Source: an uncultured OCS116 cluster bacterium
GTDB lineage: Bacteria; Pseudomonadota; Alphaproteobacteria; Rhizobiales; TMED25
NCBI GenBank assembly: GCA_902632055.1
Contig: CACPAS010000008.1
Span: 1 to 46,615 of the forward strand
Direction of reading: 5' to 3'
Length of the DNA: 46,615 nucleotides
A program made the position numbers and the translations under genes. Shown here in pieces: positions 1 to 46,615 of this stretch (position 1 is its first letter; each line of letters begins with the position of its first letter). Below the pieces are notes generated by a model. It was not told where the DNA came from. It saw only the letters and a list, made by a program, of their open reading frames with translations, and did no database searches.

Positions 1-2
1 AT

Positions 3-1457
3 ATGCTGCTCCCGAATTGGAGAGAGCTTGAGCCTCCGGCTATGAGTGAAGTAATTGATGATAGATTTTATATTCTAGGGCCAGCGGGTAGCCTCAGAAT
101 ACCTAATTTCTTTTTCCCAAGACTGATGTCTAATCACAATTGCTTCGCGACAAGCCTATCGAACGTTGTCAAATGGTTAGGGGGGATTGCGCAGTCCCTT
201 GGTATTGAAGTTTATCCGGGATTTCCTGCAGCCGAAATTATCTACAATGATAATAAAGTCGTAGGTGTTATAACCGGTGATTTTGGTATCGCAAAAAGTG
301 GAGAAAAAAAGGACTCCTTTATGCAGGGAATGGAAATAAAAGCCAAATATACCGTATTCGCTGAAGGTGCACGTGGGCATTTGACAAAGAAAGTTATAAA
401 AAAATATCAACTCGACAAGGACTCAGATTTTCAAAAATATGGTATTGGATTGAAGGAGTTATGGGAAATTCCAGAAGAGCAACATAAACCTGGTTTAGTG
501 CAGCACACTATGGGATGGCCACTCGATAATAAAACGGGTGGTGGGTCATTTATGTATCATTTTGGGAAAAATTTAGTTTCAGTTGGGTTTGTTGTGCATT
601 TAAATTATAAAAACCCATTATTGTCACCTTTTGAGGAATTTCAGAGGTATAAAACGCATCCACTCATCAAGGATATGTTAAGTGGCGGTAAAAGGCTCTC
701 ATATGGCGCCAGAGTGATAAGTGAAGGTGGATATCAATCAGTTCCAAAATTAACATTCCCCGGTGGCTTACTTGTTGGGTGTGCCGCGGGCTTTGTGAAT
801 GTTCCAAGAATTAAAGGATCTCATAATGCGATAGTTAGTGGTGTTTTAGCCGCAAATGCGTTACTAGACAGCTTCGCCTCAAATAAAACAGAAGAAGAGC
901 TTGTCAGTTACCAGTTAATGTATAATAAAAGCTCGATCGTGCGAGAATTATCAAAGGTTAGAAATGTAAAACCGTTGTGGTCTAGATTTGGTACTTTGGT
1001 TGGTATTGCATTGGGTGGTATCGATATGTGGTTAAGAGATCTTGGTATTAACATACCACTAACTTTGTCTCATAAAAAGCCAGATCATGAGACATTGCAT
1101 GAAATATCTGGATCAAAGAAAATAGAGTATCCAAAACCGGATGGGGTTTATTCATTTGATAGACTGTCATCTGTATATTTATCATCTACAAATCATGAAG
1201 AAGATCAACCTGTCCACCTGAACGTTAGTGATACTAGTTTGCAAGCATCTAGTGAATATCATGATTATGGCGGTCCATCTGCAAACTACTGCCCTGCAGG
1301 TGTATATGAATGGATATTGGAGGGTGAAAGCCCAAGATTTCAAATAAATGCTCAAAATTGTGTGCATTGTAAAACTTGTGATGTTAAAGACCCGAATCAG
1401 AATATTAATTGGCAGGTGCCTGAGGGAGGTGGTGGACCAAATTACTCTAATATGTAA
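3..1457 (+). CDS. Electron transfer flavoprotein-ubiquinone oxidoreductase, 5'-truncated by window edge
   Basis: This enzyme passes electrons from reduced ETF (fed by acyl-CoA, sarcosine and dimethylglycine dehydrogenases) to ubiquinone at the inner membrane. The visible 484 residues lack the N-terminal FAD-binding GxGxxG region, so the gene starts left of the window and the first visible Met is internal. The C-terminus carries the ETF-QO ferredoxin-like 4Fe-4S site: Cys430 in CPAGVYEW, then Cys453, Cys456 and Cys459 in CVHCKTC, followed by the typical DVKDPNQNINW and PEGGGGP ending. The open frame is intact to the TAA stop. It lies 19 bases upstream of ispE on the same strand. Glutaryl-CoA dehydrogenase near the other end of the window is a possible source of its electrons. 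The family call is firm. Confidence 0.95.
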   Translation: MLLPNWRELEPPAMSEVIDDRFYILGPAGSLRIPNFFFPRLMSNHNCFATSLSNVVKWLGGIAQSLGIEVYPGFPAAEIIYNDNKVVGVITGDFGIAKSGEKKDSFMQGMEIKAKYTVFAEGARGHLTKKVIKKYQLDKDSDFQKYGIGLKELWEIPEEQHKPGLVQHTMGWPLDNKTGGGSFMYHFGKNLVSVGFVVHLNYKNPLLSPFEEFQRYKTHPLIKDMLSGGKRLSYGARVISEGGYQSVPKLTFPGGLLVGCAAGFVNVPRIKGSHNAIVSGVLAANALLDSFASNKTEEELVSYQLMYNKSSIVRELSKVRNVKPLWSRFGTLVGIALGGIDMWLRDLGINIPLTLSHKKPDHETLHEISGSKKIEYPKPDGVYSFDRLSSVYLSSTNHEEDQPVHLNVSDTSLQASSEYHDYGGPSANYCPAGVYEWILEGESPRFQINAQNCVHCKTCDVKDPNQNINWQVPEGGGGPNYSNM

Positions 1458-1476
1458 TATTGCCACTTACAAAAAA

Positions 1477-2331
1477 ATGTCATCAAAAGTTGTGTTGCGG
1501 GCTAATGCTAAGATTAATTTAACTCTCGATATACTAGGAAAACGATCTGATAATTATCATGATATACAGGGTTATGTTGCTTTTCTTGAATTATGTGATG
1601 AGTTAATTATAAGTCGCTCTGAGAAATTATCCGTTAGTTTTGAAAACCCTTTTTATGAGAAAATCTCAACAACGTCTAACACGATAATAAAATTACACAG
1701 CTACCTCTCGGGTTATTTTCCAAACTTATATCAATATAAAGTCAATGTGAAAAAAAATATTCCAGTTTCTGCAGGTCTTGGCGGAGGCTCATGCGATGCT
1801 GCAGCCTTTATGAGATATATAATTAGAGATTCTAAAATAAATATGGATGAAATAGACACCCAATCATTAGCAAAAAATGTGGGTGCGGATATACCGTGTT
1901 GTTTGAAGAGCAAGCCGTCTTACATATCTGGCATTGGAGAAATCATTGAAGATGTAAAACTAAGAAGCGCATACTTTTGTATTCTTGTGAATCCTCACAT
2001 ACCTGTTTCAACTAAAAAAATCTATGAAATGATTGGCGTAAAAAAATCAGAGGCAGTACACATGCAAAATTTTTTACAAAAACCATCAATTGATCACATA
2101 ATTAATGGTAAGAATGACTTTGAAGATATAATAGCACAAGACTATCCTTTAATTAGAGAGATAATAGGCTTTATTGCTGGGACCGAGGGTTGTATTTTTG
2201 CAAGAATGACAGGAAGTGGACCTACATGCTTTGGGCTTTTTTCAAAGCAAGATGAAATGTTAAGATGTCAAAACGATCTTGAAAAAAAATATCCCAAATT
2301 TTGGATAATGGCAACGAAGCTTTTAAACTAG
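1477..2331 (+). CDS. ispE: 4-diphosphocytidyl-2-C-methyl-D-erythritol kinase
   Basis: IspE phosphorylates CDP-methylerythritol with ATP in the MEP (non-mevalonate) isoprenoid pathway. The 284-residue product begins with the family-typical RANAKINLTLDILGKR segment. It has the GHMP-kinase glycine-rich loop VSAGLGGGSCDAAA at about residues 97-110 and the C-terminal GHMP motif ARMTGSGPTCFGLF. I chose the ATG at 1477 because it gives the normal family length; the frame stays open further upstream but that part overlaps the ETF-QO gene and has no kinase-like sequence. Its stop codon overlaps the convergent polyprenyl synthase stop in a shared CTAG. Another MEP gene, dxs, lies 15 kb downstream, and the polyprenyl synthase next door uses the end products of the pathway. 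Confidence 0.93.
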   Translation: MSSKVVLRANAKINLTLDILGKRSDNYHDIQGYVAFLELCDELIISRSEKLSVSFENPFYEKISTTSNTIIKLHSYLSGYFPNLYQYKVNVKKNIPVSAGLGGGSCDAAAFMRYIIRDSKINMDEIDTQSLAKNVGADIPCCLKSKPSYISGIGEIIEDVKLRSAYFCILVNPHIPVSTKKIYEMIGVKKSEAVHMQNFLQKPSIDHIINGKNDFEDIIAQDYPLIREIIGFIAGTEGCIFARMTGSGPTCFGLFSKQDEMLRCQNDLEKKYPKFWIMATKLLN

Positions 2332-3320
2332 CTGTTTCTTGTATAGGAGAAATAAACAGCTTCTACTAGTGCCTTTTTCATTTCTGAGTTCTCAAAATTC
2401 TCGAGACAATTGAGTGCTTTCTCACCATATCTCTGTGCTTCTGTTAGTGTATTCTCAAATCCTTGCTTTTCATTTATTAATTCAACAGCAGATTTAAAGT
2501 CATCTGAATTTTTATTTTTTTTACTAATCAACTCCTCCCAAATTTTTTTCTCGGCATCAGTTGATTTATTGTATGAAATAATAATTGGGTAAGTGACTTT
2601 TCCTTCAAAAAAATCATCGCCGATGTCTTTTCCAATATTATCCTTTGTGGAGGTATAATCAAGAGCATCATCTGATAGTTGAAATGCAATACCAAGATAG
2701 GAGCCAAAATCCCTTAAGATCTCAGCGGTTTCTGTACCCGATTCTGATATTATTGCGCCTATTTCGGATGCGGCGCTAAATAATTTTGCGGTCTTGTAAT
2801 TTATGATCTGAAAGTACATTTCGGGTTTTATGGTTAGATGGTTGGAGTAAACTAATTGCATTACTTCCCCTTCAGCAATAACTGTAGCTGCATTTGAGAG
2901 TACCTCTAGTGCTTTTATTGATTGTGCCTCAACCATCATTTTGAATGCTTCACCAAGTAGATAATCACCCACCAAAACACTTGCTTCATTTCCCCACAGC
3001 ATTCTTGCAGCGATCTTACCTCTTCTCATTTCACTATCATCGACAACATCATCATGAAGTAATGTAGCGGTATGCATAAATTCAACACCTGCAGCTAAAG
3101 GAATATAATGATTATTTTTACACTCACATAATTTACTCGAAGCAATTGTCAGCATGGGTCTCAGACGTTTACCTCCAGACGAAATAAGATATTGTGAAAC
3201 TTTAGGGATCATATCTGTACTGGATATGGTTCTCTGAATAATTAGATCATTGACAAGTCCCATATCTTTTTTCGTTAGAGATATGAGTTGTTCTATTCCA
3301 TATTTTTTTTGCCGTACCAT
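2328..3320 (-). CDS. Long-chain polyprenyl diphosphate synthase (octaprenyl/decaprenyl type)
   Basis: This trans-isoprenyl diphosphate synthase condenses IPP units onto an allylic primer to make the ubiquinone side chain. The 330-residue protein has both aspartate-rich motifs: the first, DDVVDD, at residues 90-95 after LLHD, and the second, QLSDDALDY, around residues 215-222. It also has the GGKRLRP substrate-binding segment near residues 49-55. The residues before the first motif (HTATLLHDD) are small, as in long-chain enzymes; the exact chain length cannot be read from sequence. I start it at the ATG at 3320, because the frame extends further upstream into the divergent methyltransferase gene without any family-like sequence. 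It is divergent from that gene with only 73 bases between the two starts. Confidence 0.92.
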   Translation of the reverse strand: MVRQKKYGIEQLISLTKKDMGLVNDLIIQRTISSTDMIPKVSQYLISSGGKRLRPMLTIASSKLCECKNNHYIPLAAGVEFMHTATLLHDDVVDDSEMRRGKIAARMLWGNEASVLVGDYLLGEAFKMMVEAQSIKALEVLSNAATVIAEGEVMQLVYSNHLTIKPEMYFQIINYKTAKLFSAASEIGAIISESGTETAEILRDFGSYLGIAFQLSDDALDYTSTKDNIGKDIGDDFFEGKVTYPIIISYNKSTDAEKKIWEELISKKNKNSDDFKSAVELINEKQGFENTLTEAQRYGEKALNCLENFENSEMKKALVEAVYFSYTRNS

Positions 3321-3393
3321 AAATCTGTTTTTTTGTTTACATAAGATATAAATTATTTTTTGATATAAATAAATAAATTTAGATTGTAAATGC

Positions 3394-4191
3394 ATGTCAG
3401 AAATTAAAAAAAATAGTCTTTTAACAAGTATGGATAAATTCCTTGATGGAAAAATCATAATAGAACAGCATTTAGACGGTGGTCGATCTAACATAGATAC
3501 GATACTCTTATCTGCAGCGGTCCCAGTGAAAAAGGGGTATAAGATTCTTGATGTCGGCGTTGGTAATGGAACGTCTTCAATTGCTCTGGGGTCAAGTTTT
3601 AAGGATGTAACAATTGTTGGAATTGATAATGACCCGACAAACATTGAACTTGCAACAAGAAATGTAGCCCTGAATAACTTAGAAGAAATTATTGCAATAA
3701 TGAACGTAGATATACTCAAAAAAAAAATATCATTTGGAGCCGTTGGTCAGAGAGATTTAATATTTGACTCAATATTTATGAACCCTCCTTATTTTGATAA
3801 AGAATGTGTGAATCGATCAAAGTCCCATCATCAATCCATAACAAAGTATCATGATGGGTCTAATCTTGATAAATGGATAAATAATTCAATAAAGTTACTG
3901 AAATTTAAAGGTACAATTACAATGATCAATAGGGTCGAGAATCTAGCTCGTACTATTTGTCTGTTATCTGAGCACGGAAGCATAACAATACTTCCACTCA
4001 TATCAAATATTAACGGTGAAGCACGCCGCTTTATCCTTAGTTTTAGAAAAGGGTCTAAGGCAAAGACAAGGATATTAAGCCAACTTATTTTACATCGAGA
4101 GGGTGGGATATTTAGTGATATGGTTGAGGACATACTGCGAGGGCGGGCACGTATTGATTTAACAAGATCTGAATATTTTTATGAAATATAG
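3394..4191 (+). CDS. TrmN6/HemK-like N6-adenine SAM methyltransferase
   Basis: The 265-residue protein is a class I SAM-dependent methyltransferase. The SAM-binding motif I is ILDVGVGNG at residues 51-59, an acidic loop follows at VGIDND, and the catalytic NPPYF motif (residues 130-134) marks enzymes that methylate exocyclic amino groups. The closest named group is tRNA1(Val) A37 N6-methyltransferase (COG4123), which in many alphaproteobacteria sits divergently next to the polyprenyl synthase gene, exactly as here. Substrate assignment to tRNA is from family and position, not shown by the sequence. A weak A/T-rich hairpin follows the stop codon. Confidence 0.8.
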   Translation: MSEIKKNSLLTSMDKFLDGKIIIEQHLDGGRSNIDTILLSAAVPVKKGYKILDVGVGNGTSSIALGSSFKDVTIVGIDNDPTNIELATRNVALNNLEEIIAIMNVDILKKKISFGAVGQRDLIFDSIFMNPPYFDKECVNRSKSHHQSITKYHDGSNLDKWINNSIKLLKFKGTITMINRVENLARTICLLSEHGSITILPLISNINGEARRFILSFRKGSKAKTRILSQLILHREGGIFSDMVEDILRGRARIDLTRSEYFYEI

Positions 4192-4200
4192 TAAAGTTCA

Positions 4201-4233
4201 AAAAAAAATTGTATGGTAATAACAATTTTTTTT
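4201..4233 (+). terminator. A/T-rich hairpin with T-tract after methyltransferase gene
   Basis: A perfect 12-base inverted repeat (4201-4212 and 4222-4233; left arm eight A then TTGT) with a 9-base loop lies 9 bases after the methyltransferase stop. The right arm ends in eight T, so it could act as an intrinsic terminator before glyQ. The stem is nearly all A/T and therefore weak. Confidence 0.4.
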
Positions 4234-4276
4234 ATATAGATATAGACAAACTTATAACAAATTATTGATCAAAAAA

Positions 4277-5173
4277 ATGCCTACAAATATTAATGATGCC
4301 AGAGATCCAAAGAATTCATTTCAAGATCTTATATTGATGCTTCAAGATTTTTGGTCTAGCAATGGTTGCGTTATCTTGCAGCCTTACGATATGGAGGTCG
4401 GCGCTGGTACGTTCCACCCTGGAACAATATTGAGAGCGCTAGGTGGCGATAAATGGAATGCCGCGTATGTTCAGCCATCTCGTAGGCCAACAGATGGTCG
4501 ATTTGGCGAGAATCCTAACAGACTGCAACACTACTATCAATTTCAGGTTGTACTGAAGCCGTCGCCTGACAATATCCAAGATCTATATCTCAATAGCCTT
4601 GAATATATCGGTATAGATAGAAGTAAGCACGATATAAGATTTGTTGAAGATGATTGGGAAAGCCCAACTCTTGGCGCCTGGGGTTTAGGATGGGAAGTTT
4701 GGTGTGATGGAATGGAAGTTTCTCAATTTACATATTTTCAGCAAGTCTGTGGTTATGACTGCAGGCCGGTTACGGGTGAGCTTACTTATGGCCTTGAAAG
4801 ATTGGCTATGTATGTTCAAGGTGTAGATAATGTCTATGAGTTAAACTACAATGGTTTATCAGGAAAAGACAATATAACCTATGGTGACGTTTTTAAAGAA
4901 GCCGAAAGAGAATATTCTGAATATAATTTCAATTTTGCGAATGTCGAAATGATAATGAAACACTTTAGTGAGATTGAAACTGAATGTGAAAAGCTTGCAA
5001 AAAATAACCTCGCATTGCCGGCATACGATCAATGTATAAAGGCATCACATTTATTCAATATACTTGATGCTCGAGGGGCTATATCCGTGACAGAAAGACA
5101 AGGTTACATATTGAGAGTGAGGGCTTTAGCAAAGTTATCCGCTGATGCGTGGATTGCGACACGAGTAAAGTGA
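4277..5173 (+). CDS. glyQ: Glycyl-tRNA synthetase alpha subunit
   Basis: GlyQ is the catalytic subunit of the alpha2beta2 glycyl-tRNA synthetase, which activates glycine and charges tRNA-Gly. The 298-residue product contains the highly conserved stretch [13 protein letters not shown], then [19 protein letters not shown], and [20 protein letters not shown], with [13 protein letters not shown] further on. The ATG at 4277 is preferred over a TTG four codons upstream because it gives the family length and an ordinary start. It is followed after 21 bases by glyS. The order glyQ-glyS-ppdK is common in Alphaproteobacteria. Confidence 0.96.
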
Positions 5174-5194
5174 TTAAAGGTTGTAAAAGTTATA

Positions 5195-7270
5195 ATGTCT
5201 GATTTTATCCTAGAGCTTTTATCTGAAGAAATTCCATCTCGCATGCAAAAGCAAGCGAGCGAATACTTGCAAAGAGAATTTAAACAAAAAACTGAAGATG
5301 CGGGATTAGCATCTGGGCAAATACAATCTTTTTATTCTATGCGCAGGCTTACAATTATAGTCACAAATATGAAATCAGAAACTACAGAAATGGTTATTGA
5401 AAAGCTCGGCCCGAGGATTAACTCACCAGATAACGCAATAAATGGTTTTTTGAGGTCCAATAATATAAAATCAATAGATGACTGCAATATATTGGATGAT
5501 AAAAAAGGTAAGCGTTACCAATATATTGAGACAGTCCCCGCAAAAGAGGCAATGGAAATACTACCACCGATAATTGAAGAAATTATACTCAATTTTTCAT
5601 GGCCAAAGTCAATGCAGTGGGGTAACGGCAGTACTAGGTGGGTCAGGCCTCTCAGAAATATTATGGCTATCATTTTTGAGAATAAGTCTACAAATAAATT
5701 AAAAATTAATGCAGAGGGTCTGTTGGCAACTGATTACACATTTGGTCACCGTTTCCTAAAAAACAAAAAAATATATATCAAAAGCCCGAGTGATTATTTT
5801 GAAGCTTTAAAAAATCACCTAGTTATTGCAGATCAAGATGAGAGGAGGAAATTGATATTAGAACAGATATCAAAAATTGAGACAAAATATAATATTAGCG
5901 TCATAAAAGATGAAAAATTATTGGAGGAAGTTTCCGGTTTAGTTGAATGGCCTGTTGCACTCTATGCTGAATTTGACAAGAAGTTTCTAGACCTCCCAGA
6001 TGAAGTTTTGCAGACATCAATGAGAAGTCATCAAAAATATTTCTCTGTTGCAGAAAAAAAGACAAAAAAACTAACAAATAAATTCATACTTATTTCTAAT
6101 ATTCAAACCTCGGATAAAGGAAGCTCTGTTATTTCAGGAAATCAGCGCGTACTATCTGCAAGATTGTATGATGCAAAATATTTTTGGGATAGGGACTTAG
6201 CTAAGCCGCTTATTGATAATTTGGGTTTATTAAAAAGTGTAACTTATCATCAGAAATTAGGCAGTCTAGGTGCAAAAGTTGAGAGGATAGAATATATTGC
6301 GTTAGAACTTAATAAAACTCTAGACTTAAATTTAAAAACTATCTCAATAGCAGTTAAATTAATCAAAAATGATCTTTTATCTGAAATGGTTGGTGAATTC
6401 CCAGATTTACAGGGGATTATGGGAAGTTATTATGCTGTGCAGCAAGGCTATGATGAGGACATATGTAATGCTATAAAGAATCACTACATGCCAATAACGG
6501 CTCGTGATGAAGTGCCTAAAAGTGCGCTTTCCTTCACTCTCTCAGTTGCTGATAAAATTGATACTTTAATTGGTTTTTGGTCAATTGGTGAGACACCAAC
6601 AGGTTCAAAAGATCCATACGCACTCAGAAGAGCGGGTAATGGCTTAATTAGAAACATTATCGAAAATGAACTTGATTTTGATTTATCAAATCTTATTGAG
6701 AGGATACTACAAAAATCAGAGTATCTTAAAAAACAAAAAAACGGTTCGGTCCGAGATGAGCTTGTGAATTTTATGAATGAAAGATTTCGTAGCTATATTC
6801 TTGATCATGAATACGATCTACGAATTTATAATGCTATCCGTGACGACGGTCATTTTGTAAATTATTACATGACTCTTTCTCGAATCCGGATACTAAGTCA
6901 GTTCATGAAAACGAATAATGGTATATCTTTGCTAAAAGCGCTCAAAAGAATAAATAACATTTTAGATCCAAGTTTACAAAAAAGTACTTTTGATGAAGTT
7001 GACAGGAACATTTTCACCAGTGATGTAGAAAATAATTTATACACAGGTGTTGAAAAACTAAGGAAGAAAAAACCAGGATCCAATGATATAACTGAGATAA
7101 AAAAATATCTAAGTGACATATCTATATTGACATCACTTATAAATGATTTTTTTGAAAAGATTATTGTTAATGACGAAAATAAGAATATACGATCAAACAG
7201 AGTTTCCCTTTTGAATTCTGTTATTGATCTAACAAGTAATATTTTTGATATCAGCAAAATTGAGTTATAA
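5195..7270 (+). CDS. glyS: Glycyl-tRNA synthetase beta subunit
   Basis: GlyS is the tRNA-binding subunit of the tetrameric glycyl-tRNA synthetase. The 691-residue length matches the family. The N-terminus FILELLSEEIPSRMQ is diagnostic. Also visible are the conserved TSMRSHQKYFSV segment near residue 275, VTYHQKLGSLGAKVER near residue 350, and the HD-related core FPDLQGIMGSYYA with DKIDTLIGFWSIGETPTGSKDPYALRR. The C-terminal part (residues about 560-691) is the anticodon-binding-like region and is more divergent and lysine-rich. It is cotranscribed with glyQ by spacing. Confidence 0.95.
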   Translation: MSDFILELLSEEIPSRMQKQASEYLQREFKQKTEDAGLASGQIQSFYSMRRLTIIVTNMKSETTEMVIEKLGPRINSPDNAINGFLRSNNIKSIDDCNILDDKKGKRYQYIETVPAKEAMEILPPIIEEIILNFSWPKSMQWGNGSTRWVRPLRNIMAIIFENKSTNKLKINAEGLLATDYTFGHRFLKNKKIYIKSPSDYFEALKNHLVIADQDERRKLILEQISKIETKYNISVIKDEKLLEEVSGLVEWPVALYAEFDKKFLDLPDEVLQTSMRSHQKYFSVAEKKTKKLTNKFILISNIQTSDKGSSVISGNQRVLSARLYDAKYFWDRDLAKPLIDNLGLLKSVTYHQKLGSLGAKVERIEYIALELNKTLDLNLKTISIAVKLIKNDLLSEMVGEFPDLQGIMGSYYAVQQGYDEDICNAIKNHYMPITARDEVPKSALSFTLSVADKIDTLIGFWSIGETPTGSKDPYALRRAGNGLIRNIIENELDFDLSNLIERILQKSEYLKKQKNGSVRDELVNFMNERFRSYILDHEYDLRIYNAIRDDGHFVNYYMTLSRIRILSQFMKTNNGISLLKALKRINNILDPSLQKSTFDEVDRNIFTSDVENNLYTGVEKLRKKKPGSNDITEIKKYLSDISILTSLINDFFEKIIVNDENKNIRSNRVSLLNSVIDLTSNIFDISKIEL

Positions 7271-7295
7271 TTTTTAAAATATATTGGAACGCGCT

Positions 7296-9959
7296 ATGAA
7301 CAAATGGGTTTACATATTTAGTAAAGAAAAGACTGACGGAGACTCAAATATGTCAGATTTACTAGGAGGAAAGGGTGCAAACCTTGCTGAAATGTCAAAG
7401 CTAGGCTTACCTGTGCCACCAGGTTTTACAATCACCACAGAGGTATGTAACCAATTCTATGCTAATGATAAAAAATATCCAGAGGATCTAGATAGCCAAG
7501 TATCTAATGCAATACTAGATATTGAGAAGCTCGTAAAAAATAAGTTTGGATCTGATGAAAACCCTCTGCTAGTCTCTGTGAGATCAGGAGCAAGATCATC
7601 AATGCCCGGCATGTTAGATACAGTATTAAATTTAGGTCTTAATGATAAAACTGTCGAAGGATTAGCAAAAAAAAGTGGTGATGATAGGTTCGCCTATGAC
7701 TCTTACAGAAGATTCATACAGATGTATTCAGATGTAGTTCTAAATATAGAACATCATTACTTCGAGGATATACTTGAGGATTACAAAGCCGAAAATAATT
7801 ATATATTGGACACTGACCTTAACGGCGCTGATTGGAAAAAAATTGTTCAACATTTCAAAGACCAAGTTAAAGATTTAACAGGTACGGATTTTCCTCAGGA
7901 TGTTAATAGGCAATTATGGGGATCAATTTCCGCTGTTTTTCTGTCTTGGCAGAACAACAGAGCCGTTACGTATAGAAAATTGAATGACATACCGGATCAT
8001 TGGGGTACGGCTGTAAATGTTCAAGCAATGGTATTTGGAAATTTAGACGACGATAGTGCAACAGGAGTTGCCTTCACTCGGAATCCTTCAAATGGAGAAA
8101 AAAAGTTTTATGGTGAATTTTTAATTAATGCACAGGGTGAGGATGTGGTTGCAGGTATTCGGACGCCGCAGAACATTACAGAAGAGGCAAGAATAAGTGC
8201 TAAATCAGATGATGTGTCACTCGAGAAATTAATGCCTAGGATCTACAGTGATCTTATTAGCCTGTCAAATAAATTAGAGAGCCATTACCTTGATATGCAA
8301 GATATTGAATTTACAATTCAGCAGGGAAAATTATGGATATTACAGACAAGGTCAGGAAAAAGAACATCTTACGCTGCAATTAAAATTGCGGTTGATATGC
8401 ATGAAGAAGGGATTATTTCAAAGGAGATAGCTATAACTCGGGTTGATCCGAATAGTCTCGATCAGCTACTCCACCCAACTATCGATGATACCGCGGACTT
8501 TGATGTTGTTGCAAAAGGGTTACCTGCATCACCTGGCGCCGCATGCGGCAAAATTGTGTTTAATGCTGATGATGCGGAAAAAGCCTCAAATGATGGTGAG
8601 AAAGTAATTCTTACGCGCATTGAGACAAGCCCTGAGGATATTCACGGTATGCATGCTGCGCAGGGTATTTTAACTACTCGCGGTGGCATGACAAGCCACG
8701 CGGCTGTTGTTGCGAGGGGAATGGGAAGACCATGCATTTCAGGAGCAGGATCTATCAGAATTGATTACGATAGTGAGTCATTTTATGTTGAAGATAGGGT
8801 CTTTAAGGCAGGAGACATTATCACGATTGATGGAACAACTGGGAGTATAATTGATGGTGAGGTACAAATGAAAGATCCTGACCTTTCTGGTGACTTCGAT
8901 AAAATTATGAAATGGGCTGATCAAATAAGAAAATTGAAGATAAGAGCTAATGCTGAAACAAAGGCAGACGCAGCTGTAGCAAAAAATTTTGGTGCTGAAG
9001 GTATTGGTTTATGCAGGACTGAGCATATGTTTTTTGATGAGGGTAGAATAAATTCTGTCAGAGAAATGATACTTGCAAAGGATGAAGAGTCACGACGAGC
9101 AGCCCTTGGAAAACTTTTACCAATGCAAAAGAATGATTTTATTGAACTATTTGAGGTCATGGGTGACTTACCTGTAACAATACGTTTATTAGATCCACCA
9201 CTGCATGAATTTTTACCTCATGAGGTTAGCGATTTTCACGAAGTTGCAAAATCATTAAATATTTCCATTGATGATTTAAAGCAGAGGGTAGCAGACCTAA
9301 TCGAAACGAATCCGATGCTTGGACATAGAGGGTGTAGATTAGCAATAACCTATCCTGAAATACCTGAAATGCAAGCGAAGGCGATATTTGAAGCAAGTGT
9401 TGAAATTTTTAATACAAAAAACCAGATTATATGCCCTGAGATTATGGTCCCACTAGTATCAACTAGACGTGAGCTTGACATAGTGAAAGATGTAATAGAC
9501 AAGGCAGCAATGGAAGTAATGGCTAAGTCAGGAATAAACGTAGACTACACAGTGGGAACAATGATCGAGTTACCTCGTGCTGCCCTGAGATCAGCCGAGA
9601 TTGCTGAATCTGCTGATTTTTTCTCCTATGGTACAAATGACTTAACGCAAACAACATTTGGTATTAGTAGAGACGACTCATCAAAATTCTTACAAGAATA
9701 TGTTGAAAAATCTATCTTAGAAAAGGACCCCTTTGTTTCAATTGATGCCGAAGGTGTTGGTGAATTGATTGAGCTTTCATCTGTAAGAGGGAGAGCTGTA
9801 AAATCGGATATAAAATTAGGTATATGCGGAGAACATGGCGGTGATCCAAATTCTATCACATTTTGCGCCCTGAATAATCTTGATTATGTCTCTTGCTCAC
9901 CATACAGAGTTCCAATCGCTAGATTATCAGCCGCTCAAGCTGAGGTAAAAAAGTCCTGA
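7296..9959 (+). CDS. ppdK: Pyruvate, phosphate dikinase
   Basis: PPDK interconverts pyruvate + ATP + Pi and PEP + AMP + PPi through a swivelling phosphohistidine domain. The 887-residue protein has the N-terminal ATP-grasp part (LLGGKGANLAEM, then VSVRSGARSSMPGMLDT), the central phosphohistidine domain with GGMTSHAAVVARGMGRPC (His468), and the C-terminal PEP/pyruvate TIM barrel with GLCRTEHMFF, GHRGCRLAITYPE, FSYGTNDLTQTTFG and the catalytic Cys844 in GICGEHGGDP. The ATG at 7296 is preferred over an upstream TTG at 7284. It begins 25 bases after glyS. Its TGA abuts the convergent nadC stop with no base between, so there is no room for a separate terminator. Confidence 0.96.
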   Translation: MNKWVYIFSKEKTDGDSNMSDLLGGKGANLAEMSKLGLPVPPGFTITTEVCNQFYANDKKYPEDLDSQVSNAILDIEKLVKNKFGSDENPLLVSVRSGARSSMPGMLDTVLNLGLNDKTVEGLAKKSGDDRFAYDSYRRFIQMYSDVVLNIEHHYFEDILEDYKAENNYILDTDLNGADWKKIVQHFKDQVKDLTGTDFPQDVNRQLWGSISAVFLSWQNNRAVTYRKLNDIPDHWGTAVNVQAMVFGNLDDDSATGVAFTRNPSNGEKKFYGEFLINAQGEDVVAGIRTPQNITEEARISAKSDDVSLEKLMPRIYSDLISLSNKLESHYLDMQDIEFTIQQGKLWILQTRSGKRTSYAAIKIAVDMHEEGIISKEIAITRVDPNSLDQLLHPTIDDTADFDVVAKGLPASPGAACGKIVFNADDAEKASNDGEKVILTRIETSPEDIHGMHAAQGILTTRGGMTSHAAVVARGMGRPCISGAGSIRIDYDSESFYVEDRVFKAGDIITIDGTTGSIIDGEVQMKDPDLSGDFDKIMKWADQIRKLKIRANAETKADAAVAKNFGAEGIGLCRTEHMFFDEGRINSVREMILAKDEESRRAALGKLLPMQKNDFIELFEVMGDLPVTIRLLDPPLHEFLPHEVSDFHEVAKSLNISIDDLKQRVADLIETNPMLGHRGCRLAITYPEIPEMQAKAIFEASVEIFNTKNQIICPEIMVPLVSTRRELDIVKDVIDKAAMEVMAKSGINVDYTVGTMIELPRAALRSAEIAESADFFSYGTNDLTQTTFGISRDDSSKFLQEYVEKSILEKDPFVSIDAEGVGELIELSSVRGRAVKSDIKLGICGEHGGDPNSITFCALNNLDYVSCSPYRVPIARLSAAQAEVKKS

Positions 9960-10811
9960 TTATAGAATATGTAAACTTAAATCAAGTGATGGCGACGAAT
10001 GAGTTATCCTACCCACTGAGATAAAATCTATACCCGTTTCTGCAATTTTATTGATGCTAACTAAATTTATACCTCCTGAAGCTTCTAAAATTGCACCATT
10101 TTTGTTATGCTCAATGCATTCTAAAATATGTTGCGGGCTCATATTATCGAGCAATATATATTTTACATCCAACCGCTGACACTCGTGGAATTGTTCAATT
10201 GTATCGACTTCAACCTCAATATCAGTCAAATAAGGTTTATTGACTCTAATATTTTTAAGGGCTTTCTCAATGCTGCCGGCCGCTTTTATATGATTATCCT
10301 TGATTAATATTCCATAGTCTAGACCATATCTATGATTATAGCCACCTCCACATCGGACGGCATACTTCTCAATGGCTCTGAGACCTGGTGTTGTCTTGCG
10401 GGTCGATAAAATTTTTGCTTTTGTATTTGCGATGGATTTGACATATTTATTTGTCTCTGTTGCTATTCCAGACATGTGGCTCAGGAAGTTTAAGGCAATT
10501 CTCTCTGCGGCTAGTATAGAATATGAGTCACCAATAATCCGAGCAATCTCAGCTCCTTTTTTTACATCATTACCGTCACTTATTTGGCATTTAACATTTG
10601 TATTAACATCAATATTTTTAAAAACTGACTCCATAATATCCAGTCCTGATACAATCCCATCTTCATTTGTATTTATAATTGCTTCTATTTTTATTTTTTT
10701 GTTGGGTAAAGATTTGCTAGTTAAATCTCCGAAGGAGCCAAGATCCTCAGCGATCGCATTATCAATAATTTTACTAATTATATGTTTTGGTATCTCAATC
10801 TTGTCTGTCAT
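9960..10811 (-). CDS. nadC: Nicotinate-nucleotide pyrophosphorylase (carboxylating)
   Basis: NadC (quinolinate phosphoribosyltransferase) converts quinolinate and PRPP to nicotinate mononucleotide, CO2 and PPi, the third step of de novo NAD synthesis. The 283-residue protein shows the N-terminal EDLGSFGDLTSKSL segment, the HMSGIATETNKY helix, the RKTTPGLRAIEKYAVRCGGGYNHR substrate-binding region around residues 136-160, and the C-terminal EASGGINL and FISVGRITHS loops. Its ATG overlaps the nadB stop by four bases (ATGA), so translation is probably coupled. It is the last gene of a nadA-nadB-nadC operon. Confidence 0.96.
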   Translation of the reverse strand: MTDKIEIPKHIISKIIDNAIAEDLGSFGDLTSKSLPNKKIKIEAIINTNEDGIVSGLDIMESVFKNIDVNTNVKCQISDGNDVKKGAEIARIIGDSYSILAAERIALNFLSHMSGIATETNKYVKSIANTKAKILSTRKTTPGLRAIEKYAVRCGGGYNHRYGLDYGILIKDNHIKAAGSIEKALKNIRVNKPYLTDIEVEVDTIEQFHECQRLDVKYILLDNMSPQHILECIEHNKNGAILEASGGINLVSINKIAETGIDFISVGRITHSSPSLDLSLHIL

Positions 10812-12325
10812 AAGTCTAAATCTTCTTTTGTAATGAAACTTCGAGAGTTCAATTTATTATCCTGATACGGATGATCTGTTCGATAATGACTACCCCGTTG
10901 TTCCTTTCTGGCTATTGCTGATTTTATAATAAGCATAGATGTTATCAAACTATTATTATCACAACCTGTTTTCTGATATTTAAAGTGCATGTCATGAATT
11001 GTATCAAATGCCTTTTCTAAACCAGTTTGATCACGTTCAACGCCAACATATTTAGTCATTGTTTCTCTCAGGGTGGTCAAATCATTTGGTTCAAGGGACT
11101 TTACTTTTACGATTTTTGGATTATGCGCCTTACTCACATATTTATTGATTTGATCTTTTATATCTTCTGAAATTATGTCTGCAAATGCAATCGCCTCAAG
11201 TAATGAGTTTGAGGCTAATCTATTTGCGCCATGAATACCACTGCAGGCATTTTCGCCACAAGCATATAAGCCACCTATATTTGTTCTACCATATTCATCG
11301 GCGCTAATACCGCCCATATGATAATGGGCCGCAGGTGATATTGGGATTGGATCATTTTCAGGATTAATGTCATTATTTTTACATAATTCATAAACTGTTG
11401 GAAAGTCATTTATCATCCTTCTGCCTAAATCTCCCCTACAATCTAAATAAACTTGACCACCTTTTTTTTGCTCAGAAAAAATTGCTCTAGCGACAATATC
11501 TCGAGGTGCAAGTTCTGCTTCTGGGTGGATGCCCTTCATAAAATTTTCATAACTTGAATTAATAATTTTTGCACCTTCACCGCGAAGTGCTTCGGTAGCC
11601 AGTGGAGCTGGGTCTACCCCTATATCAAAGGCAGTGGGATGAAACTGAACAAATTCCATGTCTGATAAGACTGCACCACACCTTGCAGCCATTCCAACTC
11701 CATCGCCTAGTGCTTCTTTTGAATTCGTAGTAACTTTGTACAACTGCCCAATTCCGCCAGTGGCCAATATCACACAGTTTGATTCTATGTAAGTCTGTTT
11801 TGACATGTTTTGTATTGTGACGCCATATACAGCACTACTTTCTTGGTGTAGTTCCACAGCGTTTTGACCTTCAATTACCTCAATATGGTGTGATTTTCCC
11901 ACAAGCCTAGTTAATACCTCCATAATTTTTTTACCAGTCATATCACCACGTACTGAGACGATCCTGTTATGCTCATGAGCGGCTTCTTTTCGTAATATCA
12001 ATTCCTTGTTTTCGTCAACATCAAAAGGCACGCCGAGAGAAATCAGATCGTTTACACGTTCCGGTCCATTTTTTATAACCAATTCGGCAATTTTTTCGTC
12101 TACGATCCCGCCGCCGACTTGAACAGTATCATTTAAATGGGAGGATACGGAGTCATATTTACCTACGGCTGCAGCAATACCAGCCTGTGCCCACTGACTA
12201 GAAGTACCAGAACCAAGTTTTTTTGATGTAATAAGGATAACCTTCAATGGGGCGAGTTTCAATGCTGTGAATAGTCCAGCCAACCCCGCACCAATGATTA
12301 CAATTTTATTATTTTGGATTGCCAA
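10808..12325 (-). CDS. nadB: L-aspartate oxidase
   Basis: NadB is a flavoprotein that oxidises L-aspartate to iminoaspartate for quinolinate synthesis. The 505-residue protein has the FAD Rossmann motif GAGLAGLFTALKL at residues 12-24, the SSQWAQAGIAAAVG segment, the HEHNRIVSVRGDMTG region typical of the succinate dehydrogenase/aspartate oxidase family, PRDIVARAIF, and the HYHMGGISADEYGRT plus GANRLASNSLLEA segments near the C-terminal third. The start appears to be TTG at 12325: it opens directly onto the FAD motif, and an AAGG lies about 10 bases upstream. It follows nadA by 12 bases and overlaps nadC by four. Confidence 0.95.
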   Translation of the reverse strand: MAIQNNKIVIIGAGLAGLFTALKLAPLKVILITSKKLGSGTSSQWAQAGIAAAVGKYDSVSSHLNDTVQVGGGIVDEKIAELVIKNGPERVNDLISLGVPFDVDENKELILRKEAAHEHNRIVSVRGDMTGKKIMEVLTRLVGKSHHIEVIEGQNAVELHQESSAVYGVTIQNMSKQTYIESNCVILATGGIGQLYKVTTNSKEALGDGVGMAARCGAVLSDMEFVQFHPTAFDIGVDPAPLATEALRGEGAKIINSSYENFMKGIHPEAELAPRDIVARAIFSEQKKGGQVYLDCRGDLGRRMINDFPTVYELCKNNDINPENDPIPISPAAHYHMGGISADEYGRTNIGGLYACGENACSGIHGANRLASNSLLEAIAFADIISEDIKDQINKYVSKAHNPKIVKVKSLEPNDLTTLRETMTKYVGVERDQTGLEKAFDTIHDMHFKYQKTGCDNNSLITSMLIIKSAIARKEQRGSHYRTDHPYQDNKLNSRSFITKEDLDL

Positions 12326-12337
12326 TACAAATATACC

Positions 12338-13375
12338 TTATGATATATCTAGCTTAATCATTCTATCCACAGCATGGAAGGCTTTTTCTGATACTTTTGG
12401 ATCAACTTTGACTTCGTTGTTGAGGTAAAGGAGATTATTAAGGATCTTAGGCAATGTAATTTTTTTCATGTGTGGGCAAAGATTGCATGGCCTTATAAAT
12501 TGAACCTCCGGGTTTTCTGCTGAAATATTATCACTCATTGAGCATTCTGTTACCATCATAACTTTTTCAGGCTTATTCTCGGTAACCCACTCTATCATTT
12601 TCGCAGTTGACCCTGAGAAGTCTGCTTCTTCAACTACATTTGGAGGACATTCTGGGTGAGCGATAATTTTTAAATTTTCTTCGTTCTCTCTGGCTTCTAT
12701 CAAATCTTCGGGTGTGAAGAGTTCGTGTACCTCACAGCAACCATTATCCCAAGTTATAATATCAATGTGAGTTTCCTTTGCTATATTTTGAGCTAGATAT
12801 CGGTCTGGGATAAATATAACTTTATTAACACCGAGTGATTCTACTACACGTTTCGCATTACCAGAAGTACAGCAAATATCAGACTCTGCTTTCACTTCCG
12901 CTGAGGTGTTGACATATGTTACAACAGGAACACCTGGATATTTTAGCTTTAGATTTCTCACATCGTCGGCAGTAATTGACTCAGCTAAAGAACAACCTGC
13001 GTCAAGATCAGGCGATAAGACTATTTTATCAGGATTTAATATCTTTGACGTTTCGGCCATAAAATGAACACCGCATTGCACTATAATATCAGCATCTGTG
13101 CGTGCTGCTTCTTTTGATAAAGCTAAACTATCTCCTACAAAGTCCGCTACACAGTGATATATTTCTGGTGTTTGGTAATTATGAACTAGCAGGACTGCGT
13201 TTCTCTCTTTTTTAAGTTCATTAATTGCCTTCACATATGGCGCGTGAATTGGCCATTCAAACTCTGGTATTACACTCTTAACTTTCTGATAATACGGTTT
13301 CATTTCCACCGCTAACTGTGGTGTGTATTTTAAATCAGGTAATTTGGTAATGGTATTGTAATCTGCACATTTCAT
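12338..13375 (-). CDS. nadA: Quinolinate synthase A
   Basis: NadA condenses iminoaspartate with dihydroxyacetone phosphate to quinolinate using a 4Fe-4S cluster. The 345-residue protein has the [19 protein letters not shown] repeat-domain motif at residues 65-83, the [13 protein letters not shown] motif with Cys101, [12 protein letters not shown], and the C-terminal [11 protein letters not shown] motif (Cys297, Cys300). Likely cluster ligands are Cys101, Cys213 or Cys214 (in DNGCCEVHE) and Cys297 or Cys300. It is the first gene of the leftward nad operon. A short sequence found again just before the photolyase gene lies about 10 bases upstream of its ATG. Confidence 0.95.
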
Positions 13376-13384
13376 GTTTTGATG

Positions 13385-13419
13385 TTCTATAACTGCTTAA
13401 CTATTGTGATAACTTTTAT
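13385..13419 (+). repeat. Copy A of a dispersed ~36-base element (upstream of nadA)
   Basis: This stretch matches 23858-23893 closely. A 24-base core (13393-13416) differs at only two positions, and an 8-base flank (TTCTATAA) is identical after a two-base gap. The two copies are on the same strand, but here the element points away from the neighbouring gene (nadA is on the minus strand), whereas copy B points into the photolyase gene. Function is unknown; a shared regulatory site or promoter segment is possible. Confidence 0.5.
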
Positions 13420-13489
13420 ATATATTCTAAACTCAACAAATACAATTGCAGTATAATAATATAAAATAAAATTTTTGTTAAACTAAAAA

Positions 13490-13993
13490 TTATAGCTCTA
13501 TAAAAAATTCTCTTGCTGTAATGATCTGATTTTTACCTTTAAAGTAATTTATGAGATCCACGAAGAATTTTTCCTGATGCATTACCCTTCCCGCTTGCAT
13601 AAGTACAAGTTTGTTTGGATTTGCAAAAGGTGCTTTATTTTTGATCATTGATACTACTTCATCAACTTTGATATTTTTTTCTAATAGAAACATTAAAAAC
13701 ATTGTTATCGCGATAGATCTGGATACACCAGCATAGCAATGTATTAAAATATCACTACGCCCATTCTGTTTAACAAAATTAACAATCTTCTCTATATCAT
13801 TTTGAGTGATCACCCTCAAATTTTTGTAGGGTCTTATTATATCATTAAAACAAAGTCGTAATATTTTACCATTTTTTATACCTGGGAATATTGGGAATGC
13901 TTTATTTGGTGAGTATATTGAGATTATATTTTTAATTTTATGTTCGGCTACAATAGCTTGGGCTTTATTTTGTGGTGAATTATAAATCCTCAT
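13490..13993 (-). CDS. Dual-specificity/tyrosine phosphatase-like protein
   Basis: The 167-residue protein carries the cysteine-phosphatase P-loop HCYAGVSRS at residues 85-93, a full HCx5RS signature with Cys86 as the nucleophile and Arg92 for phosphate binding. A candidate general acid lies earlier, but I cannot assign it. Bacterial proteins of this small type are usually annotated as predicted protein tyrosine phosphatases; the substrate is unknown. It starts one base after the ygfZ stop (sequence TGAGATG), so the two are almost certainly cotranscribed. A functional link is not obvious. The following 114 bases to nadA hold a weak A/T hairpin and the repeat copy A. Confidence 0.75.
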   Translation of the reverse strand: MRIYNSPQNKAQAIVAEHKIKNIISIYSPNKAFPIFPGIKNGKILRLCFNDIIRPYKNLRVITQNDIEKIVNFVKQNGRSDILIHCYAGVSRSIAITMFLMFLLEKNIKVDEVVSMIKNKAPFANPNKLVLMQAGRVMHQEKFFVDLINYFKGKNQIITAREFFIEL

Positions 13994-13994
13994 C

Positions 13995-14759
13995 TCATTT
14001 ACTTACACTGATTAATTCATCATTTCTTACTTCATAGTGACTTGACTCAAATTCTCTATTGACGTACGCGAGGCAAAAACCTCCAGCATTTGAACCCAAG
14101 AAACCTATTTCCTTATTATCTTGAAATAATTTGGTGCCTTGAGATTTGATATTTCCAGTATAAGCTAACCTCATGAATTTTTTTTTCGATATTACTTTTT
14201 TATGATAAACTCGAGATACAATTTCTTGTCCTGGGTAGCAGCCTTTTTCTTTTGAGATTGAATTTATATATGAGTCTAATTCATGTGGGAATATATCTCC
14301 AGACTTAAAATCCTTGTTTAATTCAGCGATCGATTCAAGTACGCGAATATCGTCATAATAATTTTTAGAGTTTGTCTCAAATATTTGTTTTTTTTGTTCA
14401 ACTTTTCTGCGTCCTACCCTCTCATTACGGGGGTCAGAAGAGTATGTTGTTTGGTTATTTGACCAGCACACCGCATAATTATCTTGAATACTCATATTGA
14501 TTTTGCTACGTAACTTGTATGCCATTAGATGATCTATTAGATCATCTATAGACTCGCCATTTACATCAATCATCACTCTGTTATCGACGTCGTGAATGTA
14601 AAACTCAAATAATATCTTACCTCTGTTGTTTAAAAGGAAGGTATGTATAATTTTTTTATTTTGAATCTTTGAAAGATCATTGGTGATCAGATTTTGTAGA
14701 AAATTTATTGTATCACTGCCTGAAATCTCCAAAACTTGCCTGTCATTTAAATATTGCAT
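13995..14759 (-). CDS. ygfZ: YgfZ/GcvT-like folate-binding protein
   Basis: YgfZ proteins are folate-binding relatives of the glycine-cleavage T protein and help repair or maintain certain iron-sulfur enzymes and tRNA modification. The 254-residue product has the N-terminal DTINFLQNLITNDL motif at residues 16-29 (the GcvT-like Q-N-L-x-T-N-D signature) and the diagnostic KGCYPGQEIVSR at residues 172-183 with the conserved Cys174. The central region (residues 100-135) is poorly conserved and basic. It is first in a two-gene unit with the phosphatase and diverges from the AcuI-like gene across 72 AT-rich bases. Confidence 0.9.
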   Translation of the reverse strand: MQYLNDRQVLEISGSDTINFLQNLITNDLSKIQNKKIIHTFLLNNRGKILFEFYIHDVDNRVMIDVNGESIDDLIDHLMAYKLRSKINMSIQDNYAVCWSNNQTTYSSDPRNERVGRRKVEQKKQIFETNSKNYYDDIRVLESIAELNKDFKSGDIFPHELDSYINSISKEKGCYPGQEIVSRVYHKKVISKKKFMRLAYTGNIKSQGTKLFQDNKEIGFLGSNAGGFCLAYVNREFESSHYEVRNDELISVSK

Positions 14760-14831
14760 ATAAAATTTTTATTAATTAATTCATCTATAATATATTATTA
14801 TCTATATTTATATTAGACCAGACTTATACAA

Positions 14832-15827
14832 ATGCAAAAAAAAATCAATTCATGGTTAGTCACTAAGTTAGAAGAAGGAACCCAATCTAATTATGTTGAA
14901 TTAGATAGCGGTAAATTTTTGACGAATGAGATTATTATTGAGGTAAAAAATTCAGCAGTTAACTACAAAGATGCTCTAGCCATAACAGGAAAGGCTCCTA
15001 TTATCCGAAAATTTCCACTTATTGCTGGTATTGATTTGAGTGGTGTAGTAATTCAGTCAAAAAATAAGTTATTTAGTGAAGGAGATAGTGTATTCACAAC
15101 TGGATGGGGTCTTGGTGAGCTTGAGCATGGCGGTTTATCATCTCATACGTCAACAAGGGCGGATATACTGGAAAGTCTGCCAAGTAAATTTGCACACTCG
15201 GATATGATGGGTCTGGGCACGGCAGGTCTTACAGCAATGTTGGCCATTATGGCAATACTTGAAAACAATATAAAACCAGATGCTGGCAAAATTTTAGTAA
15301 CTGGTGGCTCAGGCGCTGTTGGCAGTATTGCAACGAAGTTACTTTTAAAACTTGGTTATGAGGTAGTAGTTTTAACATCGCGCCTTGAATATAATACGGA
15401 CTATTTGAGAACTTTTGGCGATATTGAGGTTTTAGATGCAAATGATTATTTGGTCGATCCAAAGATGCTATCAAAGGAAAGATGGGCTGCTGCGATAGAT
15501 GTGGTCGGAGGTAAAGTGCTTGAAAATATTATTACTGAGACTTACAGGTCGGGGGTAATTTCTATATGTGGACAGGTCTTGGGGTTAAACTTTAAAACTA
15601 ATCTTGCACCATTTATACTGCGTGGGGTTCGGCTAATTGGCATTGACTCTGCTTTTTGTACGACTGAAAGACGGAAAGAGGCTTGGAACATAATTTTTGA
15701 TTTATTGGATGTACGAGATATCCAATGTATGTCTGAAGTTATCGATATAAAAGATGTTTATGATAGATCCGAGCTAATTTTAAATGGAAAGAGTCGAAAA
15801 AGAATTATCACAAATAATTCCAATTAA
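14832..15827 (+). CDS. acuI: AcuI/YhdH-type zinc-independent alcohol dehydrogenase family (acryloyl-CoA reductase-like)
   Basis: The 331-residue protein belongs to the MDR superfamily subgroup YhdH/AcuI, NADPH-dependent reductases of acryloyl-CoA and related enones. Visible features are the N-terminal VNYKDALAITGK and PLIAGIDLSGVV segments, LGTAGLTAMLAI, and the NADP-binding VTGGSGAVGS loop at about residues 156-165, with RLIGIDS toward the C-terminus. No structural-zinc cysteine cluster is present, as expected for this group. In marine bacteria AcuI detoxifies acryloyl-CoA from DMSP or 3-hydroxypropionate metabolism, but no DMSP gene is nearby, so the in vivo substrate is open. Its stop overlaps the convergent Nudix stop in TTAA (15824-15827). 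Confidence 0.85.
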   Translation: MQKKINSWLVTKLEEGTQSNYVELDSGKFLTNEIIIEVKNSAVNYKDALAITGKAPIIRKFPLIAGIDLSGVVIQSKNKLFSEGDSVFTTGWGLGELEHGGLSSHTSTRADILESLPSKFAHSDMMGLGTAGLTAMLAIMAILENNIKPDAGKILVTGGSGAVGSIATKLLLKLGYEVVVLTSRLEYNTDYLRTFGDIEVLDANDYLVDPKMLSKERWAAAIDVVGGKVLENIITETYRSGVISICGQVLGLNFKTNLAPFILRGVRLIGIDSAFCTTERRKEAWNIIFDLLDVRDIQCMSEVIDIKDVYDRSELILNGKSRKRIITNNSN

Positions 15828-16252
15828 TAACCACAAAAAGCAAGGATGCTTGAAACGCCATCTATTAATTTAAGTTCATTTATCTTATTGATTTGATGCC
15901 ACTGAGCAGCAACAACATCATCACCAAATTGTGGTTGTCCACTTATGTACTTACATTCATAAAATGATAAAACATAATGTATCCTTATCTTATTATTTGC
16001 GTCTTTTTTTATAACATTAATGTTTTCAATCTGACCCAAAATCTCAACGTTTACTGATGTTTCTTCGAATATTTCTCTTGTTAGGGCCTCATGAAGTGTC
16101 TCACCGATTTCAATTGCACCACCCGGAAAGCTCCAGATATCTTCCACGTTACTTTTTTTTACTAATAACACGTAACCATTATGAATAACCACTCCTGCGA
16201 CAGCACTAATTGGTCTATCAGGATAATCTCTTTTGATATCATTTTTTGTCAT
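15824..16252 (-). CDS. Nudix hydrolase
   Basis: The 142-residue protein has a complete Nudix box: Gly45, Glu51, Arg59, Glu60, Glu63 and Glu64 in the pattern Gx5Ex7REUxEExxU, with the preceding SFPGGAIEIGE. It therefore should hydrolyse a nucleoside diphosphate linked to another moiety with Mg2+; the substrate cannot be inferred. The N-terminus PISAVAGVVIHNGYVLLVKK is typical of ADP-ribose pyrophosphatase/MutT-like members. Its ATG overlaps the stop of the Sua5 gene (ATGA), indicating cotranscription and coupling. Confidence 0.88.
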   Translation of the reverse strand: MTKNDIKRDYPDRPISAVAGVVIHNGYVLLVKKSNVEDIWSFPGGAIEIGETLHEALTREIFEETSVNVEILGQIENINVIKKDANNKIRIHYVLSFYECKYISGQPQFGDDVVAAQWHQINKINELKLIDGVSSILAFCGY

Positions 16253-17199
16253 CGCTTAGAAGCTCTCTTTATTCTATCATTTATTGCTGTGCCAATACCT
16301 TGATCGGGAATTGGGGATATAGCAACCTTTTTGACATTCTTGCTGTCTAAATCTCTTAAACAGGCATACAATTTGTAAGCAAACTCATGTAAATCACCTG
16401 CTTTTGATAGATTAATTGTATTGGTGTGTGTCTCTTCATGTTCTCGTCCGAGTGTAATGAAGTACTCATCTGCATTTGGTTTTTTTGCATTAATTCTAAC
16501 TTTTGCTTTTGGTGAGTAGTGCTTTTCAAGTTGGCCAGGGGCTAAAATTCTAGAGCCAGCATATATATCTAAATTAGATTTAATGATTTTAAAAATTTGA
16601 TCTTTTGTAATAGCTCCTTCTCGAAGAATTTGAACATTATCAGATCTAACATCAACTATTGTGGACTCAATTCCGTGTGTGCATTGATCACCATCAATTA
16701 TCATTTCAATATCATCGCCAAAATCATTAAATACATGGCTTGCCATCGTAGCGCTGACGGTACCAGATAAGTTCGCACTTGGGGCCGCAATTGGCTTTTT
16801 GTATTCTTTTAAGATATTTAGGGCAACGGGATGTGAGGGCACTCTTAATGCTACAGACTGCAAATTTGATGTAGCAATTGCAGATATTTGACTTTCAATT
16901 GGCATATTAAGGAGTAAAGTCAGAGGTCCTGGCCAATATTTCTCTGCAAGCTTCTCTGAGTTATTATTAAAAATGCCATAATTTTTTGCTTGTTCGAGAC
17001 TTGAAACGTGAATAATTAGTGGATTGTGAAAGGGTCTTTTTTTTATACTGTAAATTTTAGTGACTGCTGTATCCGAGATTGCAGATGCACCAAGCCCATA
17101 CACAGTCTCTGTTGGGAACCCAATCAGTCCGTTCTTCTCTAAAATTTGCACAGCTTTTTGAATATTTTCGCTGTTTGGTTTATAAATTGTTTTTTTCAT
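16249..17199 (-). CDS. L-threonylcarbamoyladenylate synthase (Sua5/TsaC type)
   Basis: This enzyme makes threonylcarbamoyl-AMP from threonine, bicarbonate and ATP, the first step of the universal tRNA t6A37 modification. The N-terminal YrdC domain shows GLIGFPTETVYGLGASA at residues 24-40, then KKRPFHNPLIIHV, LRVPSHPVA, PSANLSGTVSAT and GIESTIVDV. The 316-residue length and the C-terminal APGQLEKHYSPKA region show it is the two-domain Sua5 type rather than the short TsaC. It is the upstream gene of a pair with the Nudix hydrolase and diverges from xseB across 94 bases. Confidence 0.93.
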   Translation of the reverse strand: MKKTIYKPNSENIQKAVQILEKNGLIGFPTETVYGLGASAISDTAVTKIYSIKKRPFHNPLIIHVSSLEQAKNYGIFNNNSEKLAEKYWPGPLTLLLNMPIESQISAIATSNLQSVALRVPSHPVALNILKEYKKPIAAPSANLSGTVSATMASHVFNDFGDDIEMIIDGDQCTHGIESTIVDVRSDNVQILREGAITKDQIFKIIKSNLDIYAGSRILAPGQLEKHYSPKAKVRINAKKPNADEYFITLGREHEETHTNTINLSKAGDLHEFAYKLYACLRDLDSKNVKKVAISPIPDQGIGTAINDRIKRASKR

Positions 17200-17293
17200 T
17201 TTTTTATTAACTCAAACAAAATATTTATATATAATTTTATACTATTAAGTCAAAGTCATTCAGCAATATTATGTCAAATGTAGCAAGAAGATT

Positions 17294-17563
17294 ATGAATA
17301 AAAAAATAGACCACAATAAGATTCAAGATTTAGATTTTGAAGATGCCATGGACCAGTTAAATAAGATAATTCAGGGTTTGGAGAGCGGCGAGGTAAAGCT
17401 GTCAGAGTCTGTCGAAAAATTTGAATTAGGCTCAGAGCTCGCAAAACATTGTAAAAAATTGCTTGATGATGCAGAGACAAGAATAAATTCCATAAAAATT
17501 GATAAGATGGGTGACATTATTGCCGAGCAAGAGATAGATAATTCTGACGAAAGTGATATTTAA
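17294..17563 (+). CDS. xseB: Exodeoxyribonuclease VII small subunit
   Basis: XseB is the small, mostly helical subunit that together with XseA forms a single-strand-specific exonuclease. The 89-residue product has the conserved core [19 protein letters not shown] followed by [26 protein letters not shown], the whole of the recognisable domain; the acidic C-terminal tail is variable. Its TAA shares one base with the dxs ATG (TAATG). xseB-dxs-tlyA is a frequent alphaproteobacterial order. No xseA is in this window. Confidence 0.92.
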
Positions 17564-19449
17564 TGCCATCTTATGCGCTCTTAGATGATATAAACGTTCC
17601 TTCAGACCTCAGAAACTTGAAAGAAAACGAACTTCCCATTTTAGCCAAGGAACTCAGGGAGGAGTTGATAAACATTGTATCACAGACGGGCGGACATCTT
17701 GGTGCTGGCCTTGGGGTTATTGAACTTACAATTGCATTGCACTATATTTTTCAAACTCCAGATGACCGTATTATATGGGATGTAGGTCATCAATCATATC
17801 CACATAAGATTTTAACTGGTCGTCGTAAACTTATGAAGACGCTAAGGCAAGGTGGGGGCATATCCGGTTTTACAAAAAGATCTGAGAGCATTTATGACCC
17901 ATTTGGAGCCGCGCACTCTTCTACATCAATATCTTCCGGTTTAGGCATGAGTGTTGCCAGGGACATTAAGCGAGGAAATTATAATATCATATCTGTAATA
18001 GGTGATGGAGCAATGAGTGCAGGCATGGCATATGAGGCAATGAATAATGCTGGTGTAATGAAAAATAAGCTTGTTGTAATACTGAATGATAATGACATGT
18101 CTATCGCACCACCAGTTGGTGCGATGAGCGCATATTTAGCTAAGTTAATTTCGGGTGGCATTTACCGCGGCTTTCGAAATTTTGTAAAAAAAATCATGAG
18201 ATATCTGCCCCCACCAATCCGACGTGGTCTGGTGCGATTTGAAGAGTACGGACGAGGTTTTTTTACTGGTGGAACATTATTTGAAGAGATGGGTTTTTAT
18301 TATGTCGGTCCCATTGATGGTCATAATTTCAATCATTTATTACCAATATTGAAAAATGTTAAATCAAATAATGATGGACCAACTTTAATTCATGTAGTTA
18401 CAAAAAAGGGTAAGGGCTATGCGCCTGCGGAGACATCAGAAGATAAATTTCATGGAGTGACAAAATTTAATATAAATACAGGAAAACAGGAGTCAAAAAG
18501 TACTAACCTACCAGCATATACAAAGGTATTCTCTGATCAATTAATCGAAGAAGCGAAAAGTGATGAGAAAATTATTGCTATAACCGCTGCAATGCCATCT
18601 GGCACAGGACTAGATGCTTTTCAGAAACAATACCCAGAGAGATATTTTGATGTTGGTATAGCAGAGCAGCACGCTGTGACTTTTGCTGCCGGGCTTGCGG
18701 TAGATGAGTTTAAGCCATTCTGTGCAATTTATTCCACCTTTCTTCAAAGGGCTTATGATCAAGTAATACACGACGTTGGAATTCAAAATCTTCCTGTTAG
18801 GTTTGCTATTGATAGGGCTGGATTAGTTGGGGATGATGGTGCAACCCATGCTGGTTCGTTTGATATAATGTATTTATCAGCAATCCCAAACTTTACTGTA
18901 ATGGCACCATCAGATGAACTCGAGTTAGCCCGCATGGTAAAAACATCTGCAAATCACAATTCTGGACCAATTGCATTCAGATACCCAAGGGGTAGTGTTA
19001 CTGGAATTGATTTTCCCAATATAATTAAGCCAATTAAATTGGGCCAAGCACGTTTAATATCCAAGGGTGAGGATGTCTTAATAATTTCATACGGAACAAT
19101 TCTTAAAGAGTGTATTATTGCGAGAGATCTACTACAAAGTGACAATATAATCCCAACTCTTATTGACGCGCGTTTTGCAAAACCACTTGATAGGGAAATG
19201 CTCACAAATCAAATTCTATCTCATAAATATGTTTTAACAGTAGAAGAAGGATCCGTTGGCGGATTCTCTGCTCAGGTAACTAAAATGATACAAGATGAGG
19301 GTCTCTTGAAAAAAATATTAGATTATAAAAATATACTCTTACCAGATATTTTTATTGATCATGACTCGCAGGCTAATCAAATTATTGCGTCCGGTCTTGA
19401 TGCAAAGAATATACATAAAACAATAATTGAAATGCTTAATGTCCAATAG
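17563..19449 (+). CDS. dxs: 1-deoxy-D-xylulose-5-phosphate synthase
   Basis: Dxs is the ThDP-dependent enzyme that condenses pyruvate and glyceraldehyde-3-phosphate, the entry step of the MEP isoprenoid pathway. The 628-residue protein has [45 protein letters not shown], the ThDP/Mg motif beginning [18 protein letters not shown], and in the second half [17 protein letters not shown] (catalytic Glu) and [15 protein letters not shown]. The start shares a base with the xseB stop, and its 3' end overlaps tlyA by 11 bases. With ispE and the polyprenyl synthase in the same window, it indicates a MEP-based quinone/isoprenoid supply. Confidence 0.97.
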
Positions 19450-20182
19450 CCAAAATTGCAAAAGACTTGATGTCTGGCTAGTTGATAATAAATATTTTAG
19501 CTCGAGAAATGTAGCCTCGAACGCAATTTTTCTTGGTTTAGTCTCAGTTAACGGAGAAGTTACTCAAAAAAGCAGTACCAAGATAACACAATTTGATGTG
19601 GTTACAATCGATAACAGCGAAAAGCATTATGTTTCGAGAGCTGCGAATAAATTAAAGTATTTAGTTACGAAAACTAAAATTGATATTGAAAGAAAAACTT
19701 GTATTGACCTAGGTGCATCAACGGGGGGTTTTACGCAAATACTTCTCGAATTCGGTGCTTCAAAAATCTATGCAATTGATGTTGGTCACGAGCAAATGGC
19801 GAAACAGCTCAGAAGAGATCAACGAGTGATCAATATGGATAGAACCGATGCAAGAGACATAGGAACAGATATCATTCAGCAATCAAGTATAATTACAGCT
19901 GACCTGAGTTTCATTAGTCTTCGTAAAGTTCTTGGCCAGATAGTTAATTTATCAAATATCGGTACGACTTTTTGCGTATTATTCAAACCACAATTTGAAG
20001 TTGGACACAAGGAAATTACTAAAAACGGAATTGTAAAAAATACAGAAATAGTTTGGAATACGCTCCAAAGTTTTAAATATTGGCTTGAGAACATCAATAT
20101 TGGAAATATAAAAATATTCAAGTCACCAATTTTGGGGAAAGAGGGAAATCAGGAGTGGTTAGTGTATGGTGAGAGGATATGA
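19439..20182 (+). CDS. tlyA: TlyA family rRNA 2'-O-methyltransferase (S4 + FtsJ-like)
   Basis: TlyA-family proteins methylate 2'-OH of rRNA cytidines; older annotations call them hemolysin A. The 247-residue protein has an N-terminal S4 RNA-binding domain ([22 protein letters not shown], residues about 9-60) and an FtsJ/RrmJ-type methyltransferase domain: [12 protein letters not shown], then SAM motif [30 protein letters not shown], and [14 protein letters not shown] start it at ATG 19439, inside the end of dxs (11-base overlap), rather than at a TTG four codons earlier. Whether it methylates 16S, 23S or both cannot be read here; the toxin-like name should not be taken literally. Confidence 0.9.
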
Positions 20183-20187
20183 AAAAA

Positions 20188-21270
20188 TTATCCAATTTGA
20201 CCCCTATTTCTAATAAAGTTATCCGCAAGTGTTAGAGCAAGCATTGCCTCACCAATAGGTACAGCCCTTATCCCAACACATGGATCATGTCTGCCTCGGG
20301 TTGAAATCTCAGTCTCTTTTTCGTTAACATCGATCGTTTTTACTGGTTTTAAAATTGACGATGTTGGCTTGACGGCAAATCTCACAATTATATCTTGTCC
20401 AGTCGAAATTCCACCCAAAATTCCACCGGCGTTATTAGATAAAAATTCCACATTACCTTCATTAATCACGATTTGATCGGCATTTTGACTACCTGTCATA
20501 CTTGCAGTTTTAAAGCCTGCACCAATTTCTACAGCCTTAACAGCGTTAATTGACATCATTCCTGAAGCAATTTCTTGATCAAGCTTACCATAGATAGGTT
20601 CCCCAAGACCACTTGGGACATTCTCTGCGATGACCTCAATAATGGCACCTGTTGAGTCTCCTTCTTTTCTGATTTTTTGGAGGTAATTCTCCCAAGTATC
20701 AATAATTTCAGGATCAGGGCAAAAAAATGGATTTTTGTTAACCAAGTCCCAATCCCAATTATTTTTGTTTATTTGATGAGGTCCCATCTGAACTAAGGCT
20801 GCCCTTATTCTTATATCTGGAATTATCTTACGTGCGATAGCTCCACCCGCAACACGCATTGCCGTTTCTCGAGCTGATGATCTCCCCCCGCCTCTGTAAT
20901 CTCTTAATCCATATTTTTTTATATATGTAAAATCTGCATGCCCCGGTCTAAATTTATCATTAATTTCGCCGTAATCACGAGATCTTTGGTCTTCATTTTT
21001 TATCAGAAGAGATATGGGAGTTCCTGTTGTGAGATGGTTCCCGGAGTCACTTTTGATGGTACCTGATAAGATTTCAATTTTATCATCCTCTTTTCTTTGG
21101 GTGGTATATTTTGATTGCCCAGGCTTTCTTTTATCAAGGTAGGATTGTATTTCATCTATCGATAGTTCTATATTTGGCGGACAACCATCTAAAACGCATC
21201 CAATAGCTTCGCCATGGCTTTCTCCCCATGTTGTTAACCTAAGCATTTTACCAAAAGTATTATGAGACAT
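20188..21270 (-). CDS. aroC: Chorismate synthase
   Basis: AroC converts EPSP to chorismate using reduced FMN, the last step of the shikimate pathway. The 360-residue protein carries the three family signatures: [17 protein letters not shown] near the N-terminus, [25 protein letters not shown] (written here as [14 protein letters not shown] and [15 protein letters not shown], residues about 104-135), and the C-terminal [19 protein letters not shown]. It lies eight bases downstream of fabI on the same strand and ends five bases from the convergent tlyA stop. Confidence 0.97.
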
Positions 21271-21278
21271 ATTTTATC

Positions 21279-22097
21279 CTATTCTACAGTGATATCGGGT
21301 GCGTCTTCATTTTTCATTCCAACTATATTATAACCAGAGTCAACGTGAAGGATTTCTCCCGTGACTGATTTACTTAAATCCGAAAGTAAATAAATTGCTG
21401 CATTGCCAACATCATCAATATCAACAGTGCGCCTAAGAGGGGAATTGTATTCATTCCATTTGAGTATATATCGAAAATCCCCAATACCGGAGGCAGCTAG
21501 GGTCTTAATTGGTCCAGCCGATATTGCGTTAACTCGAGTCCCATTGATCCCGAGATCAACACTCAAGTATTTCACAGAAGCTTCCAACGCAGCTTTTGCA
21601 ACACCCATAACGTTATAGTGGGGCATTACCCTCTCTGCACCAGAGTATGTCAAGGTTAAAAGAGATGATTGATCTTTAAGTATTTTTTGTGCATGTTTTG
21701 CAACAGATGTGAATGAATAGCAAGATATATGCATTGTTTGTAAAAAATTATCTTTTGAGGTTTCGATATATTTACCTGTTAACTCGTTCTTATCTGAGTA
21801 GGCGATAGCATGCACTATAAAATCAATCTGACCCCAAACTTTTTCTATTTCATTTATAAGATTGATGATAGATTCTTCGTCTGATACATCACATTCTATT
21901 GTTATATTAGAGTTTAGCTCTCTAGCAAGTGGTATAATTCTTTTTTCAATTGCTTCACCTTGATAACTAAAAGCGAGCTCTGCTCCAGCATCACTTAGTG
22001 CTTTGGCAATTCCCCAAGCAATTGATCTGTTATTGGCAACACCCATAACAAGACCCCTTTTTCCATGCATGAATTTTTGATAAACTTTATTATTCAT
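21279..22097 (-). CDS. fabI: Enoyl-[acyl-carrier-protein] reductase (NADH)
   Basis: FabI reduces trans-2-enoyl-ACP in each cycle of type II fatty-acid synthesis. This short-chain dehydrogenase-type protein (272 residues from ATG 22097) has the FabI cofactor loop GVANNRSIAWGIAKAL and the catalytic Tyr-x6-Lys (YNVMGVAKA), spaced as in FabI rather than the Tyr-x3-Lys of ordinary SDRs. SAGPIKTLAASGI and the C-terminal VTGEILHVDSGYNIVGM are also typical. A GTG at 22112 could add five residues, but AGGTG overlaps that codon and is better placed to serve the ATG. It is divergent from pdxH and probably cotranscribed with aroC. Confidence 0.95.
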   Translation of the reverse strand: MNNKVYQKFMHGKRGLVMGVANNRSIAWGIAKALSDAGAELAFSYQGEAIEKRIIPLARELNSNITIECDVSDEESIINLINEIEKVWGQIDFIVHAIAYSDKNELTGKYIETSKDNFLQTMHISCYSFTSVAKHAQKILKDQSSLLTLTYSGAERVMPHYNVMGVAKAALEASVKYLSVDLGINGTRVNAISAGPIKTLAASGIGDFRYILKWNEYNSPLRRTVDIDDVGNAAIYLLSDLSKSVTGEILHVDSGYNIVGMKNEDAPDITVE

Positions 22098-22178
22098 CTT
22101 TTGATTTGGCACCTAAATATTATTAAAATATAATATTATATTAAAACTATCATTACAACCACATGATGAGATTAAATT

Positions 22179-22790
22179 ATGAACAATTATCAAGGATTTA
22201 ATAAAATAGAGTTAAGCGCTTCAGACCCAATCGATTTATTCAGTAAATGGTTTGAAGAAGCAAAATTAAATGAGATTAATGATCCAGATGCCATGGCACT
22301 TGCAACTGTAGATGGGAATAATGCCCCAAACATTCGTATGGTCCTTGTAAAAAAAATTGATCACGGGCTTGTTTTTTTTACAAATAAAGATAGCCAAAAA
22401 GGATCAGAAATTGCACTCAACAAAAACGCGGCCTTATGCTTTCATTGGAAAAGTATAAGGAAACAAGTTCGTTTTAGGGGGTCCGTAAGCATGATAAAAG
22501 CTGACGAGTCAGATGAGTATTTTCATACCCGTCCACGTGGTAGTAGGATTGGCGCAATTGTGAGCAAGCAGTCATCAAAATTAAAAAGCCAACAACAATT
22601 TGCTGAAGAATATAAAAGTTTTGAAGAGTCTATGCAGGGAAAGGAAATAATAAGGCCAGACTATTGGGTAGGATATAGACTAGAGCCTGTGGAGATTGAA
22701 TTTTGGCTGAATTCCGAGTTTCGTCTACATCAAAGGATGAGATTTTACAAAGTAAATAAAAACTGGGAGAGGGAGTTTCTATATCCTTGA
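22179..22790 (+). CDS. pdxH: Pyridoxamine 5'-phosphate oxidase
   Basis: PdxH is an FMN enzyme that oxidises pyridoxamine- or pyridoxine-5'-phosphate to pyridoxal phosphate. The 203-residue protein has DPDAMALATVDGNNAPNIRMV with the following FFTNKDSQKGSEI segment, the RPRGSRIGAIVSKQSS signature at about residues 112-127, and the conserved C-terminal WLNSEFRLHQRMRFY plus WEREFLYP. The length is normal. It stands alone between the divergent fabI and the convergent MBL-fold gene, whose stop is five bases away. Confidence 0.95.
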   Translation: MNNYQGFNKIELSASDPIDLFSKWFEEAKLNEINDPDAMALATVDGNNAPNIRMVLVKKIDHGLVFFTNKDSQKGSEIALNKNAALCFHWKSIRKQVRFRGSVSMIKADESDEYFHTRPRGSRIGAIVSKQSSKLKSQQQFAEEYKSFEESMQGKEIIRPDYWVGYRLEPVEIEFWLNSEFRLHQRMRFYKVNKNWEREFLYP

Positions 22791-22795
22791 TAATC

Positions 22796-23611
22796 CTATG
22801 TGGAATTTATTGAATATTTATTGATTTTTTGTGATGTAACTTTCTTGATAATACCCGCCTCTTGAAGTTCTGCAAGGCTAGACTCCACAGTAAAAAGTGC
22901 ATAATTTCTTAAATTAGGGCTCAGTTTTGAATAAATTATTGCCGTGATCTGACTCGCTTCCATATCATTCGACTCAAGTAGTTTTAATATTTCACCAGTT
23001 CGCTTATTTCTATGTTCTAGAAGAGTAATGCATCTTTTTCTACCATCAATTATTGTGTTTCCGTGTCCCGGTAATAACTTCTCATGGCAAATATCTCTTA
23101 TTTTTATCAAGCTTTCGATATATTTTCCCATATTTCCATCAGGAAGCCTAATCATAGTTGTTGACCAACCCATGATGTGATCTCCGGAGAATAGAGCAAT
23201 TCCCGGGATACGATAGCAATAATGATCTGATGCGTGACCTGGTGTATATATTGAATCAATTTCAAACTCAGATGATACTATTGGCCCATCAAAAACAACA
23301 AGCCTATCCTTTGATATTTTGAGGGCATCTTGCATTTTACTTCTTTGCATTTTGCCAACATATATAGGGGCATTCTGAGAAGCTGCGAGTTCATCCATAA
23401 TACCTATATGATCTCCATGATGATGAGTTGCAATTATGCATTTGACTTTTCGTCCATCAATGTAATCAATAACATTGGAAAGATGTTTTTTAGAATTTGG
23501 TCCTGGATCAATAACAATAAGTTCTTTCTCGCCAAGAATGTATGTATTTGTTCCCTTATAGGTCGAGGGCCCCTTGTTATCAGCCGTTATTGTTTTTATA
23601 TATGTTAACAT
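22796..23611 (-). CDS. MBL-fold metallohydrolase (LACTB2-like)
   Basis: The 271-residue protein is a metallo-beta-lactamase-fold hydrolase. Metal ligands are visible in THHHGDHIG (residues about 61-69), GHASDHYCY, FSGDHIMGW and PGHGNTI. The N-terminus (GPSTYKGTNTYILGEKELIVIDPG) and the C-terminal winged-helix-like part (about residues 200-265, ending with SSLAELQEAGIIKK) place it with LACTB2-like hydrolases, some of which are RNases; the substrate here is unknown. I use the ATG at 23611; a further upstream Met adds 19 residues rich in Ile/Tyr/Lys without family similarity. It diverges from the tRNA-Gln gene. Confidence 0.85.
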   Translation of the reverse strand: MLTYIKTITADNKGPSTYKGTNTYILGEKELIVIDPGPNSKKHLSNVIDYIDGRKVKCIIATHHHGDHIGIMDELAASQNAPIYVGKMQRSKMQDALKISKDRLVVFDGPIVSSEFEIDSIYTPGHASDHYCYRIPGIALFSGDHIMGWSTTMIRLPDGNMGKYIESLIKIRDICHEKLLPGHGNTIIDGRKRCITLLEHRNKRTGEILKLLESNDMEASQITAIIYSKLSPNLRNYALFTVESSLAELQEAGIIKKVTSQKINKYSINST

Positions 23612-23714
23612 GTGTTTTTTTAATTTATTTTTTAGATAGTATATTATACTAATGTATTTTACATTCACATTATTCGATCAAATATATATGTTGTTGTTTG
23701 AATAGAAAAAGTAT

Positions 23715-23788
23715 TGGGGCGTAGCCAAGCGGTAAGGCATCGGGTTTTGATCCCGTGATCGCAGGTTCGAATCCTGCCGCCCCAGCCA
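23715..23788 (+). tRNA. tRNA-Gln (anticodon UUG)
   Basis: All arms fold. The acceptor stem TGGGGCG pairs with CGCCCCA over seven base pairs, followed by discriminator G and an encoded CCA. The D stem is GCC/GGC, the anticodon loop TTTTGAT gives anticodon TTG, and the T arm is GCAGG-TTCGAAT-CCTGC. Length is 71 bases plus CCA. The only irregular pair is U27-U43 at the top of the anticodon stem, which is tolerable. The U1-A72 pair is the usual glutamine identity feature. Confidence 0.97.
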
Positions 23789-23857
23789 AATTGAGAGATT
23801 TGCTATACATTAGCCAAGTATATAAAAAGAATAAATTTAAAATTTAAGATTATGTAT

Positions 23858-23893
23858 TTCTATAATACTGCTTAACTATGGTGATAAGTTTAT
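23858..23893 (+). repeat. Copy B of a dispersed ~36-base element (at the photolyase start)
   Basis: This is the partner of 13385-13419. The 24-base core (23868-23891) ends exactly one base before the photolyase ATG, with two mismatches to copy A. The left flank contains TATAAT at 23861-23866, a good -10 hexamer about 26 bases ahead of the start codon; copy A has TATAAC there. I see no convincing -35. The element may be the promoter and short leader of the photolyase gene, or a binding site shared with nadA. Confidence 0.5.
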
Positions 23894-25385
23894 GAAACTC
23901 TTTTTGATACTCGGTAACCAATTATTTCCAAAAAATTATATCGAAGAATATAAAAATACACATACATTCTTCATGGCTGAAGATTATGGTCTGTGTAAAC
24001 ACATGAAGCCTTCGAAGAGTAAAATACTCTTATTTCTATCTGCTATGAGATCTTACGCAGATGATCTCAAAAGGAATGATTTTCAGGTCGACTATAGAGA
24101 TGCTGAACATCCACAATTTAAAGATGATTATGTAACTAAATTAGATGCAAGTCTTAATGATAGGCAAGTTACTTGTGTAACAATGTTTGAGATAGAAGAC
24201 AAATTTTTTGAGGAAATAATCGTAGATTTTTTTAAGAAAAAAAATATCGAATATCATTTTTTAAAGTCACCCATGTTTATAAATTCAAGGGAGGAATTTA
24301 GCGAATTCCTGAGAAACAGTAAACCTCAGATGGCCACGTTTTATCGAAAAACTAGATTAGCGCAAGACATATTAATCGAGAGTAATGGTAAGCCCGTTGG
24401 TGGAAAATGGAGTTTTGACGCAGAGAATAGAAAAAAGATTCCAAATGAAGTACAAATACCTCAATATCCAACTTTTTCAATAACAAGCCACACAGCTAAA
24501 GTAATGGAGATTATTGAGAAGGAGTTTTCGGATCACCATGGCACGATGGATAAGTTTAATTTTGCAACAAATCATGATCAGGTCTCAGACCTCCTTGATT
24601 TTTTTTTAGAATTAAAATTACATAATTTTGGTGATTATGAAGATGCAGTAACACAAAGAGATAATATATTATTCCACAGTACCCTGAGTCCCTATCTCAA
24701 TCTAGGGTTGATTACACCTCATCAAATTATCGAACGAACAATTAATCATTGCAAAGAAAATGATGTTAAACTCAATTCGCTTGAGGGCTTTATCAGACAG
24801 GTAATTGGGTGGCGAGAATTTATGCGGGGCATATATCAAAACTTCAGTGAAAGGATGGATAAATCAAATTTTTTTAATCATACAAGAAATATGAATGATA
24901 GCTGGTACAAGGGTGAAACAGGCTTACCGCCACTCGATCATGCGATCAATAATGCTCTAAATTATGGATGGTCACATCACATTGAAAGACTCATGATACT
25001 CTCTAATTTAATGAATCTATGTGAGATAAAACCCAGCGATGTGTATCGATGGTTTATGGAAATGTTTGTAGACTCTTCAGATTGGGTAATGACTCCAAAT
25101 GTGTATGGTATGGGTTTATTTAGTGACGGTGGCATATTTGCCACAAAGCCATATTTGTGTGGTTCAAATTATATTCTAAAAATGATGGATTTTAAACGGG
25201 GTGAGTGGTGTGAAGTCATGGATGGTTTATACTGGAGATTCATAAACAAGAATAGAGATTTTTTTCTGACAAATCCGAGACTTTCTCTCATGGTTTCTTC
25301 TTTTGATAAGATGGATGCAATCAGAAAAGAGAGGATTGTGGGAATGGCAGAAAATTTCATTTTTGAGCATACCCATGAAGACTGA
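23892..25385 (+). CDS. Photolyase/cryptochrome-family protein (DPRP/CryB-PhrB clade)
   Basis: The 497-residue protein belongs to the deoxyribodipyrimidine photolyase-related family, whose characterised members are bacterial (6-4) photolyases and CryB-type cryptochromes binding FAD. Evidence is the N-terminal LFLILGNQLFPKN antenna domain, VIGWREFMRGIYQ, the GWSHHIERLMILSNL flavin-binding region, and NVYGMGLFSDGGIFATKPY near residues 400-425. Known members bind a 4Fe-4S cluster through cysteines following that region; here the segment reads KMMDFKRGEWCEVMDG then LYWRF, with two expected cysteine positions replaced and about ten residues missing. A cluster therefore seems absent. A TATAAT lies upstream, and the DUF3429 gene overlaps its end by 11 bases. 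Repair versus signalling function cannot be decided. Confidence 0.88.
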   Translation: MKLFLILGNQLFPKNYIEEYKNTHTFFMAEDYGLCKHMKPSKSKILLFLSAMRSYADDLKRNDFQVDYRDAEHPQFKDDYVTKLDASLNDRQVTCVTMFEIEDKFFEEIIVDFFKKKNIEYHFLKSPMFINSREEFSEFLRNSKPQMATFYRKTRLAQDILIESNGKPVGGKWSFDAENRKKIPNEVQIPQYPTFSITSHTAKVMEIIEKEFSDHHGTMDKFNFATNHDQVSDLLDFFLELKLHNFGDYEDAVTQRDNILFHSTLSPYLNLGLITPHQIIERTINHCKENDVKLNSLEGFIRQVIGWREFMRGIYQNFSERMDKSNFFNHTRNMNDSWYKGETGLPPLDHAINNALNYGWSHHIERLMILSNLMNLCEIKPSDVYRWFMEMFVDSSDWVMTPNVYGMGLFSDGGIFATKPYLCGSNYILKMMDFKRGEWCEVMDGLYWRFINKNRDFFLTNPRLSLMVSSFDKMDAIRKERIVGMAENFIFEHTHED

Positions 25386-25803
25386 TAAGTATTTAACATT
25401 TTTGGGCCTAATACCCTTTCTTTTTCTGCTAATACTATCGTTTTATCATTTTGAAACAACAGGTTATATATCAAAACTATTTTATGCATACTCCGCAATC
25501 ATCATTTCTTTTATTGCGGGAACCCACTGGGGCATTTGCCTCCACTCGAAAGATGGAAGTAAAAGAACTCTCTTGGAGAGCAATCTGATAACACTTATTG
25601 CTTGGCTCAGTCTATTCTATCTAGGTTTGATAACTGAATTAATCATGATTGGGTGCTTTTTGTACTTGTTGCACGTGGAGCACAGACTCAAAAGGAATGG
25701 CATTGTTGGTACCGTGTATTTTAGTCAGCGACTGCATGCAACTTATGCCGTCATCCTCATTCAAATACTCTTTTACATAAATCGTAATTTTATTATTATT
25801 TAG
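25375..25803 (+). CDS. DUF3429 membrane protein
   Basis: The 142-residue protein is almost wholly hydrophobic, with about five predicted membrane segments: residues about 8-27, 33-55, 68-87, 88-104 and 122-138. The stretch YAYSAIIISFIAGTHWGICL matches the hallmark of DUF3429 proteins (a Tyr-x-Ala-x-Ile-x-Ser-Phe-x-Gly-x-x-x-Trp-Gly pattern). Its function is unknown. I start at ATG 25375, which gives the family length; longer extension upstream is only photolyase sequence in another frame. It overlaps the photolyase end by 11 bases, so the two are translated from one message. Its stop overlaps the convergent amidase stop (TTAG, 25800-25803). Confidence 0.8.
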   Translation: MKTDKYLTFLGLIPFLFLLILSFYHFETTGYISKLFYAYSAIIISFIAGTHWGICLHSKDGSKRTLLESNLITLIAWLSLFYLGLITELIMIGCFLYLLHVEHRLKRNGIVGTVYFSQRLHATYAVILIQILFYINRNFIII

Positions 25804-27230
25804 TCATTATTTGGGGCAGAACAGTCCCATGGATGGTATTTTTCAATTTGAGCCGCTAGGCTTATAAGCGTTGACTCGTCTCCAATTTTTGCAGCAAAAT
25901 GCATTCCTGCAGGCGTTCCATCCTCGAAAACTTGCATTGGAATTGACATGGCTGGACCTCCAGTTTGATTGAATATTGCTGTATGAGGAGCGATTTCACG
26001 AAATAATAGATTAAGGTGTCGGTCTACATCTGTATGATCTGTATGTACTGTGCCCAATGGAAGCTCTTTAATATTAACTGTTGGAGAGAGTATCAAATCA
26101 TACTTTTCAAAGTAATCTGCCATAATACGTCCTATTTTGTGCATATTATTAATTGCTCTCAAATAATCGACTGCAGTATATTTTCGGCCTTCATTCATCC
26201 ATGCCCAATTTAGTGGCTCGAGGTCACTTTCTTTGAGATTAATACCAAGCATCTTTGCTCTATTTTCAAGATTATTTAGTAGATTTATTGCAGGTATAAT
26301 TTTCCAAGCCTCGAGTATCGATTGACCGGATAAATCAATATTAGTTTCTTCAACATGGTGACCAAGATTCTCACAGAGCTGCGCTGTTTTTTCTGTTAAT
26401 TGAATTATATCTGAGTTTAGTTTATTTCCTTCAAAATCGTGGGTCATTAATCCTATTTTTAAATTTTTTGGCTCAATTTGAACAAAATCAAGAAATTTTC
26501 CATTTTGTTTTGGGCTTGTATATGGTTCGCCACGCATTAACTCACTGGATATATCAAGTAACGCTGCGCTATCTCGGACAGACTTAGATAGACAGTGACT
26601 AATTGCCATGCCACCAAGGGCCTCGCCAAGATCTGGTCCACTTGATATCCTTCCACGCGATGGCTTTAATCCAAAAAGACCGCAAAGGGCAGCGGGGACT
26701 CTGATGCTTCCACCTCCATCTGTGGCATGGGCGAGAGGAACATATCCTTGACGAATTGAAGCAGCGGAACCCCCCGATGAGCCACCAGGAGAGTTTGATT
26801 TTTTTAGGGGATTCTTTGTGGGCCCAGAAATTTTTGGCTCTGTGGTGAGCGAAAGTGCTAATTCTGGGGTTTTTGTAAGACCTAGTATAATCAATCCAGC
26901 TTTTTTATAGAGTTTGATTAAGTAACTATCATTTTTTGCAATATTATTATCAAATAGTTTGCTTGATAATGTTGTTGGCAAGCCCTTACATGAAACATTT
27001 AAGTCTTTTAATAAGAACGGTACGCCGTGAAAAGTATCTTCTGGCTGAGATTTTTCTATTGATTTAATGGCATGATCATATGCTTTTGTAGTAATTGCAG
27101 ATATATCCTCATCGTAAGTTTCAATGATACTTATTGCAGTATCTAGAACTTCTCTCACGTTTACTTCTTTTTCTCTTATGAGTTTGGCGATGCCAAGGCC
27201 GTCATAGGATGAGTATTCATGTTTTTTCAT
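25800..27230 (-). CDS. Amidase (amidase signature family)
   Basis: The 476-residue protein is a Ser-cisSer-Lys hydrolase of the amidase signature family. The triad is visible: Lys75 in VPFLLKDLNV, cis-Ser151 in NSPGGSSGGSAA and nucleophile Ser175 in DGGGSIRVPA, the usual 24 residues apart. It is of stand-alone type (no GatB/GatC nearby, and ordinary amidase C-terminus with GGPAMSIPM), so GatA is unlikely. The substrate is unknown; members hydrolyse amides and some esters. It lies nine bases after the monooxygenase stop, as the last gene of a leftward group with formate dehydrogenase, so it may act on a monooxygenase product, which is inference. Confidence 0.9.
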   Translation of the reverse strand: MKKHEYSSYDGLGIAKLIREKEVNVREVLDTAISIIETYDEDISAITTKAYDHAIKSIEKSQPEDTFHGVPFLLKDLNVSCKGLPTTLSSKLFDNNIAKNDSYLIKLYKKAGLIILGLTKTPELALSLTTEPKISGPTKNPLKKSNSPGGSSGGSAASIRQGYVPLAHATDGGGSIRVPAALCGLFGLKPSRGRISSGPDLGEALGGMAISHCLSKSVRDSAALLDISSELMRGEPYTSPKQNGKFLDFVQIEPKNLKIGLMTHDFEGNKLNSDIIQLTEKTAQLCENLGHHVEETNIDLSGQSILEAWKIIPAINLLNNLENRAKMLGINLKESDLEPLNWAWMNEGRKYTAVDYLRAINNMHKIGRIMADYFEKYDLILSPTVNIKELPLGTVHTDHTDVDRHLNLLFREIAPHTAIFNQTGGPAMSIPMQVFEDGTPAGMHFAAKIGDESTLISLAAQIEKYHPWDCSAPNND

Positions 27231-27239
27231 ATGTTTTAC

Positions 27240-28826
27240 CTATTCTAGGGTAAACCCTTCATACGAATTATTCACTATCTTTTCGCATTTTTCGATATAT
27301 ACCGGTAATCCACCAACAAACGGATAAAAAACTCTTTTTTTACCAGTGACATTTGAGCCAAGATACCACGAGTCACAATAATAACGAAGCGTATCATGAG
27401 CGCATTTATCGTTATATTTCCCCCATTCAATTTCAGCGTCTCTATTCGCTTCAATGGAGTGATAAGACTTTGTCTTGATATATCTTATACAACCTGCTAT
27501 CCAGTCAACATGCTGCTCTATTGTAGGTATCATATTCGTCAGGACTGATGGGCTGCCAGGACCAGTTATTGTAAAGAAGTTTGGGAAACCGTTCGTGGCA
27601 AGTCCAAGATATGTTTCAGGCCCATTTATCCATTTATCTTTCAAGTTTATATTATTCTTGCCAATTATATTGATATTATTCAAAGCGCCAGTCATTGCGT
27701 CAAATCCTGTTGCTAATATTATCATATCTATGTCTATCTCTCCGATGCCTTCAATATCAATACCCTTTCTTTTGATCCAACTAATTGGGTTTTTCTTTAA
27801 ATTGATAAGCTCGACATTTCCTTTATTAAATGTATCATAGTAATTCGACTCAATAACAAGCCTTTTACATCCTACAATTGATCTTGGTTTAAGTTCTTCA
27901 GATATTTTTTTATTTTTAACAATCTCATCTATTTTATCTTCAATATATTTTGTGGCTGTTTTATTTGCATCGAGATTATGTGTTATGTCACTAAATGCTG
28001 CCAAAAATGCTAGCCCACCTGCAGCCCACCTTTTATCATATTCTTCTTTCAGCTCTTGTTTTGTGACTTCCAATGCAGATTTTTTATTGTATGTGGTCAG
28101 AAAACCACTTACGAGCTTCTTCGCGTCAGCCCTATTTTTCTTATAGTTTTTCTTAAACTCTTGCACAAAGTCCGGATCAAGACTTCTATTATGAGCAGGA
28201 ACTGAATAATTTGGCGTTCTTTGTAAAACATATAATTTTTTCGCAGATTTTGCGACTTCGGGTATTATTTGCATACCAGATGAACCCGTACCCAATACCG
28301 CGATAGTTTTTTTTGTAAAATCTATTTCTTTTTCAGGCCAAAGTGAGCTTTGATAGCACTCGCCCTCAAAATCCTCGATACCTGCGATTTTGGCATTTAG
28401 AGGTTGGCTAAGGCAGCCAGTTGCCATTATACAAAAGTTCGCATGAAATTTTTCTTCATTTTTACCGGAAATTTCCCATAATTCATTCTTATATATAATA
28501 TTCTTCACATCAAAATTTAATTTGATGTGCGCGTGTAATTGAAAGCGATCTGCTACATGGTTTAAGTAATTTAATATTTCGGGTTGCCGGGCATACTTTT
28601 CTGTCCATTCCCACTCTTGCTGTAGTTCTTCGGAGAATTGATATGAGTATTGCAGACTTTCAGTATCGCATCTGGCTCCAGGATATTTATTCCAATACCA
28701 TGTGCCTCCGATGGATGGGGCCCTTTCGAGGATATGAGCATCAAAGCCATAGCTGCGCAATTTATGAAGCATGTAAAGCCCGGCAAAACCCGCACCAATT
28801 ACAATGACATCATGAGTTGCATGCAT
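27240..28826 (-). CDS. Flavin-containing monooxygenase, Baeyer-Villiger type
   Basis: The 528-residue protein resembles type I Baeyer-Villiger monooxygenases (cyclohexanone/acetone monooxygenase group), FAD- and NADPH-dependent enzymes that turn ketones into esters. It has the FAD motif GAGFAG (11-16), the GGTWYWNKYPGARCDTES segment (40-57), and the NADPH motif LGTGSSGMQ (178-186). The BVMO fingerprint FxGxxxHxxxWP lies at 153-164 but the central His is Gln159 (FEGECYQSSLWP). The rest of the family landmarks, including ATGFDAMTGAL near the C-terminal third, are present. It is 11 bases downstream of formate dehydrogenase and nine upstream of the amidase. The Gln could alter Baeyer-Villiger chemistry. 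Confidence 0.88.
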   Translation of the reverse strand: MHATHDVIVIGAGFAGLYMLHKLRSYGFDAHILERAPSIGGTWYWNKYPGARCDTESLQYSYQFSEELQQEWEWTEKYARQPEILNYLNHVADRFQLHAHIKLNFDVKNIIYKNELWEISGKNEEKFHANFCIMATGCLSQPLNAKIAGIEDFEGECYQSSLWPEKEIDFTKKTIAVLGTGSSGMQIIPEVAKSAKKLYVLQRTPNYSVPAHNRSLDPDFVQEFKKNYKKNRADAKKLVSGFLTTYNKKSALEVTKQELKEEYDKRWAAGGLAFLAAFSDITHNLDANKTATKYIEDKIDEIVKNKKISEELKPRSIVGCKRLVIESNYYDTFNKGNVELINLKKNPISWIKRKGIDIEGIGEIDIDMIILATGFDAMTGALNNINIIGKNNINLKDKWINGPETYLGLATNGFPNFFTITGPGSPSVLTNMIPTIEQHVDWIAGCIRYIKTKSYHSIEANRDAEIEWGKYNDKCAHDTLRYYCDSWYLGSNVTGKKRVFYPFVGGLPVYIEKCEKIVNNSYEGFTLE

Positions 28827-28837
28827 ACTATTTACTT

Positions 28838-30037
28838 CTACATTTTTTTGTACTTAGCTGCTTCTTCGGATCCACTTGTAGCGCTTCCCTTACTATAAGA
28901 ATGAGCGCCTGTACCTGCAAGATTACCATCTTTAACAATTGTATATTCTTCTCTAATTGGATTTCCTTCAAAGAAGCATTCCAAAATTTCTCTGACACCT
29001 GCCGCATAGCGAGCTTGTGCCGATAGAGAGGTTCCTGAAGTATGCGGTGTCATACCATGATTTGGCATAGTTCTCCAGATATGATCATTCGGTGCTGGTT
29101 GAGGGAACCAAACATCTCCCGCATACCCACTTAGCTGTCCGGACTCAAGTGCTTTTGCAATTGCTTCACGATCGCAGATTTTTCCTCTCGCAGTATTGAC
29201 GATATATGCGCCTTTCTTCATTTTGTTAATCAGTACCTCATCGAAAAGATTTTCAGTTTCAGGATGGAGTGGACAATTAATCGTCACTACATCGCAAACC
29301 CCAACGAGTGACTCAACTGAATCATGAAATGTAAGATTTAACTCTTCTTCAACGCTATCTGGGAGTCTGTGTCTATCAAAATAATGTAGATGAACATCAA
29401 AAGGTTTCATTTTTCGAAGTGCATCGAGACCAATTCTACCAGCAGCCACAGTCCCGATATGCATCCCTTCAACATCATATGAACGTTGAACGGCATCTGC
29501 GATATTCCAACCGCCCTGATTAACAATTCTATGTTGATTGTGATAATCTCGGACTAGCGATAGGATCATCATAACAATGTGCTCTGCAACCGATCTCGAG
29601 TTACAATATGTAACTTCAACAACATCAATTCCATTGTCCATTGCAGCTTGTAAATCAACGTGATCAGAGCCAATGCCAGCTGTAATTGCCATTTTAAGAT
29701 TTTTTGCTTTGGCAATCCTTTCTTTTGTTAGGTAAAAAGGCCAGAATGGCTGTGAAATTACAACATCTGCATCAACCAGTTCTGTATCTGCAGTGCAGTT
29801 TTCCCCATCTTTATCGGATGTTACAACCAACTCATGGCCGTTTGACTCCAAGAATTTTCTTAAACCTAATTCCCCTGATACACAGCCTAATAGCTCGCCT
29901 GGAGTATAGTCAATATTTTTCGGTGTTGGCAGCTCTTGACCGTCAGGATATTTATTTAACTTCGGTAGTTCTGATAAAGGATAGTTTTTTGGCATTCCGC
30001 CTTTTGGATCATCGTACAATATGCATAAGACTTTCAT
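28838..30037 (-). CDS. fdh: NAD-dependent formate dehydrogenase (metal-free D-2-hydroxyacid dehydrogenase type)
   Basis: This soluble enzyme oxidises formate to CO2 with NAD+. The 399-residue protein matches the Pseudomonas sp. 101 type along its length, and key residues even keep the same numbers: Asn146 (TYCNSRSVAEH), the cofactor loop GTVAAGRIG (195-203), Asp221 (FDRHRLP, which selects NAD+ over NADP+), Arg284 (NTARGKICDR), Gln313 (WFPQPAP) and His332 (MTPHTSGT). The N-terminal extension typical of bacterial FDHs is present. It probably disposes of formate formed by the divergent CoA-transferase/lyase/Fhs gene group and supplies NADH. Confidence 0.96.
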   Translation of the reverse strand: MKVLCILYDDPKGGMPKNYPLSELPKLNKYPDGQELPTPKNIDYTPGELLGCVSGELGLRKFLESNGHELVVTSDKDGENCTADTELVDADVVISQPFWPFYLTKERIAKAKNLKMAITAGIGSDHVDLQAAMDNGIDVVEVTYCNSRSVAEHIVMMILSLVRDYHNQHRIVNQGGWNIADAVQRSYDVEGMHIGTVAAGRIGLDALRKMKPFDVHLHYFDRHRLPDSVEEELNLTFHDSVESLVGVCDVVTINCPLHPETENLFDEVLINKMKKGAYIVNTARGKICDREAIAKALESGQLSGYAGDVWFPQPAPNDHIWRTMPNHGMTPHTSGTSLSAQARYAAGVREILECFFEGNPIREEYTIVKDGNLAGTGAHSYSKGSATSGSEEAAKYKKM

Positions 30038-30114
30038 TTTCTAATTCCGCTGTTTTGATTATAAAATTAATACTTAATATCATCTTTGGATAGAACCATC
30101 AAATACAAAGTTTT

Positions 30115-30594
30115 TTAAAATAACTTAAAGTCTCTTTTCAGAATCACATGATTAATCAAATATGCCTGCAAAATAATTATTACACAGCCACTTATTAATG
30201 GTGATAATAAAAAATCAAAAGAATAACCACCAAGTATTATCAATATTGGATTACCACCTGCGGGAGGGTGCGTAGAATTAAATAATATCATGAAGAAGAT
30301 ACCCAGCCCTACAGCTATTGGGATAACAACTGTGATACTAATTGAAAGGTAGCTTACAAGAATTGAGTGACATATCAATCCAGCAATTGAGGTAATAATA
30401 TGGCCAAAAAATACATTCCGACCTTTTGCAAATGGGCTCTCGGGGTAACCCAGAATTAATACCATTGACGATCCGAATGAGGCAACAAGAAATAGGCCAT
30501 AGTCAGTTTCGTAAGATAGATAAGTTAAAGTGCCAATTATAAATATAGAAAAAAACCCAGCAATTACTGATTTTTTAAGAGTATCCAAATGCAT
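30115..30594 (-). CDS. HPP family integral membrane protein
   Basis: The 159-residue protein has about four to five hydrophobic segments (residues about 8-27, 30-48, 64-82, 85-104, 120-150). It contains the name-giving motif THPPAGGNPI at about residues 108-117, together with FGSSMVLILGYPESPFAKGRN and a following GHIITS, all typical of the HPP family. Plant HPP proteins move nitrite across the chloroplast envelope; bacterial members are uncharacterised. It is 77 bases upstream of formate dehydrogenase on the same strand, so carriage of a small anion such as formate or nitrite is a reasonable but untested idea. Confidence 0.85.
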   Translation of the reverse strand: MHLDTLKKSVIAGFFSIFIIGTLTYLSYETDYGLFLVASFGSSMVLILGYPESPFAKGRNVFFGHIITSIAGLICHSILVSYLSISITVVIPIAVGLGIFFMILFNSTHPPAGGNPILIILGGYSFDFLLSPLISGCVIIILQAYLINHVILKRDFKLF

Positions 30595-30691
30595 TAAATT
30601 AGTGCCATAATAATTTTTTTTTGTTATAAGTCATATTAGTTGCATTTATAATTTATTCAAAGATTAAAAAAATCGTTTTAGGGGGTGAAAG
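30595..30691. promoter_or_regulatory. Divergent promoter region of the C1/formyl gene groups
   Basis: These 97 bases separate the leftward HPP/formate dehydrogenase group from the rightward NIPSNAP/lyase group and must hold both start regions. A TATAAT occurs at 30647-30652 on the plus strand, about 40 bases before the NIPSNAP start. No clear -35 is seen. A strong ribosome-binding site (GGGGGTG) lies just upstream of 30692. Confidence 0.4.
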
Positions 30692-31006
30692 ATGATATTT
30701 GATCACAGAACGTACACTATACAGCCTGGTAAAACCAATGAATATGTAAAAATATTTGAAGAATTTGCATATCCAGTTGCACAGAAACATGGTCTAAAAC
30801 TTGTGGCCTACTTTGTCAGTAAAGTTGGAACATTAAATCAGGTTGTGCATATATGGAGTTACAAGGACATGATGGAGTTTGAGACCCTGAGAGACGAGCG
30901 CGATGCTGACCCAGATTGGACACGCTACAGACAAAAAATAGCAGGTATGATTGTAGCCCAAGAAGATAAGATAATGGTTGGATCAAATTTTTCACCAATC
31001 AAATGA
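30692..31006 (+). CDS. NIPSNAP family protein
   Basis: The 104-residue protein is a single NIPSNAP domain, a ferredoxin-like dimeric alpha/beta fold. Typical features are the start FDHRTYTIQPGKTNEYVKIFEE, the central segment VGTLNQVVHIWSYKDMMEFE and the RDERDADPDWTRY helix. The biochemical role is unknown; bacterial copies often lie in gene clusters for acyl-CoA or small-acid catabolism. The ATG is preceded by an unusually strong ribosome-binding site, GGGGGTG, about five bases away. It is the first gene of the rightward group, 32 bases before the ThDP enzyme. Confidence 0.88.
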   Translation: MIFDHRTYTIQPGKTNEYVKIFEEFAYPVAQKHGLKLVAYFVSKVGTLNQVVHIWSYKDMMEFETLRDERDADPDWTRYRQKIAGMIVAQEDKIMVGSNFSPIK

Positions 31007-31038
31007 GATAATTAAGATTGGTACAAGAGGATACGGTT

Positions 31039-32766
31039 ATGGTTACAACTACAGAAGATATTTTAAAGAAGCGATCCGAGAATGAAGGAATGATTTCGGG
31101 TGGCCATCTTGTTGCGAAGGCGTTAAAAGGTGAAGGTGTTGACGCAATATTCACACTTTGCGGAGGTCATATAATTGATATATATGATGGTTGTATTGAA
31201 GAGGGTATTAAAATATTTGACTTTCGGCACGAGCAAACTGCCGCTCATGCTGCTGATGGATATGCCAGACAAACAGGGAAGCTAGGCTGTCTGGTAACAA
31301 CTGCTGGACCTGGATTTACCAATGCAATTACAGGTATTGCTACGGCCTTCAGATCTGAGAGCCCTGTGCTTCATATTGGAGGCCAAAGCGCATTATCTCA
31401 GTGGAAAATGGGTGGACTACAAGAACTACCGCACATGGAGATACTAAAACCAATCACGAAATTTGCATCTACAGTTATGTCAACAGAACGAGTTGCTGAT
31501 ATGGTTACAATGGCAGCTAGAGAGTGCTTCAATGGAGCATGTGGTCCTTCTTACCTTGAAATACCACGAGATGTGCTAGACAGAGAAGTCCCTATAGAAA
31601 CAGTAAAGATCCCGAAAAAAGATAAATATAGAGCCTCGGTAAAATCACAAGCGGACCCTTCATCAGTTAGCGGCGTAGTTGAGATTTTAAGAAAATCAGA
31701 GAGACCTGCAATCCTTTTTGGACAACAGGTTTGGCAAAGTAGGAGTCACATTGAAGCGAATAAATTTATAGAAAATTTAAAAATACCTGCATACACAAAT
31801 GGTGCAAGCCGAGGAATGATCAGTGGAAGTAGTAGATACTCATTTGATAGGACTAGGGGGGATGCATTCAAGGAAGCGGATGTTATAATAATCGTTGGGA
31901 CTCCATTTGATTTCAGAATGGGTTATGGGTCAAGAATATCGCCGGATACGAAGATAATCCAAATAGATCAAGATTATTCAAATGTAGGAAAAAATAGAGA
32001 TATTGACTTCGGACTTGTGGGCCATCCAGGTTCTATTCTATCACAAATTATAGACTCCATGCCACAAGCTTACGACTTAGAAATTGATGAAAGCAGGGTT
32101 AAATGGATAGAATTTCTATCTGGTAAGGAGGATGAAAAGTATAAGAAGCTCTTACCAACATTCAAATCCGAAAGTACACCAATTCATCCATATAGAGTTG
32201 CTTATGAAATAAATGAGTTTCTTGATGATGATACAATTTTTATTGGCGATGGCGGCGATGTTGTTACTATATCAGCGCAAGCAGTAAGACCAAAAAACCC
32301 CGGCCAATGGATGGATCCAGGTGCACTTGGTAGTCTTGGTGTTGGAACAGGTTTCGCATTTGCTGCAAAACTTGCAAATCCTCAAAAGGAGGTACTCTGC
32401 TATTATGGAGATGGTTCTTTTGGGATGACGGCCTTTGACATTGAAACTGCTGATAGATTTGGTATGCCATTTATCGCTGTAATTGGAAATAATTCAGCAA
32501 TGAATCAAATTAGATATGGGCAACTAGCAAAGTATGGTCAGCAAAAAGGCAATATTGCTAATAAACTTGGTGATATGAAGTTCTCAGATTTTCCAAAAAT
32601 GTGGGGGGCACATGGTATTGAAGTTCGTGAACCAAATGAAATTAGTTCTGCCCTCAATAAAGCGAGAGAACTTATAAGCAAAACCAAGAAATCTGTTGTC
32701 ATCAATGTATGGGTTGATCCGAATGAGTATGCGCCAGGTACAAAAGCACAGACAATGTATAAATAG
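31039..32766 (+). CDS. ThDP-dependent 2-hydroxyacyl-CoA lyase-like enzyme (acetolactate synthase superfamily)
   Basis: The 575-residue protein has the three-domain ThDP layout of acetolactate synthase, oxalyl-CoA decarboxylase and 2-hydroxyacyl-CoA lyase. The activating Glu65 is in [32 protein letters not shown] follows, and the ThDP/Mg motif runs from [19 protein letters not shown] to the Asn pair at about 457-485. The C-terminus ends [21 protein letters not shown] (last 21 residues, of which [11 protein letters not shown] is most distinctive), recalling bacterial 2-hydroxyacyl-CoA lyases. It lacks the GDSAFGFSGME/NNGGIY form of classical oxalyl-CoA decarboxylase. ATG 31039 is chosen because AGAGG lies eight bases upstream. 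Its partner Frc is the next gene. Likely reaction: 2-hydroxyacyl-CoA to aldehyde or ketone plus formyl-CoA, or the reverse. Confidence 0.75.
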
Positions 32767-32777
32767 GAAACATCAAT

Positions 32778-34028
32778 ATGGAAGCATTAAAAGGCATAAC
32801 AATACTCGATTTCACACATGTACAATCAGGTCCAACGTGCACGCAACTTCTTGCTTGGTTTGGTGCTAACGTAATTAAGATTGAACGACCGGGTGGAGGC
32901 GATATTACCCGCTCGCAGTTGCGTGATAAAGACGGTGTAGACTCATTGTATTTTACAATGCTTAATCATAATAAAAAATCTATCACTCTAAATGTCAAAG
33001 ACGATAAGGGTAAAAAAATATTAGATGATTTAATATTGAAATGTGATGTATTCGTTGAGAATTTTGCTCCCGGTACATTAGATCGAATGGGTTATGGTTG
33101 GGAATATATACACAAATTAAATCCAAGAATTATTCTTGCTTCTGTAAAGGGATTTGGACCTGGGCCATACGAAGATTGCAAGGTCTATGAAAATATTGCT
33201 CAATGCGCCGGGGGAGCTGCATCAACTACTGGTTTTCTGGGTGGTCCGCCTCTTGTTACAGGTGCTCAAATAGGTGATTCTGGAACAGGTTTACACCTCG
33301 CATTGGGAATTGTAACGGCTCTTTTTCATCGAGAAAGATCAGGTCTTGGTCAGAAGGTTGATGTCGCGATGCAAGATGGGGTTGTAAATCTATGTCGCGT
33401 AAAATTAAGAGATTATCAGAGGTTATCTAATGGTCCACTGTCTGAATATAGCCAATTCGGTCAAGGGATACCATTTACTGGTACGACGCCACGCGCAGGA
33501 AACGACTCTGGAGGTGGGCAGCCTGGTTGGATTCTCAAATGCAAGGGTTGGGAGAACGATCCGGACTCTTATGTATACTTCATCACACAAGCACCTGTTT
33601 GGGACAAAATTTGCAATGTTATTGGGAAAGAAGATTGGGTCAATGATCCAGGATACTCTACTCCGAAAGCGAGGTTGGATAAATTATCACACATATTTGA
33701 TACGATAGAAGAGTGGACAATGACAAAGACAAAATTTGAGGTCGTGTCCATTTGTGACCCACTTGGCATTCCGTGTGGACCAATATTATCAATGAAAGAG
33801 ATAGCTCATGACGAATCTTTGAGGCGGAGTGGAACTGTTGTTGAAGTTGATCACCCTGAAAGAGGTAAATATATAACTGTTGGCTGTCCTATTAAATTGT
33901 CAAACTCTAAACCGGATATACAAAGGTCACCCTTGTTAGGTGAGCATAATGAAGAAATTTTGAGAAATTTTCTTAATTATAGCGATGAAGAACTAGATGA
34001 AATTAATAATACTGAAGCGATGAAGTAG
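32778..34028 (+). CDS. frc: Formyl-CoA:oxalate-type CoA-transferase (class III, CaiB/BaiF)
   Basis: Class III CoA-transferases move CoA between carboxylic acids through an aspartyl-CoA intermediate. The 416-residue protein follows Oxalobacter formyl-CoA transferase very closely: [16 protein letters not shown] at the start, [53 protein letters not shown], the catalytic Asp167 in GDSGTGLHL, and the glycine loop [14 protein letters not shown] near residues 245-258. The family loop usually has four glycines before Gln; here it is Ser plus three. Formyl-CoA as donor is therefore likely; the acceptor may be oxalate or another 2-oxo or 2-hydroxy acid. It sits 11 bases after the lyase gene with AGGAAA before the ATG. 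Confidence 0.9.
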
Positions 34029-34037
34029 AGTTTTATA

Positions 34038-34955
34038 ATGCGAATTGTAGTACATGGGCAGCAGGCATTCGGCAGTGCAGTATTGGAGCGACTAATATCA
34101 AATAAAGAGGATATTGTGTCGGTATGTGCCGCACCTAATAAAAAAAATGGATATATAGATCCGTTAGTTGAAACAGCAAACGCATACAATATTCCAGTTC
34201 ATCAACCAACAAGTTGGAAGACAGATGAAGCATATCAGCTAATGGAGTCTTTTGATGCAGATTTATGCGTCATGGCGTATGTAACCCTGATCGTTCCTAG
34301 CGCGATTTTAAATATACCTCGTATGGGATCTATTCAATATCACCCATCGCTACTTCCAATGCACCGAGGTCCCTCTTCAATAAATTGGCCAATATCTATT
34401 GGATCAAAAAAAACAGGGATAACCATATTTTGGCCTGATGATGGTCTCGATACGGGACCTATATTATTACAAAAAGAATGTATCATCGATGAAAATGAAA
34501 CCTTAGGTGGTCTGTATTTTAATAAATTATTTCCTATGGGTGTTCAGGCTCTAGAGGAGTCAATTCAATTAATTAAAGATGGTCATGCACCTAAGATTAA
34601 TCAAAATCTTGATGATGGGTCATATGAAGGCTGGTTTGGTAAAGAGCAATCAAAAATTGACTGGTCAAATCACGCAAATGAAATTCATGCTCTTATTCGA
34701 GCGAGTGATCCTCAGCCTGGTGCTTGGACTATTCATAATGGTAACGAAATAATGTTGTACGATGTAAAAATAATTAATGACCTTCAAAATATACCAGGTA
34801 GTATCTGTGATATTAATGAAGAAGATGGAATACAAATAAGCACAGGTCATGGTACAGTATCTATTCAGAAATTTCGATATAATGGGAAAAAGATGAGCGC
34901 AATGGAATACGCAAAAATGAGTGAGATGACTGTCGGCGATATTTTAGGAAATTAA
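34038..34955 (+). CDS. Stand-alone 10-formyltetrahydrofolate hydrolase/formyltransferase-like protein
   Basis: The 305-residue protein resembles the N-terminal hydrolase domain of 10-formyl-THF dehydrogenase (ALDH1L1) more than Met-tRNA formyltransferase. Shared landmarks are YHPSLLPMHRGPSSINW with catalytic His102, FWPDDGLDTGPILLQKE with catalytic Asp138, and YEGWFGKEQSKIDW near residues 210-223; the length equals that domain plus its C-terminal barrel. There is no aldehyde dehydrogenase part. It could release formate from 10-formyl-THF, or transfer a formyl group between THF and another acceptor such as CoA. It lies nine bases after frc and 33 before fhs, so a simple hydrolase would oppose its own operon partner. 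Confidence 0.85.
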   Translation: MRIVVHGQQAFGSAVLERLISNKEDIVSVCAAPNKKNGYIDPLVETANAYNIPVHQPTSWKTDEAYQLMESFDADLCVMAYVTLIVPSAILNIPRMGSIQYHPSLLPMHRGPSSINWPISIGSKKTGITIFWPDDGLDTGPILLQKECIIDENETLGGLYFNKLFPMGVQALEESIQLIKDGHAPKINQNLDDGSYEGWFGKEQSKIDWSNHANEIHALIRASDPQPGAWTIHNGNEIMLYDVKIINDLQNIPGSICDINEEDGIQISTGHGTVSIQKFRYNGKKMSAMEYAKMSEMTVGDILGN

Positions 34956-34988
34956 AAATAAATATAAATTAAAAAAGAGATTACGAGA

Positions 34989-36665
34989 ATGACAACAGAT
35001 ATAGAAATTGCAAGAGCTGCCAAACCACAAAACATTAATAAGATAGCAGAAAAGCTTGGATTAGGTGAAAACGACATCCAAACATATGGCGGGCTAAAGG
35101 CAAAAGTCTCATTTGACTTCATTAATAACTTAAAAAGCAAGAAAAATGGGAAACTTATTCTTGTCACTGCCATTACGCCAACACCGGCTGGTGAAGGTAA
35201 AACAACAACGACTGTCGGGCTCGGTGATGGCCTTAATAAACTTGGAAAAAAAGCAACAATTTGTATTCGCGAACCATCCTTGGGGCCATGCTTTGGAATG
35301 AAAGGTGGTGCGGCGGGCGGAGGCTATTCGCAAGTTATTCCTATGGAAGATATAAATCTCCACTTCACAGGAGACTTTCATGCTATTGGAATTGCACATA
35401 ATCTTCTCTGCGCAATGGTTGATAACCATATTTACTGGGGTAATGCACTTAACATTGACACACGTAGAATAGCAATCCGTAGAGTGCTTGATATGAATGA
35501 GAGGTCGCTCCGAGAAATAGTTTCCTCGCTTGGGGGTGTTTCAAATGGCTACCCGAGATCCGATGGTTTTGACATTACAGTTGCTTCAGAGGTAATGGCA
35601 ATATTTTGTCTGTCCAGCAGCTTAGAAGAGCTAACAGAAAAACTTGGTAAGATCGTAGTCGCGTATACAAGGGACAAGGAGCCAATAACAGCCGAGCAAA
35701 TTGGTGCAAATAAAGCAATGGCTGTTTTATTAAAAGATGCTCTAATGCCAAACCTAGTTCAGACCTTAGAAAATAATCCAGCATTTGTACATGGAGGCCC
35801 CTTTGCAAATATAGCACATGGATGCAATTCAATCATATCAACAAACTTAGCACTGAAATTATCTGATTTTGTAATTACTGAAGCTGGCTTTGGTGCAGAC
35901 TTAGGAGCTGAAAAGTTTTTTGATATAAAATGCCGCTATCTCACTGAGAAACCATCCGTTGCAGTTGTAGTTGCGACAGTGAGAGCTCTTAAAATGCATG
36001 GCGGGGTAAAGGTTGATCAATTAAAAGAAGAGAATATTGGTGCCGTCTTGACCGGTTCTGCTAACTTAATAAGACATTTGGAGAATATATCAAAATTTGG
36101 TGTGCCGACTGTCGTGTGCATAAATAGATTCATAAATGATACTGACAGTGAGATAGGCGCAATAATCGAAGCAATAGATAAGAGTGGAATTAATAGTAAA
36201 GTGATATTATCTAACCACTGGGCTGAGGGTGGCAATGGTATTACAAATCTTGCGAGTGAAGTCATAAATATATGTGAGAATATTGACTTAGATTTTATGC
36301 ATTTATATGAATTAGATGATGGAATTGAGCTTAAAATAAATAAAATTGCACGGGAAATATATCGCGCAAAAGACGTTGTCTTGAGCAAAAAAGTTAAAAC
36401 TCAAATTAATGATTTAGAAAAGAACGGTTTTAGCGATCTTCCGATTTGTATGGCAAAGACGCAGTATTCATTCTCAACAGATCCAACTTTAAAAAATGCT
36501 CCCATAGATCATGATATTGAAATAAGAGAGCTCAGGTTGTCAGCTGGCGCAGGTTTTATCGTTGCTATAGCTGGCGATATCATGACAATGCCTGGATTGC
36601 CGAGAAAGCCATCTGCAGAAAATATTTATTTAGACGAAGATGGCAATATTGAAGGCTTATTCTAG
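34989..36665 (+). CDS. fhs: Formate-tetrahydrofolate ligase
   Basis: Fhs makes 10-formyl-THF from formate, THF and ATP, bringing formate into folate one-carbon metabolism. The 558-residue protein has the P-loop [18 protein letters not shown] at about residues 64-81, [29 protein letters not shown] with the following [39 protein letters not shown], and the C-terminal [21 protein letters not shown]. All match a functional enzyme. It follows the formyltransferase-like gene and precedes the ketopantoate-reductase-like gene by 17 bases. With the NAD-formate dehydrogenase across the divergent promoter, the locus offers both assimilation and oxidation of formate. Confidence 0.97.
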
Positions 36666-36682
36666 ATAATAGGACAGATAAT

Positions 36683-37717
36683 ATGAAAAAAATATGTGTG
36701 TTAGGTGGAGGGGCTATTGGCTCTTGTGTTTCGGCATCACTCACTGATGCTGGATTAGATGTTTTATTAGTTGATCAATGGGCAGATCATATTAATAAAA
36801 TTAGATCAGATGGACTTACCATAACTACTAAAGAAGGGGAAAAAAATACAAAGGTATCTGCATATCATATGAGTGATTTAGCAAAGTTACAGCCCCAATT
36901 CGATTTTGTATTCATGGCTGTTAAGGCATATGATACCCAATGGGTATCAAAGTTCGCTTCAGTATATTTAAAAGATAAAGGTGTTTTTGTTGGCTTACAA
37001 AATGCATATAATGACGATTTAAATGCGGATATGGTTGGTAAAGAAAATGTAATTGGTGCTGTCGTTGAGTTAAGTTGTGAAATATTTAACCCTGGATTTG
37101 TACAGAGGAACACAGTTCCATCTGGGACTTGGTTTGCTGTTGGGGAGTTAAATGGAGAAATTACTCCAAGACTTAAAGAGGTCCAGAATATTATGTTAAA
37201 TGTTGGCAAATGTGATCTAACTGACAATATTTATGGGGCAAAATGGACCAAGCTAATTGCGAATTCAATGACATGCCCATTTTCATCTTTGAATTTGAAA
37301 AATTGGGAAGCGGTAAAATTGCCTGGAATGTTTGATTTCTCGGTCGGGGTTGGTAGAGAATCTTTCAAGGTTGGAAAAGCACTAGGCTATATGATTGAAC
37401 CACTTTTTGGTCTGACAAATGAGGATATCGGGAATGCTGGTGAAGATGCTGCTGAACTTGTTATGAAAAAAATGGTTAAAGATGTTGGTCCCAATGCAAG
37501 GACACATGCAGCTCAAGACCATGTTAAAGGACGGAGAAGCGAGATTGAGTTTATTAACGGCAGAGTTTCAAGTGAGGGGCGGAAACTAGGCATTTCAACG
37601 CCATATAATGATGCTGTTGTAGAAATCGCTAAAATGACACACAGAGGTGAAATAGATTTAGATCCGTCAAACACTAATATTTTATTTAAAAAACTAGAAG
37701 AGCTTATTAAAGAATAG
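36683..37717 (+). CDS. Ketopantoate reductase (ApbA/PanE) family protein
   Basis: The 344-residue protein has the N-terminal Rossmann motif GGGAIGSCVSASL at residues 8-20, the MAVKAYDT segment of PanE relatives (about residues 76-83), the GAKWTKLIANSMTCPFSSL helix with the conserved Lys/Asn pair, and a C-terminal helical domain. It is longer than ordinary PanE (about 300 residues). True PanE reduces 2-dehydropantoate with NADPH; many paralogues act on other 2-oxo or hydroxy acids. Being the last gene of the formyl-CoA/formate operon (AGGAC before the ATG), it may handle a 2-hydroxy acid of that pathway. Its stop abuts the convergent cinA stop. Confidence 0.8.
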   Translation: MKKICVLGGGAIGSCVSASLTDAGLDVLLVDQWADHINKIRSDGLTITTKEGEKNTKVSAYHMSDLAKLQPQFDFVFMAVKAYDTQWVSKFASVYLKDKGVFVGLQNAYNDDLNADMVGKENVIGAVVELSCEIFNPGFVQRNTVPSGTWFAVGELNGEITPRLKEVQNIMLNVGKCDLTDNIYGAKWTKLIANSMTCPFSSLNLKNWEAVKLPGMFDFSVGVGRESFKVGKALGYMIEPLFGLTNEDIGNAGEDAAELVMKKMVKDVGPNARTHAAQDHVKGRRSEIEFINGRVSSEGRKLGISTPYNDAVVEIAKMTHRGEIDLDPSNTNILFKKLEELIKE

Positions 37718-38959
37718 CTATCTCTCAAAATCTGATTTCTCGTCAAATGGTAAGTTATTAAAATATCTTCTAACACAGTCCAGAGCCATTTCGACACTTC
37801 CGAGCGTTATTCTGTGCTCGTCACCAATAAACTTACCGACTCTTGATTTTGTATCACTTTCTGAAGACATTGTAATATAGGTGTCGGCTTCATTTTCCGC
37901 TTGGTAATCTATCATTACCGAGAGGGAGTAATCAGTCATGTAGGACTCTCTAACTTTTGATGCAATTTCCTCATTGAGTTCAATTGAGGGCTTATTTTTT
38001 GAAAGCTTGAATTTATCTACGAGAGAACCCAAATTATTTGAGCTAATGGAAAATTTGAGCTGATCGCCCTTCTTATCAATTGTAGAAATTCTCTTACCTA
38101 TATTACCCCATGTAAGATATTCACAGATAGATATTGTTTGATTAATTTTTTGGAGTAATTCGAAGATTGATCCTTCCAGCGTGTTTTTGTCCTCTGCAAA
38201 TATATAATTTCCAAGAGTCTTTCTCACTTCATCTTCAACAGGTTTGAGGTTTTTCTCAATTTGACTTAAAGATTTCCCCTTGATTGATAGTTTTGTTTCA
38301 AGCTGGGGAAAATGAGCTTGAAAACCAAGTTTTACAATTTTATCTGGAGATAAATCAACGACGTCCTTCAAAAGAGTGTCTGCTCTCGACTCTCCAATAC
38401 CATATGAATGGAAGGTTTTTAGTTTTGTTACTATATTTTCACCCGATAACTCCAATAGTCTTGGAATGATCTCATCTTGTAGCATAAGAAAAAGCTCTCT
38501 TGGAACACCTGGGGTGAAGAAAAAACGAGCCTTTTTAATATTTACTGCAAAGCCACATGCAGTACCAATTGGGTTATTAATTAATTCAGAAGTTTTAGGT
38601 AGCATAGCTTGTTTTTTATTATTCTCAGTCATTACTCGGCCTCTCTTGATGAAAAATTTTTCCATAATCTGAAGCCATTCCTGTCTCAGTTCCAGCTCAT
38701 TCCCCGATGCGATAGCAGCAACTTCCTGAGATAGGTCATCAACGGTAGGTCCAAGTCCACCATTAACAATCACCGCATCAGCCCTTTCAGATGCTAATTG
38801 AAATGATTTTAGTAAGTCTTCTCTGTTATCTCCAACAGTAGTTCCCCAAATAACATCCAGGCCCGCCTCTTCAAGCTTTCCACTCATATATGCAAAATTA
38901 GAATTAATGATTTTACCACTAAGTACCTCGTCACCGGTGCATATAATTTCTATTTTCAT
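37718..38959 (-). CDS. cinA: CinA family protein with intact MoCF domain and degenerate deamidase domain
   Basis: CinA proteins combine an N-terminal COG1058 domain (ADP-ribose/CoA-type pyrophosphatase, MoCF-fold) with a C-terminal nicotinamide-nucleotide amidase (PncC) domain. The N-terminal part is typical of the family: TGDEVLSGKIINSNFAYMS, GGLGPTVDDLSQEVAA and GFAVNIKKARFFFTPGVPREL. From about residue 270 the sequence should carry the PncC active-site motif E-S-x-T-G-G; instead it reads CEYLTWGNIG, so the catalytic Ser and a Gly are gone and the rest is poorly conserved. It probably works only through the first domain. It lies five bases downstream of the MFS gene on the minus strand. Confidence 0.85.
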   Translation of the reverse strand: MKIEIICTGDEVLSGKIINSNFAYMSGKLEEAGLDVIWGTTVGDNREDLLKSFQLASERADAVIVNGGLGPTVDDLSQEVAAIASGNELELRQEWLQIMEKFFIKRGRVMTENNKKQAMLPKTSELINNPIGTACGFAVNIKKARFFFTPGVPRELFLMLQDEIIPRLLELSGENIVTKLKTFHSYGIGESRADTLLKDVVDLSPDKIVKLGFQAHFPQLETKLSIKGKSLSQIEKNLKPVEDEVRKTLGNYIFAEDKNTLEGSIFELLQKINQTISICEYLTWGNIGKRISTIDKKGDQLKFSISSNNLGSLVDKFKLSKNKPSIELNEEIASKVRESYMTDYSLSVMIDYQAENEADTYITMSSESDTKSRVGKFIGDEHRITLGSVEMALDCVRRYFNNLPFDEKSDFER

Positions 38960-38964
38960 AATTT

Positions 38965-40191
38965 TTACGTCCTTCCACTATCTAATTTTAGGTACCTAAA
39001 ACCAATGAGATACCAAAATAATACCATAATTTGGATAGCTAATATTATCACAAAACTTACATTATATGCCATTGGGTTATATGTTATTCCATTAATAAGC
39101 GGGAATAAATCTATTACGACGCCTACAAGCCATTGAATAAAAAATGCGATTACAAAAGTACCAAGGTTGACAATAGTATTTGCTCGTGATGACAAAGACA
39201 TTCCAAATTTCGCTGTTACCCAAGGATAAGATAGAATACCCCCCTGACCAGTCATAGCAAAAATAATCCAAAAGTAGGCCCCAATATTTGGAGAAAAAAA
39301 GATAATTGGTATTAGAGAAAATATATGAATGATTAAAATTATTGTAAGAATTTTTAGAATACCAACATTAAATTTACCAAGTATTTTAGCTGTTAAACCA
39401 CTCAAGAAAATACCGGATATTGCAGCTATTGCATTTATGGTTAATCCAGTTGCAACATCATCTCGACTATAATAAGCCACATTGCTGAACCAAGGTCCAG
39501 CCCATAATGTTAACAAGGCAATATGTGAACCACCTGTAATCCAAACCAAAGGACCTAAGCGCCATATGGATGGATCGCGTAAAACTATTTTTAGATCTCG
39601 CAATCGATCAATTACAGGTTTTGAGTTATCTGTGTATCCCTGCTTTGGAATTAGGATATATGTTAAAAAGACGACAATAAAGATTAAGATAATAAATACT
39701 CCATAGGTTCCTCTCCAAGTGAAGAAATTAAGTAAGTATTCAGTGGGCCAGCTTGTGACGAGTAATCCGACTTGACCCGCGCTCATGATTATTCCATTTC
39801 CAAGCGCTGCATTTTCAGGTTTTAAATACATGCTAACGGCTCGAAATCCACTCATTAACGATCCTGAGAAACCAACCCCTATCATTAATCTGGCAAATGT
39901 CATTACATAGATATTTGAGCTCAATGCAAAAACAATACAACCAACTGCAGCAAGCAGTAGAAGGGTAATCTGTACTTTTTTTGGGCCATGACTATCCAAA
40001 TAAACACCGAGTGGTATTTGTGCGAGCGCATGAGCTATTAACAATGTTGATGTTAGGAAACCTAACGAGGAAGCCGTGAGATTAATATCAGCAATTAAAT
40101 TTGGAGCAAGTATCCCATTAATTGACCGAAATATTATAGCAAGTAGATATCCAAGTATGAATATTGTGATTATTAATACAGATTGTTTCAT
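38965..40191 (-). CDS. Major facilitator superfamily transporter
   Basis: The 408-residue protein has about twelve hydrophobic segments in two halves. The loop GVYLDSHGPKKVQ after the second helix is the MFS motif A, and FARLMIGVGFSGSL in helix 4 is like nitrate/sugar-phosphate-type members. A WRGTYGVF segment around helix 6 also supports MFS. The substrate cannot be inferred. It lies 47 bases after the betaine ATPase gene on the same strand and five bases before cinA, so it could be carried on a tail of the ABC transporter message. Confidence 0.85.
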   Translation of the reverse strand: MKQSVLIITIFILGYLLAIIFRSINGILAPNLIADINLTASSLGFLTSTLLIAHALAQIPLGVYLDSHGPKKVQITLLLLAAVGCIVFALSSNIYVMTFARLMIGVGFSGSLMSGFRAVSMYLKPENAALGNGIIMSAGQVGLLVTSWPTEYLLNFFTWRGTYGVFIILIFIVVFLTYILIPKQGYTDNSKPVIDRLRDLKIVLRDPSIWRLGPLVWITGGSHIALLTLWAGPWFSNVAYYSRDDVATGLTINAIAAISGIFLSGLTAKILGKFNVGILKILTIILIIHIFSLIPIIFFSPNIGAYFWIIFAMTGQGGILSYPWVTAKFGMSLSSRANTIVNLGTFVIAFFIQWLVGVVIDLFPLINGITYNPMAYNVSFVIILAIQIMVLFWYLIGFRYLKLDSGRT

Positions 40192-40238
40192 AAAGTTTTG
40201 ATGACTAGTTATCTAATATGATCACGCTATCTTATATC

Positions 40239-41276
40239 CTATTGCTCATCAATAGGATTTATTATTGAGGCCATAACGTCATTCAGATGTACCGTACCAA
40301 TGTATTTTTTCTTTGAATTTAGGACATCAACTTCGTTGATATTGCTTGAAATCATGATTCGCACAGCTTCTTCAAGCTTTGTTTCTTTTTTGATAGTAAT
40401 TTTTGAAAATGTATCTTTCGAGAGCTTTTTCATAACTTTTTCACATTCGATTACCTTACCTCTATTCACTTGTGCTGTAAAATTTGATATGTAAGAGTCA
40501 TGAGGATTTAAAATGATATCCTGACCTGTACCTGATTGTATTATCTTTCCATCTCTAAGTATTGCGATATTATCTCCTAACTTAAGTGCTTCGTCTAAAT
40601 CATGGGTTATGAAGACTATTGTTTTCTTTAACTCCTTTTGAAGTGTAATTAGCATATCTTGCATTTCAATTCTTATGAGAGGATCTAGTGCTGAAAAGGG
40701 CTCATCCATTAATAATATGGGCGCATCGTTTGCCAGAGCGCGTGCAATACCAACCCGTTGCTGCATACCACCCGAAAGTTGATTTGGGTGATAATTTTCA
40801 AACCCATCAAGCCCAACCTTATCAATCCAATATTTTGCTGTATTCTCAAGTTCAGGACTCTTTACGCCCCTAATTTGGAGACCAAAGTATGTATTTGATA
40901 GAACAGTTCGATGGGGTAGAAGCGCAAATTTTTGAAATACCATTGCAAAATTTTCGCGTCTGAAGTTGATTAAATCCTTTTTATTCAATTCAGTAACATT
41001 AATGTTATTTACAATTATCTCTCCCGATGTTGGTCTAATAAGTTGATTAAGGTGTCTTATCAATGTTGATTTTCCGGATCCCGAGAGTCCCATAAAGACT
41101 TGGATTTTATTTTTTGGTATATCTATATTGATGTTCTGTAGTCCAATGACGTGGCTATAGTCATTTTGAAGTTCATTCTTGTCAATATCATTTTTTACAA
41201 GTTCGATAACACTATCAGGATTTTCACCAAATACTTTAGAGACATTCTTTAGTCTGATGTATGGTTTATTTATCAT
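40239..41276 (-). CDS. proV: Glycine betaine/proline ABC transporter ATP-binding protein (ProV/OpuAA type)
   Basis: This is the ATPase of a compatible-solute importer. The 345-residue protein shows Walker [12 protein letters not shown]-loop [12 protein letters not shown] (the QAS-like ProV form), signature [15 protein letters not shown], Walker [14 protein letters not shown] and a switch His in FITHD. A C-terminal tail of about 80 residues is a CBS-like sensor module ([16 protein letters not shown] and [14 protein letters not shown]), as in ProV/OpuAA, which senses ionic strength. I start at ATG 41276, giving an 11-base overlap with the permease stop; a longer upstream extension is permease sequence out of frame. 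Confidence 0.92.
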
Positions 41277-42156
41277 CTGCAGTACCATGACTTTCTTGTA
41301 TTCTTTTCCCGTAGGCTTGACTAATTCGATCAAAAACAATTGCAATACCAACGATTGCAAAACCATTAAATATACCAAGCGTAAAGTACTGATTCTGAAT
41401 TGCTAGCAACACTGGTTGACCGAGACCGGTTACCCCAATCATTGATGCAATTACTACCATTGATAATGCAAGCATTATTGTTTGATTTATTCCTGCCATT
41501 ATTGTTGGCAGTGCAAGAGGTATTTGTATGTATATTAGTTTTTGGGAATTTGATGCACCGTATGAGTCAGCAGCTTCAATAACAGCTTGGTTTACCAGTC
41601 TAATACCCAAATTTGTCAGTCTGATCATTGGCGGTATTGAATAAACAACAACAGCGATAAGCCCGGGAATTTTACCAATTCCTAATAGCATTACAACTGG
41701 TATCAAGTAAACAAAACTAGGCATAGTCTGCATAACATCTAAAACAGGGTTCATGGCTCTTTGAAAGTGGTTTGACTTTGCCATCAATATTCCAATGGGA
41801 ATTCCAATAACAATCGCTAAAAAAGCTGCAACAAATGTTATGGATATTGTTTTCATAGTATTTTCCCACATATCAAAGTAGCCGATGAGTGCTAGGATAA
41901 TTATTACAGACAGAACAATTTTTATATTTTTTGAGCCTAACCAAGCAATTATTGCGATTATGGCCATTATGATCGGCCAAGGTGTGTTTATGAGAAACTG
42001 CTCCGACTCTATTAATAGAAACCTAATCGGATCAAAGAATGACTCAATATTATCACCATAATTTCGTGAAAAATTTAAAAAACTTGAATCAATTGTCTTT
42101 TTTAGAGATCTAAGTGTCTCAGTGTCTATTGATGGAAATTCGGTAAGTATTGACAT
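41266..42156 (-). CDS. proW: Glycine betaine/proline ABC transporter permease (ProW/OpuAB type)
   Basis: The 296-residue protein is the membrane subunit of the betaine-type importer. About seven hydrophobic segments follow an amphipathic N-terminal stretch of 60 residues. The inner-membrane EAA loop, EAADSYGASNSQKLIYIQIPLA written from about residue 193, is the ATPase docking site; LPTIMAGINQTIMLALSMV and IGVTGLGQPVL are typical of ProW. It follows the binding-protein gene by 58 bases containing a strong hairpin, and overlaps proV by 11 bases. No clear ribosome-binding site is seen before its ATG. Confidence 0.93.
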   Translation of the reverse strand: MSILTEFPSIDTETLRSLKKTIDSSFLNFSRNYGDNIESFFDPIRFLLIESEQFLINTPWPIIMAIIAIIAWLGSKNIKIVLSVIIILALIGYFDMWENTMKTISITFVAAFLAIVIGIPIGILMAKSNHFQRAMNPVLDVMQTMPSFVYLIPVVMLLGIGKIPGLIAVVVYSIPPMIRLTNLGIRLVNQAVIEAADSYGASNSQKLIYIQIPLALPTIMAGINQTIMLALSMVVIASMIGVTGLGQPVLLAIQNQYFTLGIFNGFAIVGIAIVFDRISQAYGKRIQESHGTADDK

Positions 42157-42170
42157 GCGTTCGCAATCTA

Positions 42171-42203
42171 TATCCTAGGAGAGAGAGCGTCTCTCCTAGG
42201 ATA
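42171..42203 (-). promoter_or_regulatory. Intercistronic hairpin between binding-protein and permease genes
   Basis: A perfect 14-base inverted repeat (TATCCTAGGAGAGA at 42171-42184 and its complement at 42190-42203) encloses a five-base loop. It begins 11 bases after the proX stop and ends 14 bases before the proW ATG. There is no T-run after it in the reading direction, so it is unlikely to terminate transcription. It fits a 3'-end-protecting stem that would leave the proX portion of the message more stable than the rest. Confidence 0.7.
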
Positions 42204-42214
42204 AGTAATGAATG

Positions 42215-43234
42215 TTATAGAGCTTCGAGGACCCTATTCTTTACGGCTTCTGAGACCCAAGCAGACCAATCATCTTGATTGTTTTCAAGATAATAGATTG
42301 CTCCTTCTTCACCTGTTGCTTGGTTATCTGCCATCCATGCCAACAAACTATTCATTGTTGCATTATCAAAGTCTCTTGTTGAGATATAATCCATTGCAAC
42401 GGAGGCTTCTTCAGAAAAATTGCTTGTTACGACAGTTTCAACTGCTGAAAATGCCCAAGCATTTGGTTTTGGGTTTGCGCAATCTGCAACACCTGTGCAG
42501 TTTGCCCATTCTTCACCGTCATGTTCTACATTTGGCTCTAGCATATACATAGGTAGCTTTCCAAGTATGGCAGTTGGTGCCCAATAGTAAGTTAGTAAGT
42601 TTGTGCCATCATTTACAGCCTTACTTATTAGCGCGTCCAATCCAGCTGATGAGCCTGGATCTATGAGATCCCAGCCTTTTGCATCCATATCATAAGCGTT
42701 GTATAGATTCTGATTTATATATTGGCAGGCCCACCCTGCAGGACAACCAACTAAAGCACCCCTTTCAGGATTTTCTGGATTTGGAAATAAATCAGGTCTG
42801 GCAATCACATCTTCCCATGTTTTGAGCTCAGGATTTGCAGCTAATGTTGCTTCTGGAATGAACCAACCTTCTTCACCACCTTGAGAGAAAACATTTCCAA
42901 CTGAAATTAATCTTCCTTCTTCTTTTGCGGCATCAAGTGGAGCTCTTAGTGAGTTTGACCAAAGCTCTGGTGCAACGTCTGGTTCACCTTTTTCATTCAT
43001 TGATGTGAATGTTGGCACAGTATCTCCTGGCACCAGTTCAACATTACATTCATATCCATGTGTTAGAATTATTCTATCGATTTCGGCAATAGCTTGCGCT
43101 GATGACCAATTCATATTCGCTATAGTAACAGATCCACAGTCTGCGAGTTTTGTATCCTCTTTTACTGCATTATTGAGGATAATCCCGCCTGCGATTAATA
43201 CTACTACGACGATTGGTAATATATATTTATTCAT
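42215..43234 (-). CDS. proX: Glycine betaine/proline ABC transporter substrate-binding protein (ProX/OpuAC type)
   Basis: This 339-residue periplasmic protein captures quaternary-ammonium solutes for the ProWV complex. Residues 1-23 are a signal or anchor segment (Lys, then a run of Ile/Val/Leu, no lipobox Cys). The mature part has the OpuAC pattern: MNWSSAQAIAEI, PELWSN, GCPAGWACQYINQNLYN and LLTYYWAPTAIL, whose Trp/Tyr residues would form the aromatic betaine-binding box. Six cysteines occur in the mature part, suggesting disulfides. AGGAAA lies seven bases before the ATG, a good ribosome-binding site. It is first in the operon and has its own promoter region. Confidence 0.92.
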   Translation of the reverse strand: MNKYILPIVVVVLIAGGIILNNAVKEDTKLADCGSVTIANMNWSSAQAIAEIDRIILTHGYECNVELVPGDTVPTFTSMNEKGEPDVAPELWSNSLRAPLDAAKEEGRLISVGNVFSQGGEEGWFIPEATLAANPELKTWEDVIARPDLFPNPENPERGALVGCPAGWACQYINQNLYNAYDMDAKGWDLIDPGSSAGLDALISKAVNDGTNLLTYYWAPTAILGKLPMYMLEPNVEHDGEEWANCTGVADCANPKPNAWAFSAVETVVTSNFSEEASVAMDYISTRDFDNATMNSLLAWMADNQATGEEGAIYYLENNQDDWSAWVSEAVKNRVLEAL

Positions 43235-43292
43235 AAACTTTCCTATTTTTTTCTTTTTTAAAGAGGTGATACCTTAACATACTTTTTTAGTA

Positions 43293-43298
43293 ATTATA
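43293..43298 (-). promoter_or_regulatory. Candidate -10 hexamer for the proX operon
   Basis: On the minus strand this reads TATAAT, about 58 bases before the proX start codon. The -35 region is not convincing (no TTGACA-like hexamer at 16-18 bases). The leader between it and the ATG is short and I see no riboswitch core in it. Confidence 0.3.
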
Positions 43299-43373
43299 AC
43301 CGTGAGACCCTTTTTTCTGTGAATTGCGCTCATAACATATTGTATTTAATGATTTTTTTTTTTCATCAATAAA

Positions 43374-43407
43374 AGAAAAACCTCCTATTTATAAAAAATA
43401 GGAGGTT
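43374..43407 (-). terminator. Rho-independent terminator of sodB
   Basis: A perfect 12-base inverted repeat (43379-43390 and 43396-43407, containing CCTCCTA / TAGGAGG) has a five-base loop and is followed on the minus strand by a T-rich tract (TTTTTCTTTT). It begins 33 bases after the sodB stop and is the clearest intrinsic terminator in the window. Confidence 0.88.
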
Positions 43408-43440
43408 AATTGAAAAATATTACAAAGTATAATTTATATT

Positions 43441-44037
43441 TTAGCTAGCAGATTCAAATAGGCTATTTACGTATTCCCAATTTACTAAATTATCAAACCA
43501 TGCTTCTAAATATTTCGGTCTGGCATTTCTGTAGTCTATGTAATATGAGTGCTCCCAAACATCGCAACCAAGCAATGGCGTTGCTCCATTGATAAGAGGG
43601 TTTTCGCCATTTGGGGTTTTAGAGATATTTAACTTTCCATCTTTTAACTCGAGCCAACACCACCCAGAACCAAATTGGGTAACACCCGCGTTAATAAAAT
43701 CAGATCTCATTTTATCAATACCACCGAGGTCTTCATCTATTTTCTTTTCAAGGTTTGATGGTATTTTTCCTGATCCATTTGGAGTCATCATGTTCCAAAA
43801 ATGAAGGTGATTGTAATGTTGTGCTGCATTATTAAATAATCCCGGATTTGTACCATGGGACTTAATGACAACATCTTCTAATGACTCATTTGATAAATCA
43901 GAGTCAGCCAGTAGATTGTTACCGTTTGTTACATATGCTAAATGATGCTTGTCATGATGAAATTCTAAAGTTTCTGCTGACATAAATGGCGCTAGTGCGT
44001 CATGTGAATAGGGTAAGTCAGGTAGCTCAAATGCCAT
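43441..44037 (-). CDS. sodB: Superoxide dismutase (Fe type)
   Basis: SodB dismutates superoxide to peroxide and oxygen in the cytoplasm. The 198-residue protein has the N-terminal LPDLPYSHDALAPFMS, the metal ligand His27 region FHHDKHHLAYVTNGN, a second ligand in AAQHYNHLHFWNMM, and the last two in DVWEHSYYIDYRN. The residues FGSGWCWL and the position of Gln in AAQH fit iron rather than manganese enzymes. A GGAG lies seven bases before the ATG. It has its own terminator downstream, so it is a single-gene unit. Confidence 0.96.
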   Translation of the reverse strand: MAFELPDLPYSHDALAPFMSAETLEFHHDKHHLAYVTNGNNLLADSDLSNESLEDVVIKSHGTNPGLFNNAAQHYNHLHFWNMMTPNGSGKIPSNLEKKIDEDLGGIDKMRSDFINAGVTQFGSGWCWLELKDGKLNISKTPNGENPLINGATPLLGCDVWEHSYYIDYRNARPKYLEAWFDNLVNWEYVNSLFESAS

Positions 44038-44129
44038 TTTTTTCTCCGTTTGTAAATTAAATTAATAAAAATGTTATCATCTAAATATAATAATTTAAAT
44101 CAAAATATCAAATAATGACTGTACGAATT

Positions 44130-45326
44130 TTAATAAAAAGCTTGAATTCCTGTTTGAGACCGGCCGAGAATGAGCGAGTGTATATTTGAAGTTCCTTCAT
44201 ATGTATTAACAGTTTCCAAGTTAAGCAGATGGCGAATAATATGATAATCTTCAGATATTCCATTTCCGCCTAATATATCTCGAGATTTACGAGCAATATC
44301 GAGTGCCATTAAACAATTATTTCGTTTAAGCAACGAAATTGCAGCTGGATTGATTTTTCTCTTATCAAGCTCCCTTCCAAGTTTCAGGGCCCCAAGTTTT
44401 GCCAGTGTGACTTGCGTTTGGCAATCTACTAGATCTTTTTGAATGAGCTGATTACTTGCAATTGGCCTGTTGAATTGTTTCCTGTCGAGTGCATATTCAC
44501 GTGCAGTATGCCAGCAAAATTCTGCTGCACCAACTGTTCCCCAAGAAATTCCAAATCTCGCTTTATTCAAGCATGAAAAAGGTCCCTTCAGTCCACTCAC
44601 ACTGGGTAGCCGACAATCATCGTCAACGTGTGTCTCATCCATGTGAATCTGACCTGTAGAAGAGGCCCTTAGTGATAGTTTTCCATCTATCTTTTCAGCA
44701 CGAAATTTATGTTTATTTTTATCGAGTATAAAACCTTGAATATCATAATCATCAGTTTTTGCCCAAACGATTGCCACATCTGCAATCGGTGCATTAGTAA
44801 TCCAAGTTTTTGAACCGTTTAAAACCCATCCATTACCAGCTTTCTTTGCCGTGGTTTGCATGCTTGATGGGTCTGACCCATGATCTGGTTCTGTTAATCC
44901 AAAGCAGCCTATTAGTTTTCCCTTAATAAGTTCTGGAATATATTTTTTTTTCTGTTCATCACTACCAAATTCAAAAATTGGATGAATGACAAGGGAGCTT
45001 TGAACACTCATTGCCGATCTGTATCCAGAGTCAACCTTTTCAATCTCATAAGCTATGAGGCCATAGCAAACATGATTTAATTCTGCCCCGTCATATTTTG
45101 CTGGTATTGTCGGTGCAATAAGGCCAAGTTTACCGAGCTCCTGTAAGATGCTTTTATCGAATATTTCTTTTTTAAAAGCTTCTTTAACTCTTGGAAATAA
45201 TTCTTTAGATGAATATTCATGTGCAGTCTTTTGAACAAGTTTTTCTTCATTTGAAAATTCGTCACTAATTCCAAGAATATCGTCCCAATCTTGATCAGGT
45301 AGATTTTTCTCAAAATTATTTGCCAT
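44130..45326 (-). CDS. gcdH: Glutaryl-CoA dehydrogenase
   Basis: GcdH oxidatively decarboxylates glutaryl-CoA to crotonyl-CoA in lysine/tryptophan catabolism and passes electrons to ETF, hence to ETF-QO. The 398-residue protein has the acyl-CoA dehydrogenase flavin segment [37 protein letters not shown], and the C-terminal [16 protein letters not shown] and [17 protein letters not shown]. The catalytic Glu in TYEGT followed by HxLILGRxxTGIQAF is the glutaryl-CoA group pattern. I start at ATG 45326 (MANNFEKN), overlapping the msrB end by 11 bases; upstream extension is msrB sequence out of frame. Confidence 0.93.
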
Positions 45327-45705
45327 TAAGTTTATCTTTCTTTTCAAAACCCATTGCATTTCCATTGATGCAGTATCTAAGACCCGTTGGTTTGGGGCCG
45401 TCATTAAAAAGGTGTCCCAGATGGGCATCACAATTTGCACATTTCACTTCTGTTCGGATCATGAAATGACTATTATCGCTATGCTCAGAAATATTCATCT
45501 TGTATTCTGTATCATAGAAACTTGGCCAACCAGAGCCTGAGTCATACTTATGGGTTGAAGCAAATAATGGTGTATTACAACAAATGCATGTGAAGGTACC
45601 ATCTGATTTTTCATTTAGATGTGGTCCTGTAAAAGGACGCTCTGTTCCAGACTCCCTAGTAACATAATATTGCAATTCAGTTAGATTTTCATTTCGTTTA
45701 TTCAT
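45316..45705 (-). CDS. msrB: Peptide-methionine (R)-S-oxide reductase
   Basis: MsrB reduces the R form of methionine sulfoxide in proteins. The 129-residue protein has the two zinc-binding CxxC pairs (Cys40/Cys43 and Cys89/Cys92), the SGSGWPSF core at residues 57-64, [18 protein letters not shown], and the catalytic Cys112 in [13 protein letters not shown], where the family usually has RYCVNSAAL or RYCINGxAL. It is probably cotranscribed with gcdH (11-base overlap). sodB, 1.3 kb downstream, is another oxidative-stress gene but has its own terminator. Confidence 0.95.
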
Positions 45706-45723
45706 TATTTTATTCTATCACAT

Positions 45724-46615
45724 TTACGCAAATAGATAAAATAGCAGAAATAAACCAAGCAGAATTGCCGTCCACAGCGCCATATTTCCGGTTGACCAAG
45801 AGCGTCCAAGCATCCCAGAAGGACCACTATGCTTGTGCAAACTTTTAATTGTTTGAGTTCCTAAATTATCTATAGAATGAATAAGAGTATGTACCTTTTT
45901 GAGTAAGTAAGTGTCAAATAAATTGACAACTAATACACCAAATTTTCTCCAGAACCAGTCGAAATCAAGCGTAATGGTAAGCGTTCGTTTTAAATACTTC
46001 AATAGAATGAAAAATGCTAAACCGGAGAACATCAGTAGTTGCAATTGCGATGATACATGATCCAATGTATATGGTACATATTTGACGTCATATGGCAGAA
46101 TTGAATAAAGTAGACCAGGAAAAACACCAATTAATATACACAGCGCTGATAAAAGTATCATTGCAAACCTCATATTTTTTGGGGGGTCCTGGGCTTTAAT
46201 TTTCGCATCTTTTTGAAAAAATACAAACCATGGGACTTTTATTCCAGCATGCAGAAAAACCCCAGCAGATGCCATTGTCAAGAGAAGCCACAATATCTTG
46301 AGTTCTTCATATACGGTAGCCTGTACAGTTAGAGACTTGGATATGAAACCTGAGGTTAAAGGAAATGCAGATATTGATAGTGCGCCAATGATACCACAAA
46401 TCATCGTAAGAGGCATTGTCTTATACAAACCACCTAGATCAGTGCATTTTGTACGTCCTGTGATGTAAAATACTGAACCAGCGCTCATCAGTAGTAGGGC
46501 CTTGTATATAATGTGCGTAAAGGCATGTGAGGATGCGCCATTTATCGCTATTTCAGTTCCAATACCAACTGCTACAATCATAAAGCCGACCTGATTAACG
46601 ATAGAGTATGACAGG
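45724..46615 (-). CDS. Proton-translocating antiporter subunit, MnhD/NuoL-like, C-terminal part (runs off right edge)
   Basis: The frame is open to the right edge, so about 297 C-terminal residues are visible and the N-terminal part is outside the window. YSIVNQVGFMIVAVGIGTE, then SHAFTHIIYKALLLMSAGSVFYITG and LGGLYKTMPLTMICGIIGALSISAFPLTSGFISK, are typical of MnhD (subunit D of Mrp-type cation/proton antiporters) and of its complex I relatives NuoL/NuoN; a conserved channel Lys lies in IIYKALL and in FISKS. The C-terminal 100 residues are less conserved, with two more hydrophobic stretches. Whether it belongs to an Mrp antiporter cannot be told without the neighbours. Confidence 0.85.
   Translation of the reverse strand, partial: LSYSIVNQVGFMIVAVGIGTEIAINGASSHAFTHIIYKALLLMSAGSVFYITGRTKCTDLGGLYKTMPLTMICGIIGALSISAFPLTSGFISKSLTVQATVYEELKILWLLLTMASAGVFLHAGIKVPWFVFFQKDAKIKAQDPPKNMRFAMILLSALCILIGVFPGLLYSILPYDVKYVPYTLDHVSSQLQLLMFSGLAFFILLKYLKRTLTITLDFDWFWRKFGVLVVNLFDTYLLKKVHTLIHSIDNLGTQTIKSLHKHSGPSGMLGRSWSTGNMALWTAILLGLFLLFYLFA

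Follow-up and report, generated by a model that had tools for sequence, protein, structure and literature searches.

A ThDP enzyme that seems to replace oxalyl-CoA decarboxylase in many bacteria, and a putative link from oxalate to folate

Results and Discussion

A ThDP enzyme, here called X, seems to stand in for the known oxalyl-CoA decarboxylase (OXC) in many bacteria. Judged by this replacement, we consider X very likely to be a second oxalyl-CoA decarboxylase, one not orthologous to OXC. The locus under study stems from a marine OCS116-type alphaproteobacterium and its module probably degrades oxalate; through another gene product, FmtL, the product of oxalate breakdown may moreover be linked to the folate pool of the cell. 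Directly observed are the gene identities, their linkage, the presence of X in the slot of OXC and a repeated change of partner on the tree of the CoA-transferase Frc.

The locus and its probable pathway

The window, i.e. the whole stretch of DNA analysed (46,615 nucleotides), holds the following genes at this locus:

25800-27230, - operon: amidase, after BVMO with a gap of 9 bp
27240-28826, - operon: BVMO, after the formate dehydrogenase (Fdh) with a gap of 11 bp
28838..30037, -: NAD-dependent formate dehydrogenase, single subunit (NF005750, 672.2 bits, above the cut-off of 329)
30115..30594, -: HPP transmembrane protein, between the two operons (PF04982, 114.8 bits)
30692..31006, +: NIPSNAP-family protein, opening the + operon (PF07978, 86 bits)
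31018..32766, +: ThDP enzyme X, putative oxalyl-CoA decarboxylase not orthologous to OXC (TPP enzyme N, M and C domains)
32778..34028, +: Frc, formyl-CoA:oxalate CoA-transferase (TIGR03253, 689.6 bits, above the cut-off of 504.2)
34038..34955, +: FmtL, FDH-hydrolase-domain-like formyltransferase (Formyl_trans_N/C)
34989..36665, +: Fhs, formate-tetrahydrofolate ligase (NF010030, 882 bits, cut-off 652)
36683..37717, +: PanE/ApbA-like dehydrogenase (PF02558 and PF08546, ApbA/ApbA_C)

The genes named in an earlier note on this DNA are ORFs at these positions, each matching its family, and the spacing is indeed tight, with intergenic gaps of 9-33 bp in the + operon. The note did not list the HPP gene, nor did it continue the - operon to BVMO and the amidase. 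Translation of X starts at TTG (31018) or ATG (31039). Frc additionally scores 539.6 bits against E. coli YfdW. Among the window genes scanned, none could be recognised as an oxalate transporter, a point counted against the oxalate scheme; the nearby MFS gene at 38965-40191 is without an NCBIfam match at E<=1e-15.

The formyl-CoA-centred catabolic module put forward in that note is supported, with oxalate as the best-supported substrate, Frc being above the oxalate-transferase cut-off. Frc would transfer CoA from formyl-CoA to oxalate, yielding oxalyl-CoA and formate, and X would convert oxalyl-CoA to formyl-CoA and CO2, performing the task of OXC with a different active site. The NAD-formate dehydrogenase would turn formate into CO2, FmtL and Fhs would probably interconvert formyl-CoA and formate via 10-formyl-tetrahydrofolate, feeding folate or making or saving ATP, and the PanE-like enzyme may reduce or form oxalyl-CoA. 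Congruent with formate as a product, a sister genus carries a two-subunit formate dehydrogenase inside the operon, with no NAD-Fdh found in the stretch read. Plain oxalate degradation had been the note's main alternative; oxalate does fit best, but the enzyme is not the known OXC.

X in the place of OXC

The linkage is conserved elsewhere, in support of the module: X and Frc are adjacent in all but one of 26 loci belonging to other genomes (25 of 26), and the exception (L039) is a contig end. Of 51 X loci, 49 have Frc next to X in the same orientation, those without Frc in the stretch read being L039 and L182, a second X copy in genome G486; similarly, Frc adjoins canonical OXC in 49 of 53 OXC loci. 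GC-rich comparison loci were mapped using a composition-filtered ORF set and tblastn. The order GntR-X-Frc-FmtL-Fhs has its counterpart in GntR-OXC-Frc-FmtL-Fhs, and the neighbours found with both enzymes comprise GntR, Frc, FmtL, Fhs, an acyl-CoA ligase and OxlT. Outside OCS116, FmtL, the acyl-CoA ligase and OxlT lie near 10, 11 and 14 of 28 X loci, respectively, as compared to 20, 9 and 15 of 40 OXC loci. The OxlT-type oxalate/formate antiporter (TIGR04259) occurs at X loci other than the window; a Phyllobacterium record reads oxlT-X-frc, and one from Streptomyces X-frc-acetate-CoA ligase-OFA transporter.

The OCS116 locus resembles the Frc-OXC operons of E. coli (yfdW-yfdU), Oxalobacter (frc/oxc) and Methylorubrum (oxc) in its Frc family and its expected intermediates, formyl-CoA and formate, and matches the canonical loci mapped here in gene order and neighbours. 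It differs in its putative decarboxylase, which belongs to a separate ThDP clade and has an active site of another kind, and in the added genes, i.e. NIPSNAP, NAD-Fdh and a PanE-like gene unlike those of the canonical loci.

In the order sample of 199 genomes, OXC is present in 40 (38 above cut-off) and X in 18, never together, and Frc accompanies X in 18 of 18 genomes and OXC in 39 of 40; two Frc genomes have neither. Alone, the zero overlap is weak (0.014, not a true p-value because the counts use related genomes), and the co-occurrence case draws its strength from the counts conditioned on Frc, together with the Frc tree. In a 339-genome sample of the phylum, which overlaps the order sample in part, the 27 genomes with Frc are precisely those that have OXC (24) or X (4); the sole genome with both enzymes, G632, has each adjoining its own Frc and was counted against the oxalate scheme. 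A tree was built of 76 Frc proteins, of which 38 have X as partner and 38 have OXC; it requires no fewer than 12 switches of partner, 10 of them forced by well-supported branches. As X swaps with OXC beside the same Frc lineages, we argue that both perform the same reaction.

Sequence, phylogeny and fold of X

X reaches 231.4 bits against the canonical OXC model TIGR03254 (below the cut-off of 739.4), and none of 13 X genomes has a TIGR03254 match above cut-off. Scores against the actinobacterial 2-hydroxyacyl-CoA lyase NF058623 (339.6 bits, cut-off 600) and the acetolactate synthase PRK05858 (NF004516; about 423 bits, cut-off 587) also remain below threshold. The OXC active-site residues I48, Y134, E135, A415, Y497 and S568 (MeOXC numbering; PMC8411744) are present in 20 of 20 aligned OXC rows. 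At the first five of these sites X has G/L/Q/G/N in 29 of 29 rows, E567 of OXC is missing in all 29, and S568 is missing in 27, the other two having Ser; these residues speak against a canonical OXC, and decarboxylation by X would consequently require other proton donors, for which His51, Gln135 and the C-terminal tail are candidates. This, too, was counted against the oxalate scheme. The ThDP glutamate is retained in 29 of 29 X rows; it is not known from glyoxylate carboligase.

In the ThDP tree, which has several long branches and where placement of long rows is unsure, the 20 OXC rows form a clade (100/100) with a HACL as sister, and X falls outside it on the side of the actinobacterial 2-hydroxyisobutyryl-CoA lyase AcHACL (99/92), grouped with formyl-CoA-releasing enzymes (98/97) and separate from the acetolactate-synthase-like paralogs of OCS116 itself. 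The phylogeny that the earlier note had called for supports its lyase-like ThDP enzyme, no acetolactate-synthase cut-off being reached, but leaves X outside the OXC clade. Acetolactate synthase and glyoxylate carboligase are rejected as identities on account of the scores, the tree and the ThDP glutamate.

By sequence and tree, AcHACL (PDB 7pt1) is the closest characterised relative of X, and being a lyase, not a decarboxylase, it too was counted against the oxalate scheme. The two have in common the ThDP glutamate and the G-G-H and L-Q active-site letters. However, E493, the catalytic residue of AcHACL (PMC8760513), is Ile in 29 of 29 X rows, X ends in QTMYK (24 of 24 rows), and AcHACL is linked to a 2-HIBA-CoA ligase (PMC7176365), X to Frc. 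A predicted X model (mean pLDDT 85.5) matched HACL, OXC, benzaldehyde lyase and AcHACL at Z 42-39, and glyoxylate carboligase and acetolactate synthase just lower (Z 38-39), rendering the fold comparison non-discriminating.

FmtL and the folate link

The closest solved relative of FmtL is 10-formyl-THF dehydrogenase (FDH/ALDH1L1), the His106-Ser108-Asp142 triad of which is conserved in 57 of 57 FmtL rows. FmtL resembles the FDH hydrolase domain and the N-terminal domain of HypX in fold, but is stand-alone in oxalate operons and has Gln (38/57) or Cys (19/57) in place of Ile104. According to the literature, the FDH domain transfers the formyl group of formyl-THF to the thiol of 4-phosphopantetheine, and for HypX a transfer to CoA has been proposed (PMC6802093); among the open-access abstracts found, formyl transfer between formyl-CoA and folate is named only in that of the HypX paper. 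A housekeeping methionyl-tRNA formyltransferase is rejected on account of the TIGR00460 score (162.4 bits, below 201.5) and of a separate protein, 28-32% identical to FmtL, which is presumably the housekeeping Fmt; 7 of 8 OCS116 genomes have it, the exception being G000, which is incomplete and gave no match. A predicted FmtL model (mean pLDDT 94.3) does not discriminate between Fmt (Z 36.4, rmsd 1.6, 301 aligned) and the FDH hydrolase domain (Z 35.5, rmsd 1.9, 290 aligned), with HypX lower (Z 22.5, rmsd 4.1, 266 aligned).

Based on the solved relative, the triad and the linkage, FmtL is proposed to be a formyl-CoA/tetrahydrofolate formyltransferase. FmtL and the ADP-forming acyl-CoA ligase co-occur at none of 78 loci, which suggests that FmtL, together with Fhs, carries out an interconversion of formyl-CoA and formate that involves ATP and passes through formyl-THF. 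A combined reading would have X as an independently evolved oxalyl-CoA decarboxylase that has swapped with classical OXC at least 10 times, FmtL as a formyl-CoA:tetrahydrofolate formyltransferase, and FmtL and Fhs together performing formyl-CoA + ADP + Pi <-> formate + CoA + ATP via 10-formyl-THF, a folate-borne energy-coupling shunt replacing the ADP-forming acyl-CoA ligase in oxalate operons. We regard this combination as tentative, somewhat more apt to fail in one of its parts than to hold throughout.

Alternative explanations

The earlier note favoured a cycle in which an Frc-type transferase uses formyl-CoA to activate a 2-hydroxy acid; X, as a 2-hydroxyacyl-CoA lyase, would then yield a carbonyl compound and formyl-CoA, or would operate in reverse for one-carbon assimilation. 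The kinship with AcHACL and the active-site letters common to both agree with such a cycle, and the BVMO could oxidise a ketone. Neither the 2-hydroxy acid nor the reverse carboligation is however upheld, as X takes the place of OXC next to shared Frc lineages, in many cases with an oxalate/formate antiporter nearby; with the catalytic glutamate of AcHACL replaced, Frc far above the oxalate cut-off and no OXC in any of the 18 X genomes of the order sample to serve Frc, we find the cycle improbable. X could alternatively be a carboligase downstream of oxalyl-CoA reduction, acting for instance on glyoxylate, with Fhs and FmtL supplying formyl-CoA for Frc. The PanE-like gene is last in the operon, and 9 of 28 non-OCS116 X loci have genes of the PanE/ApbA type in their vicinity; yet such genes were not found near 19 of these 28 loci with Frc, nor FmtL near 18, X retains the ThDP glutamate, and the exchange with OXC favours an identical reaction, making a carboligase highly improbable.

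Another reading keeps X as oxalyl-CoA decarboxylase and Frc as the release step, but has the operon mainly oxidise glyoxylate (from glycolate) via oxalyl-CoA, with PanE as a CoA-acylating glyoxylate dehydrogenase; it is compatible with oxalate degradation through X and differs only in the physiological substrate. Genetic work has demonstrated this route in Cupriavidus necator, where a probable ApbA2 is encoded near frc-oxc (PMC7486775), PanE is within the OCS116 operon, and GlcD-like proteins under the family cut-off are found in 7 of 8 OCS116 genomes. GlcD matches above cut-off were however detected in 0 of 8, with none at E<=1e-60 in G000. Like M. extorquens PanE2 and C. necator ApbA2 (oxalyl-CoA reductase/CoA-acylating glyoxylate dehydrogenase), the window PanE is a PanE/ApbA superfamily member in an oxalate locus. 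Compared with the ApbA-type neighbours of other oxalate loci, it shows no more than 25-30% identity; two canonical OXC loci have genes nearby to which it is 34-35% identical. Against NF005089, the PanE subfamily of other oxalate loci, it scores 119.6 bits, below the cut-off of 223, versus 505-533 for three genes at such loci. A function of PanE as oxalyl-CoA reductase/glyoxylate dehydrogenase is possible, and glyoxylate as the main substrate appears rather unlikely.

Implications and accompanying genes

In a recent survey, oxalate degraders were sought by means of oxc and its key residues, and frc was treated as unspecific (PMC10192776). Surveys based on oxc would miss organisms with X, among them marine OCS116 bacteria, Phyllobacterium, Cupriavidus metallidurans and Streptomyces. 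In the passages of the oxalate literature consulted, no second OXC is described. The repeated replacement of the ThDP decarboxylase on the Frc tree represents a natural experiment, where one reaction would have been built twice, and X provides new scaffolds for the chemistry of formyl-CoA; should FmtL be what we propose, there would be a direct connection between formyl-CoA and folate metabolism.

NIPSNAP, BVMO and the amidase are not accounted for by the oxalate scheme and were counted against it. NIPSNAP is 80-94% identical across the OCS116-family loci, and the HPP gene adjoins the module in those OCS116 genus-1 loci that extend far enough.

Organization and conservation of the locus

The nearest named relatives of the source assembly (1.03 Mb, 77% complete) are OCS116-cluster/Rhodobiaceae marine bacteria. 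The plus operon of the window runs NIPSNAP, ThDP enzyme (X), formyl-CoA:oxalate CoA-transferase (Frc), Fmt-like protein (FmtL), formate-tetrahydrofolate ligase (Fhs) and PanE-like protein, and the divergent minus operon HPP, NAD-formate dehydrogenase (Fdh), BVMO and amidase:

25800-28826, minus strand: Baeyer-Villiger-type monooxygenase (BVMO) and amidase, downstream of Fdh, the intergenic gaps being 11 and 9 bp
30115-30594, minus strand: HPP transmembrane protein, within the region of divergent promoters
31018-32766, plus strand: X
34038-34955, plus strand: FmtL
36683-37717, plus strand: PanE-like protein

The Frc, Fdh and Fhs of the window pass curated cut-offs, and X falls below every one shown: PRK05858 (423 of 587 bits), actinobacterial 2-hydroxyacyl-CoA lyase (HACL; 340 of 600) and canonical oxalyl-CoA decarboxylase (OXC; 231 of 739). 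Among 26 related loci on named genome contigs, ThDP and Frc genes stand side by side in 25, the single miss being a contig end, and NIPSNAP-ThDP-Frc-FmtL-Fhs is kept in all 12 from the OCS116 family. In a sister genus (L032 and L033), a two-subunit FdsB/FdsA-like formate dehydrogenase is inserted between Fhs and PanE (Pfam read for L032 only), and NAD-Fdh was not found in either stretch. ThDP-Frc-FmtL-Fhs recurs beyond OCS116, in Variibacter, Xanthobacteraceae and Acidobacteriota bins. Transporters of one family lie near 7 of 12 non-OCS116 loci, and the three scanned against the oxalate/formate antiporter (OxlT) model TIGR04259 scored 513, 673 and 584 bits, well above the cut-off of 335.

BVMO and amidase are retained in most OCS116 loci reaching that far, BVMO not being found in L029. 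Since plastid HPP proteins are nitrite transporters, an anion-transport role of the window HPP protein is conceivable. Two bins named Acidobacteriota (L040, L041) hold X-Frc loci; the X of L040 and the Frc proteins of both loci cluster with alphaproteobacterial ones in the ThDP and Frc trees, and these loci would reflect either recent transfer or a binning error.

Phylogeny and active site of X

For 66 ThDP proteins remaining after removal of near-copies, the tree (which carries a long-branch warning) unites the 20 OXC rows in a single clade (100/100), their sister being a HACL, and places X on the opposite side with the actinobacterial 2-hydroxyisobutyryl-CoA lyase (AcHACL; 99/92). The whole formyl-CoA-releasing assembly is separate from the acetolactate-synthase-like paralogs of OCS116 itself (98/97). 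OXC residues near the cofactor are named in PMC8411744; in our alignment I48, Y134, E135, A415, Y497, E567 and S568 are present in 20/20 OXC rows. The first five are G, L, Q, G and N in 29/29 X rows, E567 is K in 27/29, and S568 is A or N in 26/29 and Ser in 2. The ThDP glutamate is retained in 29/29, and the position of Glu493, given as the AcHACL acid/base residue in PMC8760513, is Ile in 29/29. The C-terminal end, which forms a lid in known structures, is APGTKxQTMYK or near in the X proteins (QTMYK in 24/24 rows aligned) and differs from that of OXC. Considered as an OXC family member, X thus fails membership.

Elsewhere, another alphaproteobacterium (L127, 9958-13263) has a lyase resembling AcHACL (55% identity) in the vicinity of a distant CoA-transferase with 27% identity to Frc, a candidate for the 2-hydroxy-acid cycle proposed in the earlier note. 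ThDP relatives 33-39% identical to X occur at L118 (9678-11237), L119 (9716-11317) and L124 (10042-11670), and 18-20 kb of sequence at these loci revealed no Frc. A ThDP paralog match in an incomplete OCS116 genome (L002, contig C2 of G000) contains two TAA stops, possibly a pseudogene or assembly error.

X and OXC share a genomic slot

No OXC over cut-off was detected in 13 X-bearing genomes. An order sample of 199 genomes was searched at E<=1e-120 for both OXC and X and at 1e-130 for Frc. It contains OXC in 40 genomes (38 over cut-off), X in 18 and Frc in 59, with OXC and X together in 0/199. Frc accompanies X in 18/18 genomes and OXC in 39/40, the sole exception, G124, being 71% complete; G082 and G153 (61% complete) hold Frc with neither. 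One genus has both states (OXC in G055 and G157, X in G128). In a partly overlapping phylum sample (n=339), the 27 Frc genomes are exactly those that carry OXC (24) or X (4), one of them having both enzymes, each adjoining its own Frc. In G082 (L153), which lacks OXC and X at the thresholds used, Frc stands beside FdsA/FdsB-like genes, a possible case of a third partner.

With up to 20 kb fetched around most Frc loci, we counted 104 ThDP loci (51 X, 53 OXC; two duplicates dropped); same-strand Frc lies within 2.5 kb in 49/51 and 49/53, respectively. Accessory genes, counted in the 78 loci that have a same-strand Frc within 2.5 kb and are flanked by 3.5 kb of sequence on either side, are common to X and OXC. 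Outside OCS116, FmtL is nearby in 10/28 X and 20/40 OXC loci, acyl-CoA ligase in 11/28 and 9/40, OxlT in 14/28 and 15/40, and GntR in 15/28 and 31/40. Phyllobacterium zundukense carries oxlT, X (annotated 'thiamine pyrophosphate-binding protein') and frc; Streptomyces fungicidicus has another X locus, and in Cupriavidus metallidurans CH34 (X 67% identical) PanE, GntR, Frc, ligase and OxlT were mapped. A marine Paracoccaceae plasmid with canonical oxc reads regulator-oxc-frc-fmt-fhs. G486 holds two X copies about 16 kb apart (L181, L182; 877.1 bits each). Downstream of one lie two Frc genes; the other has FdsB/FdsA-like genes, and no Frc was found in its stretch.

OXC membership fails while context points to OXC; X probably works like OXC without belonging to its family, a function predicted from gene neighbourhood. 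Searched open-access titles, abstract beginnings and passages yielded no description of a second OXC, nor of a formyl-CoA/folate transferase in oxalate loci. An oxalotrophy-gene survey (PMC10192776) relied on the residues of classical OXC and described frc as ubiquitous; it would therefore miss X, and surveys built likewise would pass over X-type loci.

Partner changes were counted on a tree of 76 Frc proteins, 38 adjacent to X and 38 to OXC, after removal of near-copies, duplicates, short rows and any Frc lying more than 700 bp away from its ThDP gene. This tree requires at least 12 partner changes, 10 forced by well-supported branches. Label shuffling requires about 26, thus partners are clustered yet exchanged. 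Frc transfer between lineages may add to the count; either way, Frc kin function with both X and OXC.

PanE, FmtL and formate

The M. extorquens oxalyl-CoA reductase is a reversible PanE-type enzyme (PMC9485241) and C. necator ApbA2 lies close to frc-oxc (PMC7486775). The window PanE-like protein belongs to the PanE/ApbA superfamily; because its identity to ApbA-type genes near other oxalate loci is low (25-30%; 34-35% to genes near two canonical OXC loci), an oxalyl-CoA reductase role is only plausible.

Among solved relatives, FmtL scores best with the 10-formyl-THF dehydrogenase (FDH) hydrolase domain (197.7 bits, against 152 for E. coli Fmt), and its predicted fold fits both equally. The H-S-D triad is present in 57/57 FmtL rows, and position 104, Ile in FDH, is Gln (38) or Cys (19). 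According to PMC6802093, the FDH domain transfers formyl to a phosphopantetheine thiol, and transfer to CoA is proposed, without direct proof, for the homologous HypX domain. Fhs lies within 7 kb in 25/40 loci with FmtL and 0/38 without. FmtL and an ADP-forming acyl-CoA ligase never co-occur in the 78 loci (40 FmtL only, 20 ligase only, 18 neither; 30, 20 and 18 outside OCS116, again 0 with both). Both solutions would catalyse formyl-CoA + ADP + Pi <-> formate + CoA + ATP, and we infer that this ATP-linked interconversion is common to them. It could serve energy saving or, in the other direction, recharge the formyl-CoA of Frc when oxalyl-CoA drains to glyoxylate. Neither is required beside the ThDP-Frc pair, since 18 loci have neither. 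A separate Fmt-like gene is present in 7/8 OCS116 genomes.
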